Positions 1 to 64,000 of a DNA stretch of 64,000 bases are shown here, one piece after another; position 1 is the stretch's first letter; the number at the start of each line of letters is the position of its first letter. Where the stretch lies: contig NZ_FOPS01000011.1 in the NCBI RefSeq assembly GCF_900113545.1, forward strand, positions 1 to 64,000, written 5' to 3'. The notes below the pieces were generated by a model. The model was not told the DNA's origin. It saw only the letters and a list, made by a program, of their open reading frames with translations, and ran no database searches. Both the position numbers and the translations under genes were made by a program. This DNA comes from Neisseria elongata subsp. elongata (GTDB lineage: Bacteria; Pseudomonadota; Gammaproteobacteria; Burkholderiales; Neisseriaceae).

Positions 1-779
1 ATCCGGGCGATATCCGGATGGGTTGCCTGCGCCTTTTCCACGGCGATTTGCGCCATGCGGGACAGCATGGATTTGCCTTGGTTGGCATTGAAGCCTGCGT
101 TTGGGGCGATGAATTTATTATTCACGCGGATGCCGGTGCGCCGGGCATAGCGTGCCTCTCCGGTATAAGGGTTCGCACCTATATCGACAGTGATGGACTC
201 AAGAGTCGGTCTGGGTTGGACACGGCTTTCTCCCATACTGCGAGACAGGGGTTTGACACGGCAGCGACAGCGGTAGTCCAAAGGAGGGTACAAAGTATTC
301 CACACGGGGTCATCGGCTGCATAGACGCGACCATGTAACATACGGTGGGTTTCGCGGGTGCGGCTGTCGTTGATGGCAACGTACTGCCAATAAGGGTGTG
401 TGTCGATGGAATCCATCATTTCGGCGTAGCGACCTGCCATGTAGGCCGACTGCATATTGGTCAGATAGATGGTTTTCAGGCGGTGCGGACTGCCGAGCTG
501 TACGCTTTGGGTTTCGCCTTCGGGATTTTTAACTTCCTGCCTGCCCCACCAGCCTTTACGTTGTAAGACGGGGGCGAGTTCGCGGTCGAACTCTTCCAGC
601 GTCCGGCCTTGTTCGGCGGCATCGACGACGGCGGAATAGATGTCGGAGAGCACATCCATTTTGGCGGTTTTGGCCACCGTAAAGGCAGTGGCGTGCGCGT
701 CGTCCAACATATCCTGCCAGTCCCAAGATACGGCAATGCCTTTTTGCTTGAGATAGGCGACGGCAGCTTCGGGTTTCAT
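1..779 (-). CDS. Mu gpF-like phage head morphogenesis protein (partial, runs off left edge)
   Basis: This minor head protein of the Mu gpF / SPP1 gp7 family would act in prohead assembly and DNA packaging. The minus strand is open from an ATG at 779 to the window edge. It starts MKPEAAVAYLKQKGIAVSW and later contains LTNMQSAYMAGRYAEM and the family-typical NDSRTRETHRMLHGRV and PPLDYRCRCRV. In Mu, gpF follows the portal gene, as here. Upstream in the same frame is NGGFG before the Met, then the deletion junction with the portal fragment, so the native N-terminus may be lost. The C-terminus is outside the window. Confidence 0.8.
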   Translation of the reverse strand, partial: MKPEAAVAYLKQKGIAVSWDWQDMLDDAHATAFTVAKTAKMDVLSDIYSAVVDAAEQGRTLEEFDRELAPVLQRKGWWGRQEVKNPEGETQSVQLGSPHRLKTIYLTNMQSAYMAGRYAEMMDSIDTHPYWQYVAINDSRTRETHRMLHGRVYAADDPVWNTLYPPLDYRCRCRVKPLSRSMGESRVQPRPTLESITVDIGANPYTGEARYARRTGIRVNNKFIAPNAGFNANQGKSMLSRMAQIAVEKAQATHPDIAR

Positions 780-783
780 GCCG

Positions 784-1035
784 AAGCCGCCATTCGAGGC
801 GGGCGACAGCGGCTTTTCGGCGGCGCACCAGCGAGCCGACCAACGGGTCGCGCATCAGCTCGCGGTAAACGGAAATTTGCCTGCCCATTTTGCGCAAAAC
901 GGGGTCGGGATTAGGCAGCCAGCCGTTAAAACCGCTGAAAAACTGGCGGGAAACGGCGAGATGGGCAGATAAATCCTGCGGCTTGAAGGTCATGATGCCT
1001 TGACTGGTTTTGAGTTTGAGGTGGGGTTTGGGCAT
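784..1035 (-). pseudogene. Mu gp29-like portal protein (DUF935), N-terminal fragment only
   Basis: The portal protein forms the dodecameric DNA channel at the capsid vertex. Only about the first 84 residues remain (MPKPHLKLKTSQG through VARLEWRL), against roughly 500 in the family. After that the reading continues out of frame through gpF sequence, with no portal homology, to a stop near 556. The order large terminase, portal, gpF is that of Mu, so an internal deletion has removed most of the portal gene and joined its start to gpF in a different frame. No functional portal can be made from this copy. Confidence 0.75.
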
Positions 1036-1056
1036 GATATGTACTCTTTAAATACC

Positions 1057-2559
1057 TTAATAACCTTTGGTTAATGCGCTTTTTCGGCGGATTCGGCGGC
1101 TGGCTACGCGTATTGGTCCGGTATTCAGCTCGCGGCTGGCGTAATAGGCAAGGACAAAGGCAATCGCCGCGTCGCCGTGGCGTTTTTTGCCGTCTTGACC
1201 TTTAGTACGTACGTCGGGGATGCGCGGCACGCCTCTGACCAGCTCGAAGGCGCGCAGGTCAGTCAGGATGTCTTCGTCTTTGGGGATTGCGTCCAACGTG
1301 CCGTCTTCGAGGGCGGCTTTGAATGGCGCGGTATGGGTGCGGTACCAGTTTTCCGAGAGCATGACCGACTCGCATACCTCCGCACCAAATTCGTCGCGCA
1401 TGGCTTCAGCGATTGACTGGCCGTTGCCGCGTGCATCCAATGCCGCTCCGCGCAGATTGGGTAAGCCGTGCAACAGGTGTGCCATGATTTGCTCTTGTTG
1501 GGCAAACGGCATATTGCCCAACTCCAACACGAACGGCGGCTTAAGGCTTAAATTAGTCTGCTGCAATAAAGGGACGATGACGGTACGGTCGCCGCTGCGG
1601 GCAAAGTCTTCGCCCACAAAGGAAACCCAGGTTTTATCTAAACCGTCGAGCAGCGGTTGCAGGGTGTCGGCTATCCAGTCCGCTACTTCGGCGGCGCGGC
1701 GCGGCTCGGGCAAGAGGCCGAACTCATCGCTTTGGTCGTATCTGATAACCGGCGTATAAGAACTCATACGGCTCTCAATCAAGGCTCGGTTGAGCCATTT
1801 GCCGCCGCCGTTTTTAGGGATGCAGTCCAACTCTTCGGATGCGTCGTCGCCGTAGAAATCACGAATCTCTTTGCACCATGCCTCCTCTCCCTCTTTCGTC
1901 CACTCTTTACCCAAACGCAGGCAGATGCGGCGGTAGAGGCCGTCTGAAACGGCCTCGTCGAAAGTAATGCGGTGGATGGAGTACGGCTTTTTGCCCGCAC
2001 GAATGTCGGTAATCAGCTCGTTGAACGGATTGTCCACACCGTCATGGGTAGAGATGATGTGTACTTGCCCGCCCCACATCAGCAATGCCATTGCCGCTTT
2101 GAGCAGCTCGCCGAGCTGCTCATGGAACGCCGCCTCGTCAATGATGACGCGCCCCTGCTTACCGCGAAGGTTTGAGGGGCGGCTGGACAGGGCGGTAACA
2201 CGCCAGCCGGAGGCAAAACGGATGACGAAGGCGAGGACGGATTTTTTGTCGTCACCCTCGACGAACACCTCCTCGGTCTCTTCGATTTCTCCCGCCGCCA
2301 AACCGTAGAATTTCGCCCAGTTGGCACAGTCGCGGATGAATTCGATGGCCATGTCTTTGTTATAGCCGATGTACCATGCGTCCATGCCTTTAGCGGATGC
2401 GGCCAGCAAGGCGGTATCGGCAGCTTCTCCCCAGCTCAAACCGATACGGCGTGATTTTTCGCACAGCTTGACCGGCGAAGTATCGGCGCACCAGCGCTGC
2501 TGATAAGGCAGCAGCGCCATCGGGGTGCGGTCTTCGATTTTATTTTCAGGCGACATCAT
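1057..2559 (-). CDS. Mu gp28-like large terminase subunit
   Basis: This is the packaging ATPase/nuclease that moves prophage DNA into proheads. At 500 residues it is close to Mu gp28. A Walker A-like stretch (EKSRRIGLSWGEA) lies at residues 34-46, Walker B (VIIDEAAF) at 138-145, and an acidic C-terminal nuclease core begins near GEDFARSGDRTVIV (residues 316-329). The start at 2559 gives MMSPENK; the second ATG is equally possible. It lies downstream of the DUF3486 small subunit, with a 123-base gap, and upstream of the broken portal. The frame is intact. Confidence 0.88.
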   Translation of the reverse strand: MMSPENKIEDRTPMALLPYQQRWCADTSPVKLCEKSRRIGLSWGEAADTALLAASAKGMDAWYIGYNKDMAIEFIRDCANWAKFYGLAAGEIEETEEVFVEGDDKKSVLAFVIRFASGWRVTALSSRPSNLRGKQGRVIIDEAAFHEQLGELLKAAMALLMWGGQVHIISTHDGVDNPFNELITDIRAGKKPYSIHRITFDEAVSDGLYRRICLRLGKEWTKEGEEAWCKEIRDFYGDDASEELDCIPKNGGGKWLNRALIESRMSSYTPVIRYDQSDEFGLLPEPRRAAEVADWIADTLQPLLDGLDKTWVSFVGEDFARSGDRTVIVPLLQQTNLSLKPPFVLELGNMPFAQQEQIMAHLLHGLPNLRGAALDARGNGQSIAEAMRDEFGAEVCESVMLSENWYRTHTAPFKAALEDGTLDAIPKDEDILTDLRAFELVRGVPRIPDVRTKGQDGKKRHGDAAIAFVLAYYASRELNTGPIRVASRRIRRKSALTKGY

Positions 2560-2682
2560 CGATACCTAGAATTTGCTTTCTAATCATTCGGCATGTTGAT
2601 TGGGAAATTTTGATATTCCTACTCAAAGGATGGCGTCTGCCACGACTGGGAGGAAGTTTGTTTTTAAGTCTGATACAGGTAA

Positions 2683-3222
2683 TCATGACGCAATCCCCAA
2701 GATCTGTTTACGGATGGCTTCGGCCGCTTCGTCGGACAAACCACCTTTTCTAGCCTGTTTGGCTACATCATCGGCAGCAGCGGCCACTTTGGCTTTGACC
2801 TTGGCCTGATACTCTTTCAGGCGAGTGCTGGCTGATGTTAGAGTAGCGATATTTTTGGCCGCTTTCGCAACCATGCTAAACCTGTCTACAGCCGATAAGT
2901 CTTCCATTTCACCAATTTCCAACATGGCTTCAAATAATTCGGACTGCACCATTGCAACCAATGCTTCGGAGCGGGTATCACCTTCATCGGCTGCGCCTTC
3001 GGCAATCAGTCGCGCGGCTTCGGTGCTGGATTTGATGGCAGTAAAACGACGTTGCACTTTTTGGCCGTAGCGGTGGGCGGCTGAGCGGCTGATTTCATAG
3101 CCTTGGTCTTGCAGCCATTCGACAATGGCTTGGTAGTCTGAAAAACCGTTTTCTACCAGCTTCCGTTCAAATTCATGTCGGACGGCTTCGGGGAGTTTTT
3201 CAATGCTGCTGCGTTGCGCCAT
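2683..3222 (-). CDS. Mu gp27-like small terminase subunit (DUF3486)
   Basis: This DNA-binding packaging partner of the large terminase has 179 residues and starts MAQRSSIEKLPEAVR. The N-terminal half carries an HTH-like segment (FSDYQAIVEWLQDQGYEI), and the Ala/Lys-rich C-terminal half is probably helical (LKEYQAKVKAKVAAAADDV). I chose the ATG at 3222 because it lies two bases after the stop of the preceding gene; an ATG at 3234 would overlap that gene. Family and order (gp26, gp27, gp28) match Mu. Confidence 0.8.
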   Translation of the reverse strand: MAQRSSIEKLPEAVRHEFERKLVENGFSDYQAIVEWLQDQGYEISRSAAHRYGQKVQRRFTAIKSSTEAARLIAEGAADEGDTRSEALVAMVQSELFEAMLEIGEMEDLSAVDRFSMVAKAAKNIATLTSASTRLKEYQAKVKAKVAAAADDVAKQARKGGLSDEAAEAIRKQILGIAS

Positions 3223-3224
3223 GC

Positions 3225-3542
3225 CTAGCTCCATACTTTCTCAGGCCGTGCAATACCGGCACGGCACTCCACCGTATATTCGGCAATATCGACACCTAAA
3301 CTGGTCAAGTCGGCAAACCACAGGCCGTGCGGGGCTTTATTGAGGTCTACCATTTTGCGGTCAGCCAGATAATCAAGTTGTTGGCGTAGCTCCAGTGCGG
3401 TGGTTTGCGGGTAAATCGCGTTCATAATGTCCAACAGGAAGGTTTCGCTGGTAGTGTGCGGGCGGGCTTTATTAAGGGTGTTGATGATGTTCCAACGCAT
3501 CCCTTCACGGCGTTGTTTGGCAATCAATTCTTGGCTAATCAT
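3225..3542 (-). CDS. Mu gp26-like phage protein
   Basis: This 105-residue protein starts MISQELIAKQRREGMRW. It looks like a small winged-helix protein: RWNIINTLNKARPHTTSETFLL, then LRQQLDYLADRKMVDL and a beta-type wing (KAPHGLWFADLTSLG). Its position just before the small terminase matches Mu gp26, whose function is not well known. A longer in-frame reading up to 3962 exists, but it would overlap two better supported genes, so I start at the ATG at 3542, which overlaps the end of the preceding gene by four bases. Confidence 0.6.
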   Translation of the reverse strand: MISQELIAKQRREGMRWNIINTLNKARPHTTSETFLLDIMNAIYPQTTALELRQQLDYLADRKMVDLNKAPHGLWFADLTSLGVDIAEYTVECRAGIARPEKVWS

Positions 3543-3859
3543 TTCTTTACGCTTTCCATTTTGTATATTTCGGTGAGTTTCTCGGCGACGTTGTCGAGCT
3601 TGGCTTCGAGTACGACCTGATTGCGGATGTAGTCTTCCCGCAAAACATAGGTCAGGGGCAGGCCGGCGTTGAATTCCGCCAGTTTGTTTTCCATGATTTC
3701 GACTTTGCCTTGCAGGCGTTCCTGCTGTTTTTGGCGTTCGTCCTGCTGCTCGCGGAATTGCGCCAGCAGCATTTTGCCGAAGGTAAAACAGATGCCGAGG
3801 AAGGAGAGAAGAAATCCGACCAACTGCCAAAACTCGATGTGGATAAACGTTTTTTCCAT
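3539..3859 (-). CDS. Mu gp25-like phage membrane protein with coiled coil
   Basis: This 106-residue protein starts MEKTFIHIEFWQLVGF. One hydrophobic segment (residues about 9-30) is followed by a charged, Gln-rich stretch (AQFREQQDERQKQQERLQGK) and a predicted coiled coil. Size, topology and position fit the gp25-type proteins of Mu-like phages. The function is unknown. The start is set by a TAATG overlap with the zinc-finger gene. A spanin-like role is unlikely, because a spanin pair lies just upstream. Confidence 0.55.
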   Translation of the reverse strand: MEKTFIHIEFWQLVGFLLSFLGICFTFGKMLLAQFREQQDERQKQQERLQGKVEIMENKLAEFNAGLPLTYVLREDYIRNQVVLEAKLDNVAEKLTEIYKMESVKK

Positions 3860-4068
3860 TAGGGATAACCCCTCTCGTAATATTCTTGACACAACACACA
3901 GCGCGTACAGCCTTGGACGGCTTTTTGCCTGGCTTCAGGTATCGGGCTGCCGCAATCTTCACAGTGGCTCAGGCTGACGGAATGTTGAGGTTTGGTTTGA
4001 TGTTTGGATAAAGCCTCGCTCAAAAAGACGGCTTCGTATTCGGCGGCTTGGTCGGCAAAATCAGTCAT
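3859..4068 (-). CDS. TraR/DksA-type C4 zinc-finger protein
   Basis: This 69-residue protein has a single C4 zinc finger, CEDCGSPIPEARQKA followed by CTRCVLC. That is the pattern of phage and plasmid TraR/DksA-like proteins, which bind the secondary channel of RNA polymerase. The helical hairpin of full DksA is mostly absent, so control of transcription is likely but unproven. It overlaps the stop of the o-spanin gene upstream and the start of the gp25-like gene downstream, consistent with one lysis/packaging operon. Confidence 0.75.
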   Translation of the reverse strand: MTDFADQAAEYEAVFLSEALSKHQTKPQHSVSLSHCEDCGSPIPEARQKAVQGCTRCVLCQEYYERGYP

Positions 4069-4351
4069 CTTTCAGACGGCCTTTCGAATACCACGCCTGC
4101 CAGCCGGAGATTTGCACTTCCAGCTTTTGGCAGTATTCGCCATAGCGGATAACGTGGTTTAAAAGTTGTTCGGGTGAGCCGCCGGTCGGACGCTCGGGGC
4201 GTTCGTATTTGACCAGCAGCCCGGAAGATACGGGCGGCAAAACAGCCGCCTCCACGGTTTTAATCGGTGTATCCGAAGGCGCGTTTGTAGAGGTGCAGGC
4301 TGTTAGGGCCGATACCGTTAAAGCTGCTGCCGTCTTTATCCACTGCTGCAC
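4061..4351 (-). CDS. Outer-membrane spanin, Rz1-like lipoprotein (GTG start)
   Basis: This 96-residue protein starts at a GTG and reads VQQWIKTAAALTVSALTAC. It has a positively charged start, a hydrophobic core and a lipobox (LTAC) with Cys19 as the lipidated residue. The mature part is Pro-rich, as in Rz1. Its 5' end overlaps the end of the Rz-like gene (4260-4646) in another frame, the usual Rz/Rz1 layout. I prefer this start to the upstream ATG at 4438, because only the GTG gives a proper signal peptide. The role is fusing inner and outer membranes at lysis. Confidence 0.72.
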   Translation of the reverse strand: MQQWIKTAAALTVSALTACTSTNAPSDTPIKTVEAAVLPPVSSGLLVKYERPERPTGGSPEQLLNHVIRYGEYCQKLEVQISGWQAWYSKGRLKDD

Positions 4352-4646
4352 GGGTTTGCTCCTGTAAGGTGTTGCGGGATTTCTCCAATTCGGCCTGTGC
4401 CTCGGCCAACTCTTTGCTTTGTCGTTGCGATAAGTCATACCAATGTTGCTTTTCAGCCGCCGCTGCAGCCAGCTTCACGCCGTATTCCTGCTCGGCAGCC
4501 AAACGTTGCGCCGTATGGGTCAGCTGCATCTGCGTCGTCTCCGCCGTGCAGGTATGTTTGGCACGGACGTAGCCTGCACCATATGTGCCGCCCAGTAATA
4601 CGGCGGCGAGCAATGCGGCCGGCCATGCCTTAATCACCGTCCACAT
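4260..4646 (-). CDS. Inner-membrane spanin, Rz-like
   Basis: This 128-residue protein has one N-terminal membrane segment (AWPAALLAAVLLGGTYGAGY) and then a long periplasmic coiled coil rich in Ala, Glu and Gln (AAEQEYGVKLAAAAAEKQHW through ELEKSRNTLQEQ). That is the standard i-spanin form. With the overlapping o-spanin gene it would bridge the periplasm in the last step of lysis. It overlaps the end of the probable holin gene by 17 bases. Confidence 0.75.
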   Translation of the reverse strand: MWTVIKAWPAALLAAVLLGGTYGAGYVRAKHTCTAETTQMQLTHTAQRLAAEQEYGVKLAAAAAEKQHWYDLSQRQSKELAEAQAELEKSRNTLQEQTRAAVDKDGSSFNGIGPNSLHLYKRAFGYTD

Positions 4647-4890
4647 TTCCGCCTCCTTCGCGCCGCTCGATTTCCGCTACTTGCGGAATGACTGACAGGC
4701 CGCGCTTAATCAGGGCATAACCGCCGACCATTGCGCCGTATGCCCACCAAAGCCATTCGGGGGCATCGGCTGTCTGCATAAATTTGAAGGTCATCGTGCC
4801 GGCGGCAACATTGGCCCAGAGTTTGGTGTGGCTGATATTTCCCGTGGCCGGATTGGAGACCAAGCCGGAAAGCCATTTGAAGAATCTCAT
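4630..4890 (-). CDS. Small phage membrane protein, probable holin (DUF2644-like)
   Basis: This 86-residue protein starts MRFFKWLSGLVSNPATG. Two hydrophobic stretches (about residues 24-36 and 45-62) and a charged C-terminus (EIERREGGG) fit a small holin. It sits between the endolysin and spanin genes, where a holin is expected. The resemblance to DUF2644 phage proteins is from memory, and holin activity is inferred from position and topology only. The ATG at 4890 is preferred to the one at 4929, which adds a non-hydrophobic leader. Confidence 0.55.
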   Translation of the reverse strand: MRFFKWLSGLVSNPATGNISHTKLWANVAAGTMTFKFMQTADAPEWLWWAYGAMVGGYALIKRGLSVIPQVAEIERREGGGNVDGD

Positions 4891-4968
4891 TTTTATTTCC
4901 GTCGTATGGGTCGGCCGGCTGAAAAACACCTTTTGGGTTAGGCAATCGTTTTTCAGACGGCCTGAAAT

Positions 4969-5472
4969 TTAATCGGTATTGTCCGCTGCTGCGTGAATCA
5001 GGTTTTGCGCCACACGGCGTACCCAACCCTTGCCGAAAGACGTGAACGTGCCGAGCTTGGTATAGAAGACCAGACGCTCGGCGTTGAAACGGAGCAGGAG
5101 GTCATTTTCAGGAAGTGAATTGATGGCTTTGAGACTGATTTCGCCGATAACGCCGTCGTCCGGCACGCCTGCGGCGCGTTGCAGCATACGGGCGGCATTG
5201 CCGTAGCCGTGGTTGATGCAGGCATCGAAGAATTGGAAAGCGACCGCTTCGGGCATTTGGTCGGCGTGGTAACGCTCCCAAAATGCCTTGCGGTAAATAC
5301 CGATGGCCTGCTCGCGCGTCATGGCGCGCATGGAGCCGTTAAAGCCGTTTGCCATTGCGGTACGCTTGGTGATGCCCCAGTTGGTTTCGCCGCCGGGGTC
5401 TTGAGGGTGGTTGACGTAACCGCCCTCGTGGGAGAGGACGCGTTCGATGAATTGGGTGAATTTGTCTGACAT
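4969..5472 (-). CDS. Phage endolysin, glycoside hydrolase 108 family
   Basis: This 167-residue lysozyme-like muramidase would cut peptidoglycan during lysis. The GH108 signature is clear at the N-terminus: VLSHEGGYVNHPQDPGG followed by ETNWGIT, with the Glu of HEGGY as the likely catalytic acid. The C-terminal half has FFDACINHGYGNAARMLQ, which fits the partner peptidoglycan-binding domain of this family. There is no signal peptide, so export should depend on the adjacent holin. It is the first gene of the lysis group. Confidence 0.9.
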   Translation of the reverse strand: MSDKFTQFIERVLSHEGGYVNHPQDPGGETNWGITKRTAMANGFNGSMRAMTREQAIGIYRKAFWERYHADQMPEAVAFQFFDACINHGYGNAARMLQRAAGVPDDGVIGEISLKAINSLPENDLLLRFNAERLVFYTKLGTFTSFGKGWVRRVAQNLIHAAADNTD

Positions 5473-5556
5473 GGGAAAATCCCTGTATTGAGTTGGAAAT
5501 CAATACAGGGATTGTAGGAAAGGCCGTCTGAGGGGGCTTTTAATGCGAGTTAAAAC

Positions 5557-5928
5557 TTAAATGTAACAAAAGGATTGAGGTGCGATACCGTTTGGCAAAA
5601 TATCTGCCAAATCTTTTTGTCGATTATATTTCTTTACTTTGCCTACTTTAATGGCATGTGCAATGTCTTTACCTTCAAAATAAGCTTCAAAGAAATCGGC
5701 ACTGATGCCGGAAAACTCTGCCGTTCTTTCCCATAAATGGATAGGAGACTCTGATATTAATTCTGCAATTTCAAACTCACCAACTACTTTTCCTATAGGT
5801 AAAGTGGCATATATCACTACTTTTTTAACTGCTTTGTTTTTGGGTAAAACCCGACGAAATTCAAATTTTTTCTCGCCACTAAGAATTTTTTCGGCATACT
5901 CGGGTTTAATAGATAACAAAACTTTCAT
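5557..5928 (-). CDS. ASCH-domain protein in prophage accessory locus
   Basis: This 123-residue protein starts MKVLLSIKPEYAEKILSGEK and continues KFEFRR, the typical opening of ASCH domains (a PUA-like fold that binds RNA or nucleosides). Later segments KVVIYATLPIGKVVGEFEI match the core strands. The best studied small ASCH enzyme, E. coli YqfB, hydrolyses N4-acetylcytidine; whether this one does is unknown. Its start overlaps the end of the GNAT gene by 23 bases, so the two are probably translationally coupled. The DNA is visibly more AT-rich than the lysis genes, which suggests a separately acquired cargo. Confidence 0.75.
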   Translation of the reverse strand: MKVLLSIKPEYAEKILSGEKKFEFRRVLPKNKAVKKVVIYATLPIGKVVGEFEIAELISESPIHLWERTAEFSGISADFFEAYFEGKDIAHAIKVGKVKKYNRQKDLADILPNGIAPQSFCYI

Positions 5929-6991
5929 TGACTTGACCTAATCTCAAAATATGATATGCCTGCAGGTGGGTAAGTGGCATAAAACCAAAATATTCACCTT
6001 TACTTAAACCAACCTGCTCAAGTAAATCTTTTCTTATGATTCGCTTGGGTAAGGCAATATTATACGAGAATCTCAATATATGCGGATACTTTCTTACCTG
6101 CCAAAATCGTTGTAACTCTTCTTGAGAGAAAACGCTATAAGGGGCACAGTATTTCTCAAATTCAGCATAGCTATCAAACGAATTAATGTGTCGATATTCT
6201 TCAACGACACATACCGAACTTATCAAGGCACGATAATAAGCCCTTCCCGGTTCATCAGTAGTTCGGTAGATAAATAAGACATCTCCACGTTTTAATTTTT
6301 CAATTCCACCCATATTAGTTAAATACACTTTATGGATACTGTTTGTTGGCGAAACGTCTTGAATAATAGAAGTATCTTCGGTTCTTAGTATTGAATCCGG
6401 AAGTAATCGTGTGTGCCATTCAGGGTAGATTGACAGTAAATAAATCTGAGGTTGATAAGTAGTATCCCCCCTAAAATTCACAAGAGGATAGTTTTTATTG
6501 GTATTTTCCACACCGTTATATATCAGATTAAAGCGTCGAGTTAAAACCAGTTCCGTTCCATTGGCCGTTACCTTTTCCGCCTCTCTCCAAAAACCATATC
6601 GTTCAAATAATGCAATTAAAGAGGCATGTTCAGAAAAAACAGTAACATAAATATCATTGAACCTGTATGTAATCGCATAGTCGAAGATTTTTTTTATAAA
6701 CCGCTCCCCAAGTTTAGTTCCGTGAGCATTGATTTTGAACGTCCCTACTTTCAACCAGCCACTACTGAAGTTGGTGGATAATACCGGAATACAATCATCA
6801 ATAACTTGGGGTTCTGCTTTCAAATATAGAAAACCATCAATCAGACCACGGTCGCCATAAAACACATAAGCATATTCTCCTGCTTTTCTTCGAAACCAAT
6901 CTGAAAATTCACAATAAGATGATTTCAAAGAATCGAAAAAAGGGTCGTCCAGATTTACATCAGCAAAACGTTTGTATTGTAAGTTTTCCAT
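5906..6991 (-). CDS. GNAT acetyltransferase fused to a PUA/ASCH-like domain
   Basis: This 361-residue protein starts MENLQYKRFADVNLDD after an AGGAAGAG ribosome site. Residues 1-150 look like a GNAT fold, with the acetyl-CoA loop near HGTKLGERFIKKIFDYA and a late FERYGFWREAE motif. Residues 190-361 look PUA-like: GDVLFIYRTTDEPG, ALISSVCVVEEY, and a closing YFGFMPLTHLQAYHIL. GNAT-PUA fusions are thought to act on RNA or nucleotides. With the overlapping ASCH gene it forms a two-gene accessory module between endolysin and repressor. The substrate is unknown. Confidence 0.65.
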   Translation of the reverse strand: MENLQYKRFADVNLDDPFFDSLKSSYCEFSDWFRRKAGEYAYVFYGDRGLIDGFLYLKAEPQVIDDCIPVLSTNFSSGWLKVGTFKINAHGTKLGERFIKKIFDYAITYRFNDIYVTVFSEHASLIALFERYGFWREAEKVTANGTELVLTRRFNLIYNGVENTNKNYPLVNFRGDTTYQPQIYLLSIYPEWHTRLLPDSILRTEDTSIIQDVSPTNSIHKVYLTNMGGIEKLKRGDVLFIYRTTDEPGRAYYRALISSVCVVEEYRHINSFDSYAEFEKYCAPYSVFSQEELQRFWQVRKYPHILRFSYNIALPKRIIRKDLLEQVGLSKGEYFGFMPLTHLQAYHILRLGQVNESFVIY

Positions 6992-7027
6992 CTTTCTCTT
7001 CCTGTTTCTATTACAGCTATTCTGGTT

Positions 7028-7246
7028 TTAGTTCAGGTCTTTTGATACCTGCACTACCTGCCCGATGATTTGAATATCGGGGTGTTCCGCCAGTGCCAAG
7101 GGCATAGGCGGATAGGTTGCGTTGTCGGAAATCAAGAGCAGGCTGCCGTCAATTTGGCGTTGGATACGTTTGACCCATAACACATCGCTGCTGCAATTCC
7201 TATATAGATAGTAATTATTCATACTGTCTAAAATTCTCAATATCAA
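7028..7246 (-). pseudogene. C-terminal relic of an S24/LexA-type phage repressor
   Basis: The 72-codon reading contains DVLWVKRIQRQIDGSLLL, ISDNATYPPMPL and DIQIIGQVVQV. This is the end of the S24 autoprotease domain of CI-like repressors, and the Lys of VKRI fits the catalytic lysine. The rest of the protease domain, including the Ser nucleophile, and the DNA-binding half are missing. In their place is an unrelated gene (7215-7847), whose end overlaps this fragment. I read it as what remained after that gene replaced most of the original repressor. Confidence 0.6.
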
Positions 7247-7847
7247 AACTTGGACACCAATCTATATTTTGTTTTACTGCCAATGCGGCAATTTGTTCAT
7301 TCCAATTTCCTAAGTAGGTTTCTTTTTCAATCCTATGGTGACGGAAATTAATACAAGGCATCACAAATTTCTTTGCAGAGGATGTTTCTTTTTTCTTTCC
7401 GGCTAGATCAAGACTGATTTCAAAAGTTGGTCTTGATCCATGCCATAGAAAAATGTCGTCTGAAACAAAGCAACAGTGGCTTTTAGGGTTGGGACAAGAC
7501 TGTGATTTTTGATAGCAGTCTAAAACCCCTAACAAATCATAAATACTGCCACTATGGATTCGGCCATTGATGTAAATCTGTTTGCCATTCCAATTTTCAA
7601 TATAATTCAAAAATACCCCAGCCATCCCAGCCTGTTCTGCTGTTTTATCGAAAGCGCAGCAATAGATGGTTTCTTTTTCAATCTCAAGATTCTCAAATAT
7701 TTTGGCACTTCTTGCCCAAAGTAATGCTGCTTGAAAATTTTTACTGTTGGATTTGACGAATGTTACAACCAGTAGATATTGCTTTGACAAGGCAAATGGA
7801 TTGATATGTTCTTTTTGGCACAATTCGAATTGATCCATTTTATCCAT
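7215..7847 (-). CDS. Unknown protein, 210 residues, coupled to the HTH regulator
   Basis: I do not recognise this protein. It is soluble-looking, with no signal or membrane segment, and starts MDKMDQFELCQKEHINPF. Visible features are a Cys/His-rich middle (CYQKSQSCPNPKSHCC), FVSDDIFLWHGSRP, and INFRHHRIEKETYLGNWNE near the end. Its start overlaps the end of the HTH gene by eight bases (ATGGATAA), so the two are probably co-translated. Base composition is AT-rich like the GNAT/ASCH pair. Position next to the repressor suggests a lysogenic-conversion gene, for example one acting in regulation or superinfection exclusion. Confidence 0.55.
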   Translation of the reverse strand: MDKMDQFELCQKEHINPFALSKQYLLVVTFVKSNSKNFQAALLWARSAKIFENLEIEKETIYCCAFDKTAEQAGMAGVFLNYIENWNGKQIYINGRIHSGSIYDLLGVLDCYQKSQSCPNPKSHCCFVSDDIFLWHGSRPTFEISLDLAGKKKETSSAKKFVMPCINFRHHRIEKETYLGNWNEQIAALAVKQNIDWCPSFDIENFRQYE

Positions 7848-8208
7848 TACTCACTTTACCAAGCGCAGTTTGGGCTTTTTTCTCTGCACCTTTTGCCACA
7901 CTGAGAATGACAAATTTACCGTTATCGCTGGCTTGGCGGTAATACCCTAATAACTCTGACTCTTCCTTACTAATTTCAGAATTTTCAGACGGCCTAATTT
8001 CCTGTTCTGCAGCAAACAGACTGCTCACATCTATTCCCATATTCAAAAAAGAGAGCAATACGTCTCCACTAGGCATAAATACGCCACGTTCGTATTTACC
8101 CCATGTTTCACGCTCAATACCTGCTTTTTCAGCAGCTTGCGCTTGGGTTAACCCTAAAAACTTTCTTTTTTCTTTCAAACGATTACCAAAAAGAGATTTA
8201 GAAATCAC
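7840..8208 (-). CDS. HTH (Cro/CI-type) phage repressor
   Basis: This 122-residue DNA-binding protein has an N-terminal HTH_3 domain: LKEKRKFLGLTQAQAAEKAG, then ERETWGKYERGVFMPSGD (residues about 10-45). The C-terminal part (residues 75-122) is short, with no S24 protease, so it would not be cleaved in the LexA way. It faces the gp16-type regulator across a 117-base control region that contains two dyads. The likely role is maintaining lysogeny or blocking the rightward early promoter. Confidence 0.75.
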   Translation of the reverse strand: MISKSLFGNRLKEKRKFLGLTQAQAAEKAGIERETWGKYERGVFMPSGDVLLSFLNMGIDVSSLFAAEQEIRPSENSEISKEESELLGYYRQASDNGKFVILSVAKGAEKKAQTALGKVSNG

Positions 8209-8226
8209 AAAATAATCCTTGCAAAA

Positions 8227-8242
8227 GAGATTTTAAAATCTC
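8227..8242. promoter_or_regulatory. Perfect palindrome, candidate repressor operator 1
   Basis: GAGATTTTAAAATCTC is a perfect 16-base palindrome 19 bases upstream of the HTH repressor start. Its length and symmetry suit a dimeric HTH regulator, and its position would allow autoregulation. Confidence 0.5.
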
Positions 8243-8260
8243 ATAATTCACGCATCAGTA

Positions 8261-8285
8261 ATGCACTAATCAATTACTAGTGCAT
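8261..8285. promoter_or_regulatory. 8-base dyad, candidate repressor operator 2
   Basis: ATGCACTA and TAGTGCAT are perfect inverted arms separated by nine AT-rich bases. The site lies 41 bases before the gp16-type start, where repressor binding would block the rightward promoter. Confidence 0.5.
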
Positions 8286-8325
8286 AAACAGTTCACTATT
8301 TTATCACAATGGGAAAGGGCTATCT

Positions 8326-8502
8326 ATGGCTATAACTATTGAAAAATTAAAAGAAAATTTTGCTAAAAACGGCCAGACGCTGGCGCAGTGGGCAAGAGAG
8401 AACGGCTTTAAGCCACGCGATGTGTATCTGGTGGTCGGCGGACAGCGCAAAGGCAATTACGGCAAGGGGCATGAAATTGCCAAGAAGCTGGGACTGAAAT
8501 AA
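8326..8502 (+). CDS. BcepMu gp16-family phage regulator
   Basis: This 58-residue protein starts MAITIEKLKENFAKNG and ends YGKGHEIAKKLGLK. The pattern of an HTH-like TLAQWARENGFKPRDVYLV followed by a GQRKGN turn and GHEIAKKLG matches the small proteins called the BcepMu gp16 family. They sit first in the early operon of BcepMu-type transposable phages and probably act like Mu Ner. A GGGAAAGGG ribosome site lies upstream. The next gene follows 11 bases later. Confidence 0.7.
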   Translation: MAITIEKLKENFAKNGQTLAQWARENGFKPRDVYLVVGGQRKGNYGKGHEIAKKLGLK

Positions 8503-8513
8503 GGAGGATGCGG

Positions 8514-8807
8514 ATGGCGACGAGTAAAAAGGCGCAACGGTTGTTGCGGGTGTTTTTGGCGATGGATGCACATCCAATAGTCGGTATCAGCAATAAGGAG
8601 CTTTCAGACGGCCTGGGCATTCCACCCGCTTCGGCGAGCCGGGATTTGGAAGACCTGATGGCGGCCGGACTGGTGGTACGGCTGGACAACGGCAACTATG
8701 CCTACAGCGTGCGGACGCTGCAAATTGCGGAACGCTTCCGGCAGCAGCAGGAAAGGCTGACGGCGAAGCTGAAAGAGATACACGACCGCACCAGCAATGT
8801 CTGGTAA
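8514..8807 (+). CDS. IclR-like winged-helix phage regulator
   Basis: This 97-residue protein starts MATSKKAQRLLRVFLAMDAH. It has a winged-helix N-terminus of IclR/MarR type (GISNKELSDGLGIPPASASR, then LEDLMAAGLVVRLDNGNYAY) and a short helical tail, but no effector domain. I chose the ATG at 8514 because AAGGAGG at 8501-8507 is six bases away; the ATG at 8508 has no spacing. In BcepMu-type phages such a gene is followed by transposase genes; here tail genes follow. Confidence 0.7.
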   Translation: MATSKKAQRLLRVFLAMDAHPIVGISNKELSDGLGIPPASASRDLEDLMAAGLVVRLDNGNYAYSVRTLQIAERFRQQQERLTAKLKEIHDRTSNVW

Positions 8808-8809
8808 TC

Positions 8810-8835
8810 CAAAATGGACGCCAGCGTCCATTTTG
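8810..8835. repeat. Perfect 11-base inverted repeat at the early/tail junction
   Basis: CAAAATGGACG and CGTCCATTTTG flank a four-base loop, just after the IclR-like stop and 22 bases before the tail gene. No T-run follows, so it is a weak terminator at best. It may be an operator, or mark the point where early and tail segments were joined. Confidence 0.55.
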
Positions 8836-8857
8836 AAACGACAGAAAAGGAAAAAAC

Positions 8858-9187
8858 ATGGGAACAGAAATTTTAGGGCACACGGTTGATGTTTCGTCTG
8901 CCGAATTCGGAGAAGTCGAAATTACCGAAGGCTATGGCAACAAACGGCATAACGGCGAAATCGTCCGCAACGGCCGACATGCCTACGGCCACAGCGACCG
9001 CTGGGCGCACTACCGCATCACGATGCCTCATGCCATCACCAATGACCAGGCCGATCTGCTGCGGCACACCCTGAGTGCATTTGCACCGGCACGCTGCGTT
9101 TTAGCCGCACTCGATTACCAACATGCCGCCTTAAGGCACAACGGCCGCGCCTTGCGCGACGGCAAATTCAACAGAGGAACCGCATAA
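8858..9187 (+). CDS. Phage tail-associated protein upstream of the fibre
   Basis: This 109-residue protein starts MGTEILGHTVDVSSAEFGEV. I know no named domain for it, but proteins of this kind lie directly before tail fibre genes in neisserial Mu-like prophages. It has HAYGHSDRWAHYRITMPHAI and ends DGKFNRGTA. An AGGAAA ribosome site precedes it, and the fibre gene starts 12 bases after its stop, so co-expression is likely. A baseplate or fibre-attachment role is inferred from position. Confidence 0.55.
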   Translation: MGTEILGHTVDVSSAEFGEVEITEGYGNKRHNGEIVRNGRHAYGHSDRWAHYRITMPHAITNDQADLLRHTLSAFAPARCVLAALDYQHAALRHNGRALRDGKFNRGTA

Positions 9188-9199
9188 AGGAACTGACAG

Positions 9200-10738
9200 A
9201 TGGCAAATTTAACCGAAACCAACCGCTGGGAAGCGGGCATCTACCAGTTGGAAACCTCCGACCCCGTGATGGGCGGCCCCAACGGCATCGACAACCGCGC
9301 ACCGCGCGAACTGGCCAACCGTACCCTGTGGCTAAAAACCGAACTGGCCAAAGCCGTTGCCCAGATTGGCGCAAATAAAACCGAGGCGGCGCAGGCTTAC
9401 GCCTTAAAAACCGGCCAAATCACCGCAGGTGCAGGCCTGACGGGCGGCGGCACGCTGGCGGCCAACCGCACCATCTCCCTGGGGCAGCCTGCCGACCTGA
9501 CCGAAACCAGCGAGAGCGTGGCCGTCAGCGATACCCACAGCCACAAATTGCCCCGAGCCTCATCTACCGCGCGCGGCATAGTCAGAGTGGCCAATACGCT
9601 GACCGGCACGGCGACGGATGATGCCTTGTCGGCCGCGATGGGCAAAAAACTGGCCGATGAAAAGCTGGGCAACAGCGGCGACCAAACCATTACCGACGGC
9701 ACATTGACCGTCGGTCGAGCGAACACGTGGAATAAAATTATCATGCCGTCCGGACGGGGTAATTGGATATTGGAAACCAATCCAACTGCCGCCGAAAACG
9801 TGGCTGACAGTATCCGTTTCAACTTCAAATTCGAGGAGCCTGGGAAAAAGATAAAAGCACTGCGCTTTCATGCCATTGGTACGGATGGTGAAACTGTAGC
9901 CTACCAAAGCTGGGTAATGGCAAAAGCAGCGGCAACAGCTGCAGTCAAGGCAGATGCCAAAAGGCTGACCGACGAAGACCTCAACAGCATCACTTTCCCC
10001 GGCATCTACGGGCAAAGACTAAACGTCAATGCCACAGCGGAGCGCAATTACCCTACGAAAAAGGCAGGCAGCCTGTTGAGTATGCCGTCTGCGTATAACA
10101 GTGATACCGACATCGCCTCGCATCAGATTTATATCCCGTTTGATGCCGATGAGATATGGCGGCGCGGCAAGGACTACAGCGGCAACTGGACAGCGTGGGC
10201 GAAAATCACCGTATCGCCCGCAGAGCTGACTGCTGCTGTCGAATCGTCCGTGCCATCAGGTGCGGTGATGCACTTTGCCATGCAGTCCGCACCCACAGGC
10301 TGGCTGAAGGCCGACGGTTCGGCAGTTTCGCGCACACAGTATCCCGCCCTGTTTGCGGCCATCGGCACGACGTTCGGCGTAGGCGACGGCCGCACCACCT
10401 TCAACCTGCCCGACCTGCGCGGTGAGTTTGTGCGCGGCTGGGACGACGGGCGCGCCATAGACCCGGGACGCGCATTTGGGTCGGCGCAAGGCGACGCCAT
10501 CCGCAACATCACGGGTTCGATCGACACAGGCGGCAACGGCGGACATCAACTCTTTGACGAGGCTACCGCCACGGGCGCACTGGCTATCAGCCAGCGGCGG
10601 TGGAAGGCATGGACCAGCGATACCCAAGACGGCAGAAACAACCCGGCAGCATTTGACTTCGACGCCTCCCGCGTCGTCCCCACCGCCGCCGAAAACCGCC
10701 CGCGCAATATCGCGCTGTTGGCCTGCATTAAAATCTAA
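9200..10738 (+). CDS. Phage tail fibre protein with collar domain
   Basis: This 512-residue fibre starts MANLTETNRWEAGIYQLE, the usual neisserial fibre opening. The shaft has a GAGLTGGGTLAANRTISLG repeat (residues about 75-95) and AASSTARGIV-type spacing. A phage collar domain lies near residues 350-415 (SGAVMHFAMQSAPTGWLKAD, FGVGDGRTTFNLPDLRGEF), and the C-terminal tip ends ENRPRNIALLACIKI. It would bind the host surface. The gene is intact, unlike the head genes. It starts a plus-strand cassette that runs to the methylase. Confidence 0.85.
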   Translation: MANLTETNRWEAGIYQLETSDPVMGGPNGIDNRAPRELANRTLWLKTELAKAVAQIGANKTEAAQAYALKTGQITAGAGLTGGGTLAANRTISLGQPADLTETSESVAVSDTHSHKLPRASSTARGIVRVANTLTGTATDDALSAAMGKKLADEKLGNSGDQTITDGTLTVGRANTWNKIIMPSGRGNWILETNPTAAENVADSIRFNFKFEEPGKKIKALRFHAIGTDGETVAYQSWVMAKAAATAAVKADAKRLTDEDLNSITFPGIYGQRLNVNATAERNYPTKKAGSLLSMPSAYNSDTDIASHQIYIPFDADEIWRRGKDYSGNWTAWAKITVSPAELTAAVESSVPSGAVMHFAMQSAPTGWLKADGSAVSRTQYPALFAAIGTTFGVGDGRTTFNLPDLRGEFVRGWDDGRAIDPGRAFGSAQGDAIRNITGSIDTGGNGGHQLFDEATATGALAISQRRWKAWTSDTQDGRNNPAAFDFDASRVVPTAAENRPRNIALLACIKI

Positions 10739-10747
10739 GGAGGCAGT

Positions 10748-11053
10748 ATGGATAAATCAACAGGCCGTCTGAAGGAAGTGGCAGCCTACGCCAAATCCGT
10801 CGGCATTGCCGCCGACCAACTGGTTAACGCCGTCTTGGGCGGCCGGCCGTCTGAAACCCTGTCCGTCCGCGCCTACCGGCTGGGCGTGTTGGGCGGCGAT
10901 ACACGCTGGCGGCGCGTGGTTTGGATCATCAATAAGCTGTTTTGGTGGCAAAAAAACCATTGCCGGGGCGCATACGCCGCCGCCGTCAACCGATGCTTAT
11001 ACAAAAACAAAAGCCCTGCCGACGTATGGCAGGGCGGAATCAACAAACGATAA
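10748..11053 (+). CDS. Small phage protein between tail fibre and com
   Basis: This 101-residue protein starts MDKSTGRLKEVAAYAKSVG after an AAGGAGG site. The C-terminal half has TRWRRVVWIINKLFWWQKNH then CRGAYAAAVNR, an aromatic and Arg-rich pattern that I recall from unnamed small proteins of Mu-like phages. The function is unknown. An uptake sequence (AGGCCGTCTGAA) lies inside its fifth to ninth codons. A fibre-assembly chaperone role is possible from position, but nothing in the sequence shows it. Confidence 0.5.
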   Translation: MDKSTGRLKEVAAYAKSVGIAADQLVNAVLGGRPSETLSVRAYRLGVLGGDTRWRRVVWIINKLFWWQKNHCRGAYAAAVNRCLYKNKSPADVWQGGINKR

Positions 11054-11186
11054 AACGGCTGCGCGGCGGTGTTGTCCTCACCGTGCTCCGCGCCAGCCTC
11101 AGCAGCGATAGCCTGCATCAGCCTTTTTTACCGTCCCCTGCAGGGGAGGCGGATTTTACCACCGCTGATACAAGGAGCTGCAAAAA

Positions 11187-11375
11187 ATGAAACACCGTTG
11201 CAAAAACTGTAACAAACTATTGGCCATAGGCACAGGAAAATTCGAAATCAGATGCCCGCGCTGCAAAGCCGTAAATACCATCTGTTCTTTGACAACCCGC
11301 AACACCCCCAAACCAGATAACCATTCAGAGCACCGAGAGTGCCGTTTTACCTTCGATATTCAGGAGACAAAATGA
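11187..11375 (+). CDS. com: Com-like zinc-finger translational activator
   Basis: This 62-residue protein starts MKHRCKNCNKLLAIGTGKFE and contains CKNC and CPRC, a four-Cys zinc finger with the Com signature FEIRCPRCKAVN. In phage Mu, Com binds the mom mRNA and opens its translation start. Here the stop codon overlaps the methylase start (ATGA), so Com probably controls the methylase in the same way. The start follows AAGGAGCTGC. Confidence 0.85.
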   Translation: MKHRCKNCNKLLAIGTGKFEIRCPRCKAVNTICSLTTRNTPKPDNHSEHRECRFTFDIQETK

Positions 11376-12142
11376 CACAAAAACCCCAACCCTTGGTGCC
11401 TTGGATGGGCGGCAAACGCAGACTGGCAAAACACCTTATCCCCATGTTCCCCGAGCACTCCTGCTATGTCGAGCTGTTCGCAGGAGGAGCAGCACTGTTT
11501 TTCTTACGGCCGCAACCAGCCAAGTGCGAAGTCCTCAACGACATCGACGGTCAACTCATTAACCTTTACCGCGTAGTACAACACCATTTCGACGAATTTG
11601 TCCGGCAGTTTGATTGGATATTGACCAGCCGAGAAGTTTTTGCCCGGCTGCAATCCGTTCCCCCGGAGAGCATGACCGACATCCAGCGAGCCGCCCGTTT
11701 CTTTTACTTGCAGCACACCGCCTTTGGCGGAAAGACTGTTCATCAACATTTTGGTACGACCACCACCTCAAAAGCATGGGATGCCTCTCAAATCAGAGCA
11801 AAGCTAACAGCGGCGCGAAACCGCCTAAGCGGGGTATTTATCGAGAATGAGCAGTGGGAGCGTTGTTTCAAGCGATACGACCGCGAGCACACCTTCTTCT
11901 ACGCCGATCCACCGTATTGGCAGACTGCAGGCTACGACCGTGCTTTTGATTGGGCGCAGTATCAACTGCTGGCCAAAGTAATGAGTGAGAGTAAAGGAAA
12001 AATCATGTTGTCCATTAACGACCATCCGGACATCAGGAACTTGTTCAAAGACTTCCGCATTGCCCAGTTTGAACTGGCCTATTCCATCGGCAGGAGCAAA
12101 ACCGGCAAGACAAGCGGCGAGCTGGCCATATGCAATTGGTAA
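11372..12142 (+). CDS. dam: D12-class DNA adenine (N6) methyltransferase
   Basis: This 256-residue enzyme starts MTQKPQPLVPWMGGKRRL. The AdoMet motif is ELFAGGAALFFL (residues about 32-43) and the catalytic motif is DPPYW. The order fits the alpha/D12 class, like Dam and phage T4 Dam. It takes the place that mom has in Mu and is coupled to com by an ATGA overlap. A likely role is masking phage DNA from host restriction. The target site cannot be read from sequence; GATC is a guess from family. A strong terminator follows. Confidence 0.85.
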   Translation: MTQKPQPLVPWMGGKRRLAKHLIPMFPEHSCYVELFAGGAALFFLRPQPAKCEVLNDIDGQLINLYRVVQHHFDEFVRQFDWILTSREVFARLQSVPPESMTDIQRAARFFYLQHTAFGGKTVHQHFGTTTTSKAWDASQIRAKLTAARNRLSGVFIENEQWERCFKRYDREHTFFYADPPYWQTAGYDRAFDWAQYQLLAKVMSESKGKIMLSINDHPDIRNLFKDFRIAQFELAYSIGRSKTGKTSGELAICNW

Positions 12143-12146
12143 ATAA

Positions 12147-12170
12147 AAAAGCGACGGCAACGTCGCTTTT
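12147..12170 (+). terminator. Rho-independent terminator after the methylase
   Basis: A ten-base stem (AAAAGCGACG / CGTCGCTTTT) with loop GCAA lies four bases after the methylase stop. It closes the plus-strand prophage cassette and marks the probable right limit of phage genes. Confidence 0.85.
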
Positions 12171-12239
12171 ATAAAAAAGTGAAAAAAGATTGCAGATAGT
12201 GCAACAAAAAACAAAACGGATTTTCTCAAGAATCAGCGC

Positions 12240-12518
12240 AGTTTTTCGCAGGCCGCTTCAGATTTTAAAAGTTTTCAGTACCGTTAATATGGTTTGTTGG
12301 TTGGCAAATTGCTTACTATGATTTATCCGGTGATGATGAAATCCACTGATATTCAACGCGGCAAAACTACTCAAGCTATCCGTATATGCTATGTTGTTAG
12401 GCATAATTTCTTGCGATAACAGGAAATAGGTTTTCTTTTTAGCATTGTTCCTTATGATCAAATAAATCTTATCATCCTCTTTGATGGGTGCGTCTATTTT
12501 CAGATAACCTTTCGCCAT
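12240..12518 (-). pseudogene. IS1016-like (IS1595 family) transposase remnant
   Basis: The minus-strand reading contains IMPNNIAYTDSLSSFAALNI then SGFHHHRINHSKQFAN, matching the end of IS1016 transposases (TDS..., HHRINHS). After that the homology shifts frame and continues HINGTENF, stop, NLKRPAKN, against a usual HINGIENFWNQAKR. The N-terminal two thirds and the last residues are missing. It is a dead fragment between prophage and chromosome. No terminal inverted repeats are evident. Confidence 0.72.
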
Positions 12519-13580
12519 CTAGCCATAAATGCTTTCCCTGACTGAAACCAAAGCTGCCAACGCCGAAGCGGCATTTACTGTTTCGGGCAGGTCGGCAGCC
12601 TCAAACGCCGTTTCCACTTCCGCCATCAGCCGTTCCGCTTTTTCCAGCAGTGCTTCGTAGGAGGATTCGCCGCGTTTGATGGCGAGCAGTTCGTCGCGGT
12701 TGGGGCGGCGCGGGCGGATTTCGCCGTGGCGGGCGATGTCTAGGGCGGTTTCGAGCAGGCGGAAGGTGTGCATCATGTTTTTGGCGTCGTAGCCCTGTCC
12801 GTGTGCCTGCGTGCCTCGGTAGCGCGCTTCGTTGCGCTCTGCCAGCCATTGCTGGTAAGACGCGTATTCGCGGCAGTAGCTGCTGTATCCGTCTTGGTTG
12901 AAGGAGAGGTAGGCAAGTGGGGTTTCGCCTTCGGGAACGGAGCTGAGGGAGAGGTTGGTGGCTTCGGGTTTGAGCGCGATGCCGTGGTAGCCGCGCGTGC
13001 CGTCGGGGTCGTAAAACAGGGCGTAGAGTTCGCGGGCGTGGGCGATTTTGACCAAACCGACGCGCCGCTGCTCCATTCCGCGTTGCGAAAGCCAGTGTCG
13101 CAGCGGCACGGTTTGCGCGCCTTCTACGATGTGGCAGAAATCAAGTACGCTTTTCTTTTCAGACGACATCGGATTGCTGATTTTCTTGTTCAGCCCGCGT
13201 GCTTTTTTGATTTGTCCGTAGGCGTATCCCGCGAAACTTTGGCGGCAGGCTTTGGACACAAACCATTCGGTTTTGAACGCGTCCATCAGCGGCGAACGGT
13301 AGCGCACGCAGTCGGGCGGCGAGGCGAGCAGTTCCAGCGTGTTCGGGTTGCTTTGCAGCAAAAGCTCGATAAACCGCCCCAGTTCGTAATACACGATGTC
13401 GTTGGTTTCGTTGCTGATTTGCGGGATGTATTCCATGCCGTAAAACATCGATTTGGGCAGGTAAAACACGCCTTTGATGTCGGTATCGGATTCGGGCGTC
13501 GCCAAACCGTAGGCGCGGCTGCCGGAAACGGCTTCGAGCAGAAGCAGGTTTTGTGTGTGCAAATCTTCGATGGTAAGCAT
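12519..13580 (-). CDS. COG3541 nucleotidyltransferase (DNA polymerase beta superfamily), copy 1
   Basis: This 353-residue protein starts MLTIEDLHTQNLLLLEAVSG. The pol-beta motif is SGSRAYGLATPESDTDIKG (residues 19-37), with the two metal-binding Asp in DTD. The rest is helical, with a conserved HGQGYDAKNMMHTFRLLE. Family members (COG3541, YcgL-like) are often near RNA repair genes, but their reaction is not established. I chose the ATG at 13580, just after an AGGTCGTCTGAA uptake variant, over upstream starts that lack homology. A paralogue lies at 14266. Confidence 0.8.
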   Translation of the reverse strand: MLTIEDLHTQNLLLLEAVSGSRAYGLATPESDTDIKGVFYLPKSMFYGMEYIPQISNETNDIVYYELGRFIELLLQSNPNTLELLASPPDCVRYRSPLMDAFKTEWFVSKACRQSFAGYAYGQIKKARGLNKKISNPMSSEKKSVLDFCHIVEGAQTVPLRHWLSQRGMEQRRVGLVKIAHARELYALFYDPDGTRGYHGIALKPEATNLSLSSVPEGETPLAYLSFNQDGYSSYCREYASYQQWLAERNEARYRGTQAHGQGYDAKNMMHTFRLLETALDIARHGEIRPRRPNRDELLAIKRGESSYEALLEKAERLMAEVETAFEAADLPETVNAASALAALVSVRESIYG

Positions 13581-13652
13581 TTTCAGACGACCTTTTGTGA
13601 GGTGGTTGGGCATTGAAAAGCATCCTGCACTTTCAGGCTGCTTTTGGTGCAT

Positions 13653-13672
13653 GTCGGATTTGGTAATCCGAC
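13653..13672. terminator. Small hairpin between two minus-strand genes
   Basis: GTCGGATT and AATCCGAC form an eight-base stem with loop TGGT, about 100 bases beyond the stop of the exported protein gene. It could be a weak terminator. Confidence 0.35.
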
Positions 13673-13771
13673 TTGCTGTTTTTCAGACGGCCGGAAAAAG
13701 GGAAATGGCTGCCTGAAAACGTGCCGGCCATACCTGCCCGCTGCCCCTGCCTAAATGGTTTCGGCAATTAT

Positions 13772-14230
13772 TCAATAGGTATCGGGTAGGTCGGGCAAAC
13801 CTAACGCCATATTCAAATTGACGAATGCGCCGCGTTCTTTGCAGGTCATGATGTGTGTTGTATCTGCATTTTTGGCGTATAAGATGTATTCGGGTTTACC
13901 GATAGCGCTGATTTTGCTGGCTATATAGGACGCATCGCCGTTGCGCAGATGGATTTCGATGACTTCGCCGCGTTGGTTGTTGTCCCAAAGTGGTGTCGAA
14001 TAGACTTGGTAAACTCGGTTTGTCGGCTGCTCGAACGCCAATTCGGGGCGGGCAAGGCTTTTGCCGAAGCGATAGCGGATTTTGTCGCCGTGCTGTTGGA
14101 TGCGGACTTGTTTGCCGTTGCCGAATCGGCAATAAAACAAGGTGTCTTGGTTAGTGGGGGCGGCGAAGGCGGTGCCGGACAGGAATAATGCGGAAATTAG
14201 TAATATTTTGATGTTCATGGTTTTTTTCAA
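13772..14230 (-). CDS. Exported protein of unknown function
   Basis: This 152-residue protein starts MKKTMNIKILLISALFLSG, with a clear signal peptide cleaved after TAFA. The mature part has two Cys (FYCRFGNGK and IMTCKERG), possibly a disulphide, and beta-strand-like segments (KQVRIQQHGDKIRYRFG). I do not recognise a family. It sits between two nucleotidyltransferase paralogues on the same strand. A second ATG at 14218 also leaves a full signal peptide. Confidence 0.65.
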   Translation of the reverse strand: MKKTMNIKILLISALFLSGTAFAAPTNQDTLFYCRFGNGKQVRIQQHGDKIRYRFGKSLARPELAFEQPTNRVYQVYSTPLWDNNQRGEVIEIHLRNGDASYIASKISAIGKPEYILYAKNADTTHIMTCKERGAFVNLNMALGLPDLPDTY

Positions 14231-14265
14231 AACAAAAAAGGGAGAAATTGCAGGCTGCTTTTGTT

Positions 14266-15024
14266 TTACGGATAAACCGCCGCCAAAGTTTCGCGGAACA
14301 ATTCATTCAGCGGCGCGCTGTCGGCGGTTTGGGCGGCGGGGGCGGATAATTCGGAAACTTCGTTATATAAATCAACGGTCAGGCATTGCAATTCGGGCGA
14401 TAGTGTATGCAGGTAACTTTCATCCTGTTCTGCCTTGATTGCCACTAAATCGGTGATTTGGGTGGCGCAGTCCGTTTGCCATTCGCTCATCAGCTCAACC
14501 AGCGTCATTGGTGGGATGCCGCCTTGTTTCACTGCCCACCGTGCTGCGAGCAGCGGACGCAGGATGTAAAACCATTTTTTCAGTTTGACAGGGTGCGCCA
14601 AATCCATGTTTCTCAAAGCGTTGCCCGCGACGCCGCGGTAATGGTGCAGCAGCGCGGCGGCTTGGACGTATTGCGGCGCAAGCGCGTCCAGACGACCTAT
14701 GAAATCATCGTCCTGCTTATAAACAATCGGCGAACGCAGCCATTCGAGCAGCGTGGCATTGCTTTTCCGCAGCAAACGCAACGCCTTGCGGATGTCCCAG
14801 CCGCCCACGTCAAACCATTGGTTTTCGATAAATTCAAACGTGTCTTTCGCTTCGTCGATTTGCAGATAATATGGCTGCGGACGGATATAAATGGCGCGCA
14901 CGTCGTAATCGCTGTCGGGCGAGGCAAAGCCCCATGCGCGGCTGCCGCTCTCTACCGCCAGCAGGAAATGCAGCGGCTCGGTATGGGCGATGTGGGTGAG
15001 TTTTTCTTGAATCGTTTGTTTCAT
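14266..15024 (-). CDS. COG3541 nucleotidyltransferase, copy 2
   Basis: This 252-residue protein starts MKQTIQEKLTHIAHTEPLHF. The pol-beta motif is ESGSRAWGFASPDSDYDVRA (residues 25-44), and the later KNATLLEWLRSPIVY-like region matches copy 1 (NTLELLASPPDC). It is about 100 residues shorter than copy 1 at the C-terminus. The substrate is unknown. It is separated from hisD by an uptake-sequence hairpin, so it is probably its own unit. Having two diverged copies 0.7 kb apart suggests an old duplication or two acquisitions. Confidence 0.8.
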   Translation of the reverse strand: MKQTIQEKLTHIAHTEPLHFLLAVESGSRAWGFASPDSDYDVRAIYIRPQPYYLQIDEAKDTFEFIENQWFDVGGWDIRKALRLLRKSNATLLEWLRSPIVYKQDDDFIGRLDALAPQYVQAAALLHHYRGVAGNALRNMDLAHPVKLKKWFYILRPLLAARWAVKQGGIPPMTLVELMSEWQTDCATQITDLVAIKAEQDESYLHTLSPELQCLTVDLYNEVSELSAPAAQTADSAPLNELFRETLAAVYP

Positions 15025-15041
15025 GGTGTTTCTTTTAATAG

Positions 15042-15083
15042 AGGTCGTCTGAAAATCCTAAAAAACAGGTTTTCAGACGACCT
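15042..15083 (-). terminator. Uptake-sequence hairpin after hisD (AGGTCGTCTGAA dialect)
   Basis: Two inverted 14-base arms, AGGTCGTCTGAAAA and its complement, are 14 bases apart. The arms carry the T variant of the uptake sequence, not the GCC form used elsewhere in the window. It should terminate hisD. Confidence 0.65.
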
Positions 15084-15119
15084 TTGCTTTTTGATGGATG
15101 GCGGGCGGGTTCGACCGCA

Positions 15120-16412
15120 TCAGTCTTTCAATCTGAATTCCGCAGCGCGCGCGTGGGCGGTCAGGCTTTCGCCGTGTGCCAACACGCTGGCGATTTTACC
15201 CAGTTTCTGCGCGCCTTGTTCGGAGACTTGGATCAGGCTGGAGCGTTTTTGGAAGTCGTAAGTGCCCAGCGGCGAGGAGAAGCGGGCGGTGCGGCTGGTG
15301 GGCAGGACGTGGTTGGGGCCGGCGCAGTAGTCGCCGAGGCTTTCGCTGGTGTAGCGTCCCATGAAAATCGCGCCGGCGTGGCGGATTTTTTTCGCCCATT
15401 CCTGCGGGTTTTCTACCGACAATTCCAAGTGTTCGGGGGAAATGTAGTTGGCGATTTCGCAGGCTTCGTCCAAGTCTTTGGCGAGTATCATTGCGCCCCT
15501 GTTGCCGAGCGAGGCTTCGATGATGTCGCGGCGGGGCATGGTTTCGATGAGGCGGTTCATGGCGGCTTGGACTTCGTCGAGGTAGGGTTGCGACGTGCCG
15601 ATGAGGATGGCTTGGGCGATTTCGTCGTGTTCGGCTTGGCTGAACAAATCCATCGCCACCCAGTCGGCGGGCGTGGTGCCGTCGGCGATGACGAGGATTT
15701 CAGACGGTCCCGCCACCATGTCGATGCCGACGACGCCGAACACGCGGCGTTTGGCGGCGGCGACGAAGGCGTTGCCCGGGCCGGTGATTTTATCGACCTG
15801 CGGTACGGACTCGGTGCCGTAGGCGAGGGCGGCAACCGCCTGTGCGCCGCCGACGGTGAAGACTTTGGTGACGCCCGCGACGAAGGCGGCAGCAAGTACG
15901 ATGTCGTTGCGTTCGCCTTTGGGCGTGGGGACGACCATGATGATTTCTTTCACGCCTGCGACATGGGCGGGCATGGCGTTCATGATGACGGAACTCGGAT
16001 ACGCCGCTTTGCCGCCGGGAACGTAAATGCCGACGCGGTCAAGCGGTGTAATCTGTTGCCCCAACAGCGTGCCGTCTTCGTCTTCATACGTCCACGATTC
16101 CATTTTTTGGCGTTGGTGGTAGCTTTCGACCCGTGCGGCGGCGGTTTTCAAGGCGGTTTGAATTTCGGGCTGCAAACGCTCGAACGCTGCCTGCAAATCG
16201 TCTTGTGTCAGAATCAGGTCGGTTATGGTTTGGGCGGACGTGCCGTCGAAGCGGTTGGTGTATTCGATGAGCGCCACATCGCCGCGTTTTTGCACGTCGG
16301 CGCAGATGTCGGCGACGATGCGGTCGATTTCGGGATTCTGCGCGGTCTCAAAAGCCAGCAGGGCTTTGAGTTCGGCTTGGAAAGAGGGGGATTGGGTGGT
16401 CAGTTTTTTCAT
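15120..16412 (-). CDS. hisD: Histidinol dehydrogenase
   Basis: This enzyme carries out the last two steps of histidine synthesis, L-histidinol to L-histidine, using two NAD+ and a zinc ion. At 430 residues it has the full family length. Clear signatures are [20 protein letters not shown], the [10 protein letters not shown] block, [11 protein letters not shown] with the catalytic Glu/His region, and [19 protein letters not shown] near the end. No hisC or hisB lies beside it here; nucleotidyltransferases follow, so it is apparently transcribed alone. It ends close to a hairpin terminator. Confidence 0.96.
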
Positions 16413-16500
16413 GGCGTCAGTGGCGTGGTTGATGGGGTTGCGGACTGATTTTACGCTTTTGTGCGAAGACGGTTAAGGGAATATGTGCAGAAAATGAATG

Positions 16501-16532
16501 AGGCCGTCTGAAAAATGGTTTTCAGACGGCCT
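16501..16532 (-). terminator. Uptake-sequence hairpin after exbD
   Basis: Inverted AGGCCGTCTGAAAA arms, 14 bases each with loop ATGG, lie 14 bases past the exbD stop. They terminate the tonB-exbB-exbD transcript. Confidence 0.8.
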
Positions 16533-16545
16533 GAGGTTAGGCGGT

Positions 16546-16992
16546 TTATTGTCCGCCGTTGGTATTTTTGACTTCGGTGTTGAAGCCGATTTTTTTGATT
16601 TTGGCTTCCTTGGCAATGTCGATGGCTTGGATGACGGTGCCGTAATCAACGTCTTTGGAGGCATCCACAGCCAGGATTACATCCGGGTTTTTGGTGACGG
16701 CGGCGGAAAATGCTGCCGCCAGCTGCTCTTTCGGTGTAGGGGTCGTACCCCGGTCGATGAAGTATTGCCCCTTGTCGTCCACAGACAGCCACATCGGTTC
16801 TTTCGGTTTCTGCTCTTCTTCGCCCTTCACGGTTTCTGCGGCGGTCGGCAGGCTGATTTGGATGGAGTGGGTCAGTACGGGCATGGTAATCATGAATACG
16901 ATCAGTAAAACCAGCATCACATCTACCAGCGGTGTTACGTTGATGTCACTTACGGGCGAGTCTTCGCCGCCGTCGTGCATGGAGAAGGACAT
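16546..16992 (-). CDS. exbD: ExbD, proton channel subunit of the TonB system
   Basis: This 148-residue inner-membrane protein has one membrane helix near residues 17-40 (NVTPLVDVMLVLLIVFMITM). The Asp of PLVDVML is the protonatable residue that works with ExbB to convert proton motive force into TonB movement. The periplasmic part follows (SIQISLPTAAETVKGEE). It starts three bases after the exbB stop, so the two are tightly linked. Length is normal for neisserial ExbD. Confidence 0.95.
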   Translation of the reverse strand: MSFSMHDGGEDSPVSDINVTPLVDVMLVLLIVFMITMPVLTHSIQISLPTAAETVKGEEEQKPKEPMWLSVDDKGQYFIDRGTTPTPKEQLAAAFSAAVTKNPDVILAVDASKDVDYGTVIQAIDIAKEAKIKKIGFNTEVKNTNGGQ

Positions 16993-16995
16993 GGT

Positions 16996-17664
16996 TTACT
17001 CCTTGTCTTTTTTGTTCAATATTTGAACGTGCAGGTCGTGGCCGAAAGCATGCAAATCTTGTTGCAGGGTTTTGTTGCCGCGCACTAAGAAATTGTAGCT
17101 CAAAACGGCGGGAATGGCGGCGAACAGGCCGAATGCCGTGGCAACCAGTGCTTCGCCGATCGGGCCGGCAACGGCGGCGATGCTGACCTGGCCGCTTTGT
17201 CCGATATTGACTAAGGCGTGATAGATGCCCCATACCGTGCCGAACAGGCCGATAAACGGCGCACTGGAACCGATGGAGGCCAGTGCGGTCAGGCCGCCTT
17301 CGAAGCCGCGCATAATCTGTCCTTGGTTGTGATGGATCTGATGCAGCAGATATTGGCTGAAGGGTACGCCGGAAGCCAAATCGGTATCTTGGTTTCGATG
17401 GAAGAATTCGTCTGCTTTGACTGCGTCCAATAACATATTGCTCATTGGTGCATCTTCGTTTTCGCGGGCAATGCGGATGGCATCTTCCCAAGATTTCGCG
17501 CCCCAAATCCGGTCTTTGACACGGGCGTTGGCTTTTTTGGCCCTGCGGAGTTTGATGGTGCGGACAATCATCACCGTCCAAGTGGCCAGGCTCATGATGA
17601 CGAGGATGAGGAAGGCGGCGATGAGGACGGGGTCGCCTTGTTTGAAAACGTGTAATAAATCCAT
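16996..17664 (-). CDS. exbB: ExbB, proton channel subunit of the TonB system
   Basis: This 222-residue MotA/TolQ/ExbB-family protein has three membrane helices: residues about 13-35 (PVLIAAFLILVIMSLATWTV), about 115-140 (LTALASIGSSAPFIGLFGTV) and about 155-180 (IAAVAGPIGEALVATAFGLF). The conserved GLFGTVWGI and GPIGEALVATA segments are present. With ExbD it forms the energising channel for TonB. It lies 83 bases after tonB in the same operon. Confidence 0.95.
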   Translation of the reverse strand: MDLLHVFKQGDPVLIAAFLILVIMSLATWTVMIVRTIKLRRAKKANARVKDRIWGAKSWEDAIRIARENEDAPMSNMLLDAVKADEFFHRNQDTDLASGVPFSQYLLHQIHHNQGQIMRGFEGGLTALASIGSSAPFIGLFGTVWGIYHALVNIGQSGQVSIAAVAGPIGEALVATAFGLFAAIPAVLSYNFLVRGNKTLQQDLHAFGHDLHVQILNKKDKE

Positions 17665-17747
17665 GTTTGCTGCTTTCTTTCGTTTATGGTTGATTAAAAA
17701 TTTCTGTTTTAGGCCGTTTCAGACGGCCTGAACGGTATGTTGCACTT

Positions 17748-18662
17748 TTAAGGAAGCTTGAAAGTGATTCTTGCACCCTTGAAGCGCACCCATTTGCCGC
17801 CTGTATTGTAATGACCGGCGCGGGCACCTTTCTGTGCCGCCCTGTCGAGGCGGGAATAGCCGCTGCTTTTGGTTACTTTGACTTCGGTTACCTGTCCGCT
17901 CGGATCAACAAGCAAATCCATGACTACCGTGCCTTCTTCCCCGTCGTCGATAGATTGGAGCGGGTAGGCAGGTACGCCGAGGTTGCCGCCGGCTTTTACA
18001 ATGGCATTGCCTGCGCTGCTTCCTGCACCGCCGCCGTCTCCATGACCGCCACCGCTACCGGAACCGCTGCCCGGGCCTGTACCCGTGCCTTCTCCCGAAC
18101 CTTTGCCGCCGCCTGATCCGCCGCCGCTGCCCGTGCTGCCGGGTTTGCCGTGTGCTTTGGGATCTGTTCCCTTGCCTTCACCAGTACCTGTTCCCCCGGG
18201 GGCGGTGTATGCCGGCTGTTTTGGAGGAGGCGGCGCGGTTTGGGCCGGAGGAAGCGGTTTGGGTTCCGGCTTAGGTTCCGGTTTTGGCTCGGGTTTCGGT
18301 TCTTCTTTGGCTATGCGGATATCGGCTTTTTCCGTTTGGGTAATTACGGGTTTGATTTTTGGTTTTTCCGCTTCTTTGACTACGGGTTTGGGCTTGATTT
18401 TTTCCGGCTTGGGCGGCTCGACCGGTTTGGGCGGTTCGGGCTGTGCCTGCTGCTGTTTCAGCTCGGGCGCAGGAGCGGCTTCGGGTTCGCCGCCTCCGCC
18501 GCCACCGGGCAGACCAAGCCCGCCCAAATCGACAAATTCCATGTCTTGGATTGTCGGTGGTAAGGAAAGGGGATTTAAAAACATCAGCAGTGCAAATAAT
18601 GCAACGTGCATCAGGGTAACAAATCCCAATATGGAAAAGGTAAGTAGGCGATCGTTTTTCAT
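17748..18662 (-). CDS. tonB: TonB energy transducer with long Pro/Lys and Gly/Ser-rich linker
   Basis: This 304-residue protein is anchored by an N-terminal helix (LLTFSILGFVTLMHVALFAL). A Pro-Lys-Glu stretch with repeated KPEP units (residues about 90-145) spans the periplasm, followed by an unusual 60-residue Gly/Ser-rich segment (GSGGGSGGGKGSGEGTGTGP and on). The C-terminal TonB domain (YPLQSIDDGEEGTVVMDLLV) ends KGARITFKLP. It powers outer-membrane receptors for iron and other metals. The AT-rich upstream region has AATAATTTTTATTA, a weak Fur-like match only. Confidence 0.94.
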   Translation of the reverse strand: MKNDRLLTFSILGFVTLMHVALFALLMFLNPLSLPPTIQDMEFVDLGGLGLPGGGGGGEPEAAPAPELKQQQAQPEPPKPVEPPKPEKIKPKPVVKEAEKPKIKPVITQTEKADIRIAKEEPKPEPKPEPKPEPKPLPPAQTAPPPPKQPAYTAPGGTGTGEGKGTDPKAHGKPGSTGSGGGSGGGKGSGEGTGTGPGSGSGSGGGHGDGGGAGSSAGNAIVKAGGNLGVPAYPLQSIDDGEEGTVVMDLLVDPSGQVTEVKVTKSSGYSRLDRAAQKGARAGHYNTGGKWVRFKGARITFKLP

Positions 18663-18778
18663 AGGGGCGGTATACTAATAAAAATTATTCCTGATTTCAA
18701 GCAGTTTTTTTATGATTTACCCCTGTTTATGCCGTTTATTTGTTAATTAGGCTTTTGGGTGTTGAAAAATAGGTGTTT

Positions 18779-19120
18779 TCAGACGGCCTTGACGGTGTTT
18801 TGTTTGTTGTTTTTGCGTTGGCGGCGCATGCGTTTGCGCATCGCGCTGCCGGTAATGAGCGACCATGACAGCAGGAGGTTGAATTGCAGCAGGATGATGA
18901 GCAGGACGGTTTTGGCCAGTTGGGGCAGGGTTTGCCCGTCAAGAACGGGGCGGGAGAAGATTTGGCGGTAGTCGCGGAAGATGAAGTAAATCATGGCCAG
19001 CCACATCAGCCAGGTCAGCGTGGTCAGGACGAAATGGCGGATGAGGATGCGGCGGCTGCGGTAGCGGGGGCGTGTGATGATCATTAGTTGCCCCAAATCG
19101 CGTGATCGGCGGCTGGTCAT
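18779..19120 (-). CDS. pgaD: PgaD-like membrane protein
   Basis: This 113-residue protein starts MTSRRSRDLGQLMIITRPRY. The part from MIITRPRYRS resembles PgaD of E. coli, which starts similarly. It has two membrane helices (FVLTTLTWLMWLAMIYFIF and VLLIILLQFNLLLSWSLITG) and an Arg/Lys-rich tail. PgaD supports the PgaC polysaccharide synthase. The true start may be the ATG at 19084. It follows pgaC by about 50 bases. No pgaA or pgaB is next to the pair. Confidence 0.7.
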   Translation of the reverse strand: MTSRRSRDLGQLMIITRPRYRSRRILIRHFVLTTLTWLMWLAMIYFIFRDYRQIFSRPVLDGQTLPQLAKTVLLIILLQFNLLLSWSLITGSAMRKRMRRQRKNNKQNTVKAV

Positions 19121-19173
19121 GCGGCTGGTTCTCGGGTGGTCGGTTTCGGCAGTTTGATTTTTCAGACGGCCTG

Positions 19174-20391
19174 TTATTGTAATCCCCTGTCGGGGCTGAT
19201 CCATGTGGCTGCACGGTTTTTATCACGGAAAACGGCGCGGGGGAAACCCTGCAGCAGGGTGAGTCCGTTCAGCAGCCAGAAGGCATAGGGGTACCAGATG
19301 CAGTGGAAAAAGTAGAGGTACAGCCCGGTTTCGTAGCGGCTGTCGATTATCATGCTGACGGAAAATTGCAGCAGGAACAGGCAGAAAGTAATGACGGTCG
19401 GCACTTCTACGGTGAGCGGATTGAATGAGCCGTCATTGATGCCCTGCCACAGTCCGAAGGGTACCATAATGAGCAGGGCAAAGGCCCAAAACAGGGTAAT
19501 GAGGTATTCCAGATACAACGGCCACAGGCGGAGGTTTTGCATTCTGAGCATCTGACGGAAATATTTGAGGACGGTTTCCGCACCGCCCTGCGCCCAGCGC
19601 AGCCGTTGCCGGTAGAGGCCGAGCAGGGTTTCGGGCATCAATACCCAGCAAAGGGCGCGGGGTTCGTAGCCGACGCTGTAACCTGCGGTTTGCGCTTTCC
19701 AGGTGATGTCTATGTCTTCGGTAATCATGTTTTCACTCCAGCCGCCCAACTCCAGCAGGATGTCGCGGTGCAGGCAGAGGATGACGCCGGAGAGTGTGAA
19801 CAACATGCCGGAGATACTTTGGGAGCGTTTGATCAGACCGATGATCGAGCTGAATTCGGCCACTTGCAGTTTGCCGAGCAGGGTGCTGCGGTTGCGTACG
19901 CGCGGATTGCCGGTCAGCCCGCCGAGATTGGGGTCCGTTTCCATACTTTGTACGAAGTATGACAATGCGCCGTAGTCGAGGACGGAATCGCCGTCAATGC
20001 AGACGATATATTTTCCTTGGGCATGGCGCAGGCCGTGGTTGAGTGCCGAAGCTTTGCCGCCGTTGGCCTGATGAAGGACGCGGATGCGGTCGTGCTGTTG
20101 CGCCCAACTGCGGATGAGCGGTAGTGTGTCGTCCGTGCTGCCGTCGTCGATAAAAATCAGTTCGTAATCCGGATAGTCGAGATTGAGCAGGTGCGGGATG
20201 GAGGTTTGCAGGTTGCGGGCTTCGTTGAAGCAGGGGATGAGGACGCTGACGGGTGGAGTGTTTGTGCATGTGTCGTCGGCATCGCGGTTTTCCCAGATCA
20301 GGAAATACAGCAGTGCGGAGATGGTCCAATAAGCAGCCATGATGCCGGGGTAAAGCAGCACGAAGAGGCCGAAATAGTCATACCATTGCAT
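19174..20391 (-). CDS. pgaC: PgaC-like poly-N-acetylglucosamine synthase (family 2 glycosyltransferase)
   Basis: This 405-residue processive GT2 enzyme polymerises beta-1,6-GlcNAc in the inner membrane. The catalytic domain has PPVSVLIPCFNEARNLQTSI, FIDDGSTDDT (first Asp), DGDSVLD, MITEDIDITWKAQ (the ED base) and the QRLRWAQGG product motif. There are membrane helices at the N-terminus and three or four at the C-terminus (LEYLITLFWAFALLIMVPFG). PgaD follows. PgaA (export) and PgaB (deacetylase) are not next to it. A GT2 making another polysaccharide is possible, but PgaD supports this call. Confidence 0.82.
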   Translation of the reverse strand: MQWYDYFGLFVLLYPGIMAAYWTISALLYFLIWENRDADDTCTNTPPVSVLIPCFNEARNLQTSIPHLLNLDYPDYELIFIDDGSTDDTLPLIRSWAQQHDRIRVLHQANGGKASALNHGLRHAQGKYIVCIDGDSVLDYGALSYFVQSMETDPNLGGLTGNPRVRNRSTLLGKLQVAEFSSIIGLIKRSQSISGMLFTLSGVILCLHRDILLELGGWSENMITEDIDITWKAQTAGYSVGYEPRALCWVLMPETLLGLYRQRLRWAQGGAETVLKYFRQMLRMQNLRLWPLYLEYLITLFWAFALLIMVPFGLWQGINDGSFNPLTVEVPTVITFCLFLLQFSVSMIIDSRYETGLYLYFFHCIWYPYAFWLLNGLTLLQGFPRAVFRDKNRAATWISPDRGLQ

Positions 20392-20412
20392 AGGTCGGAT
20401 GGGCGAAACGTG

Positions 20413-20442
20413 TTTTCAGACGGCCGTCAGGCCGTCTGAAAA
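20413..20442 (-). terminator. Uptake-sequence hairpin after phnA
   Basis: TTTTCAGACGGCC and GGCCGTCTGAAAA face each other over a four-base loop, six bases after the phnA stop. They separate phnA from pgaC. Confidence 0.75.
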
Positions 20443-20447
20443 TGGTT

Positions 20448-20780
20448 TTAGGCTTTTTTGACGAATTCGGATTTCAGATTCATTGCGCTGCCGTCGATTT
20501 TGCAGCCGATGTTGTGGTCGCCCTCCTGCAGGCGTATGCCTTTGACTTTGGTGCCTTGTTTGATGACCATCGAACTGCCTTTGACTTTCAGGTCTTTAAT
20601 CAGTACCACTGTGTCGCCGTCTTGCAAAACCGCGCCATTGGCATCTTTGACATTCAAGCCTTCATCGGCGGCCGGTGTTTCGGTTTCGTTCCATTCGTGG
20701 GCGCATTCGGGGCAGACATATTGTCCGCCGTCTTCGTAGGTGTATTCCGACTGGCATTGCGGGCAGGGGGGTAATGACAT
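20448..20780 (-). CDS. phnA: PhnA/YjdM zinc-ribbon protein
   Basis: This 110-residue protein starts [20 protein letters not shown]. The N-terminal zinc ribbon has CPQC and CPEC; the C-terminal SH3-like part has [20 protein letters not shown] and [20 protein letters not shown]. Despite its name this protein is not needed for phosphonate use, and its role remains unclear. Length matches E. coli YjdM (about 111). I start at the ATG at 20780; the longer reading has no homology. Confidence 0.9.
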
Positions 20781-20997
20781 GGTTTGTTTCCTGATTGTTT
20801 TTTGATAAATGAAGACGGGATTATACAGGTGGTTTGCCGGAAAGGCCGAATGGCCGGCCTTTGGTTTTTTCGGGGTAGCTAGAGGCCGTCTGAAAATATG
20901 AATGAAGGTGTAATTATCCGGTATGCCATAGTTTGATAAGATGTAAAAAAGCCATCTGAACATCGGTTATAGATGTTTCAGACGGCTTTTTTCAGTT

Positions 20998-23058
20998 TTA
21001 GCCCACTTTATCCCCGGGCTGTGCGCCCGCATCGACATCCAAGAGCTTCAGTTTGCCCTCGGCGGTGGCGGCGGAGAGGATCATGCCTTCGGATACGCCG
21101 AATTTTGCCATTTTGCGCGGGGCGAAGTTGGCGACGGCGATGACCATGCGGCCGTTCAACTCGGCGGGGTTGGGATAAGACGCGGCGATGCCGGAGAAGA
21201 TGATGCGTTTTTCAAAACCGAAATCAAGGTCGAATTTTAAGAGTTTGGTGCTGCCTTCGACGGCTTCGCAGTTCAATACTTTGGCGACGCGCATGTCGAT
21301 TTTCATGAAATCGTCGAAGCTCGCTTGTTCGGCGACTTTTTCGTATTTGCTGTCTTCAACAGGCGCGGCTGCGGCGGCAATGCTTTGTTTGTTGGCTTCG
21401 ATTAAATCGTCCACTTGTTTTTGCTCCACTCGTTGCATTAAATGTTCGTATTTGTTGATGGCGTGTTCGCCTAGGGTTTCGCGCGTGTTCGCCCAAGTAA
21501 TCGCGTCCAGATTGAGGAAACGCGCTGCGTTGGCGGCAGTTTGCGGCAACACGGGGGCGAGGTAGGCGGTCAGCATGGTGAAGGCGTTGATGAGTTCGCT
21601 GCATACTTCGTGCAGGCGTTCGTCTTGACCTTCTTGTTTGGCGAGTTCCCACGGCTTGTTGGCATCGACGTATTCGTTCACGGCGTCTGCCAATGCCATG
21701 ATGTCGCGCAGGGCGCGGGCGTATTCGCGGTTTTCGTATTGCTCGGCGATGGTCTCACTTTCGGCGGCGAGTTTTGCCAGCAATGCGCTGCCTGAAACGT
21801 CTTTCAGACGACCTTCAAAGCGTTTGGCGATGAAGCCTGACGCGCGGGCGGCGATGTTGACGTATTTGCCGACGAGGTCGCTGTTGACGCGCGAGATAAA
21901 GTCTTGCAGGTTCAAATCGATGTCTTCGATTTTGCTGTTGAGTTTGGCGGCGATGTAGTAGCGCATCCACTCGGGGTTCAGGCCTTGTTCCAGATAGGAT
22001 TTGGCGGTGATGAAGGTGCCGCGCGATTTGGACATTTTTTGTCCGTCCACGGTCAAAAAGCCGTGTGCGTACACGCCGGTCGGGGCGCGGTGGCCGGAGA
22101 AATGCAGCATAGCGGGCCAGAACAGGGCGTGGAAATAGAGGATGTCTTTGCCGATGAAGTGGTACATCTCGGTTTGGCTGTCGGCTTTGAAGTATTCGTC
22201 AAAATCGACGCCGATGCGGTCGCACAGGTTTTTAAACGAGGCCATGTAACCGACGGGTGCGTCCAGCCAGACGTAGAAGTATTTGCCCGGCGCGTCGGGG
22301 ATTTCGAAACCGAAATACGGCGCGTCGCGGGAGATGTCCCAGTCGGACAGGGTGGTTTCTTCGCCTTCGCCCAGCCATTCTTTCATTTTGTTGAGGGCTT
22401 CGGGTTGCAGATAGGGCTTGCCGTCGTGTGGGTTGTTGCCGGAAGTCCATGCTTTGAGGAAGTCGGAGCATTCGCCGAGTTTGAAGAAGAAGTGTTCGGA
22501 TTCGCGCAATTCGGGTTTGGCACCGGAAACGGCGGAATACGGATTAATCAGTTCGGTCGGGGAATAGGTCGTGCCGCAGACTTCGCAGTTGTCGCCGTAT
22601 TGGTCTTGGGCGTGGCATTTGGGGCATTCGCCTTTGACGAAGCGGTCGGGCAGGAACATTTGTTTTTCGGGGTCGAAAAGCTGCTCGATGACGCGGCTCT
22701 CAATCTTGCCGTTGGCTTTCAGCGCGCGGTAAATTTGTTCGGAAAACTGTTTGTTTTCAGGGGAATGGGTGCTGTAATAATTGTCGTAGCCGATGAAAAA
22801 ACCGGTGAAGTCGGCGAGATGCTCTTCGCGCACTTTGGCAATCATGTCTTCGGGCGCGATGCCTTGTTTTTGCGCGGCAAGCATTACAGGCGTGCCGTGG
22901 GTGTCGTCGGCACAGCAGTAGTGGCACTCGTGGCCGCGCAGTTTTTGGAAGCGTACCCAAACGTCGGTTTGGATGTGTTCGACCATGTGGCCGAGGTGGA
23001 TGCTGCCGTTGGCATAGGGCAGGGCGGAGGTAACGAGGATTTTGCGTGGTTTGGTCAT
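20998..23058 (-). CDS. metG: Methionyl-tRNA synthetase
   Basis: This enzyme charges tRNA-Met. The 686-residue protein has the class I HIGH motif as HLGH (residues 21-24), a zinc knuckle ([18 protein letters not shown]), the KMSKS loop ([13 protein letters not shown]), an anticodon-binding helical domain, and a C-terminal EMAP-II-like tRNA-binding domain ([20 protein letters not shown]) that allows dimerisation. It is the long form with all domains present. An uptake-sequence variant (TTCAGACGACCT) lies inside the coding region at about 21805. Confidence 0.97.
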
Positions 23059-23125
23059 GTCGGTTATCGGTTAAATCATGTGAAAATAAGGGGGTATTAT
23101 GCCACAAAGAGCGGCGGGTCAAGTG

Positions 23126-23174
23126 AGGCCGTCTGAAAACGTTTTTCCGGCCGGAGTATGTTTTCAGACGGCCT
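23126..23174 (-). terminator. Uptake-sequence hairpin after the M50 protease gene
   Basis: AGGCCGTCTGAAAAC and its complement form 15-base arms with a loop of 19 bases. It lies 19 bases past the protease stop and before the metG promoter region. Confidence 0.75.
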
Positions 23175-23192
23175 GATTGGTATGGTGAGGCA

Positions 23193-23867
23193 TCAGTGGA
23201 GCACGATGGCTACCAGGCTGCCGACGGTCATGTAAACGACGGCGGCGGCTTTTTCCAGCAGGGAGATGACGGGTTCCATAATCGGATACAGAAGCCTGGT
23301 CATCAGCAGGAAGAAAATGATCCAGGTGCCGTAGGGTTCGATTTTTTGGTATTGCACCGACCATTTCGCAGGCAGGAAGCTGTCGATAAAGCGGCCGCCG
23401 TCCAAAGGAAGGATGGGCAGCATGTTGAGGGTGAACAGTACGATGTTGATGGAGATGCCGTATTGGGTCATGCCGTAGAGGGGTTCTTGGAAGGATTCGG
23501 GGACGACGAGGCCGAACAGGCCCAACAGCAATGCCCAGCCGAAGGCCATGGCAAGGTTGGCCAAGGGGCCGGCAACTGCGATGGTGCGCCAAGCGATTCT
23601 GGTGTTGCGGAGGTTGCGGCTGATGACGGGGACGGGTTTGGCCCAGCCGAACAGGAAGGGGGACTGCATCAGCAGCAGGGCCGCAGGGACGAGGATGGTG
23701 CCGATCAAGTCGATATGCGCCAAGGGGTTGAGCGTCAGCCTGCCCAGTTTTTCCGCCGTATTGTCGCCCCAATAGCGGGCGGCGTAGGCGTGGGCGGCTT
23801 CGTGAAGGGTAATGGCCAGCAGCAGGGGGGCGACGGCCAGGAGGAAGGTGGCTAAATCAAATTGCAT
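23193..23867 (-). CDS. Site-2 protease family (M50) membrane metalloprotease
   Basis: This 224-residue polytopic membrane protein has the zinc motif HEAAH at residues 22-26 inside the first hydrophobic segment, and the third ligand in NMLPILPLDGGRFIDS. That is the Rip/YwhC-type M50 arrangement without PDZ domain. It may cleave membrane-bound regulators or signal peptides, but its substrate is unknown. A second membrane protease (CPBP family) lies just upstream on the same strand. Confidence 0.88.
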   Translation of the reverse strand: MQFDLATFLLAVAPLLLAITLHEAAHAYAARYWGDNTAEKLGRLTLNPLAHIDLIGTILVPAALLLMQSPFLFGWAKPVPVISRNLRNTRIAWRTIAVAGPLANLAMAFGWALLLGLFGLVVPESFQEPLYGMTQYGISINIVLFTLNMLPILPLDGGRFIDSFLPAKWSVQYQKIEPYGTWIIFFLLMTRLLYPIMEPVISLLEKAAAVVYMTVGSLVAIVLH

Positions 23868-23925
23868 GTAAGGTTCTTTCGGTTTGGGAGGGCACGGTAA
23901 GGCCGTCTGAAAATATTTCGTTATC

Positions 23926-24642
23926 CTAATTCAAATTTAATCCGTAATAAATGGATGAAATCGCCACCGCGTTGTTGGCCATATGGACGGCGATGCTCCA
24001 ACGGATGTCGCGCAGGTGGAGGTATACGGTGCATAAAACCGCCCCCATTGCGCCGTATATCGCCAATGCCGGCCAGTCGTAAAACGAGTGCATAAAACCG
24101 AAAATCAGCGCGGAAAGGGCTGCGGCGGTAAAGCGTCCGGCGAAGGTTTGCAACGTGTCGCCGAAAATATTGAGCAGGATACCGCGAAACAACCACTCCT
24201 CCGCCAATGGCGCGACCAATACCACATCGGCCAAAACCAGTATGGAGGGCAGGCTGCGCACCCATTCGATAATCGCCCGTTGGTTTTCCAATTCCTGCGG
24301 CGGGATGCCGAACATCCATTCCAAAACCGGATGGCCGTAAGTGCCGATTAAGAATAAAAGGCCGAGGTAGGTTGCCGACCAAACGACCTTCTTCCGCATG
24401 GGGATAAGGTTGCGGTTGGCGAAGTAGGTATGGGTATGCCTGCCGGAGCGGTAGCTCCAATACAGCGGCAGCAGTATGATGCAGGCGGCTGCGGCGAAAA
24501 CGGGCGGTTGATAGAGGGCTGAGTTCGGGCTGATGCTCCCGGCCTGCTTGTTTGTGATGGAAAAGGACGCAATCAGCATCGGCAGCAGGTTTATCCAAAA
24601 CAAATAGCAGACGAATAAGACGGATTGGTTTGTTTTGTTCAT
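23926..24642 (-). CDS. CPBP-family intramembrane metalloprotease
   Basis: This 238-residue membrane protein has motif 1 EEWLFRG (residues about 165-171, from VAPLAEEWLFRGILLNIFGD) and later His residues in LIFGFMHSFYDWP and VHMANNAVA. These are the catalytic Glu-Glu-Arg and His motifs of the CAAX/ABI (Rce1-like) family. Bacterial members are linked to bacteriocin self-immunity or processing, but the role here is unknown. The gene has about seven hydrophobic segments. Confidence 0.82.
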   Translation of the reverse strand: MNKTNQSVLFVCYLFWINLLPMLIASFSITNKQAGSISPNSALYQPPVFAAAACIILLPLYWSYRSGRHTHTYFANRNLIPMRKKVVWSATYLGLLFLIGTYGHPVLEWMFGIPPQELENQRAIIEWVRSLPSILVLADVVLVAPLAEEWLFRGILLNIFGDTLQTFAGRFTAAALSALIFGFMHSFYDWPALAIYGAMGAVLCTVYLHLRDIRWSIAVHMANNAVAISSIYYGLNLN

Positions 24643-24676
24643 TAGTTTTGTTTGCCGTTCGTGCTTTCAGACGGCC

Positions 24677-25297
24677 TCAAAGGCCGAAAACGGCTTTGTC
24701 GCCCCTGCCTTCGCGCACCAATACCGTGCCGTCGGTCATGTCCACCACCGTGGTCGGTTCCATGCCGCACCAGCCGCCGTCTATCACCAAGTCCACCGAA
24801 TGCTCCAAACGGTCGCGGATTTCGTAAGGGTCGGACAACGGCTCGCCGTCTTCCGGCAGCATCAGCGTGCAGCTTAACAACGGTTCGCCCAATTCGTTCA
24901 GCAGCGCGAGGGCGATTTTATTGTCGGGGACGCGCAGGCCTATGGTTTTACGCTTCGGATGTAACGTGCGGTTCGGCACCTCTTTGGTTGCCTGAAGGAT
25001 AAAGGTGTAGCTGCCGGGGGTGGCGGCTTTCAATTGGCGGAACTGGCTGTTGTCCACTTTGGCGTAAGTGCCCAGTTCGCCCAAATCGGCGCACATCAAC
25101 GTCAGATGGTGCTTCAAATCGATTTGGCGGATACGCAAAATCCGCTCCATCGCTTCCTTATCGCCCAAACGGCAGCCGAGCGCGTAGCAGGAATCGGTCG
25201 GGTAGGCAATTACGCCGCCGTTGCGGACGATTTCCGCCGCCTGTTTGATTAACCGTTCCTGCGGATTGTCGGGATGGATGGCGAAAAACTGTGCCAT
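24677..25297 (-). CDS. yciO: YciO, Sua5/YrdC-family protein
   Basis: This 206-residue protein starts MAQFFAIHPDNPQERLIKQA and has VIAYPTDSCYALGC, TPGSYTFILQATKEVPNR and KRKTIGLRVPDNKIA. It matches E. coli YciO in length and order. YciO has the fold of TsaC, which makes threonylcarbamoyl-AMP for tRNA t6A, but its own role is not settled; whether it acts in t6A synthesis here depends on whether a separate tsaC exists elsewhere. An uptake sequence lies between it and the CPBP gene. Confidence 0.85.
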   Translation of the reverse strand: MAQFFAIHPDNPQERLIKQAAEIVRNGGVIAYPTDSCYALGCRLGDKEAMERILRIRQIDLKHHLTLMCADLGELGTYAKVDNSQFRQLKAATPGSYTFILQATKEVPNRTLHPKRKTIGLRVPDNKIALALLNELGEPLLSCTLMLPEDGEPLSDPYEIRDRLEHSVDLVIDGGWCGMEPTTVVDMTDGTVLVREGRGDKAVFGL

Positions 25298-25400
25298 AGG
25301 GAACTCCTTGTTAAAGCCTGTGGCCGCAAATACGACGTCCTGCTAGCCGAAAAAAGTGTGAAATGATACTCTAGCGGCCGTTACAACAAAAGGAAAAAAT

Positions 25401-25994
25401 ATGCGTCAATTCGCCGTCTTAATTTTGGCTGCGGCACTGTCGGCCAATGTTTGCGCCGAAAATGCGGCAGACATGCCGATGAAGTGGGCAACGCCGGTCA
25501 AACAGGATGCCAATCTCTACCGTTTGGACGACAAACTCTACCGTAGCGAACAGCTTACCCGCTCCGATGCGGCCGCAGTACAGAGTTTGGGTATCAAAAG
25601 CGTCATCAACCTGCGTTTTTTCGACCGCGACGATAACGAAACCGCCTTGTCGGGAAGCGGCATCGCCCTGTTTAACAAACCGCTGCTGACTTGGCGCATC
25701 AAGCCGAAACACATCGCCGAAACCCTGTATCTGATTGAGCAACGGCAAAAACAAGGCCCTGTTTTAATTCATTGCTACCACGGTGCGGACCGTACCGGCC
25801 TGATTTCGGGCATGTACCGCGTCATTTATCAAAACTGGCCGATTGAAGAAGCCAAACGGGAAATGCAGCAGGGGCCTTACGGCTATCACAGCATTTGGCG
25901 CAACATCGCCAATATGTTTACGGAAGAAAAAGTAGCCAAGGTGAGGGAGGAATTGGCACGCATCCGCCAACGGGAAGAAAACCGAAGCCGGTAG
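25401..25994 (+). CDS. Periplasmic dual-specificity phosphatase-like protein
   Basis: This 197-residue protein has a signal peptide (MRQFAVLILAAALSANVCA) and a tyrosine/dual-specificity phosphatase core with the P-loop HCYHGADRTG (Cys plus five residues plus Arg), and an upstream INLRFFDRDDNE that fits the general acid loop. Proteins of this kind may remove phosphate from lipids or proteins in the periplasm. The substrate is unknown. The C-terminal tail is highly charged. AAAGGAAAAAATATG gives the ribosome site. Confidence 0.8.
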   Translation: MRQFAVLILAAALSANVCAENAADMPMKWATPVKQDANLYRLDDKLYRSEQLTRSDAAAVQSLGIKSVINLRFFDRDDNETALSGSGIALFNKPLLTWRIKPKHIAETLYLIEQRQKQGPVLIHCYHGADRTGLISGMYRVIYQNWPIEEAKREMQQGPYGYHSIWRNIANMFTEEKVAKVREELARIRQREENRSR

Positions 25995-26038
25995 ATAAAG
26001 GGATGGAAATATTTTTCAGACGGCCTTTAAAAAAAAGC

Positions 26039-26067
26039 TTGACGCATTTCTAAAACCCCATTATTAT
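26039..26067 (+). promoter_or_regulatory. Promoter of tRNA-Lys
   Basis: TTGACG (26039-26044) and TATTAT (26062-26067) are separated by 17 bases, and the tRNA starts 18 bases after the -10 box. This is a good sigma70 promoter for a stable RNA. Confidence 0.75.
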
Positions 26068-26084
26068 GCGCGCTTCCCTTTTAC

Positions 26085-26160
26085 GGGTCGTTAGCTCAGT
26101 CGGTAGAGCAGCGGACTTTTAATCCGTTGGTCGAGCGTTCGAATCGCTCACGACCCACCA
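26085..26160 (+). tRNA. tRNA-Lys(UUU)
   Basis: A 76-base cloverleaf starts GGGTCGTTAGCTCAGT and ends CGACCCACCA with encoded CCA. The anticodon arm reads GCGGA-CTTTTAA-TCCGT, giving anticodon UUU. The T arm holds GTTCGAATC. A strong promoter lies upstream and a long inverted repeat begins at the CCA end. Confidence 0.97.
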
Positions 26161-26213
26161 AATCAAATATAAAGAGCCAAGTTTGAAATAACTTGGCTCT
26201 TTATATTTGATTT
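26160..26213 (+). terminator. Long terminator hairpin after tRNA-Lys
   Basis: Two perfectly complementary 24-base arms (AAATCAAATATAAAGAGCCA... on the left) flank the loop TGAAAT. The left arm starts at the last base of the tRNA. It is longer and more AT-rich than a usual terminator. Confidence 0.8.
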
Positions 26214-26307
26214 GAAGGAAGGTGATGCAGGCAATGCGGTTTGACGAGAAACGGGGAGTGTTGTGATTGGCATGCCGTTTCCGCTTTTCCGTCAGTCTGT
26301 GTCAGGC

Positions 26308-26335
26308 ATTGCAGAATATATTGTTTTTGGTACAA
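26308..26335 (+). promoter_or_regulatory. Candidate greA promoter
   Basis: TTGCAG (26308-26313) and TACAAT (26330-26335) are 16 bases apart. Transcription from here would give a leader of about 120 bases before greA, containing a hairpin terminator and an ATGCCGTCTGAA uptake sequence. Confidence 0.55.
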
Positions 26336-26355
26336 TGCCGTCTGAAATGAATCCC

Positions 26356-26393
26356 GCAAGCCGCCGTCCGACCGCGCGGCTTGCCTTTTTATT
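26356..26393 (+). terminator. Terminator hairpin within the greA leader
   Basis: GCAAGCCGC and GCGGCTTGC form a nine-base stem with an 11-base loop, followed by CTTTTTATT. It lies between the candidate greA promoter and the greA start, so it would end many transcripts early. The arrangement recalls the GraL leader RNA of E. coli greA. Confidence 0.7.
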
Positions 26394-26463
26394 GTTTCAC
26401 CGATGGCCGTGCCTCCCGCTTGAATATAGGTTGGGAAACCATCGCTTCCAGGAATAGAAAGAT

Positions 26464-26940
26464 ATGAAAAAAATCCCTTTGACCATTCGGGGTGCCGAAC
26501 TGCTGAAAAACGAACTCCAACAGCTTAAAAGCGTGGCGCGTCCCGAGGTAATCGCAGCCATAGCGGAAGCCCGCTCACATGGCGACTTGTCTGAAAATGC
26601 CGAATACGAGGCAGCCAAAGAAAAACAAGGATTCATCGAAGGCCGAATCGCCGAAATCGAGCATAAATTGTCTCACGCCCATATCATCAATCCTGCCGAA
26701 ATCCATGCCGAAGGCAAGGTGGTGTTCGGCGCGACCCTGATGCTGGAAGACCTCGACAGCGGCGACCATGTGCGTTACCAAATCGTTGGAGAGGACGAGG
26801 CCGACATTAAAGCAGGCAAGATTTCTGTTGTTTCCCCGATTGCCCGCGCCTTAATCGGCAAGGAAGAGGGGGATGTCGCCGAAGTTCAGGCGCCTGGTGG
26901 CGTCCGCGAATACGAAATTGTCGAAGTGCAGTACGTCTGA
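26464..26940 (+). CDS. greA: Transcription elongation factor GreA
   Basis: This 158-residue factor enters the RNA polymerase secondary channel and stimulates cleavage of backtracked transcripts. The N-terminal coiled coil has the tip acidic residues in [19 protein letters not shown], and the C-terminal globular domain has [20 protein letters not shown] and [18 protein letters not shown]. Length and motifs are standard. Its leader contains a terminator hairpin that may limit expression. hfq follows about 100 bases later. Confidence 0.96.
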
Positions 26941-27044
26941 CCTTGTTTTTTACCTGCAACAGGTAGTCAAGGCAGCTGATAACCGTTACAATCGCCCACT
27001 GCTTATTTCTAATAACCAAAACCATCTGAAAATGGAGTTTTAAT

Positions 27045-27308
27045 ATGACAGCAAAAGGACAAATGCTGCAAGATCCTTTCTTGAATGCCCTTCGTAAAGA
27101 ACATGTGCCGGTTTCCATCTACCTTGTAAACGGCATCAAGTTGCAGGGGCAGGTCGAATCGTTCGACCAATACGTCGTGCTGTTGCGTAACACATCAGTT
27201 ACCCAAATGGTCTACAAACACGCTATTTCCACCATCGTTCCCGCCCGCGCGGTCAGCCTGCAACACGAAGCAAAAGCAGCGGAAGCAGAAGCGCCTGCAG
27301 CGGAATAA
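27045..27308 (+). CDS. hfq: RNA chaperone Hfq
   Basis: This 87-residue Sm-like hexameric protein pairs small RNAs with mRNAs. The Sm core is complete: [20 protein letters not shown], Sm1 ([18 protein letters not shown]) and Sm2 ([15 protein letters not shown]). The C-terminal tail is short and Ala/Glu-rich ([13 protein letters not shown]). The tail I recall from N. meningitidis is longer and Pro/Gln-rich, so this points to another species. A TACAAT box at 26987-26992 is a possible separate promoter. Confidence 0.96.
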
Positions 27309-27487
27309 ACGGTTTGCTTGAACAGGCCGTCTGAAAGTTTGAACTGCTCTTTGTCGGGCTGGATAGAATATTCAGTTTGATCGGGGCAGTTTAAATTTTC
27401 AGACGGCCTTCAAACCGTCTATGCAAAATCAAAATTGAATCAATCAAATTCAAATCGGCACAGGCGGCAAAGCGATGGCTGAAACAG

Positions 27488-27594
27488 TATAGTGGATTAA
27501 CTTTAAACCAGTACGGCGTTGCCTCGCCTTGCCGTACTATCTGTACTGTCTGCGGCTTCGTCGCCTTGTCCTGATTTAAATTTAATCCACTATA
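27488..27594. repeat. Correia repeat enclosed element (CREE), copy 1
   Basis: This 107-base element is bounded by TATAGTGGATTAA and TTAATCCACTATA. Inside are the typical CAGTACGGCGTTGCCTCG and GTCGCCTTGTCC blocks; it is a short form without the central segment. It lies 137 bases upstream of pyk and could supply promoter or RNase III processing signals. It is inverted relative to copy 2. Confidence 0.92.
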
Positions 27595-27731
27595 CAAGCC
27601 GTATGGCAAACCAAACTGCGCCATATTGATTTAAAGTAGTCCTCGAGACAGATAAATCGATTTTTCATCCAAGCAAGGCAGGGCCGTATTCCATTTGCCG
27701 TTAAACATCGAACCGTTTTCAGGAACAACCA

Positions 27732-29186
27732 ATGAATATCCGTGATACCGAACGCATCCGCCACAACACCAAAATCATTGCCACACTGGGGCCGGGCAGC
27801 AATAACGTCGAACTTTTGCGCGACATGATTATTGCCGGCGGGTTAAATGTCATCCGCTTCAACTTCAGTCACGGCGATGCCGAATTCCACCGCACCAATG
27901 CCGAAATCGTGCGTGAGGCGGCACGGCAGGCGCGTCAGGAAGTTGCCATTATGGCTGATTTGCAGGGGCCGAAAATCCGCATCGGTAAAATTGCGGGCGG
28001 CGGTATCAACGTCAAAGCGGGCGAAACCCTGCTGCTGGATGCCGCGTGGAGCGGAGAGGGCGGACGCGAGCGCATCGGCCTCGACTACCGCGAGCTGCCG
28101 GATGACGTCAAATCCGGCGACGTGCTGCTGTTGGACGACGGCCTGCTTACCCTGACCGTTACCGAAGTGAACGGCAGCGAAATCCGCACCGTCGCACAAA
28201 ACGACCATTTCCTGAAAAGCAACAAAGGCATCAACAAACAGGGCGGCGGCCTGAGTGCCGGTTCGTTTACCGAAAAAGATTTCCGCGACCTCAAAACCGC
28301 CGTTGCCATCGGCTGCGACTATCTGGCCGTCAGCTTCGTTAAAAATGCGGAAGACATGAAAATCGCCCGCGACCTTTTGCAGGCCGAATGCCAAGACCGC
28401 CCTCGTCCCGGACTGGTGGCCAAAATCGAACGCATCGAAGCGGTGCATAATCTCGACAGCATCATTGAAACTTCAGACGGCATCATGGTGGCGCGCGGCG
28501 ATTTGGCAGTGGAAGTCGGCAATGCGGCCGTTCCCGCACTGCAAAAACGCATGATCAAACGCGCACGCGAATTGCGCCGTTTCAGCATTACCGCCACCCA
28601 AATGATGGAATCGATGATTACCAACCCCGTGCCGACACGAGCCGAGGTCAGCGATGTGGCCAACGCCGTACTCGACGGCACCGATGCCGTCATGTGTTCG
28701 GCAGAAACCGCCGTCGGAGCCTATCCTTTTGAAACCGTAAAGCAAATGGCCGCCATCTGCGCCGCCGCCGAAAAAGAACAGGATTCCTTGATTGGCACCA
28801 TAGATGATTTCGACGACAGCCGCCGCATAGACCACGCCATTGCGGGCGGTGCCGTCCATGTTGCCCGTGAAGTGGATGCCAAAGCCATCGTCGCCCTGAC
28901 CGAAAGCGGTACGACCGCATTCCAAATCAGCCGCTACGGCATCCAAATCCCGATTTACGCCCTTACGCCCAGCACCTCCGCCCAACGCCGCATGGCCATG
29001 TATCGCGGCGTGCGCCCGCTGCACCTGGAAACCAGTACCGACCACGATACCGCCCTGGAGCAAGTGGAAAACGAATTGATTAGGCTCGGCGTATTGAAAA
29101 GCGGCGACCAATACATCATCACCAGCGGCCGCCGTATGCGCGAAAGCGGCAGCACCAACACCTTGCAGGTCATACAGGCAGAGTAG
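27732..29186 (+). CDS. pyk: Pyruvate kinase
   Basis: This enzyme transfers phosphate from PEP to ADP, the last step of glycolysis. At 484 residues it has the TIM-barrel core with NVIRFNFSHGD, the phosphate loop region MADLQGPKIRIGKI, the catalytic Lys in YLAVSFVKNAEDM and the signature KIERIEAVHNLDSII with IMVARGDLAVEVG. The C-terminal allosteric domain ends SGSTNTLQVIQAE. A CREE lies just upstream and several uptake sequences follow. Confidence 0.96.
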   Translation: MNIRDTERIRHNTKIIATLGPGSNNVELLRDMIIAGGLNVIRFNFSHGDAEFHRTNAEIVREAARQARQEVAIMADLQGPKIRIGKIAGGGINVKAGETLLLDAAWSGEGGRERIGLDYRELPDDVKSGDVLLLDDGLLTLTVTEVNGSEIRTVAQNDHFLKSNKGINKQGGGLSAGSFTEKDFRDLKTAVAIGCDYLAVSFVKNAEDMKIARDLLQAECQDRPRPGLVAKIERIEAVHNLDSIIETSDGIMVARGDLAVEVGNAAVPALQKRMIKRARELRRFSITATQMMESMITNPVPTRAEVSDVANAVLDGTDAVMCSAETAVGAYPFETVKQMAAICAAAEKEQDSLIGTIDDFDDSRRIDHAIAGGAVHVAREVDAKAIVALTESGTTAFQISRYGIQIPIYALTPSTSAQRRMAMYRGVRPLHLETSTDHDTALEQVENELIRLGVLKSGDQYIITSGRRMRESGSTNTLQVIQAE

Positions 29187-29199
29187 GGAGCAGACAGGG

Positions 29200-30612
<1,413 letters not shown>

Positions 30613-30691
30613 GGAAATAAAAAGTTTTCAGACGACCTGTTTAATGTAATATAGGGCTGTCCGAATACAGGAACAAAAAGCAAGGAAGACC

Positions 30692-30880
30692 ATGATTTCT
30701 GATAAAAAACGTGTCGAATTGGCGAAAAAGCAAGCTATGCTTAAAATTTTGTATCAGGCATGGTTAGCAGAAAAACGGAAATACGCCGTAATCACAGTAG
30801 TCGATAATGAAGGCAATCTGATCGAATATCATCCTTCCGGTAACCAAAGAACAGTAGGCCATGTCAAACAACCGGCCTAA
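30692..30880 (+). CDS. Small protein upstream of zeta-like kinase, possible antitoxin
   Basis: This 62-residue protein starts MISDKKRVELAKKQAMLKIL after AAGGAAG. It looks like an N-terminal helix followed by a beta part (YAVITVVDNEGNLIEYHPSG). I recognise no family. Its end overlaps the zeta-like kinase by 20 bases, which suggests translational coupling. Position and size suit the antitoxin of a zeta-type pair, but it is not evidently related to epsilon proteins. Confidence 0.6.
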   Translation: MISDKKRVELAKKQAMLKILYQAWLAEKRKYAVITVVDNEGNLIEYHPSGNQRTVGHVKQPA

Positions 30881-31475
30881 AGCGATTTTTTACTGTGGTG
30901 CTAACGGTTCGGGCAAATCTACCCTGCGCCAATTCAATCAAGACTGTGTCTCGTTAGTGATTGATTCCGACCATATCGCAGCAGAAATTAACCCTGAAAT
31001 GCCCCGCTTAGCCGATATGGAAGCGGGAAGAACTGCATTGCGCTTATTCCGTCAAGCGTTGGATAATCGAATTTCTTTTTCCATGGAATCGACCTTATCC
31101 GGCAAATCCGCCCTTACACGCATTCAAACGGCCAGCAATGCCGGATTCTACGTCATACTCAACTATATCGGTCTTGCGACGCCCGAATTAAATATCCGCC
31201 GTATGCAGGAGCGCGTCGCAAGCGGCGGACACTGGATAGACCCTGAGTTAATCCTCAAACGCTACCATGTGAGCCTGCAAAACCTTTATACCGCATTACC
31301 GTTTGCCGATGAAAGTTTTATTTTTGATAACTCATCCGTCTATCCTCAACTGCAAATATGGATAAATCAACATCAATATTTGAAAAACAAACATTTAGCC
31401 GACTGGGTAAAGCCAATCGAGCAAACCATACTTTCAAATGGATTAATTTTTGATTCTTTCTTGGCTTATGAATAA
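30861..31475 (+). CDS. Zeta-toxin-like P-loop kinase
   Basis: This 204-residue kinase has Walker A CGANGSGKST (residues 12-21), DSDHIAAEINP, SMESTLSG and the zeta-type signature RRMQERVASGGHWIDPELIL. COG4185/zeta kinases phosphorylate UDP-N-acetylglucosamine in characterised cases, which stops wall synthesis. All key motifs are present, so it is probably active. It overlaps the small upstream gene. The pair is chromosomal, between obg and cysS, and more AT-rich than both. Confidence 0.78.
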   Translation: MSNNRPKAIFYCGANGSGKSTLRQFNQDCVSLVIDSDHIAAEINPEMPRLADMEAGRTALRLFRQALDNRISFSMESTLSGKSALTRIQTASNAGFYVILNYIGLATPELNIRRMQERVASGGHWIDPELILKRYHVSLQNLYTALPFADESFIFDNSSVYPQLQIWINQHQYLKNKHLADWVKPIEQTILSNGLIFDSFLAYE

Positions 31476-31542
31476 ATAAAGAATCCTTCTGCATAAAAAA
31501 TCCAAATAATTTATCCTTATTTAAACAAAAATTGAAAATCCC

Positions 31543-32964
31543 ATGACCACCATCTACAACACCCTTACCCGACAAAAAGAACCCTTCACCCCCATCGACC
31601 CTAAAAACGTGCGTATGTACGTTTGCGGCATGACCGTTTACGACTATTGCCACTTGGGTCACGCCCGCGTGATGGTTGTATTCGACATGATTGCCCGCTG
31701 GCTGCGTGAGTGCGGCTATCCGCTCACTTATGTGCGCAACATCACTGACATCGACGACAAAATCATTGCCCGCGCTGCTGAAAACGGTGAGACCATCGGC
31801 GAACTGACTGCGCGTTTCATCCAAGCCATGCACGAGGATGCCGATGCTTTGGGCGTTTTGCGTCCCGACATCGAGCCGAAGGCGACGGAAAACATTCCGC
31901 AAATGATTGCCATGATTGAAACCCTGATTCAAAACGGCAAAGCCTATCCTGCCGCAAACGGCGACGTTTACTACGCCGTGCGCGAGTTTTCGGCTTACGG
32001 ACAATTATCGGGCAAATCGCTGGACGACCTGCGCGCAGGCGAGCGTGTGGAAGTGGACGGTTTCAAACGTGATCCGCTTGATTTTGTGTTGTGGAAAGCG
32101 GCGAAAGCAGGCGAGCCGGCATGGGAAAGCCCGTGGGGCAATGGCCGTCCGGGTTGGCACATCGAATGCTCTGCCATGAGTGAAAACCTGTTCGGCGATA
32201 CTTTCGACATTCATGGCGGCGGCGCGGATTTGCAGTTCCCGCACCATGAAAACGAAATTGCCCAAAGCGTCGGCGCGACAGGACATACCTGCGGCCATGA
32301 CCACGCGCAAACCCACCACGGGCAAAGCATCGCGAGCCACGTCAAATACTGGCTGCACAACGGCTTCATCCGCGTGGACGGCGAAAAAATGTCCAAATCG
32401 TTGGGCAACTTCTTCACTATCCGCGAAGTGTTGAAACAATATGACCCCGAAGTCGTGCGCTTCTTCATCCTGCGCGCCCACTACCGCAGCCCACTGAACT
32501 ACTCCGACGCGCATCTGGACGATGCCAAAGGCGCACTGACCCGCCTGTACACTACATTGAAAAACACCCCAGCCGCCGCGTTCGAATTGTCCGAAAACGC
32601 CAACGACTACACCCGCCGCTTCTACGCCGCCATGAACGACGATTTCGGTACGGTCGAAGCCGTTGCCGTGTTATTCGAACTGGCTGGCGAAGTGAACAAA
32701 GCCAATGATGCACACCTCGCCGGCTGCCTGAAAGCCTTGGGCGGCATCATCGGCCTGCTGCAACGCGATCCGACCGAGTTCCTGCAAGGCGGTGCGATTT
32801 CAGACGGCCTCTCCAACGAGGAAATCGACGATTTAATCGCCCGACGCAAACAGGCACGCGCGGATAAAAACTGGGCAGAGTCCGACCGCATCCGCGACCT
32901 TCTGAATGAACACAAAATCATTCTGGAAGACAACGCCGGCGGCACGACTTGGCGGCGCGGCTAA
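31543..32964 (+). CDS. cysS: Cysteinyl-tRNA synthetase
   Basis: This enzyme charges tRNA-Cys. The 473-residue class I enzyme has HLGH at residues 37-40 ([13 protein letters not shown]), a zinc site including Cys28 (VCGMT), WHIECSAMS and [15 protein letters not shown], and the KMSKS loop in [11 protein letters not shown]. Length is normal. A DUS hairpin 25 bases after the stop serves as terminator for both this gene and the convergent membrane protein gene. Confidence 0.97.
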
Positions 32965-32988
32965 CGTGTATTGATTGTATTGATATGG

Positions 32989-33026
32989 AAAAGGCCGTCT
33001 GAAAAATGGGTTTCAGACGGCCTTTT
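32989..33026. terminator. Bidirectional uptake-sequence terminator after cysS
   Basis: AAAAGGCCGTCTGAAA and its complement form 16-base arms around AATGGG. It lies between cysS (plus) and the membrane protein (minus) and has A/T runs on both sides. Confidence 0.85.
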
Positions 33027-33034
33027 TAACAACC

Positions 33035-33751
33035 TCAGTTTGTTTGCCTGTTGCCTTGATTATATGCAGAATAGGCATAAAAGAGTAATTGTGCCAAATT
33101 GAAAGTCGCACCGCCGATGGCAGCTGCAACCGTTGATTGGGGAAACAGTGCACATGATAGGGCGATGATGGTGCCTGTAAACAAAGGGTTGATGCACCAT
33201 GCGGCGCGGGGGAGGCGGGTTTGTCCGCGCAGGGTTTGCACCAGAAAAAGCAGCCAGCCGAAAGCCAGCAGGCCGACCGCTGTTGTCCAATGTACATCCA
33301 GCATGGTGTAGAAACGGTGGAATTGCTCCAGCAGCAGCGGATGTGCTTCAGGCGGGGCGGCGAGTATGGTTTGCGCGCTGATGCCCAGATAGTAAAAACC
33401 CGCATGTCCGAGCGGCGAGAGTGCGTAGCTCGCAGCCAGCAGGGCAAAGCAAATTTTGGCGGTTCGTCCCGAGTGTATCAGGTTGTATACGCCGAAGGCG
33501 GCAGCCAGATAGAAAACGATGCTGAATGTGGCGGGAATCACGCCCCAAAACAGCCGTTGCGGCGAACCGGACAGCATCAGGACAGCCATGTCCGCCTGGC
33601 TGCCCAAGTGTGCGGCCAGCGTATGCGAGAATAGGGGATACCGCTGTGGTTCTTGCACGAATCCGACCAGCAGTATATCGCCGGCGGTCCAACAAAGCGC
33701 GGCAGCAAGGCCGCAGTACAGCAGGGTTCGGGTGTGCATGAATGTCTCCAT
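33035..33751 (-). CDS. Membrane protein of unknown function (DUF6796-like)
   Basis: This 238-residue protein starts METFMHTRTLLYCGLAAALC and has about seven hydrophobic segments. A Trp/Gly-rich N-terminus (WTAGDILLVGF), PLGHAGFYYLG and HRFYTMLDVHWTTAVG are notable. I recall similar proteins as DUF6796, with no known role. The start at 33751 follows an AGACA-poor site; the ATG at 33739 is also possible. It is followed by the cysS terminator. Confidence 0.7.
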   Translation of the reverse strand: METFMHTRTLLYCGLAAALCWTAGDILLVGFVQEPQRYPLFSHTLAAHLGSQADMAVLMLSGSPQRLFWGVIPATFSIVFYLAAAFGVYNLIHSGRTAKICFALLAASYALSPLGHAGFYYLGISAQTILAAPPEAHPLLLEQFHRFYTMLDVHWTTAVGLLAFGWLLFLVQTLRGQTRLPRAAWCINPLFTGTIIALSCALFPQSTVAAAIGGATFNLAQLLFYAYSAYNQGNRQTN

Positions 33752-33773
33752 ATGATAACGGCGGGCGGTTTGT

Positions 33774-33810
33774 TTTTCAGACGGCCTTTGTGTCTGAGGC
33801 CGTCTGAAAA
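33774..33810 (-). terminator. Uptake-sequence hairpin after the DUF1963 gene
   Basis: TTTTCAGACGGCCT (33774-33787) and AGGCCGTCTGAAAA (33797-33810) form 14-base arms with a nine-base loop, just past the DUF1963 stop. Confidence 0.75.
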
Positions 33811-33828
33811 TGTGGTTGGCCGGATGTT

Positions 33829-34539
33829 TTAATGGCAATCAAACATAAAGGCCGTGCGGCTGAAATCGCGTTTGGCTAAGTCTTCCGGTGTGATGAAGAA
33901 ATTAGCCACGCCGGAATCTCCCCACATCAGTTTGCCCGTATAGCGGTCGTTTTCGTTGATGTCGCTGTCCAGTTGCAGCAGCAGGATGTATTTCTGCCAG
34001 TCGGAATAGGCGGCAGGGTCGTCAAAATCGGTGTCTTCGTGATATTCCCAAAACGGGTCGCCCTGGATGAAAATGGGGCAACCGCCGATTTTATGCCCTT
34101 CGAGTGTTTTGAAATCGGCGTCTTCCTCTTCTTCACTAGCCGTTTGGAAAATCAGCGGAAACTCACCGGAAAACGGCAGACAGTCGGAATCGGCGGCCTG
34201 GTAAGCGGAAAAATCGGTTTGAAGTTCGCTCTCGGGAAGCAATTCGGGGTAATACACAATGCGCCAGCCGGCTTGTGCCGACTGGTTTTCGAAATCCCAG
34301 CCCATGTTGTAGCTCAGTCCGTCGATGAACACTTGCAAGATGCCGTGTTCGGGGAAGCCGGGCAGGTGCGGTACTTCGGAAAAGTTGATTTGCGCCGCTA
34401 AGGTGAGCGGGTGCTTTTTCTCGGTGTGGTGCGGGTATCCCGCATTTTTGGGCAGGTAGGGCGTGCCGCCGATTTTGCTTTGATAGGGCGTAGTGGCGGC
34501 GGTTTCACCGAGCGTGAAGCGGACGACGGGGCGGGGCAT
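33829..34539 (-). CDS. DUF1963 (YwqG-like) protein
   Basis: This 236-residue protein starts MPRPVVRFTLGETAATTPYQ. The family pattern is seen in GGTPYLPKNAGYP, LTLAAQINFSEVPHLPGFPE, GILQVFIDGL and GCPIFIQGDPFWE; a late LLQLDSDINENDRYTGKLMW fits the typical end. DUF1963 proteins are often near polymorphic-toxin or immunity genes, but their action is unknown. It belongs to an accessory minus-strand block that runs to tgt. Confidence 0.8.
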   Translation of the reverse strand: MPRPVVRFTLGETAATTPYQSKIGGTPYLPKNAGYPHHTEKKHPLTLAAQINFSEVPHLPGFPEHGILQVFIDGLSYNMGWDFENQSAQAGWRIVYYPELLPESELQTDFSAYQAADSDCLPFSGEFPLIFQTASEEEEDADFKTLEGHKIGGCPIFIQGDPFWEYHEDTDFDDPAAYSDWQKYILLLQLDSDINENDRYTGKLMWGDSGVANFFITPEDLAKRDFSRTAFMFDCH

Positions 34540-35126
34540 GACGGTTCTCCTGATGACGGGAAAGGGTTTTGCTGGAAAGGAGGGGCAGGGGCTATCAAGA
34601 TAGGATGCGTGGTTTGTGCAAACCGTTTTTCAGACGGCCTCATCTATTGTGGAGGCCGTCTGAAAGTTTCAATTGCTTCATCTACTGTTTGCTTTCCAAA
34701 TATTTTATTTTACGGCTTGTTTTCTGGCACGTGTGCAACTGTGTTTATTGCCAAAATGGTCCAAAATAAATTGTGTTTCCGCGTGAAGGCCTGAAATTTT
34801 CCTGCCATACGCGACATTTAAAAATATAGTGGATTAACTTTAAATCAGGACAAGGCGACGAAGCCGCAGACAGTACAAATAGTACGGCAAGGCGAGGCAA
34901 CGCCGTACTGGTTTAAAGTTAATCCACTATATTTCTGCCCAGTTCCCGTCTTGCCGATATCGGGCATATTTTCCGGCGATATGGCGGCCGGCTTGGTCTG
35001 TTTTTGGGTATTTTTTCAGTCGGAGGCATCAAGATATATTGTTGCAGTTGATGATGCAACAAATCTTTGTAATTCAAACTATTGTTTCTATTTTTGTGGT
35101 TTTGCGAAGCTCGGCAAAGTAATGGT
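34540..35126. other. Gene-free stretch with repeats
   Basis: This 587-base stretch contains an uptake-sequence pair (34627-34640 and 34653-34665) and a CREE (34825-34931). The remaining AT-rich DNA has only short unsupported readings and no RNA structure I can identify. Confidence 0.7.
34825..34931. repeat. Correia repeat enclosed element (CREE), copy 2
   Basis: This 107-base element starts TATAGTGGATTAACTTTAAA and ends with the inverse TTAATCCACTATA. The core GACAAGGCGACGAAGCCGCA and GGCAACGCCGTACTGG match copy 1 in the opposite orientation. It is a short form, 12 kb or less from copy 1. Confidence 0.92.
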
Positions 35127-35954
35127 TCAACTGTGAAATTGCTCGTTCCAGAAACGCATCGGATACGCCCATTCGTTGGACATGAAATGCTTGCTGTACC
35201 GTTCTTGGCAGTCGGGCAGATAGAGGTTTTGTATATCGTGCCCCGGTATGTGCAGCAGGCGGGAGAAGGAAAGGGCGGTTAGTACGTCTTGACGGAAATA
35301 TTTGTTGCCTTTGCAGTAAGGCGCAATGAGTTTGATCAGATCGCTCAAAGTCGGCTTTTCGGTGTGTGCTGCGCGGACTTTGCCGATAAACTCCCCTACC
35401 CAGTCTGTCGGCTCGAAATCGGTTTGCGTGTAGGGCATGGGCAGCACGAGGCAAACATAGGGGTCAACCGCGTGATAAGCGGAAAAAACTTTATAGAACA
35501 GCTTTCTGGCTATGTACTCGGCCGTAAGCGGCTTATCCCAGACTTTTAGCAGTCGTTCGGCAGTGGCGTTGCGGTGATAATGGTAAGTGCGGAATTCCTG
35601 CACCACGGCAAAATCACCGCGCTTGGTAGCGGTGGCAAAACGGTGCAGCAACGCAGTTTCATCGGTATGGCTCAGAGTGTGCAGCACGGCTTCGGCAGCT
35701 TCGTTAGGCGAAATAGGTGTTTCAGGTAGCCTGAAAACGGATAGAACCTTCTCATAAGCAGACTGCAAAGCATCGTCTGTTTCAAGCTCCACCCAGCCCA
35801 TTGCTTCCCGCCCCTTTTTGTCGTAGTTCCAATGCAGGCTGAGTAATGTGTGCAGCCATTCCGCATCCAAACGCATGGCTTTGGCCATGTTGGAAATGGT
35901 GCGCTTTGCGCCCGTGCTTTGGTTGATTTGGGTGATGCTGAGTGTTTTGGCCAT
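35127..35954 (-). CDS. Unknown protein, 275 residues, in immunity-like block
   Basis: I do not recognise this protein. It starts [20 protein letters not shown], has no signal peptide or membrane segment, and is mostly helical with aromatic residues ([39 protein letters not shown]). The N-terminal [20 protein letters not shown] could be a small DNA-binding helix pair, but that is weak. It sits upstream of a CREE and downstream of an Imm26-like gene on the same strand. Confidence 0.55.
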
Positions 35955-36062
35955 GTTTTTGCTTTCGACGTAAGGTGCTTGTTGTTTTGCTTCTAAATAG
36001 TTCTGAGATCGTTTGAAATTCCCGCGACACCGTACGAGAATAGAGGTAACACTCTCAGCTTA

Positions 36063-36545
36063 TTAAGATATTTTTCTAGTGTACAGTTGGACGGCATCGT
36101 ATCCGCCCATTGCCAAAAAATCTGCAATATCATACACAGAAGCAATATATTGCCTGTTCCAATTGCCGTGTTCTACGAGACTAATTAGGCGGACACTATG
36201 CTGGGGCGGCATACAGTCGGGATAACGGTATAGAGTATTGGCGATAACAAAATAAAAAATCCGCTTTGCGGCATCATCCAATGGACGGTGCCCGATAATC
36301 GGCCATGTGCCGTCTTTGAGCAGGTGGTTGCCGGTGAAAAGCACGGGCTGGCGCATTTTTTCCGCCCAATTCATCGGCAGCAGATACGGGAGGTTTTCAG
36401 GTATTGTTTGGTCTTGCCGGATAGCTAAAACCCCCATCATTAGCCTGCTGTAATGAGAGAAAACCACTTGCGCAATACCGAAACTCCCGTCTGACAAAGG
36501 AACGGCGAAAATATCTCCCGATTGGATTTTTAAGGATTTCGGCAT
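36063..36545 (-). CDS. Imm26-like immunity protein
   Basis: This 160-residue protein starts MPKSLKIQSGDIFAVPLSDG and continues SFGIAQVV. The GDIFAVPLxDGxxGxAQV opening is typical of the Imm26 immunity family linked to polymorphic toxins. No toxin gene lies nearby, so it is an orphan or protects against toxins from neighbouring cells. Two other genes of unclear function flank it on the same strand. The identification is from the N-terminal motif alone. Confidence 0.62.
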   Translation of the reverse strand: MPKSLKIQSGDIFAVPLSDGSFGIAQVVFSHYSRLMMGVLAIRQDQTIPENLPYLLPMNWAEKMRQPVLFTGNHLLKDGTWPIIGHRPLDDAAKRIFYFVIANTLYRYPDCMPPQHSVRLISLVEHGNWNRQYIASVYDIADFLAMGGYDAVQLYTRKIS

Positions 36546-36582
36546 AGGATTCCCTTATTTACTGATCTGCTTGCAACTCATT

Positions 36583-36619
36583 TTTCAGACGGCCTCAAAG
36601 GTAGAAAGGCCGTCTGAAA
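36583..36619 (-). terminator. Uptake-sequence hairpin between accessory genes
   Basis: TTTCAGACGGCCT and AGGCCGTCTGAAA form 13-base arms, ending at the stop of the 36620 gene, and separate it from the Imm26-like gene. Confidence 0.7.
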
Positions 36620-36988
36620 TCAACGAATCAACACTAAATCTCCATCTACAAATCCCGCTGCGATGTGTGGTACGCGAAAAACGGCGAGGTCTGGCAATTC
36701 AACTGTCAGTTTCCGCACGATGTTAACGATTGTTTCCAGCACAATTTCCCAGTTTTGACCAGACAGCACAGATAAGTCTGGTGCAGCAGTTGCAGGATGA
36801 AAATCATCGTCATCCGGGCAGGCCCAATCGTCATTGCTCTCGTTAAAATGGGTTGAGCCGACTAGGGTGATTTCGTAAGGTTCCGACAGTTCGAATGACC
36901 AGGCCGCAATATTCTGCGGGATATTCTCCCGACTGACGGCTGTCAGCCAGTTTTTAAAGTTGGTTTCAAGTTGGGTTTCTGCATTCAT
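36620..36988 (-). CDS. Unknown small acidic protein, possible immunity protein
   Basis: This 122-residue acidic protein starts MNAETQLETNFKNWLTAVSR. It has a strongly acidic middle (NESNDDWACPDDDDFHPATA) and a hydrophobic helix (NWEIVLETIVNIVRKLTVEL), and ends HIAAGFVDGDLVLIR. Size, charge and soluble character suit an immunity protein, but I know no family. It lies upstream of the Imm26-like gene and downstream of tgt on the same strand. Confidence 0.5.
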   Translation of the reverse strand: MNAETQLETNFKNWLTAVSRENIPQNIAAWSFELSEPYEITLVGSTHFNESNDDWACPDDDDFHPATAAPDLSVLSGQNWEIVLETIVNIVRKLTVELPDLAVFRVPHIAAGFVDGDLVLIR

Positions 36989-37041
36989 GTTTTCTGCCTT
37001 TGTCGGGATAACCGCCTTTGCCGACTTGTATGGGAAGTGTT

Positions 37042-40105
<3,064 letters not shown>

Positions 40106-40139
40106 GTTTTGATTCTCCAAAATTGTTTGATACTGTCTG

Positions 40140-40179
40140 AGGCCGTCTGAAAGCGTTGTATGCCTTTTTCAGACGGCCT
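40140..40179 (-). terminator. Uptake-sequence hairpin between groES and groEL
   Basis: AGGCCGTCTGAAA and its complement lie 14 bases apart inside the groES-groEL gap. If both genes share one transcript, it would act as a partial terminator or RNA-stability element. Confidence 0.6.
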
Positions 40180-40203
40180 GTCGTCTGAATATGCGGATGT
40201 TTA

Positions 40204-40491
40204 TTATTCCACAATGCCGAAGATGTCTTCTTCGCGCATCACCAACAGCTCTTCGCCGTCGGCTTTTACGGTTTGGCCGCTGTACTTGCCGAAGATGATT
40301 TTGTCGCCGACTTTGACATCCAGCGGACGGCGGTTGCCGTCTTTACCGATTTTGCCTGCGCCCACGGCGATTACTTCGCCCATATCGGGTTTTTCAGCGG
40401 CTGCGCCCGGCAAGACGATGCCTGATGCGGTTTTCTCTTCAGCTTCCAAGCGTTTGACGACGACGCGGTCGTGTAAAGGACGGATGGTCAT
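40204..40491 (-). CDS. groES: Co-chaperonin GroES
   Basis: This 95-residue protein forms the seven-fold cap on GroEL. It has [20 protein letters not shown], the mobile loop [14 protein letters not shown], and [20 protein letters not shown]. Start and length are standard. It is the first gene of the operon, with a sigma32-like promoter about 90 bases upstream. Confidence 0.97.
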
Positions 40492-40576
40492 GTGTGTACT
40501 CCAAAATGAAAACAAACAAGCCCTTGCGGGCAATCCAAAGGCCGGACGCATCATACATCCGACTCAACGACGGGCA

Positions 40577-40604
40577 AAATAGGGTTGCCGCAGGCAAATT
40601 CAAG
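40577..40604 (-). promoter_or_regulatory. Sigma32-like heat-shock promoter of groES-groEL
   Basis: On the minus strand CTTGAA (40604-40599) and CCCTATTT (40584-40577) are 14 bases apart, close to the sigma32 consensus CTTGAAA / CCCCATnT. The position about 85 bases before groES is suitable. Confidence 0.7.
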
Positions 40605-40686
40605 CCCGTATCGGTAAAAAAATGTGCCGCCTGTTTTCAGACGGCCTCCCAATCATATTTTTATTTAACGCGCAAAATCTGCAACA

Positions 40687-41271
40687 TCAGAACATATGCC
40701 CCAGTTTTTCCGCTTTGGTGTGCAGATAATGTTCGTTTTCCGCATTCTCGCCCACATGCAGGGGCACGCGTTCGGCAACCTCTATACCCGCCGAGCGCAG
40801 CGTTTCCACTTTGTCGGGATTATTGGTCAGCAGCCGGACGCTCCGTATGCCCAAATGGGCGAAAATCTGCTGTGCCAAACCGAAATCGCGGGCATCGACC
40901 GGCAAACCCAAAGCCAAATTGGCCTCCACCGTATCCAAGCCCTGATCTTGCAGGCGGTAGGCACGGATTTTATTGATCAAACCAATGCCGCGTCCCTCCT
41001 GCCGCAGGTAGGCAATCGCCCCGCGGCCTTCACGCTGCACCGCCTGCATCGCAGCCTGAAGCTGCGGGCCGCAGTCGCACTTGCGCGAAAACAGTGCATC
41101 TCCGGTCAGACATTCGGAATGCACCCGTGCCAGTACCGGAAGGCCGTCTGAAACATCGCCCATCGTCAATGCTACATGTTCCTGTCCGTTTTCATCCTCA
41201 AAACCGTGCAGGGTAAAAACGCCCCATTCGGTCGGCAGGCGGCAGGCGGCGACAAAATTCAATTTACTCAT
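40687..41271 (-). CDS. ribA: GTP cyclohydrolase II
   Basis: This enzyme opens GTP to start riboflavin synthesis. The 194-residue protein has the zinc site in [20 protein letters not shown], the GTP-binding [16 protein letters not shown], and [12 protein letters not shown]. It is the stand-alone form, not fused to RibB. The start overlaps the end of the GAF gene, so they probably form an operon. An uptake sequence lies inside the N-terminal part (about 41142). Confidence 0.96.
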
Positions 41272-41914
41272 CCTCTTCCCCCGCACCCAGCAAGGCGGTC
41301 AACGGTGCCGCCAAAGCCAAAGCCAATGCTACCCACAATGCTTGTGCCGTTTCATCGAAGCCGTTTTTTTGCGCCGCTTCCACCTGAATCACTCCCAAAA
41401 CACGGCCGTTTTCCAAACAGACGGGCAGCGACATCTGACTGCCGTTCCGCGCATGATGTTCGCCCGAAATTTCACCGGACTCCAGCCAACGCGCAGTATC
41501 TTCAACCAAATTCAACCAGCCCCGGTTAGCCGTCCGGCTCGGCAGATAAGCCGCTTCTGCCTCTTCGTCCAACTTCAATAAGGCTTCAATCGGCTGCCCC
41601 TGCTGCGACAGCCGCAGCAAGCCCGCCTGCTCGGGCAGCAGTACATACACTGCCGCCGATTGCGCCGCCGATTGCTCCCAGGTGGAATCCAAAGCCATAA
41701 AAATCTGTTTTAAAATCTGCTCCGTCGTTTCATCGCATGTAAAATAGTCGGCCGCACAGGCCTCGTTTCCATTGCCCCACAATACAGACCTATCTATCTC
41801 GGCCTGCCCCATATTCATCACTGTTTCCGCCGCCAAACGGGCCACGGCTACATCACCTGCTGCCAGCTTCAAACCCTGCGTTTGCAGATAATCGCGCACC
41901 AATACTTCAGACAT
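41264..41914 (-). CDS. GAF-like domain protein of unknown function
   Basis: This 216-residue protein starts [20 protein letters not shown]. Residues about 60-200 resemble a GAF domain ([20 protein letters not shown], then [20 protein letters not shown] and [17 protein letters not shown]). It has no output domain. It overlaps ribA by eight bases, which may mean a link to flavin or nucleotide sensing, but that is inference. The ATG at 41920 is an alternative start. Confidence 0.65.
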
Positions 41915-41938
41915 ATTCAAAATTCTTTCGATAAAAAC

Positions 41939-41966
41939 AGGCCGTCTGAAACCGTTTCAGACGGCC
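41939..41966. repeat. Tight uptake-sequence inverted repeat
   Basis: GGCCGTCTGAAAC and GTTTCAGACGGCC are separated by one base, upstream of the GAF gene and before the tRNA-Leu promoter. Confidence 0.75.
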
Positions 41967-42037
41967 GAAAACACTAGCCGACAATATAGCCCGTTTCGGC
42001 AAATTTTCAAGCCAAACAGTAAACGGATACAATCTGA

Positions 42038-42066
42038 TTTGCAAATCGGCTCATTTTCCGTATAAT
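42038..42066 (+). promoter_or_regulatory. Promoter of tRNA-Leu
   Basis: TTTGCA (42038-42043) and TATAAT (42061-42066) are 17 bases apart, and the tRNA begins 25 bases after the -10 box. Confidence 0.75.
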
Positions 42067-42090
42067 CGCGCCTTCTCTTACAACGACAAC

Positions 42091-42175
42091 GCGGACGTGG
42101 CGAAATTGGTAGACGCACCAGATTTAGGTTCTGGCGCCGAGAGGTGTGAGAGTTCGAGTCTCTCCGTCCGCACCA
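42091..42175 (+). tRNA. tRNA-Leu(UAG), island attachment site
   Basis: An 85-base class II tRNA starts GCGGACGTGGCGAAATTGGT and ends CGTCCGCACCA with encoded CCA. The anticodon loop TTTAGGT gives UAG, and a long variable arm (GCCGAGAGGTGTGAG) is present. Its 3' end is the probable integration site of the following island; a similar 17-base sequence recurs at 45351. Confidence 0.97.
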
Positions 42176-42180
42176 CCCAA

Positions 42181-42202
42181 CCCCTTTTAGGGGCTTTTTT
42201 TT
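42181..42202 (+). terminator. Terminator after tRNA-Leu
   Basis: CCCCT and AGGGG form a short stem with loop TTT, followed by a run of eight T after C. The bases CGTCTAAT that come next recur after the second terminator at 45397. Confidence 0.7.
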
Positions 42203-42373
42203 CGTCTAATCAAATCTAACACAGTAATCAAGATTCAATACTGGCAAGGCTTTCAGGCCAATATACCCCTTGCCAAGTGTCTAAATACCCCCAATGCCAT
42301 TTAATTGAGTAAAGCACAAAATGTGGGTATGATTCAGGGGATCAGCCAAAACCACTGTAAAGCATACCCACAA

Positions 42374-42883
42374 ATGCCACTAAACGACCGCCAAATCAAA
42401 GCCGCCAAACCGGCTGACACTGGAAAGAAAATCAAGTTATTTGATGGAAATAGCCTGTATCTTGAAGTTACACCAGCGGGCGGAAAAATATTCCGCATGA
42501 GATACCGTATAGATGGCAAAGAGAAAGACTTCACTATCGGGAAATATCCGACCGTTTCACTGGTAGAAGCCCGCCAAGCCGCCGAAAACGCCCGCCGCAT
42601 GATTGCACAAGGGCAAGACCCCAACAAAGCCAAGCAAGAAGCCAAAGCAGCCCGACAAGCCGCCTTGTTAAATACTTTTGAGCATTTAGCCAAGCAATGG
42701 TACGAGGACAATTTGCCCCGCTGGAAAGAACACCACGCCGAGCGGATCATGCGTTATTTGAAAAATGACGTTTTCCCAGTCATTGGAGAAATCCCCGTTA
42801 ATGAAATCAAGGTAACCCACATCAAAAACTTGCTTGATGACATTATGGCTAGGGGCGTTGGCTTTGGTAGTCCGAGCCTGTAA
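42374..42883 (+). pseudogene. P4-type tyrosine integrase, truncated
   Basis: This fragment starts MPLNDRQIKAAKPADTGKKI and holds the arm-binding DUF4102 domain (FDGNSLYLEVTPAGGKIFRM, FTIGKYPTVSLVEARQAAEN) and the beginning of the core-binding domain (FEHLAKQWYEDNLPRWKEHH). It ends near DDIMARG, and the catalytic R-H-R-Y domain is absent. About 170 of an expected 400 residues remain. The deletion joins it to the DUF927 gene. An alternative upstream start (42305) lacks homology. Confidence 0.8.
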
Positions 42884-44165
42884 CCAGCCCGCCCACGCCG
42901 ACACGGAGCAACTAGAGCAAGAAACGCCCGCGATATGGGAAGACGGTTACACAGAAAAAGGCAGCCTCAAGGAATGGCAGGAACAGGCCGCGCGATACGC
43001 AGAGAACAATAGCCGCCTATGCCTTGCTTTAGGTTTAAGCATGGCCGCGCCATTCTTGGCACTTTTGAACGAAGAGGGAGGCGGTTTCCATTTAGCGGGC
43101 GATTCCTCAAAAGGCAAAACAACCGCCGCGCGGCTTGCCTTGAGCGTATGGGGCGACCCTGAAACCACTAAAGGAAATTGGGATACTACCCCGCTTGGCT
43201 TGCAGAATTTAGCTTTAGCCCGCAATGATGGCTTGCTGGTGTTAGATGAAATCGGGCAATCAGCCGACCCGCGAAAAATCCCGCAAATGGTTTACAGCGT
43301 TATCAACGGCGTGTCAAAAACACAGGGCGCAAAAGATGGCGGCAACCGCCGGCAGAAAACATGGCGCAATCTGATACTTTCGACCGGCGAAATAAACCCA
43401 GAGAGCCTGATAGGAGACCGCGCCCAATGGAAAGCGGGTAATCATGTTAGGTTACCTGACATACAGGCAGAGGCAAGATTTGGCATATACGACACGTTGC
43501 ACGGCTTCGCAGATGGCGCGAAACTGTCGGAGCATATCAACCAAGCCACAGCCAAGCAGCGAGGAACAGCAGGCCGCGCCCTTATCCGCCAAATCCTCAA
43601 AGACGGAAAAGAAGCCGCCGCCCAAGCCGTAGAAGCCAGCCGCGCCCGATTCCTTGAGACCTTGCCACCAATGGAAGGACAGGCGCGAAGAATTGCCCGC
43701 CGCTTCGCCCTCTTGGCCGCCGTCTTGGAATATGCCGCCCCTATTACCGGCATAAGACAAGGAGCAGGAGAGGCAGGAGTAAGGCAGTGTTTCAATGAAT
43801 GGCTTGAAGAAAACGGCACAGGAAACCGCGAAGACCGCCGAATCATTGAACAAGTGATCGCCTTTATGGACGTTAACGCACTGTCAATGCGCTTTTCAGA
43901 CTGGAACGCCCAAACCGTGAACCAAAATCACGCAGGTTATCGGAAACAGGAGGGAAGCATAGATGAGTATTGGATAGTCCCCGTAACCTTTGAAAATGAA
44001 GTCTGTAAGGGATATAGCTCGCGCAAAGCGTGTGAAGTCCTACATAATCACGAATGGTTAAAAAAAGCCGACAACGGCAGATGGCAACACCAGCGCAAAC
44101 GCAGCGGCGTTGCAAGCCGATTCTATGTTTTGATGGGAGAAGCCCCGCCCGACTTTGACGAATAA
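42834..44165 (+). pseudogene. DUF927 helicase/primase, N-terminally truncated
   Basis: The 443-codon reading is DUF927-like from about residue 22: GYTEKGSLKEWQEQAARYAE, the Walker A-like FHLAGDSSKGKTTAARLALS, the Walker B-like GLLVLDEIGQSAD and NGVSKTQGAKDGGNRR. Such proteins, often with an N-terminal primase, replicate P4-like elements. The start has no family match and lies over the integrase frame, so an internal deletion removed its N-terminal half. The ATPase region itself appears intact. A terminator follows. Confidence 0.75.
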
Positions 44166-44173
44166 CCAAGAGC

Positions 44174-44209
44174 AAGCCCGCTATTACCGACAATGGCGGG
44201 CTTTTTTAC
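44174..44209 (+). terminator. Terminator after the DUF927 gene
   Basis: AAGCCCGCTATT and AATGGCGGGCTT form a stem (one G-T pair) with loop ACCGAC, followed by TTTT, nine bases past the stop. Confidence 0.8.
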
Positions 44210-44329
44210 GTCCAAACATTCAGGCAGACCAACCAAGAAAGCATAAAATCAACAGGAAGCCCCTAAATTTCAAAAATTAGGACTGTTTGCCCCTTTCCTT
44301 ATACCAACCCTTGTGTATCGAAATAAATG

Positions 44330-44360
44330 TTGACTTTAACCTTAGGTCAAAGTTTATGAT
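44330..44360 (+). promoter_or_regulatory. MerR/CueR-type promoter of the DUF305 gene
   Basis: TTGACT (44330-44335) and TATGAT (44355-44360) are 19 bases apart, the long spacing typical of MerR-family control. ACTTTAACC and GGTCAAAGT form a dyad (8 of 9 bases) centred in the spacer. Metal, probably copper, induction is inferred; no merR-type gene lies in the window. Confidence 0.68.
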
Positions 44361-44394
44361 TCGTGTTCCTTTAGTTATCACATAGGCGAAAAAC

Positions 44395-44775
44395 ATGAAA
44401 AAACTTATGACTTTTATCACACTTAGCGCTATTGCAATTTCAAATTATGCCCAAGCTAATGAGCAACCGCATCAAGCACACATGAATATGCAAATGTCGA
44501 CAGGTTCTGCAATGCAACAAGAATTAATGCAAGGTATGGATCAAATGAATCAAGACATGATGGCAGCTGCACAATATAAAGATCCTGATGTTGCTTTTGC
44601 AGCAGGTATGTTGCCGCACCATATTGGTGCAGTAAAAATGGCGGAAGTTGAATTAAAATACGGAAAGGATCCTGAAATGCGTAAGCTTGCTGAGGATATT
44701 ATTAACGCACAACAAGCGGAAATTGAACAAATGCAAAAATGGCTTAAAGCACACAACAAAAAAAGTAAGCCGTAG
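44395..44775 (+). CDS. DUF305 (CopM-like) exported Met/His-rich protein
   Basis: This 126-residue protein has a signal peptide (MKKLMTFITLSAIAISNYAQA). The mature part is rich in Met and His (HQAHMNMQMSTGSAMQQELM), followed by the DUF305 motif FAAGMLPHHIGAVKMAEVEL and a helical end with KYGKDPEMRKLAEDIINAQQ. DUF305/CopM proteins bind copper in the periplasm in characterised cases. AT-rich composition, and a promoter with CueR-like spacing, point to an acquired copper-response gene within a decayed island. Confidence 0.8.
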   Translation: MKKLMTFITLSAIAISNYAQANEQPHQAHMNMQMSTGSAMQQELMQGMDQMNQDMMAAAQYKDPDVAFAAGMLPHHIGAVKMAEVELKYGKDPEMRKLAEDIINAQQAEIEQMQKWLKAHNKKSKP

Positions 44776-44813
44776 CCTGCATCCTCGCTAACCGCGTTCT
44801 TTAAAACCAAGGT

Positions 44814-44860
44814 GTAGCAACTGTATTTTTCACCCCGTCTGGCAAAAATACAGTTGCTAC
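44814..44860. repeat. 17-base perfect inverted repeat after the DUF305 gene
   Basis: GTAGCAACTGTATTTTT and its exact complement flank a 13-base loop, 39 bases past the DUF305 stop. It could end transcription in either direction (five T or A inside the arms), or be an end of a small mobile unit. Confidence 0.7.
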
Positions 44861-45021
44861 CCAATCAATGAAACACGCTTACAGCGCAATTTTAGCCTAT
44901 TTACGCCATATCTACCCAAAAGGCAGGCAGTGAATAAATAATTTCGACACCAATACGCGCGCGCGTAATAACGCAGTCCCTAGATTTTTGCAAGTCCGTA
45001 AAAAGAAAGCAAAACGCGGCG

Positions 45022-45134
45022 GGTAACCACTTAACCGGCACTGGTAACCAATGACAAGGACATAACTGGTTACCGCATTATCGTTGATTTATAAAGGTTT
45101 TTAGGGGCTGGTAACCAGGTAACCAGAGTAACCA
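45022..45134. repeat. Cluster of GGTAACCA repeats, candidate iterons
   Basis: GGTAACCA occurs at 45022-45029, 45043-45050, 45110-45117 and 45118-45125, with AGTAACCA at 45127-45134 and the inverse TGGTTACC at 45067-45074. An AT-rich stretch with TATATATATATA follows at about 45145. The layout resembles an origin, and a DUF927 replication-type gene lies upstream. The function is inferred. Confidence 0.6.
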
Positions 45135-45261
45135 GTGCATTTTGTATATATATATAGCGGTTTAAATTTGAGAGAGAAGCCGCCGGCCTGATCACTCAAA
45201 TAACAACACGCCCCAAAAAAAGTTATAATGACCGGCCTAGACTGCTAAATTATTTTTTGAC

Positions 45262-45310
45262 CTTTGCAAAATGTGGGAATATTTGTGGGTATATTTAGAT
45301 TGCTTTATTA
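45262..45310 (+). repeat. Integrase-leader-like sequence, extra copy
   Basis: TGCAAAATGTGGGAATATTTG then TGGGTATATTTAG resembles the leader before the integrase (about 42317) and the relic at about 45522. It lies at the right end of the first element. Confidence 0.45.
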
Positions 45311-45350
45311 TTTTTATAATATAAAACAATGAATTATGCCTTTAGTTTGT

Positions 45351-45367
45351 GTCCCTCCGTCCCACAC
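45351..45367 (+). other. Degenerate att-like copy of the tRNA-Leu 3' end
   Basis: GTCCCTCCGTCCCACAC resembles GTCTCTCCGTCCGCACC at the tRNA 3' end (42159-42175). It marks the probable right end of the first island element and the left end of a second relic. Confidence 0.5.
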
Positions 45368-45376
45368 TGTAAAAAT

Positions 45377-45403
45377 TAACCGCTTTCGAGCGGTTATTTT
45401 TTT
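45377..45403 (+). terminator. Terminator with TTCG tetraloop
   Basis: TAACCGCT and AGCGGTTA form an eight-base stem with a TTCG loop, followed by seven T. It is placed after the att-like site just as the terminator is after tRNA-Leu, so it may be the tRNA's original terminator. Confidence 0.85.
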
Positions 45404-45409
45404 GTCTAA

Positions 45410-45557
45410 TGCCGTCCAATGCCATAAACCAAATCCAATAACCACGGGGCTTTCAGGCCGATTGCCATCCTGCTTGCCCCTTCCTAATTGTCTAATTCCA
45501 CCCATTGCCGTGCAATTGAGTAAAGCAAAAAAGTGGGGGTATATTTGGGGTATCTGA
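45410..45557 (+). pseudogene. Start of a second integrase, relic
   Basis: The reading ends LSKAKKWGYIWGI, stop, which matches MSKAQNVGMIQGIS at the first integrase leader. The preceding GGGGCTTTCAGGCCGATTGC and flanks also match the leader near 42250. Only the leader of the gene is left. It indicates that a second element of the same family once stood here. Confidence 0.6.
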
Positions 45558-45698
45558 TAACCTGCATTGGCTTTAATATAAAGCCGAGTATTTTTAGTAT
45601 TTGGAAATGGCTTTATAGTGAAAATTTAATCAATTTTCTATGTCAGTCCCATGATTTTTGTTTTATCCGTTGGCAAGATTCTCATCAATCCGGTTGTT

Positions 45699-45726
45699 AA
45701 AAGGCCGTCTGTTCAGACGGCCTTTT
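45699..45726 (-). terminator. Hairpin terminator after the CitE-like gene
   Basis: AAAAGGCCGTCTG and CAGACGGCCTTTT form 13-base arms around TT, 13 bases past the stop. The arms carry overlapping uptake-sequence halves. Confidence 0.82.
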
Positions 45727-45738
45727 GCTATATGCGGG

Positions 45739-46560
45739 TTATGTCCTGCCCAGTAGTTTTTTTGCCCGTTCGATAACCGGGATGTCGACCATTTGACCGT
45801 CTATTTGGAATACCGGTGAGCTGTTTTGTTCGTATTCGATTAAAACTTTTTCGGCAAATTCGAGTGTTTCTGCCGAGGGGCGCAACATCAGTTTGGTAAC
45901 GGCCACTTGTTTGGGATGGATGCAGAGCATGCCGCCGAAGCCCATGTCGCGCCAGAAGGCGGTAAATGAGCGCAGGCCTTCGTTGTCGGAAAAATCGGGG
46001 AATACGGTTTCAATCGGCGGGTGCAGACTGTTGAGGTGGCTGTGGAGGAGGAGGTCGGTGCGCAGTCGGTTGAAAAATACGTCCGCCGCCGCCGTTCCGG
46101 TTTGGATGCCTAGGTTGTTGGACAGGTCGAGGCAGCCGTAGGAGAGGGCGTGCAGGCCGTGGGCGAAGGCCAGTTGGGGCAGGTTGAGTATGCCCAAAGC
46201 CGTTTCGAGGACGGCGATGACGGGTTTGCCGCTGCTTTGGTAGAGTGAGGTGATGTCGGCCGGGCGTTCGGCTTTCGGCAGGATGATGCCTTTTACCGCC
46301 GGCAGGTTTTGCAGGGCGGCGAGGTCGTCGGCGAAATGGGTGCTGTTTGCGGAGTTGATGCGGAGCCAAATCGGGCGGGCGTTTGCAGTGGCGCAGTAGT
46401 CGGCGATGTTGGTTCTGGCTTGTGCTTTGTTGGCAGGCGAGACGGAGTCTTCCCAATCGGCAATGACTTCGTCGGCACCGATGCCGAAGGCTTTGGGGAT
46501 GCGGTCGGGCTGGGTGGCTGGGACGAAGAGGAAGATTTTCGGTATGGGCTGATCCAACAT
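45739..46560 (-). CDS. HpcH/HpaI aldolase / CitE-like lyase
   Basis: This 273-residue TIM-barrel protein starts MLDQPIPKIFLFVPATQPDR and has GADEVIADWEDSVSPANKAQ, KGIILPKAERPADI, IAVLETALGI, and MLCIHPKQV near the end. These fit the CitE/CLYBL family, which act on CoA esters such as citramalyl-CoA or malyl-CoA. No citrate lyase alpha or gamma subunit is adjacent, so it is not part of citrate lyase and its substrate is unknown. It has its own terminator. Confidence 0.85.
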   Translation of the reverse strand: MLDQPIPKIFLFVPATQPDRIPKAFGIGADEVIADWEDSVSPANKAQARTNIADYCATANARPIWLRINSANSTHFADDLAALQNLPAVKGIILPKAERPADITSLYQSSGKPVIAVLETALGILNLPQLAFAHGLHALSYGCLDLSNNLGIQTGTAAADVFFNRLRTDLLLHSHLNSLHPPIETVFPDFSDNEGLRSFTAFWRDMGFGGMLCIHPKQVAVTKLMLRPSAETLEFAEKVLIEYEQNSSPVFQIDGQMVDIPVIERAKKLLGRT

Positions 46561-46943
46561 GTTTTTTCCTTTTTCAGACGGCCTGTTTGCTGTTAATCGA
46601 ACCAGTTTGGATTATACCGTTTTCATTATGCATTCACATTTTTGCTTTGCCTGTATTTTCAGACGGCCGGTGCCGCGTCTGGAATGTGAGGTGGGACGGC
46701 GGGTGTGTGCTTTGACATTTGAAGGTGTGTTTTCATATGCAGGGGAGGAGGCCGTCTGAAAGGGATCGGTTTCCGGAGGGAGGGCGGTTTGGGATGATTT
46801 GAACCGTTCTTTGACTGCAGCGTTTTGAGGGTACTGTTGCGGTCTGCACGGTTCGGGCGGATTTTCAGACGGCCTCAGGGTGCTTTTAGCGGTGATGGTT
46901 AAAAAATGTGATTATAATTGCCTTTTTTCGAAAGGAGTTTTTT
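46561..46943. other. Divergent gap between CitE-like gene and ridA
   Basis: This 383-base gap contains several uptake sequences (about 46574, 46658, 46748, 46864) and a TATAAT box at 46913-46918 that could drive ridA. No gene or RNA is recognised. Confidence 0.6.
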
Positions 46944-47333
46944 ATGAGTAAAACGATTATTCACAGTGATCAGGCACCTTCGGCGATTGGTGCGTACAGT
47001 CAGGCCGTCAGGGCGGGGGATACTGTGTATTTGAGCGGTCAGATTCCGCTCGACCCTGCAACGATGGAAGTGGTTGGCGGCGGTGATTTCCGTGCCGAGG
47101 CGCATCAGGTTTTTAAAAATCTGCGTGCTGTGGCGGAGGCTGCCGGTGGTTCGCTGGACGATGTGGTCAAGTTGAATGCTTATCTGACGGATTTGGACAA
47201 TTTTGCCGTGTTCAATGAAGTGATGGCCGAATATTTCTCTCAGCCGTTCCCCGCGCGTGCGGCGGTTGGTGTGGCCGCTTTGCCGAAGGGCGTTCAGGTG
47301 GAAGCCGAGGCGGTTTTGGTATTGAATGCCTGA
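46944..47333 (+). CDS. ridA: RidA, reactive enamine/imine deaminase
   Basis: This 129-residue trimeric protein hydrolyses the 2-aminoacrylate produced by PLP enzymes. It starts [20 protein letters not shown] and has [20 protein letters not shown], the Arg of [19 protein letters not shown], and [10 protein letters not shown]. The ATG at 46944 has AAGGAG eight bases upstream, which decides it over the ATG at 46908. A bidirectional terminator follows. Confidence 0.95.
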
Positions 47334-47372
47334 CGGCTGGCCGATGGAGGCCGTATCGGCCTATGCTTGAAA

Positions 47373-47408
47373 CAAAACACACAGCCTTTTTTGCGGCTGT
47401 GTGTTTTG
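47373..47408. terminator. Bidirectional terminator between ridA and mutM
   Basis: CAAAACACACAGCC and its complement form 14-base arms with an eight-base loop (TTTTTTGC). It serves the two convergent genes. Confidence 0.88.
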
Positions 47409-47429
47409 TTTTGCGGCTAGTCAATGGGC

Positions 47430-48251
47430 TTAGTGCTGGCAGTTCGGACAGTAGAATGTGCCGCGTTGGCCGATGACGGTCTTTTCGATGCTGCCGCCGC
47501 ATTGCAGGCAGGATTGGCCTTGGCGGCCGTAGACTTTGTATTCTTGTTGGAAGTAGCCGCTTTTGCCTTCGCTGTCGACGAAGTCGCGCAGGGTGCTGCC
47601 GCCTTTTTCGATGGCGCGGCGCAGGGTTTCGCGGATGTGGTGTACCAGTGCCGCCGCTTCTTTGCGGCTGATTTGCATGGCGGGGCGGTTTGGGGCAATG
47701 CCGGCGGCGAACAGGCTTTCGTTGGCGTAGATGTTGCCTACGCCGACGACGGTTTTGTTGTCCATCAATACGCTTTTTATCGGGCTGCGGCGTTTTTTCA
47801 GGGCGTTGTGGAGGTAGTCGGCGGTAAAGCCGTTGCCCAGCGGTTCGGGTGCGAGGTTTTGCAGCAGGGGGTGGGTTTCTTCCGGGCCGGGATACCATGA
47901 GACGATGCCGAAACGGCGCGGGTCGTGGTAGCGCAGTAAGGTGCCGTCTGAAAATTCTATTTCGACATGGTCGTGTTTTCCTGCGTCGGGGGCGTTGCCG
48001 GAGGTAAATATGCGCAGGCTGCCGGACATGCCGAGGTGGATGAGCAGGATGCCTTGGGGAAGATGGACGAGCAGGTATTTGGCGCGCCGCGTGCAGCGCA
48101 GGACGGTTTCGCCGTTTAGGATATTGTCCAAATCGGGCGGGACGGGGTGGCGCAGTTTTGCTTGGCGGACGGTGGTGCGGACGATTGTTTTGCCGGTGAT
48201 GTGGGGCGCGATGCCGCGCAGGGTAGTTTCGACTTCGGGCAGTTCGGGCAT
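47430..48251 (-). CDS. mutM: Formamidopyrimidine-DNA glycosylase
   Basis: This bifunctional glycosylase/AP lyase removes 8-oxoguanine. The 273-residue enzyme begins [14 protein letters not shown], with the catalytic Pro2 and Glu3. The H2TH domain has [20 protein letters not shown], and the zinc finger is [20 protein letters not shown] followed by CPNCQ. All key residues are present. panB lies downstream of a hairpin on its 5' side. Confidence 0.96.
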
Positions 48252-48281
48252 GATGTTTGCGTGGTTGGTGTGTTTTTATGT

Positions 48282-48320
48282 TTTCAGACGGCCTCTTGAT
48301 GGGGATGAGGCCGTCTGAAA
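48282..48320 (-). terminator. Uptake-sequence hairpin after panB
   Basis: TTTCAGACGGCCTC and GAGGCCGTCTGAAA form 14-base arms with an 11-base loop, five bases beyond the panB stop. Confidence 0.78.
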
Positions 48321-48324
48321 GTGT

Positions 48325-49113
48325 TTAGAGGAAGCTGTGTTCGGCTGCGGGGAAGGTTTTGTTTTTGACTGCTTCCACATAGGCTTTGACGGCGGATTGG
48401 ATGTCGGGCTGACCTGCCATGAAGTTTTTGACGAATTTGGCGGTTTTGCCGGGGAAGATGCCGAGCATGTCGTGCATGACCAAAACCTGTCCGTCGCAAT
48501 CGACGCCCGCGCCTATGCCGATGGTGGGGCATGAGACGGTTTGTGTTACCTGTTTGCCCAATTCGGCAGGCACGCATTCCATCAGGACGATGGCGGCTCC
48601 GGCTTTTTCGTGGGCAACGGCGTCGTTGAGCAGGGCTTGGGCTTTGTCGCCTTTGCCTTGGACTTTGTAGCCGCCGAAGGCATGGACGGACTGGGGGGTG
48701 AGGCCGATGTGGGCGCAGACGGGGATGCCGCGCAGTTTCAGGAATTCGGTGGTTTCGGCCATCCAGACGCCGCCTTCGAGTTTGACCATATGCGCGCCGG
48801 CGGCCATCAGTTCGGCGGCGGCGGCGAAGGCCTGTTCTTTGCTTTGCTGGTAGGCGCCGAAGGGCAGGTCGGCCACAATCATGGTGTTTTTGCTGCCGCG
48901 TGCGACGGCGGCGGTGTGGTAGCACATGTCGTTCAGGCTGACGGGCAGGGTGGAATCGCGTCCTTGGACGGTCATGCCCAAGGAGTCGCCCACCAGAAGT
49001 ACGTCCACGCCCGCTTCGTCCATCAGGGCGGCAAAGCTGGCTTCATAGGCGGTGAGCATGGCGATTTTTTCGCCTTCGGCCTTCATTTTATTCAGTGTGT
49101 TTACGGTAATCAT
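48325..49113 (-). CDS. panB: Ketopantoate hydroxymethyltransferase
   Basis: This enzyme adds a hydroxymethyl group to 2-ketoisovalerate in pantothenate synthesis. The 262-residue TIM barrel has [60 protein letters not shown] and MECVPAEL. The Mg-binding Asp residues lie in VGDSLG. Length is typical. No panC is adjacent. The kinase gene lies six bases upstream, so they are probably co-transcribed. Confidence 0.96.
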
Positions 49114-49119
49114 GTTGTT

Positions 49120-49770
49120 TTAATTGTCTTTCAGGTTGAGGTAGTGGCGGTTGCCCTGCATGTGGCTGATGGTGCGCAGCAGCAGCTCGAAATGGTCGTC
49201 GTTGTCTGTGAAGTCCATGTCGTCGTTGTTGGCAATCAGCAGCGGGGCGTTATCGTAAAGGTGGAAGAAGCGGCGGTATTCTTCGTGGATTTGGTTCAGG
49301 TAGCCCGACGGGAATAGGTTCAGCGCGCCGACGCCGTTGCGGGAAACCAAGCGTCTTTGTGCCGCTTCGTTGCCGGTTTGCAGGTAGATGACGAGGTCGG
49401 GCAAGGGCATGTCGGGCATGACTTTGTGTTTGATTTCCCAAAACAGGTTTTGTTCGTTTGCCTGTTGGTTGTCATCTAAGACGACGGGGACGAAGATTTG
49501 GTCTTTTTCCAGCAGGAAGTCGGCCACCACGCGGCCGTTGCGCGTTTCTTCGGCGTTGATGATGTCGATGGCTTTCGCGCGGCGCATCAGGAAATGCAGT
49601 TCTGTCGCCAGGCCGTGGTTGGCGGCGTTTTGGTAGAACAGGTCGAGAAACGGGTTGGTTTCGGGGCTTTCCGTCAGGTAGAGGGCGTTGAAATATTCGG
49701 CCAGCCTGCGGGCAAGGGCGGATTTGCCGCTGCCGATCGAGCCTTCGACGACGATGTATTGGTAGTCCAT
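49120..49770 (-). CDS. Deoxynucleoside kinase (dNK/dGK family)
   Basis: This 216-residue kinase starts MDYQYIVVEGSIGSGKSALA, with the P-loop EGSIGSGKS. It has LTESPETNPFLDLFYQNAAN, VVADFLLEKDQIFVPVVLDD and PDLVIYLQTGNEAAQRRLVS. That fits the deoxyguanosine/deoxyadenosine kinase family. Which deoxynucleoside it prefers cannot be told. The start at 49770 is chosen because upstream residues have no homology. It lies in a group with folK and panB. Confidence 0.85.
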   Translation of the reverse strand: MDYQYIVVEGSIGSGKSALARRLAEYFNALYLTESPETNPFLDLFYQNAANHGLATELHFLMRRAKAIDIINAEETRNGRVVADFLLEKDQIFVPVVLDDNQQANEQNLFWEIKHKVMPDMPLPDLVIYLQTGNEAAQRRLVSRNGVGALNLFPSGYLNQIHEEYRRFFHLYDNAPLLIANNDDMDFTDNDDHFELLLRTISHMQGNRHYLNLKDN

Positions 49771-49881
49771 ATGTTTTCCCGGTATCTGTGGTTGGCCGGA
49801 TGCGGCGCGTTTTGGGGATGGCGCGATTATACGTTTTTGCCGCTTGGCGACCAAGCCGTTTGTTCGGTGGGATTTTTGTTT

Positions 49882-50379
49882 TCAGACAGCCTCTGTAAGC
49901 GGTGTGATGCCGTCCGTTCCCAAGGTTTCTGCCAGATCGCGCGCGCTGCCGTGCCCGGGCAGCGGGTAGTCGGGTGCGATGTCGGCCAGCGGGCGCATGA
50001 CGAAGGCGCGCAGGTGGGCGCGGGGGTGGGGCAGGGTGAGGGCGGGGTCGTCTTTTGTTTGGCCGCCGTAGTCGATGATGTCTAAGTCTAAGGTGCGCGG
50101 GGCGTTGCGGAAGCTGCGTTCGCGCCCGGCATCTTGTTCGACGGTGTGCAGTAAGGAGAGCAGGGCGTATGCGTGCAGTGTGGTTTCGATTAGGGCGGCG
50201 GCATTGACGAAGTCGGGTTGGTCGGTATAGCCGACGGGCGCGGTACGGTAGAGCGGCGACAGGCGGAGCGAGGCGATGCCGGGGTGTCGGGACAGGCGTT
50301 CGGCGGCGAGGCGTATGGTGTCGGTGCTTTCGCCGAGGTTGCTGCCGAAGGCGATAACGGCGGTAACGGGGGTAGTCAT
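49882..50379 (-). CDS. folK: 6-hydroxymethyl-7,8-dihydropterin pyrophosphokinase
   Basis: This enzyme transfers pyrophosphate from ATP to the pterin in folate synthesis. The 165-residue protein has AVIAFGSNLGESTDTIRLAA, VGYTDQPDFVNAAALIETT, and the signature RNAPRTLDLDIIDYGG with PHPRAHLRAFVMRPL. It lies with the panB group on the minus strand. An incomplete uptake sequence (TTCAGACAGCC) overlaps its stop. Confidence 0.95.
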   Translation of the reverse strand: MTTPVTAVIAFGSNLGESTDTIRLAAERLSRHPGIASLRLSPLYRTAPVGYTDQPDFVNAAALIETTLHAYALLSLLHTVEQDAGRERSFRNAPRTLDLDIIDYGGQTKDDPALTLPHPRAHLRAFVMRPLADIAPDYPLPGHGSARDLAETLGTDGITPLTEAV

Positions 50380-50474
50380 GAGGTTTCTCTGGACGGCAAC
50401 GGGCAGGGGTTGTCCGATGGGCTATGGTTGGTATGGAAAGGCAGGATTTTGTCGTTTGGCGCGGGGTTTGTAAA

Positions 50475-50510
50475 GGAGGCCGTCTGAAAGTGTGTTTTCA
50501 GACGGCCTCC
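50475..50510 (-). terminator. Uptake-sequence hairpin after the TonB-dependent receptor
   Basis: GGAGGCCGTCTGAAA and its complement form 15-base arms with a six-base loop, 22 bases past the receptor stop. Confidence 0.8.
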
Positions 50511-50532
50511 GTGTGTTTCGGGCATTGCGCGG

Positions 50533-53500
50533 TTACCATTTGCCCGTCAGGCCGATGCGCAGGGTACGGCCCGGGGCGGGCATATAGGAACGGCTCATGG
50601 GGTCGAGGTAATAGCGGTCGGTTAGGTTGCTGCCCGTCAGCTCTGCGCTGAAATGTTTGTTGAATTTGTAGCGCACATAGGCATCCACGACAGTAACGGG
50701 CTGCCAGTTGGCGTTGCTGTTGTCGCTGTTGAAAGCTTTGCTGTTTGCGCCGTCACGTTGCAGGTAGTAGTCGCGCCAGCGGGCTGACGGCTGTTGTTTG
50801 TCTTCAACGCGGCTGTGGAAGGTCAGGCGCGAACCGATTTCGAGTTTTTCGTTTAGGAACCTGCCGCCGAGGTTGGCAACGACTGACCAGCGCGGCTGGA
50901 TGCGGTTGATCAGCCAGCCGCCAGTGAGACCGCCGTTTTGACAGTAAGGTACGGGGAAAGTGCGTCCTTTTTGGACAAACATTTCCACATCATATTGCTG
51001 TTCGATGGCGCGGTGGTCGCAGACTTCGTTTTTCATGTTGCGCACCACGCCCAAGTCGCCAAAAACACGGCCGTTGTCGAAGCGGGTTTGCAGCTCTAAG
51101 CCGCTGATGACTTGTTTGTCGTAATTGCTGATTTGCCAGGTGGTATAGTTGCGGTCGATGACGTTGCGGGTTTTGTTGTGGAAGTAGGTCAGACGAACGT
51201 CCGCATAGCGCATTTTGGGCAGCAGGCGGGTGAAGTCGTGGCTGAGGGAAATTTCCCAATTCTTGGCATGTTCGGGTTTGAGCGGGTAGCGGGTGCGGTC
51301 GAAGGGGATGCTGAACAGCTTGGCGATGCTGTGGTTGCCGAAACCGAATGTGCCTTCATACATGCTGGGGAAGCGTTTGAATTCGGTGTAACGGGCAAAC
51401 AGGCGGGTGTGGTCGCCGAGTTTGACGGTGGCGGAGAACATGGGGGCGAAGGCGTGGCCGCTTTTTTTCCATGAGTTGCGCAGTTCTTCTTCGGTCAGGT
51501 GCCGGTATTCGGCAACGGGGCTTTTTGCACCGATTAGTGTGCCGCCTTGGTATTTGTTTTCGACTTCTCCGGTGGCTTGATTGATGCCTTTTTCGGCAAA
51601 TTGTTTCAGACGGCCGTCTGAAACGGGGTTTTCGCCGTTTTTCCAATAAATGCAGTTTCCTGCCGCAGGGTCTGTCGTGCAGTCGGTAAGCGGCATATAG
51701 CCTTGTTCTATATTGGCGGGCAGTGTGGTTGAATTGTTGTATTCTTCGCTTAAATCGGTCAGCTCTTGTGGCCACGGGATGAAATCAGGGTAGCCGCTTT
51801 TCCGCCTTTCCGTTTCTTCGGGCATATTTTCCAACGCCCAGGCGTAATCGGGTACGGGCAGGGTGTTTATCCATGCCCAAAATTTTTGGTCGTATGCGTC
51901 CCATGCCGCTTGCGTACGCACCACTTCGGGGCTTTCTTCATAGGCTTTCAATGCGGCTTCGTATCTGGCTTTCAAATCCATGCGGGCGCGGTATTCTTCT
52001 GGAGTGGCCAGTCTGCTGCCGATGGCGGCGACATTGCGGCTGTTTTCAGACAATACGTTAAATTCGCCTTCTGCTTCCAAGCGGTCGCGATGTTTGGACA
52101 GATAATCACGGACGAAGGTATCGGTCATGCGGTAGTCGGTATAGCGGCCGCCGGCGTTCAGGGTCAGCCACGGCGTCGGTTCGTATTTGAAGTTGAAGCC
52201 GACATTCCATTCATTGCGTTTTCCTTGGCGCGGCATGGTCATGGCGAAGTTCGAGTTTAAGGTGGTTTCGGGGTCGTCCCACACCAGCTTGCGGTATTTG
52301 TCGTGCGGCAGGGCGAGTATCCAGCTGGTGTCGCTGCTGCCTTTGAGTTTTTCGCGTTGGTAATCGCCCGTCAGGGTCAGTTCGAGGGTGTCGGCCAGCT
52401 TCATGCGGTTGGACAAATTGATGCCCAAGCGGTTGTTTTTGGCGCGGTAGGCGGCAGCGTTGAAGACGGTAAAACGGTTGTTGGTGTTGGGCGGCAGTTT
52501 GTCCCATTCCGGCTCTTTGCCTTTGTAATACCAGTCTTCGGCGTATTTGTCGTTGAATGCTTTGTCGAGGAATAGGGTCGATGCAGGATAGCCGCCCGTG
52601 GAGTTGGTTTGCGAATCGTTGAACGTGCCCCAAATCCCCGCCTTCAAATCTACCCAGCGGCTGTTCTCGGGGTTCCAAGAATAATCCAGATTGACGGCGG
52701 TCTGTTTTACCCATGCCTGCGGCCATTCCGCCATCAGCGTGCCTTTGGTGAGCTTACTCATATCGGTTTGGGCGGAGCCGTCGGATTTGAGCTTGCTGCC
52801 GCCGATATTGCCGAACAGGATGCTGTACGGCATGATTTCGCCGAAACGGGTGTTGGTATGGCGTATGCCGAGCTGTATTTTTTGGTTGTCGTGCAGTTTA
52901 AGCGTGCCTTTGGCCAGCCACGAGCGCATATTCAGGGATGTGTTGGCCACTTCGCCGGACGGATGGTAATACATACCGACATTGGCGGTATATTGCTGAA
53001 TATCCCTAACTTTTTTGGTAAATTCTTCTTCGGTTATGGAGCTGGCGTCGGAGATGTAGCCGTAGCGTTCCGCGCCCTTGCTGCCGGCAAAGTAATTGCC
53101 CTTGTCGCGCCATGCGTAGGCAATCAAGCCGTCAAACACTTCGCCGCGCATACCGGCTGAAATGCGGAAGGCGTTGTCTTTAAATAATTTTCCTCGCCCG
53201 CCGAAACGTTGTTCCTGGCGGTCGCTGTCGTCGAACATAATCGCCCATTCCATGCGGTCGAAAGAATAGGGTTTGGGATAACGGCGGTAGTCCGTACCCC
53301 AAGTTTCGGCGTGGGCGTATTCCCGCTGCTTGATGGTATTGTTGCCGGTTTCCATCTTGACTTCCATGCCGAATTTTTGATCTTTCGGCACGACGTCGTC
53401 GATTTCCAGCGTTTTCATGCTGACCGAACCGCCTATGCCGGTGCGGATGTCGCGGTTTGCCGATGCGCCTTTTTCCACATACACGCTGCTGATAAGGTTC

Positions 53501-53940
53501 GGGTCGATGTAGTTGCGGTTGGATATGCCTTCAAATCCTCTCCAAACGCTGATTGCCTGTTCCGTGCCGTCTACCGTTACCGGCACTTTTCCTTCACCTT
53601 GGATGCCGCGTATGTTGGGATCGAGCGCGCCGCTGTTACGTGCGTCACCGCTGAACACGCCCGCCATGCCGCCGATTAAATCGGCCACGCTGCTGCCGCG
53701 GTAGGTTTCGATTTCCTGTTTTCCTTTGTACAGGTTGCTGATGTCGCGGGTGTAGACTTGACTGTGGCCGCTTCTGTCGCGGTCGCGGATGCCGATGACC
53801 TGAACATCTGCCAATTTCCCTTCTTCTGTCGTTGTGCCGTCCCCTTCTGCCCATGCGGCAGGGGTTATGCCGCCTAAGATGCTAATCATGAGAAATAATG
53901 GTTTCAGACGGCATGAAGCAGGTATTTTATGAAAACTCAT
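50533..53940 (-). CDS. Large TonB-dependent outer-membrane receptor
   Basis: This 1135-residue receptor has a signal peptide ending AAWA, a plug domain (TYRGSSVADLIGGMAGVFSG, then ALDPNIRGIQGEGKVPVTVD and VYVEKGASANRDIRTGIGGS) and a long beta-barrel ending RTLRIGLTGKW. Neisserial Tdf receptors for iron or metal sources have this form; which one this is (TdfG-like by length) I cannot say. The barrel is longer than most because of large inserts near residues 620-800. The start region 53941-54060 is AT-rich and has GATAATACCTTTCATT, a possible Fur-like box. It needs the TonB system seen at 16.5-18.7 kb. Confidence 0.82.
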   Translation of the reverse strand: MSFHKIPASCRLKPLFLMISILGGITPAAWAEGDGTTTEEGKLADVQVIGIRDRDRSGHSQVYTRDISNLYKGKQEIETYRGSSVADLIGGMAGVFSGDARNSGALDPNIRGIQGEGKVPVTVDGTEQAISVWRGFEGISNRNYIDPNLISSVYVEKGASANRDIRTGIGGSVSMKTLEIDDVVPKDQKFGMEVKMETGNNTIKQREYAHAETWGTDYRRYPKPYSFDRMEWAIMFDDSDRQEQRFGGRGKLFKDNAFRISAGMRGEVFDGLIAYAWRDKGNYFAGSKGAERYGYISDASSITEEEFTKKVRDIQQYTANVGMYYHPSGEVANTSLNMRSWLAKGTLKLHDNQKIQLGIRHTNTRFGEIMPYSILFGNIGGSKLKSDGSAQTDMSKLTKGTLMAEWPQAWVKQTAVNLDYSWNPENSRWVDLKAGIWGTFNDSQTNSTGGYPASTLFLDKAFNDKYAEDWYYKGKEPEWDKLPPNTNNRFTVFNAAAYRAKNNRLGINLSNRMKLADTLELTLTGDYQREKLKGSSDTSWILALPHDKYRKLVWDDPETTLNSNFAMTMPRQGKRNEWNVGFNFKYEPTPWLTLNAGGRYTDYRMTDTFVRDYLSKHRDRLEAEGEFNVLSENSRNVAAIGSRLATPEEYRARMDLKARYEAALKAYEESPEVVRTQAAWDAYDQKFWAWINTLPVPDYAWALENMPEETERRKSGYPDFIPWPQELTDLSEEYNNSTTLPANIEQGYMPLTDCTTDPAAGNCIYWKNGENPVSDGRLKQFAEKGINQATGEVENKYQGGTLIGAKSPVAEYRHLTEEELRNSWKKSGHAFAPMFSATVKLGDHTRLFARYTEFKRFPSMYEGTFGFGNHSIAKLFSIPFDRTRYPLKPEHAKNWEISLSHDFTRLLPKMRYADVRLTYFHNKTRNVIDRNYTTWQISNYDKQVISGLELQTRFDNGRVFGDLGVVRNMKNEVCDHRAIEQQYDVEMFVQKGRTFPVPYCQNGGLTGGWLINRIQPRWSVVANLGGRFLNEKLEIGSRLTFHSRVEDKQQPSARWRDYYLQRDGANSKAFNSDNSNANWQPVTVVDAYVRYKFNKHFSAELTGSNLTDRYYLDPMSRSYMPAPGRTLRIGLTGKW
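51603..51624. repeat. 22-base uptake-sequence palindrome inside the receptor gene
   Basis: Two uptake sequences overlap head to head (GTTTCAGACGG joined to CCGTCTGAAAC), giving a perfect palindrome within the coding region. It encodes VSDGRLK on the minus strand and does not break the frame. Confidence 0.85.
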
Positions 53941-54150
53941 CTCTTGGATTCTCCTGTTTTTCTGATTGATTTGGCAGGGCAGGCTGCTTGAAAAAAAGAG
54001 AATATTAATATCAAATCTAAATAAATGAAAGGTATTATCGTTATAAATTGGTTTTAAAAATATGGATTGAAGGGTTTCGTCGCTTGATTTTCCTGCTTAA
54101 ACAGTCCATATTTGCCATCGTTTTCCGCTAACCGATTTTTCACGATTGTT

Positions 54151-55116
54151 ATGACCCACACCGTACACCTGCAATTCGAAGACATGGACAACACCGTCCT
54201 GCAACGCCTGACGGGGCCGCTCGATGCCCATTTGGCCACATTGGGCAAAGCCTTGGACATCCAAATCAGCCGCCGTTTCGAACGTTTTACCTTTATCGGA
54301 AATTATGCCCACGCAGGCCGCCGTGCGCTAATTGAATTGGCGGGGCTGGCCGAGGGCCGGGATTTGAACGAGGACGACATCCAGTTGGCGGCCGTGGCGG
54401 CAAAAACGGCCGATGCGGAACACACCGAACAGCGGCAGGACAAACAGTATTACCTGCAAACCAAACGCGGCAGCATAGGCGGGCGCACCCCGCGCCAAAA
54501 CGGCTACATCCGCGCCTTGCTGAACCACGACATCGTGTTCGGGCTGGGTCCTGCAGGTACGGGTAAAACCTATCTGGCGGTGGCCGCCGCAGTCGATGCG
54601 ATGGAAAAACACCAAATCGAACGCATCGTGCTGGTGCGCCCCGCAGTCGAGGCAGGCGAAAAACTCGGCTTCCTGCCCGGCGACCTGACGCAAAAAGTCG
54701 ATCCCTACCTGCGCCCGCTGTATGACGCGCTGTACGATTTGATGGGTTTCGACCGCGTAACCAAACTGTTGGAAAAAGGCCTGATAGAAATTGCACCATT
54801 GGCCTATATGCGCGGCCGCACGCTCAACGGCGCGTATGTGATTCTGGACGAGGCGCAAAACACCACACCCGAACAAATGAAAATGTTCCTGACCCGCATA
54901 GGCTTCGGTGCCAAAGCCGTCATCACGGGCGATTTGAGTCAAATCGACTTGCCGAAAAACATCAAATCCGGCCTGAAGGACGCCAAGGAAAAACTGCGCG
55001 ATGTGGAAGGGCTGTATTTCCACACCTTTACCAGTGAGGATGTGGTGCGTCATCCGTTGGTGCAGCGCATCGTTGAAGCCTACGAAGCGGCGGAAGAAGG
55101 CAGAGAGGCCGTCTGA
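54151..55116 (+). CDS. phoH: PhoH-like (YbeZ) ATPase
   Basis: This 321-residue ATPase has the Walker A GLGPAGTGKTYLAVAAAVDA and Walker B AYVILDEAQNTTPEQMKMFL, with GFGAKAVITGDLSQIDLP. An N-terminal KH-like segment precedes it. PhoH/YbeZ interacts with the RNase YbeY and is thought to be an RNA helicase; no ybeY follows here, but an NlpC/P60 lipoprotein does. I start at the ATG at 54151 (MTHTVHLQFEDMDN), the family-typical beginning. Confidence 0.9.
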   Translation: MTHTVHLQFEDMDNTVLQRLTGPLDAHLATLGKALDIQISRRFERFTFIGNYAHAGRRALIELAGLAEGRDLNEDDIQLAAVAAKTADAEHTEQRQDKQYYLQTKRGSIGGRTPRQNGYIRALLNHDIVFGLGPAGTGKTYLAVAAAVDAMEKHQIERIVLVRPAVEAGEKLGFLPGDLTQKVDPYLRPLYDALYDLMGFDRVTKLLEKGLIEIAPLAYMRGRTLNGAYVILDEAQNTTPEQMKMFLTRIGFGAKAVITGDLSQIDLPKNIKSGLKDAKEKLRDVEGLYFHTFTSEDVVRHPLVQRIVEAYEAAEEGREAV

Positions 55117-55199
55117 AACTGATTTTGGCCGGAAGATAAGTTTCACTTCGTTGAAACAGCGCCTTCAGACGACCTGAATACAAGAATAAACGATTAAGA

Positions 55200-55742
55200 A
55201 TGATGAAGAACAAAGCATTGCTCATGCTGCTGGCCGCCGCCGCATTCGGACTCTCCGCCTGCGGCGGCAGCGGCGGAAAAATCAAAACCGGCAGCCATAA
55301 AACCAAACATAAACCACAGGCTGCCGCCAAAACGCCCAAAAACATCCGCATCGGCCACATCAACCGCACCGCCGGCGGGCAGGAACTGATGCTGCACAGC
55401 ATGGATTTGGTCGGCACCCCCTACCGCTGGGGCGGCAGCACCGATACCGGATTCGATTGCAGCGGCATGATCCAATATGTTTACAAAAACGCCCTCGGCG
55501 TGAACCTGCCGCGCAGTTCGCGCGATATGGCCGCCGCCAGCCGCACCATCAGCACGCGCGACCTGCAAACCGGCGATTTGGTATTTTTCAACACCTCCGG
55601 CTCGGGCATTTCGCACGTTGGCCTCTATCTGGGCGGTGGAAAATTCCTTCACGCCCCCCGTTCCGGCAGCACGGTGCAGACCGAAAGCCTGAGCAAGCCG
55701 TATTACGCGCAACGTTTGGTTAAGGCGGGCACGTTTTTTTAA
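55200..55742 (+). CDS. NlpC/P60 peptidoglycan endopeptidase lipoprotein
   Basis: This 180-residue lipoprotein has a signal ending LSAC (LLAAAAFGLSAC), with the Cys lipidated. A Lys-rich linker leads to the NlpC/P60 domain: TPYRWGGSTDTGFDCSGMIQ (catalytic Cys), SGISHVGLYLGGGKFLHAPR (catalytic His and third His). It would cut peptide stems of the cell wall, from the outer membrane. All catalytic residues are present. The second ATG (MKNKALL) also works. Confidence 0.92.
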   Translation: MMKNKALLMLLAAAAFGLSACGGSGGKIKTGSHKTKHKPQAAAKTPKNIRIGHINRTAGGQELMLHSMDLVGTPYRWGGSTDTGFDCSGMIQYVYKNALGVNLPRSSRDMAAASRTISTRDLQTGDLVFFNTSGSGISHVGLYLGGGKFLHAPRSGSTVQTESLSKPYYAQRLVKAGTFF

Positions 55743-55751
55743 TTCCGCAGC

Positions 55752-55818
55752 AAAAGGCCGTCTGAAAACGCAGTTTCAACGAAGTTAAAACCATGTCGCG
55801 TGTTTCAGACGGCCTTTT
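55752..55818. terminator. Bidirectional uptake-sequence terminator
   Basis: AAAAGGCCGTCTGAAA and its complement (55803-55818) are 35 bases apart between two convergent genes. Confidence 0.7.
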
Positions 55819-55834
55819 GTTTTCAACATATTTG

Positions 55835-56158
55835 CTATTTGGGCAAATAATGTTCGACACTTTCCTTCAATATCCCAATCAAATCTTCGTCCATATAGCG
55901 GTAATCATCGGGAATATCCAATACGATGATTTCTTTGTGCCGCAAAGCGCGGGGAAACTGCGCCGACAGGCGGTTTTTGTGCTTTTGCTCCATGACAAAA
56001 ACCTTATCCGCCCATGCGATGTCGGCAGCAGAAACAGTGCGCCGCGCATTGGGGCTTGTGCCCGCGGAACGGGTTTGAACATTCGGGTAACGGCGAAACA
56101 CAAGCTCAGCAGTGGGGCTGCGCCATTGGTTGCGGCTGCAAATAAAAAGTGCGTTCAT
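55835..56158 (-). CDS. Low-molecular-weight phosphotyrosine phosphatase-like protein
   Basis: This 107-residue protein starts MNALFICSRNQWRSPTAELV. The Cys-(five)-Arg-Ser P-loop is CSRNQWRS at residues 7-14, and DKVFVMEQKHK and VLDIPDDYRYMDEDLIGIL follow. It is shorter than classic LMW-PTP (about 150), as in a known group of small bacterial members. The DIPDDY motif supplies the general acid Asp. The substrate is unknown. The start at 56158 follows from the motif position. Confidence 0.82.
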   Translation of the reverse strand: MNALFICSRNQWRSPTAELVFRRYPNVQTRSAGTSPNARRTVSAADIAWADKVFVMEQKHKNRLSAQFPRALRHKEIIVLDIPDDYRYMDEDLIGILKESVEHYLPK

Positions 56159-56231
56159 AGAAATTAAAAAAGGCGGAAAAATATCCGCCTCGTGAAAATC
56201 ATCTCGATGAAATCGAAATGTGTTTTTTAAG

Positions 56232-56447
56232 TTAATCAAACCATTCGGCTTCAAATTCATGCTGCCTGAAGGGGTAAACAAAGCCCAGTTTTTGCGCGCG
56301 CTTGACTTTATTCCTGCGGAAATACATCAAATCCCACTTTTTCTCAGGCTTGCCCTCAAAAAGGTTTTTGCCGTGTACGCGATGGCTGGGTCGTTTTGCC
56401 TGATGCCGCCGCCATGCACGGCTGCGGCTTCGGTCTAAATTGTCCAT
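56232..56447 (-). CDS. Small basic protein of unknown function
   Basis: This 71-residue, very basic protein starts MDNLDRSRSRAWRRHQAKRP and continues SHRVHGKNLFEGKPEKKWDL. I believe similar small proteins occur in other Neisseria, without a function. Arg/Lys richness suggests nucleic-acid binding. It is separated from the phosphatase gene by about 70 bases on the same strand. Confidence 0.5.
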   Translation of the reverse strand: MDNLDRSRSRAWRRHQAKRPSHRVHGKNLFEGKPEKKWDLMYFRRNKVKRAQKLGFVYPFRQHEFEAEWFD

Positions 56448-56972
56448 TATCTACTTTCTAACTTTGTTTCGAAAATCGGGTTCAGCAGCCGCGATTTTTT
56501 ATGTGTCCGGTTGTTCGGCAATAAATAATGAAAACGGAATTATAGCGAAAGTTTATCGTTTGTACCAGTAACCGGCTTGCCGGGTTGGTTAAAGGCCGTC
56601 TGAAAACCATCCCGAATGTTTTCAGACGGCCTTTGGCATATAAAGAGCAAACATTACAAATAATTAGGCGTGCTTGAGTGAACATCGGCAGCGTATGGAC
56701 GATAGTAAGGTAAAAGTTTCAATTTTTATTTGGAAACAATCGGTAGGATGGTTGAACGGAAGATAAAGCGGGGATGGCCATTGCGGGTAGTAGGGCATGA
56801 TTTGCTTAATGTTTCATTAGCTTAGAAATTTATTTCCCTTGAGATGGTATGCCGTACTACCGTGACGGAAGTCGAATGGACCCGCTTTAAAAGACAGCTG
56901 CCCTGCTTGTCTGGGACACCCTCTATACATTTATGTTAAAATTCGGCGAAATTTCTTTTATAAAATTCAACC
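56448..56972. other. Long gap upstream of gyrA
   Basis: This 525-base gap contains an uptake-sequence hairpin (56591-56634) and an AT-rich approach to gyrA. The piece 56840-56930 looks like degraded coding DNA (MPYYRDGSRMDPL then stop), which I cannot assign. No RNA gene is recognised. Confidence 0.6.
56591..56634. terminator. Uptake-sequence hairpin
   Basis: AAAGGCCGTCTGAAAAC and its complement form 17-base arms with a ten-base loop. It stands alone in the gap between the small basic protein gene and gyrA, which diverge. Confidence 0.75.
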
Positions 56973-59738
56973 ATGACCGACGCAACTATCCGCAACGACC
57001 ATAAATTCGCACTCGAAACCCTGCCCGTCAGCCTTGAAGACGAAATGCGCAAAAGCTATCTCGATTACGCCATGAGCGTGATTGTCGGCCGCGCGCTGCC
57101 CGATGTGCGCGACGGTTTGAAGCCGGTGCACCGCCGCGTGCTTTACGCCATGCACGAGCTGAAAAACAACTGGAACGCCGCCTACAAAAAATCGGCGCGT
57201 ATCGTCGGCGATGTCATCGGTAAATACCATCCGCATGGCGATTCCGCGGTTTACGACACCATCGTGCGCATGGCGCAGGATTTTTCGATGCGCTACGTCT
57301 TAATCGACGGTCAGGGCAACTTCGGTTCGGTTGACGGCGACGGCGCCGCGGCCATGCGTTATACCGAAATCCGCATGGCGAAAATCGCCCACGAAATGCT
57401 GGCGGACATCGAAGAAGAAACCGTCAATTTTGGTCCGAACTACGACGGCAGCGAACACGAGCCGCTGGTGTTGCCGACCCGCTTCCCCGCGCTGTTGGTC
57501 AACGGCTCGTCCGGTATCGCCGTCGGTATGGCGACCAACATCCCGCCGCACAACCTCACCGACACCATCAATGCCTGTTTGCGTCTTTTGGATGAACCCG
57601 AAACCGAAATCGACGAATTGATCAACATCCTGCAAGCCCCCGATTTCCCGACCGGCGCAACCATCTACGGCTTGAGCGGCGTGCGCGAAGGCTATAAAAC
57701 CGGCCGCGGCCGCGTCGTCATGCGCGGTAAAACCCATATCGAACCCATAGGCAAAAACGGCGAACGCGAAGCCATTATCATCGACGAAATTCCGTATCAG
57801 GTGAACAAAGCCAAACTGGTGGAAAAAATCGGCGAATTGGTGCGCGAAAAAACGTTGGAAGGTGTATCCGACCTGCGCGACGAATCCGACAAATCCGGTA
57901 TGCGCGTCGTTATCGAATTGAAACGCAATGAAAACGCCGAAGTCGTTTTAAACCAACTCTACAAACTCACCCAGCTTCAAGACAGCTTCGGCATCAATAT
58001 GGTTGCTTTGGTGGACGGTCAGCCGCGCCTGTTGAATCTGAAACAGATTTTGGCGGAATTCCTGCGCCACCGTCGCGAAGTCGTTACCCGCCGCACTTTG
58101 TTTCGCCTGAAAAAAGCGCGTCATGAAGGTCACATTGCCGAAGGTAAAGCCGTCGCCCTGTCCAATATCGACGAGATGATTCGATTGATTAAAGAATCCG
58201 CCGACGCGCCTGAAGCCAAAGAAAAACTGCTGTCCCGCGCATGGCGCAGCGGCTTGGTGGAAGACATGCTGAGCCGTACCGACCTCGACCTGCGCATGGC
58301 ACGCCCCGAAGGCCTGCCCGCCAACCTCGGCTTACAGGAACAAGGCTATTATCTGAGCGAAATCCAGGCCGACGCCATCCTGCGTATGAGCTTGCGCAAC
58401 CTTACCGGCCTCGACCAAGAAGAAATCGTCGGCGACTACAAAAACATCATGGCAAAAATCATCGACTTTTTGGACATTTTGGCGAAACCGGAACGCATCA
58501 CCCAAATCATCCGCGAAGAATTGGAAGAAACCAAAACCAATTTCGGCGACGAACGCCGCAGCGAAATCAACCCGTTCGGCGGCGACATTGCCGATGAAGA
58601 CCTGATTCCGCAACGCGAAATGGTCGTTACCCTGACACATGGCGGCTATATCAAAACCCAGCCGACCACCGACTATCAGGCGCAGCGTCGCGGCGGGCGC
58701 GGCAAACAGGCGGCGGCCACCAAAGATGAAGACTTCATCGAAACCTTGTTCGTCGCGAACACGCATGACTATTTGATGTGTTTCACCAATCTCGGCAAGT
58801 GCCACTGGATTAAGGTTTACAAACTGCCCGAAGGCGGACGCAACAGCCGCGGCCGTCCGATTAACAACGTCATCCAGTTGGAAGAAGGCGAAAAAGTCAG
58901 CGCCATCCTCGCCGTGCGCGAATTCCCCGAAGACCAATACGTCTTCTTCGCCACTGCACAAGGCATGGTGAAAAAAGTCCAGCTTTCAGCCTTTAAAAAC
59001 GTCCGCAGCCAAGGCATCAAAGCCATCGCGCTCAAAGAAGGCGACTACCTCGTCGGCGCCGCGCAAACCAGCGGCTCGGACGACATCATGCTGTTCTCCA
59101 ACTTGGGTAAAGCCATCCGCTTCAACGAATACTGGGAAAAATCCGGTAACGACGAAGCGGAAGATGCCGACATCGAAACCGAGATTTCAGACGACCTCGA
59201 AGACGAAACCGCCGACAACGAAAATGCCCTGCCAAGCGGCAAACATGGCGTCCGTCCGTCCGGTCGCGGCAGCGGCGGCCTGCGCGGTATGCGCCTGCCT
59301 GCCGACGGAAAAATCGTCAGCCTGATTACTTTTGCACCCGAAGCCGCGCAAAGCGATTTGCAAGTGCTGACCGCCACCGCCAACGGCTACGGCAAACGTA
59401 CCCCGATTGCCGATTACAGCCGTAAAAACAAAGGCGGACAAGGCAATATCGCCATCAATACCGGCGAGCGCAACGGCGATTTGGTTGCTGCAACTTTGGT
59501 TAGCGAAACCGACGACCTGATGCTGATTACCAGTGGCGGCGTCCTCATCCGCACCAAAGTCGAACAAATCCGCGAAACCGGCCGCGCCGCAGCAGGTGTA
59601 CGTCTGATCAATCTGGACGAAGGCGAACAACTGGTCAGCCTCGAGCGGGTAGCGGAAGAGCCGGAAGACGCGTCAGCTTCAGGTGAAGAAAACACTACCG
59701 AGTCAAACGTAACGACAGAAGACAATACACCGCAATAA
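56973..59738 (+). CDS. gyrA: DNA gyrase subunit A
   Basis: This 921-residue subunit introduces negative supercoils with GyrB. The catalytic Tyr is Tyr130 ([10 protein letters not shown]). The quinolone region is wild type: Ser91 and Asp95 in [15 protein letters not shown], the residues changed in resistant gonococci. The C-terminal wrapping domain has the GyrA box as QRRGGRG and a long acidic insert ([18 protein letters not shown]) before the last blades. An uptake hairpin follows. Confidence 0.98.
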
Positions 59739-59748
59739 AGCAAGAAAC

Positions 59749-59788
59749 AGGCCGTCTGAAAAACAATCTATGTTTTTTCAGACGGCCT
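59749..59788 (+). terminator. Uptake-sequence terminator after gyrA
   Basis: AGGCCGTCTGAAAAA and its complement form 15-base arms with a ten-base loop, 10 bases past the gyrA stop. Confidence 0.85.
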
Positions 59789-59826
59789 CTATTTATCAAT
59801 GTTTAATTCACTACAAGGATATTCAT

Positions 59827-61104
59827 ATGAAACGGGAAACTATCGCCCTGCACGCAGGCTATCAATCCGAACCGACCACCAAATCCGCTGCCGTCCCGAT
59901 TTACCAAACCACTTCCTACACTTTCGACAACACGCAGCATGGCGCAGACCTGTTTAACCTTGATGTAGCGGGCAATATCTACACCCGCATCATGAATCCG
60001 ACCACCGCTGTTTTAGAAGAACGTGTCGCCCGTCTGGAAGGAGGCATTGCCGCATTGGCTGTTGCCAGCGGTATGGCGGCAATTACCTATGCCGTTCAAA
60101 CATTGGTTGAAGCAGGCGACAACATCATCGCAACCAAAACCCTCTACGGCGGCACATACAATTTCTTTGCCCACAGCCTGCCGCGTCAAGGCATAGAAGT
60201 GCGCTTTATCGATCCTGCCAAACCTGAAGAAATCGCCGCCAATACCGACAGCCGAACCAAACTGGTGTATTGCGAATCCATCGGCAATCCCGCCATCAAT
60301 GTCGTCGATATTCAGGCATTCGCCCAAGCCGCACACGCACAAGGGCTGCCACTGATGGTGGATAACACCGTCGCCACGCCCACGCTGTTTCGTCCCATCG
60401 AACACGGCGCCGACATCGTTATCCAATCCTTAACTAAATACATCGGCGGGCACGGCACAACGATTGGCGGTGCCATTATCGACGGCGGCAAATTCCAATG
60501 GGCAGGTAATCCGCGTTTTGACCGAACCTTCAACCAACCGGACCCGTCCTACCACGGAGTAAACTACTGGGAGCATTTTGGTGCGGCCGCATACATCGCC
60601 CGCGCCCGCGTCGTCCCGCTGCGCAATACCGGTGCCGCCCTATCGCCGCACAGCGCGTTTTTACTGCTGCAAGGTTTGGAAACCCTCGCCCTACGCATGG
60701 AGCGTCATTGTGAAAACGCCTTGAAAGTAGCCGAATTCTTAAAGAAACACCCGCAGGTCGAATGGGTAAACTATCCCGCCTTGCCTGACAGCCCGTACAA
60801 AAACTTAATCGACCGCGACTACGGCGGAAAAGCCTCCGGTTTGCTGAGTTTCGGCATTAAAGGCGGACGCGAAGCCGGTGCAAAATTTATCGACGCACTG
60901 CAACTCTTCTTGCGCTTGGTGAATATCGGCGATGCCAAATCGCTTGCCACCCATCCCGCCACCACTACCCACCGCCAGCTTGACGATACCGAACTCGCCG
61001 CAGCGGGCGTCAGCTCCGATATGGTACGCCTGAGCGTGGGCATCGAGCATATCGACGATTTGCTTGCCGACTTGGCGCAGGCATTGGAAGCGGCACGGGT
61101 ATAG
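59827..61104 (+). CDS. metY: O-acetylhomoserine sulfhydrylase
   Basis: This PLP enzyme makes homocysteine from O-acetylhomoserine and sulfide. The 425-residue protein has GAYQSEPTTKS-type opening (LHAGYQSEPTTKSAAVPIYQ), YTRIMNPTTAVLEERVARLE, and the PLP Lys in IVIQSLTKYIGGHGTTIGG. The end SVGIEHIDDLLADLAQALEA is typical. Length fits MetY (about 430), longer than MetB/MetC. The start at 59827 follows AAGGATATTC. Confidence 0.94.
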   Translation: MKRETIALHAGYQSEPTTKSAAVPIYQTTSYTFDNTQHGADLFNLDVAGNIYTRIMNPTTAVLEERVARLEGGIAALAVASGMAAITYAVQTLVEAGDNIIATKTLYGGTYNFFAHSLPRQGIEVRFIDPAKPEEIAANTDSRTKLVYCESIGNPAINVVDIQAFAQAAHAQGLPLMVDNTVATPTLFRPIEHGADIVIQSLTKYIGGHGTTIGGAIIDGGKFQWAGNPRFDRTFNQPDPSYHGVNYWEHFGAAAYIARARVVPLRNTGAALSPHSAFLLLQGLETLALRMERHCENALKVAEFLKKHPQVEWVNYPALPDSPYKNLIDRDYGGKASGLLSFGIKGGREAGAKFIDALQLFLRLVNIGDAKSLATHPATTTHRQLDDTELAAAGVSSDMVRLSVGIEHIDDLLADLAQALEAARV

Positions 61105-61419
61105 CGGGTAGCAGTAATATTTAGGTGCAAAAACTGCCAAGTTGCCGCCCCTATTTAAGAGGCCGTCTGAAAACTCTTTCCCCATTTGGGCAATACCGGT
61201 TTTCAGACGGCCTCGATAAAGCCCCTGTCGCTACAAAGCCATTCAAGCCCGCTGCCCCGTAGATACAAATCGTGCCGAACGGGTTATTCGGATGCTTAGG
61301 CATCTGAAAGGCCGTTTCCTTTGAACCGAAATGCAGCTGAACGACCGAACAGCCGTTTATCCGCCTGCCGCTTCGGCAGCCTGTTTTTATCCACCTCCCG
61401 ACCGACTTCCGCCCATACT
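61105..61419. other. Gap between metY and the TrmH-family gene
   Basis: This 315-base gap has an uptake-sequence pair (61159-61174 and 61200-61214) that probably ends metY, and a further uptake-like AGGCCGTTT. Nothing else is supported. Confidence 0.6.
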
Positions 61420-62208
61420 ATGGAACACATTGCCTCCGCCCAAAACAGCCGGATCAAACATCTGGCCAAACTCGCCGCCTCCGCCGCCAAACGGCGCGCT
61501 TTCGGCCAAACCCTGCTTGAAGGTACGCACCTTTTGGAAGCCTTTTTGAACGCAGGCGGCAGGCCGGAATGCGTGTATGTGGCGGAAAACCGTTTGGAAG
61601 ATGCCGAAATATCGGCATTGCTGCAACGGATGCCGTCTGAAAAAACCGTTTCCGTCGCCGCGCCGATACTGGGCAGGCTGACCGGATTGGGGGAGGGCGG
61701 AAATATCGTCGCGCTGATTAAGCTGCCGTCCGCCGCAAAACTGCCGGAAGACGGCGACTGCGTCGTGCTGGAGCGGGTGCAGGACCCCGGCAATATCGGC
61801 ACCATATTGCGCAGCGCGGCCGCTTCGGGCGTGCGCGACATCGTGCTCGGTGCGGATTGCGCCGACGTGTGGTCGCCGAAAGTCCTGCGTGCGGCCATGG
61901 GTGCGCATTTCCTGCTGACGCTGCATCCCGATACCGATTTGGCCGTTTGGCGGCAGGGTTACCGTCCGCCGCTGCTGGCCACCGCACTCGACGAACGCGC
62001 GTGCGGCCTGTACGGTTTGGATTTGCGCGGACCCTGCGGCTGGCTGTTCGGCAACGAAGGAGCGGGCGTCAGTGCAGAAATGCGCCGGGTTGCGGACCGG
62101 ACGGTTAAAATCCCGATGGCCGGCAACACCGAATCGCTCAACGTCGCCATGGCGGCTACGGTGTGCCTGTTCGAGCAAATGCGCCAGCGTTTGCCTGCGG
62201 CGGAGTGA
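61420..62208 (+). CDS. TrmH/SpoU-family RNA 2'-O-methyltransferase
   Basis: This 262-residue enzyme methylates ribose in rRNA or tRNA. It starts MEHIASAQNSRIKHLAKLAA, with a substrate-binding N-terminal domain, then the knotted SpoU domain: VLERVQDPGNIGTILRSAAA (motif 1), GWLFGNEGAGVS (motif 2) and SLNVAMAATVCLFE (motif 3). The target cannot be told. I choose the ATG at 61420 because the upstream reading has no homology. Confidence 0.88.
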   Translation: MEHIASAQNSRIKHLAKLAASAAKRRAFGQTLLEGTHLLEAFLNAGGRPECVYVAENRLEDAEISALLQRMPSEKTVSVAAPILGRLTGLGEGGNIVALIKLPSAAKLPEDGDCVVLERVQDPGNIGTILRSAAASGVRDIVLGADCADVWSPKVLRAAMGAHFLLTLHPDTDLAVWRQGYRPPLLATALDERACGLYGLDLRGPCGWLFGNEGAGVSAEMRRVADRTVKIPMAGNTESLNVAMAATVCLFEQMRQRLPAAE

Positions 62209-62309
62209 GGCCGTCTGAAAAGTATGGCCGAGTAGGGCGGCATATGTTCCCTTGCCGCTATTGACGATGAAGCGGAATTTGCCCTTCAATCACATCGAAA
62301 ACAAAAAAC

Positions 62310-62362
62310 AAAGGCCGTCTGAAAACCCGTTTGACGGAATGTCGGGTTTTCAGACGGCCTTT
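62310..62362. terminator. Bidirectional uptake-sequence terminator
   Basis: Two 20-base complementary arms (AAAGGCCGTCTGAAAACCCG on the left) flank a 13-base loop between the convergent methyltransferase and ttcA genes. Confidence 0.88.
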
Positions 62363-62382
62363 TGATATTTAACGGCTGCCGT

Positions 62383-63318
62383 TTAATTTTTCGGGCGGCT
62401 GTCGAGGATGTTGATGACTTTGCGCGGTTTGGTGAGGCTGATGCTGTCTTCGTCTTCCCCGCTGTCGAAACGGGCGGGCAGGGTTTCGCTGTCAAAGGCC
62501 AAATCGCCGCCGTGCTTGAGGTTTTGACCGCGTTTCAAGCCGGCGAAATCGAAAAGCTCGGGGTCGGCGAGATGGGAAGGGACGACGTTTTGCAGGGCGG
62601 AGAACATGGATTCAATGCGGCCCGGGAAGCGTTTGTCCCAATCGCGCATCATGTCGCCGATGACTTGGCGTTGCAGGTTGGGCTGCGAGCCGCAAAGGTT
62701 GCACGGGATGATTGGGAATTGCTTCAGTTCGGCGTATTTAATCAAATCTTTTTCTTTCACATACGCCAGCGGGCGGATGACGATGTGTTCGCCGTTGTCG
62801 CTCACCAGCTTGGGCGGCATGGCTTTGAGCTTGCCGCCGTAAAACATATTCAGAAACAAGGTGGCGAGGATGTCGTCGCGGTGGTGTCCCAAGGCGATTT
62901 TGGTGCAGCCCAATTCTTTGGCGGTGCGGTAGAGGATGCCGCGGCGCAGGCGGCTGCACAGCGAACAAGTCGTTTTGCCTTCGTCCAATACGCGTTTGAC
63001 GGTGGAGTAGGTGTCTTCTTCGACGATTTTGTACGGCACGCCTATGCTTTCGAGATAGGTCGGCAGCACTTCTTCGGGGAAGCCCGGCTGTTTTTGGTCA
63101 AGATTGACGGCAACCAGTTCGAAATCAATCGGCGCGCTGGCTTGGAGCTGACGCAGGATGTCTAACAGGGCGTAGCTGTCTTTGCCGCCGGAGAGGCAGA
63201 CCATGATTTTGTCTCCCGGCTCTATCATGTTGAAATCGTTAATCGCGTCGCCGACGGCGTGGCGCAGGCGTTTTTGCAGTTTGTTTGCTTCGTGTTCGTG
63301 TTTCGGTTTGTTGGACAT
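62383..63318 (-). CDS. ttcA: tRNA 2-thiocytidine synthase TtcA
   Basis: This enzyme thiolates cytidine 32 in tRNA, using ATP and an iron-sulfur cluster. The 311-residue protein has the PP-loop [15 protein letters not shown], the cluster Cys pair in [13 protein letters not shown], and [27 protein letters not shown] gives the third Cys. The start at 63318 ([13 protein letters not shown]) is the family one. Confidence 0.94.
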
Positions 63319-63379
63319 TTTTATGTGTTTCGGTTTGTTTTCGGTTGGGGCGCGATTATAGCGGAAACACCCCGTTTTG

Positions 63380-63437
63380 AGGCCGTCTGAAAAGGATGCG
63401 GCACCCATCGGACGGGAGGGCGGCTTTCAGACGGCCT
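63380..63437. repeat. Uptake-sequence pair between ttcA and lolC
   Basis: AGGCCGTCTGAAA (63380-63392) and its complement (63425-63437) lie 32 bases apart in the divergent promoter region. GGTACAATGCGG just after it may be the lolC -10 box. Confidence 0.6.
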
Positions 63438-63486
63438 TTTGCGGTACAATGCGGCCTTTATTTTTTCCGGAAACCGCAAACAAACG

Positions 63487-64000
63487 ATGATTTCTTTAGA
63501 AACATGGATAGGCCTGCGCTATTTGCGGGCGAAAAAACGCAGCGGCTTTATGTCGTTTATCGGCATTATCTCCATCATCGGCATCGCCATCGGCGTGATG
63601 GCGCTGATTGTGGTCCTGTCGGTGGTGAACGGCTTTCAGAAAGACGTGCGCAGCCAATTGTTCAGCGTCGCGCCGCATGCCGAAATCGGCTTTTACGATA
63701 CGGAAAACGGCGGCAGCTGGCAGGATTTGCGCAAAATGGTGGCGGGCAATAAGGACGTTCTCGGCTCCGCCCCCTATATCGCCGATCAGGCGCTTTTGGC
63801 CAACAACGGCGTGGTGCGCGGCGTGCAGGTACGCGGCATAGACCCGCAAGAAGAGAAGCAGGTCGTCGATTATTGGAAGAAAATGACGGCCGGTAAATTT
63901 GAAGATTTGAAACCGGGCGAGTTCGACATCATCCTCGGCCAGGAATTGGCCAACGAACTGGGTGCGGAAGTGGGCGGCAAGGTAACGGTGATTACGCCCG
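63487..64000 (+). CDS. lolC: Lipoprotein-releasing ABC transporter permease LolC/E (partial, runs off right edge)
   Basis: This permease extracts lipoproteins from the inner membrane for LolA. The visible 171 residues start [20 protein letters not shown], followed by [20 protein letters not shown] (first membrane helix) and [13 protein letters not shown] periplasmic domain follows ([20 protein letters not shown]). The remaining helices lie outside the window. lolC and lolE are alike; the position suggests lolC, with lolD expected next. Confidence 0.9.

Follow-up and report, generated by a model that had tools for sequence, protein, structure and literature searches.

A GNAT-EVE/ASCH gene pair in the variable cargo slot of a Neisseria elongata prophage, a putative toxin–antitoxin-type unit

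The window, i.e., the whole stretch of 64,000 nucleotides from contig NZ_FOPS01000011.1 of Neisseria elongata subsp. elongata, carries two overlapping genes on its minus strand, flanked by endolysin and repressor-type genes. The features of the locus are as follows:

4969–5472, minus strand: GH108 endolysin gene, directly downstream of the pair, left flank of the cargo slot (Pfam, 1.7e-28)
5557–5928, minus strand: ASCH gene, putative antitoxin, 123 aa (PDC-M11B, phrog_3136, GevA-like)
5906–5928, minus strand: 23-nt overlap of the last GNAT-EVE codons and stop with the first ASCH codons
5906–6991, minus strand: GNAT-EVE gene, putative toxin, 361 aa (open reading frame, PADLOC, PHROG, GevT identity, model)
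5909–6454, minus strand: C-terminal PUA-like (EVE/ASCH-like) domain of GNAT-EVE, residues about 180–361
5936–5939, minus strand: AGGT, resembling a Shine-Dalgarno site for ASCH and embedded in the GNAT-EVE gene
6521–6991, minus strand: GNAT domain of GNAT-EVE, residues 1–157
7028–7246, minus strand: C-terminal S24 (CI-type repressor) piece, directly upstream of the pair, right edge of the slot (Peptidase_S24, 4.1e-6)
7840–8208, minus strand: HTH repressor-like gene, upstream (HTH_19, 3.3e-8; phrog_8, phrog_3)

A sequence-only reading of this stretch had described a GNAT gene with a PUA-like domain that overlaps a small ASCH gene by 23 nt, a description borne out by the open reading frames, the PADLOC models, and structure comparison. 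The GNAT domain, NAT-like in the structure comparison, is fused N-terminally to the EVE/PUA-like domain according to PADLOC and the structure model, and its partner is an ASCH domain alone, not an RHH or HTH DNA-binding antitoxin. The best models for the pair are those of PADLOC PDC-M11 (GNAT-EVE, PDC-M11A, E 3.4e-128; ASCH, PDC-M11B, E 7.3e-49), a candidate defence label only, the name of which was not found in the literature search. The two proteins fall into phrog_6345 (E 1.2e-139) and phrog_3136, respectively, both of which PHROGs lists under unknown function. Homologues in Escherichia phage PhiR47_2 (GenBank PV340567.1) bear the depositor labels 'GevT toxin' and 'GevA antitoxin'; the window proteins are 45% identical to GevT and 49% identical to GevA, the homology extends from end to end, and the gene order, the 23-nt overlap, and the position directly downstream of a repressor gene are the same. 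However, GevT/GevA belong to a lambda-like phage, whereas the window pair lies in a Mu-like prophage. Lambda-like coliphages carry genes identical to those of PhiR47_2. No publication on GevT/GevA was found among the matches listed in the literature search; the accessible part of PMC13190303 names phage PhiR47.1 and mentions neither the GNAT-EVE/ASCH pair nor GevT/GevA, and that of PMC10853773 does not mention the pair.

The accessible text of Bell et al. 2020 (PMC7641849) places GNAT-EVE proteins in beta- and gamma-proteobacterial prophages, nearly always with ASCH, and predicts (PIN)-GNAT-EVE/ASCH modules to be toxin–antitoxin (TA) systems, none of which had been characterised by 2020. The window pair has the same GNAT-EVE domain order, the same ASCH partner, and the same prophage setting, and it belongs to this GNAT-EVE/ASCH (PDC-M11, GevT/GevA) kind, which is already known. 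A fixed overlap, separate GNAT and EVE genes, and a cargo slot are absent from that accessible text. The present analysis adds the near-fixed 23-nt overlap, which includes an archaeal prophage, with a ribosome-binding-like site embedded before ASCH; GNAT-EVE genes that are sometimes broken beside an intact ASCH gene; separate GNAT and EVE genes; and the alternative cargo of same-genus prophages. Among the open reading frames examined, neither a PIN domain nor an adjoining AAA_17 gene was seen for the window pair.

The placement of the pair as cargo between the endolysin and repressor genes of a prophage, also part of the sequence-only reading, is confirmed by Pfam, PHROG, and same-genus comparison. 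The endolysin has 17 other same-genus matches, of which 12 loci were fetched, 11 of them with a slot that could be bounded. Homology on the left side runs to 5555–5560 in 9 of the 12 fetched loci and on the right side ends at 7027–7038 in most of the same-genus prophages; by tblastn, neither GNAT-EVE nor ASCH was found in these 12 loci with the same endolysin. The slot between the endolysin and the repressor-side genes measures 860–2777 bp and holds other genes in all 11 bounded loci. The same-genus comparison supports the assignment of window positions 5557–7028 as a variable cargo slot of Mu-like prophages, and it supports a defence slot only in part. Ten slot proteins were scanned: one has a RelA/SpoT domain and lies beside an NA37 protein (PDC-S33 match, 2.3e-12; L194), one is PDC-S42 (8.7e-27; L190), one gave a marginal AbiEi match, and seven had no PADLOC match at 0.01. 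Two slots (L185 and L189) carry a membrane pair of 322 and 160 aa without family assignment.

The prophage is regarded as Mu-like because in relatives a ner-like gene is followed, two genes on, by one for a transposase (phrog_310, E 5.3e-112, L188). The window prophage looks defective at 8807–8858, where a tail gene at 8858 directly follows 8807 and the transposase region that comes after the phrog_1368 gene of relatives is missing. The S24 repressor is represented by its C-terminal piece only, with the HTH gene and a phrog_16260 gene upstream; in L185, the phrog_16260 gene flanks the S24 piece on its opposite side. Between the endolysin and ASCH genes, at 5520–5535, lies the motif GCCGTCTGA, which resembles the Neisseria DNA uptake sequence. 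The lambda-like phages have the pair directly downstream of cI, and lambda itself carries rexAB right after cI. Among 57 distinct upstream genes, seven belong to the repressor family phrog_4 and 11 to AAA_17.

Linkage between the two genes was assessed by an ASCH-anchored narrow motif scan of 84,980 species genomes, which confirmed 308 ASCH loci, so that GNAT-EVE/ASCH pairs are widespread by this one scan. This search for the pair in other genomes, suggested by the sequence-only reading, recovered a same-strand GNAT-EVE match in 76 of the best 80 of the 308 loci, which were the ones kept. The other four comprise two contig ends (L053 and L062) and two real absences (L014 and L089); among the 78 loci with upstream DNA, GNAT-EVE lies on the same strand in 76 and is adjacent in 75 of these. 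An unanchored search of 369 genomes of the class found GNAT-EVE in six, all of which have an adjoining ASCH gene, and ASCH in eight, two of which lack GNAT-EVE, as do L014 and L089. Within the genus, GNAT-EVE occurs in one of 46 genomes, the window's own. Rearranged orders were also observed: L054 has 882 nt, with an AAA_17 gene, between GNAT-EVE and ASCH, and ASCH comes first in L121 and L122.

The overlap between the genes is 23 nt long in 66 of the 80 genome loci, 29 nt in four, 4 nt in four, and 1 nt in one; with the single pair 882 nt apart and the four loci without a partner, the 23-nt overlap is missing in 14 of 80. The 56 GNAT-EVE-anchored viral loci show 23 nt in 45, 29 nt in five, 38 nt in one, and 4 nt in one, while ASCH lies upstream in two and two gave no count; this viral set is redundant, and after collapsing, 23 nt is found in 29 of 38. 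The same 23-nt overlap is present in Salmonella SopEPhi, Lactobacillus Lj965, and the archaeal Methanothermobacter prophage psiM100, whereas Enterococcus L007 has a gap between the genes instead. Of the 111 loci with 23 nt, 110 have ATT as ASCH codon 7 and one has GTT, yielding TAA in the toxin frame; the 29-nt loci have ATC or ATA there, and their toxin stop comes two codons later without a change of frame. Part of this constancy is explained by conservation of the ASCH SIKP motif, but synonymous codon choice and frame at the overlap are preserved as well. Of 99 distinct loci, 68 have a Shine-Dalgarno-like 4-mer within the toxin gene at −16 to −5 relative to the start of ASCH, compared with a mean of 12.2 and a maximum of 22 in 1000 control draws from in-frame positions; conserved glycine codons may contribute to this count. 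The overlap and the embedded site fit a scheme in which toxin and antitoxin are translated in step.

Decay of the toxin gene was examined in the 72 ASCH-anchored genome loci whose GNAT-EVE is not cut by a contig end: GNAT-EVE is broken or truncated beside an intact ASCH gene in six (L019, L024, L037, L041, L059, and L078), and L066 is ambiguous. ASCH is intact in 55 of the 56 viral loci, the 56th being cut by a contig end, and GNAT-EVE is broken in five of the viral loci (L125, L136, L137, L144, and L145), with L137 the same locus as L037 and L145 the same as L011. The difference between 6 of 72 broken GNAT-EVE genes and 0 of 55 broken ASCH genes (Fisher P 0.036) is uncorrected and compares two differently anchored sets; this asymmetry is small, and frameshifts in draft genomes may be sequencing errors.

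GNAT and EVE are separate genes at six loci, L028, L048, L055 (= L109), L085, L139, and L141, where the end of GNAT and the start of EVE, which has its own start codon, lie within a few bases; the named split loci come from Serratia, Citrobacter, an Enterobacteriaceae isolate, and Pantoea. Since both domains are encoded apart at such loci, they can work as separate chains. Long PIN-like N-terminal extensions, defined by an open reading frame of at least 495 aa and an LxDTN-type motif, occur in 17 of 61 full-length genome loci and one of 47 viral loci; a first estimate by HMM boundary gave 11 of 61. The PIN call is based on a conserved LLDTN motif and acidic residues in 13 sequences, together with Bell et al. 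2020; the N-terminal part of psiM100 gave no match in a sequence search of the PDB. Of 141 loci, 35 have an AAA_17 P-loop gene in the neighbourhood. In L042 (6451–7005) and L091 (6374–6949), ASCH is directly followed by an additional GNAT gene that stands on its own and belongs to phrog_13728, which is also the PHROG of the toxin's N-terminal domain.

Canonical GNAT enzymes display a Q/RxxGxG/A CoA loop and a catalytic Tyr before a GF motif. The alignment of 76 of 116 full-length GNAT-EVE open reading frames, from which redundant rows and annotated-record loci were left out, contains K58, E60, K81, T84, K86, G95, R97, Y115, T117, and K140 in 76 of 76 rows and E147 in 75; with these residues invariant, a conserved polar site is retained in the GNAT domain. 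The CoA loop of the window protein, HGTKLG, does not match the canonical pattern; across the 76 rows, the last Gly is always present, the first Gly position is never Gly, and R or Q stands first in five. Position 129, identified as that of the usual Tyr by alignment to PaiA (1tiq), is F in 36, L in 32, I in three, M in three, and Y in two. The PUA-like/ASCH fold assumed by the sequence-only reading is present, but most of the CoA-loop signature of its acetyltransferase is missing; as the usual Tyr is also lacking, acetyl transfer is uncertain, and other acyl donors or a substrate-assisted reaction would be possible. The GNAT toxins TacT, AtaT, and KacT are paired with a small DNA-binding RHH or HTH antitoxin, and those of the TacT/AtaT type acetylate aminoacyl-tRNA. 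They share with the window pair a (candidate) toxin of GNAT fold and a small partner; unlike them, the window pair has an ASCH partner, the toxin gene first, an extra PUA-like domain, and no usual Tyr.

The ASCH alignment (74 of 145 open reading frames, redundant rows and annotated-record loci left out) has K20, E23, R25, Y40, Q118, S119, and Y122 in all 74 rows. The reference for comparison with YqfB was a protein from the genome of L048 (L149; PF04266, E 2.9e-20), which we take to be YqfB. The accessible part of PMC6972931 describes YqfB as an ac4C amidohydrolase of the ASCH superfamily with Thr24 as its nucleophile, the T24A variant being inactive. A writer/eraser pair, in which GNAT acetylates an RNA nucleoside and ASCH removes the acetyl group as a YqfB-type amidohydrolase, would agree with the GNAT fold, with this superfamily membership, and with YqfB Lys21 and Arg26, which correspond to K20 and R25 in 74 of 74 rows. 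However, the Thr24 position is Glu23 in the window and in every one of the 74 rows, which rules out a YqfB-type eraser and makes the writer/eraser pair very improbable; YqfB Glu74 aligns to a gapped stretch. Excluding this active site avoids a wrong first assay. The ac4C eraser proposed by the sequence-only reading therefore falls, while its suggestion of a TA-like or defence-type unit is retained with the PDC-M11 family and the GevT/GevA labels. ZmASCH, which degrades single-stranded RNA (PMC5615036, accessible part), has the fold and the cleft residues Tyr47, Gln127, and Ser128 (PDB 5guq, 5gus) in common with the window ASCH, and its RNA-contact residues are kept in the family except Lys53, a residue required for strong nucleic-acid binding, which aligns with G46 (Gly in 61 of 74 rows) with K47 adjoining. 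In view of this difference, an ASCH antitoxin that acts as an RNase on the toxin message or on toxin-modified RNA is distinctly unlikely.

Bell et al. 2020 (PMC7641849) cite Iyer et al. 2013 for a role in DNA-base modification or anti-restriction, in which the pair would act on modified DNA bases, by acetylation or by recognition, and shield phage DNA from host restriction. The accessible text of Bell et al. 2020 itself suggests binding of modified DNA by ASCH and a possible protection of phages by GNAT-EVE. The PIN-type RNase motif of relatives and the RNA degradation by ZmASCH point away from DNA, and this role is unlikely. Alternatively, the pair could contain no toxin and be an accessory unit with which the lysogen processes RNA or tunes translation. 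The NAT-like GNAT fold without a catalytic signature is compatible with such a unit, and the literature search found no published function for GNAT-EVE/ASCH pairs and, among the matches listed, no toxicity or rescue experiment for the family. However, the patchy prophage distribution, with one of 46 same-genus genomes, the depositor toxin label, and the broken toxin genes beside intact ASCH genes argue against it, and an accessory unit without a toxin is quite unlikely.

We propose that the pair is a prophage-borne TA-type unit of the GNAT-EVE/ASCH kind, which would guard the lysogen against superinfection or stabilise the prophage, an interpretation that we hold to be reasonably likely. The evidence counted in its favour comprises the PADLOC matches, the GevT/GevA labels, the position after cI, the linkage, the overlap with its Shine-Dalgarno-like site, the broken GNAT-EVE genes beside intact ASCH, the PIN-type extensions of relatives, and the phrog_4 repressor upstream in seven of 57; counted against it are the atypical GNAT site, ASCH without GNAT-EVE, the small decay asymmetry, and the 14 of 80 loci without the 23-nt overlap. 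The pair, being next to the repressor genes, would be made in the lysogen, with ASCH produced from the internal start that overlaps the end of the toxin gene. The PUA-like domain of GNAT-EVE may bind (modified) RNA, and the GNAT domain would transfer an acyl group to the bound RNA or to charged tRNA, whereupon translation would stop. ASCH is presumed to neutralise GNAT-EVE, the simplest route being attachment to the toxin or to the RNA that the toxin binds, and not deacetylation. Infection or prophage loss would upset this balance, such that GNAT-EVE attacks RNA, most plausibly tRNA, and growth halts. If the TA interpretation holds, a PUA-like antidote that is not a DNA-binding protein would constitute a new antitoxin type, perhaps with a new RNA-acylation chemistry; the fixed overlap and the residues listed above allow it to be tested.

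The C-terminal domain of the toxin and ASCH are both PUA-like, and both start with LLSIxPE. Their profile comparison yielded E 0.0046 with a probability of 7.6% over 15 residues; its score of 23.2 lies above the maximum of 22.2 from 300 column shuffles, but 10-column block shuffles that keep the LLSIxPE-type motif reach 33.8. Since block shuffles score higher, the sequence evidence for paralogy amounts to one short motif, and paralogy of the two by sequence was rejected on this and on the low profile probability. A profile search of the PDB with the C-terminal domain found no sequence at E up to 1, and Pfam EVE matches two of 76 GNAT-EVE members, weakly. The two domains may simply be members of one large superfamily. 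From the shared fold, the short motif, and the overlap kept from proteobacterial to archaeal prophages, it is tentatively conceivable, though doubtful, that the reader domain of the toxin has a paralogue and mimic in the antitoxin, which would be produced in a constant ratio to the toxin from a shared message and would block the RNA target or a dimer interface; if true, this would be a TA type whose antidote copies the aiming part of its toxin.

In Lactobacillus prophage Lj965, four tRNA genes (L006, 4319–4894) immediately precede the pair, which would deserve attention if tRNA were the target of the toxin.
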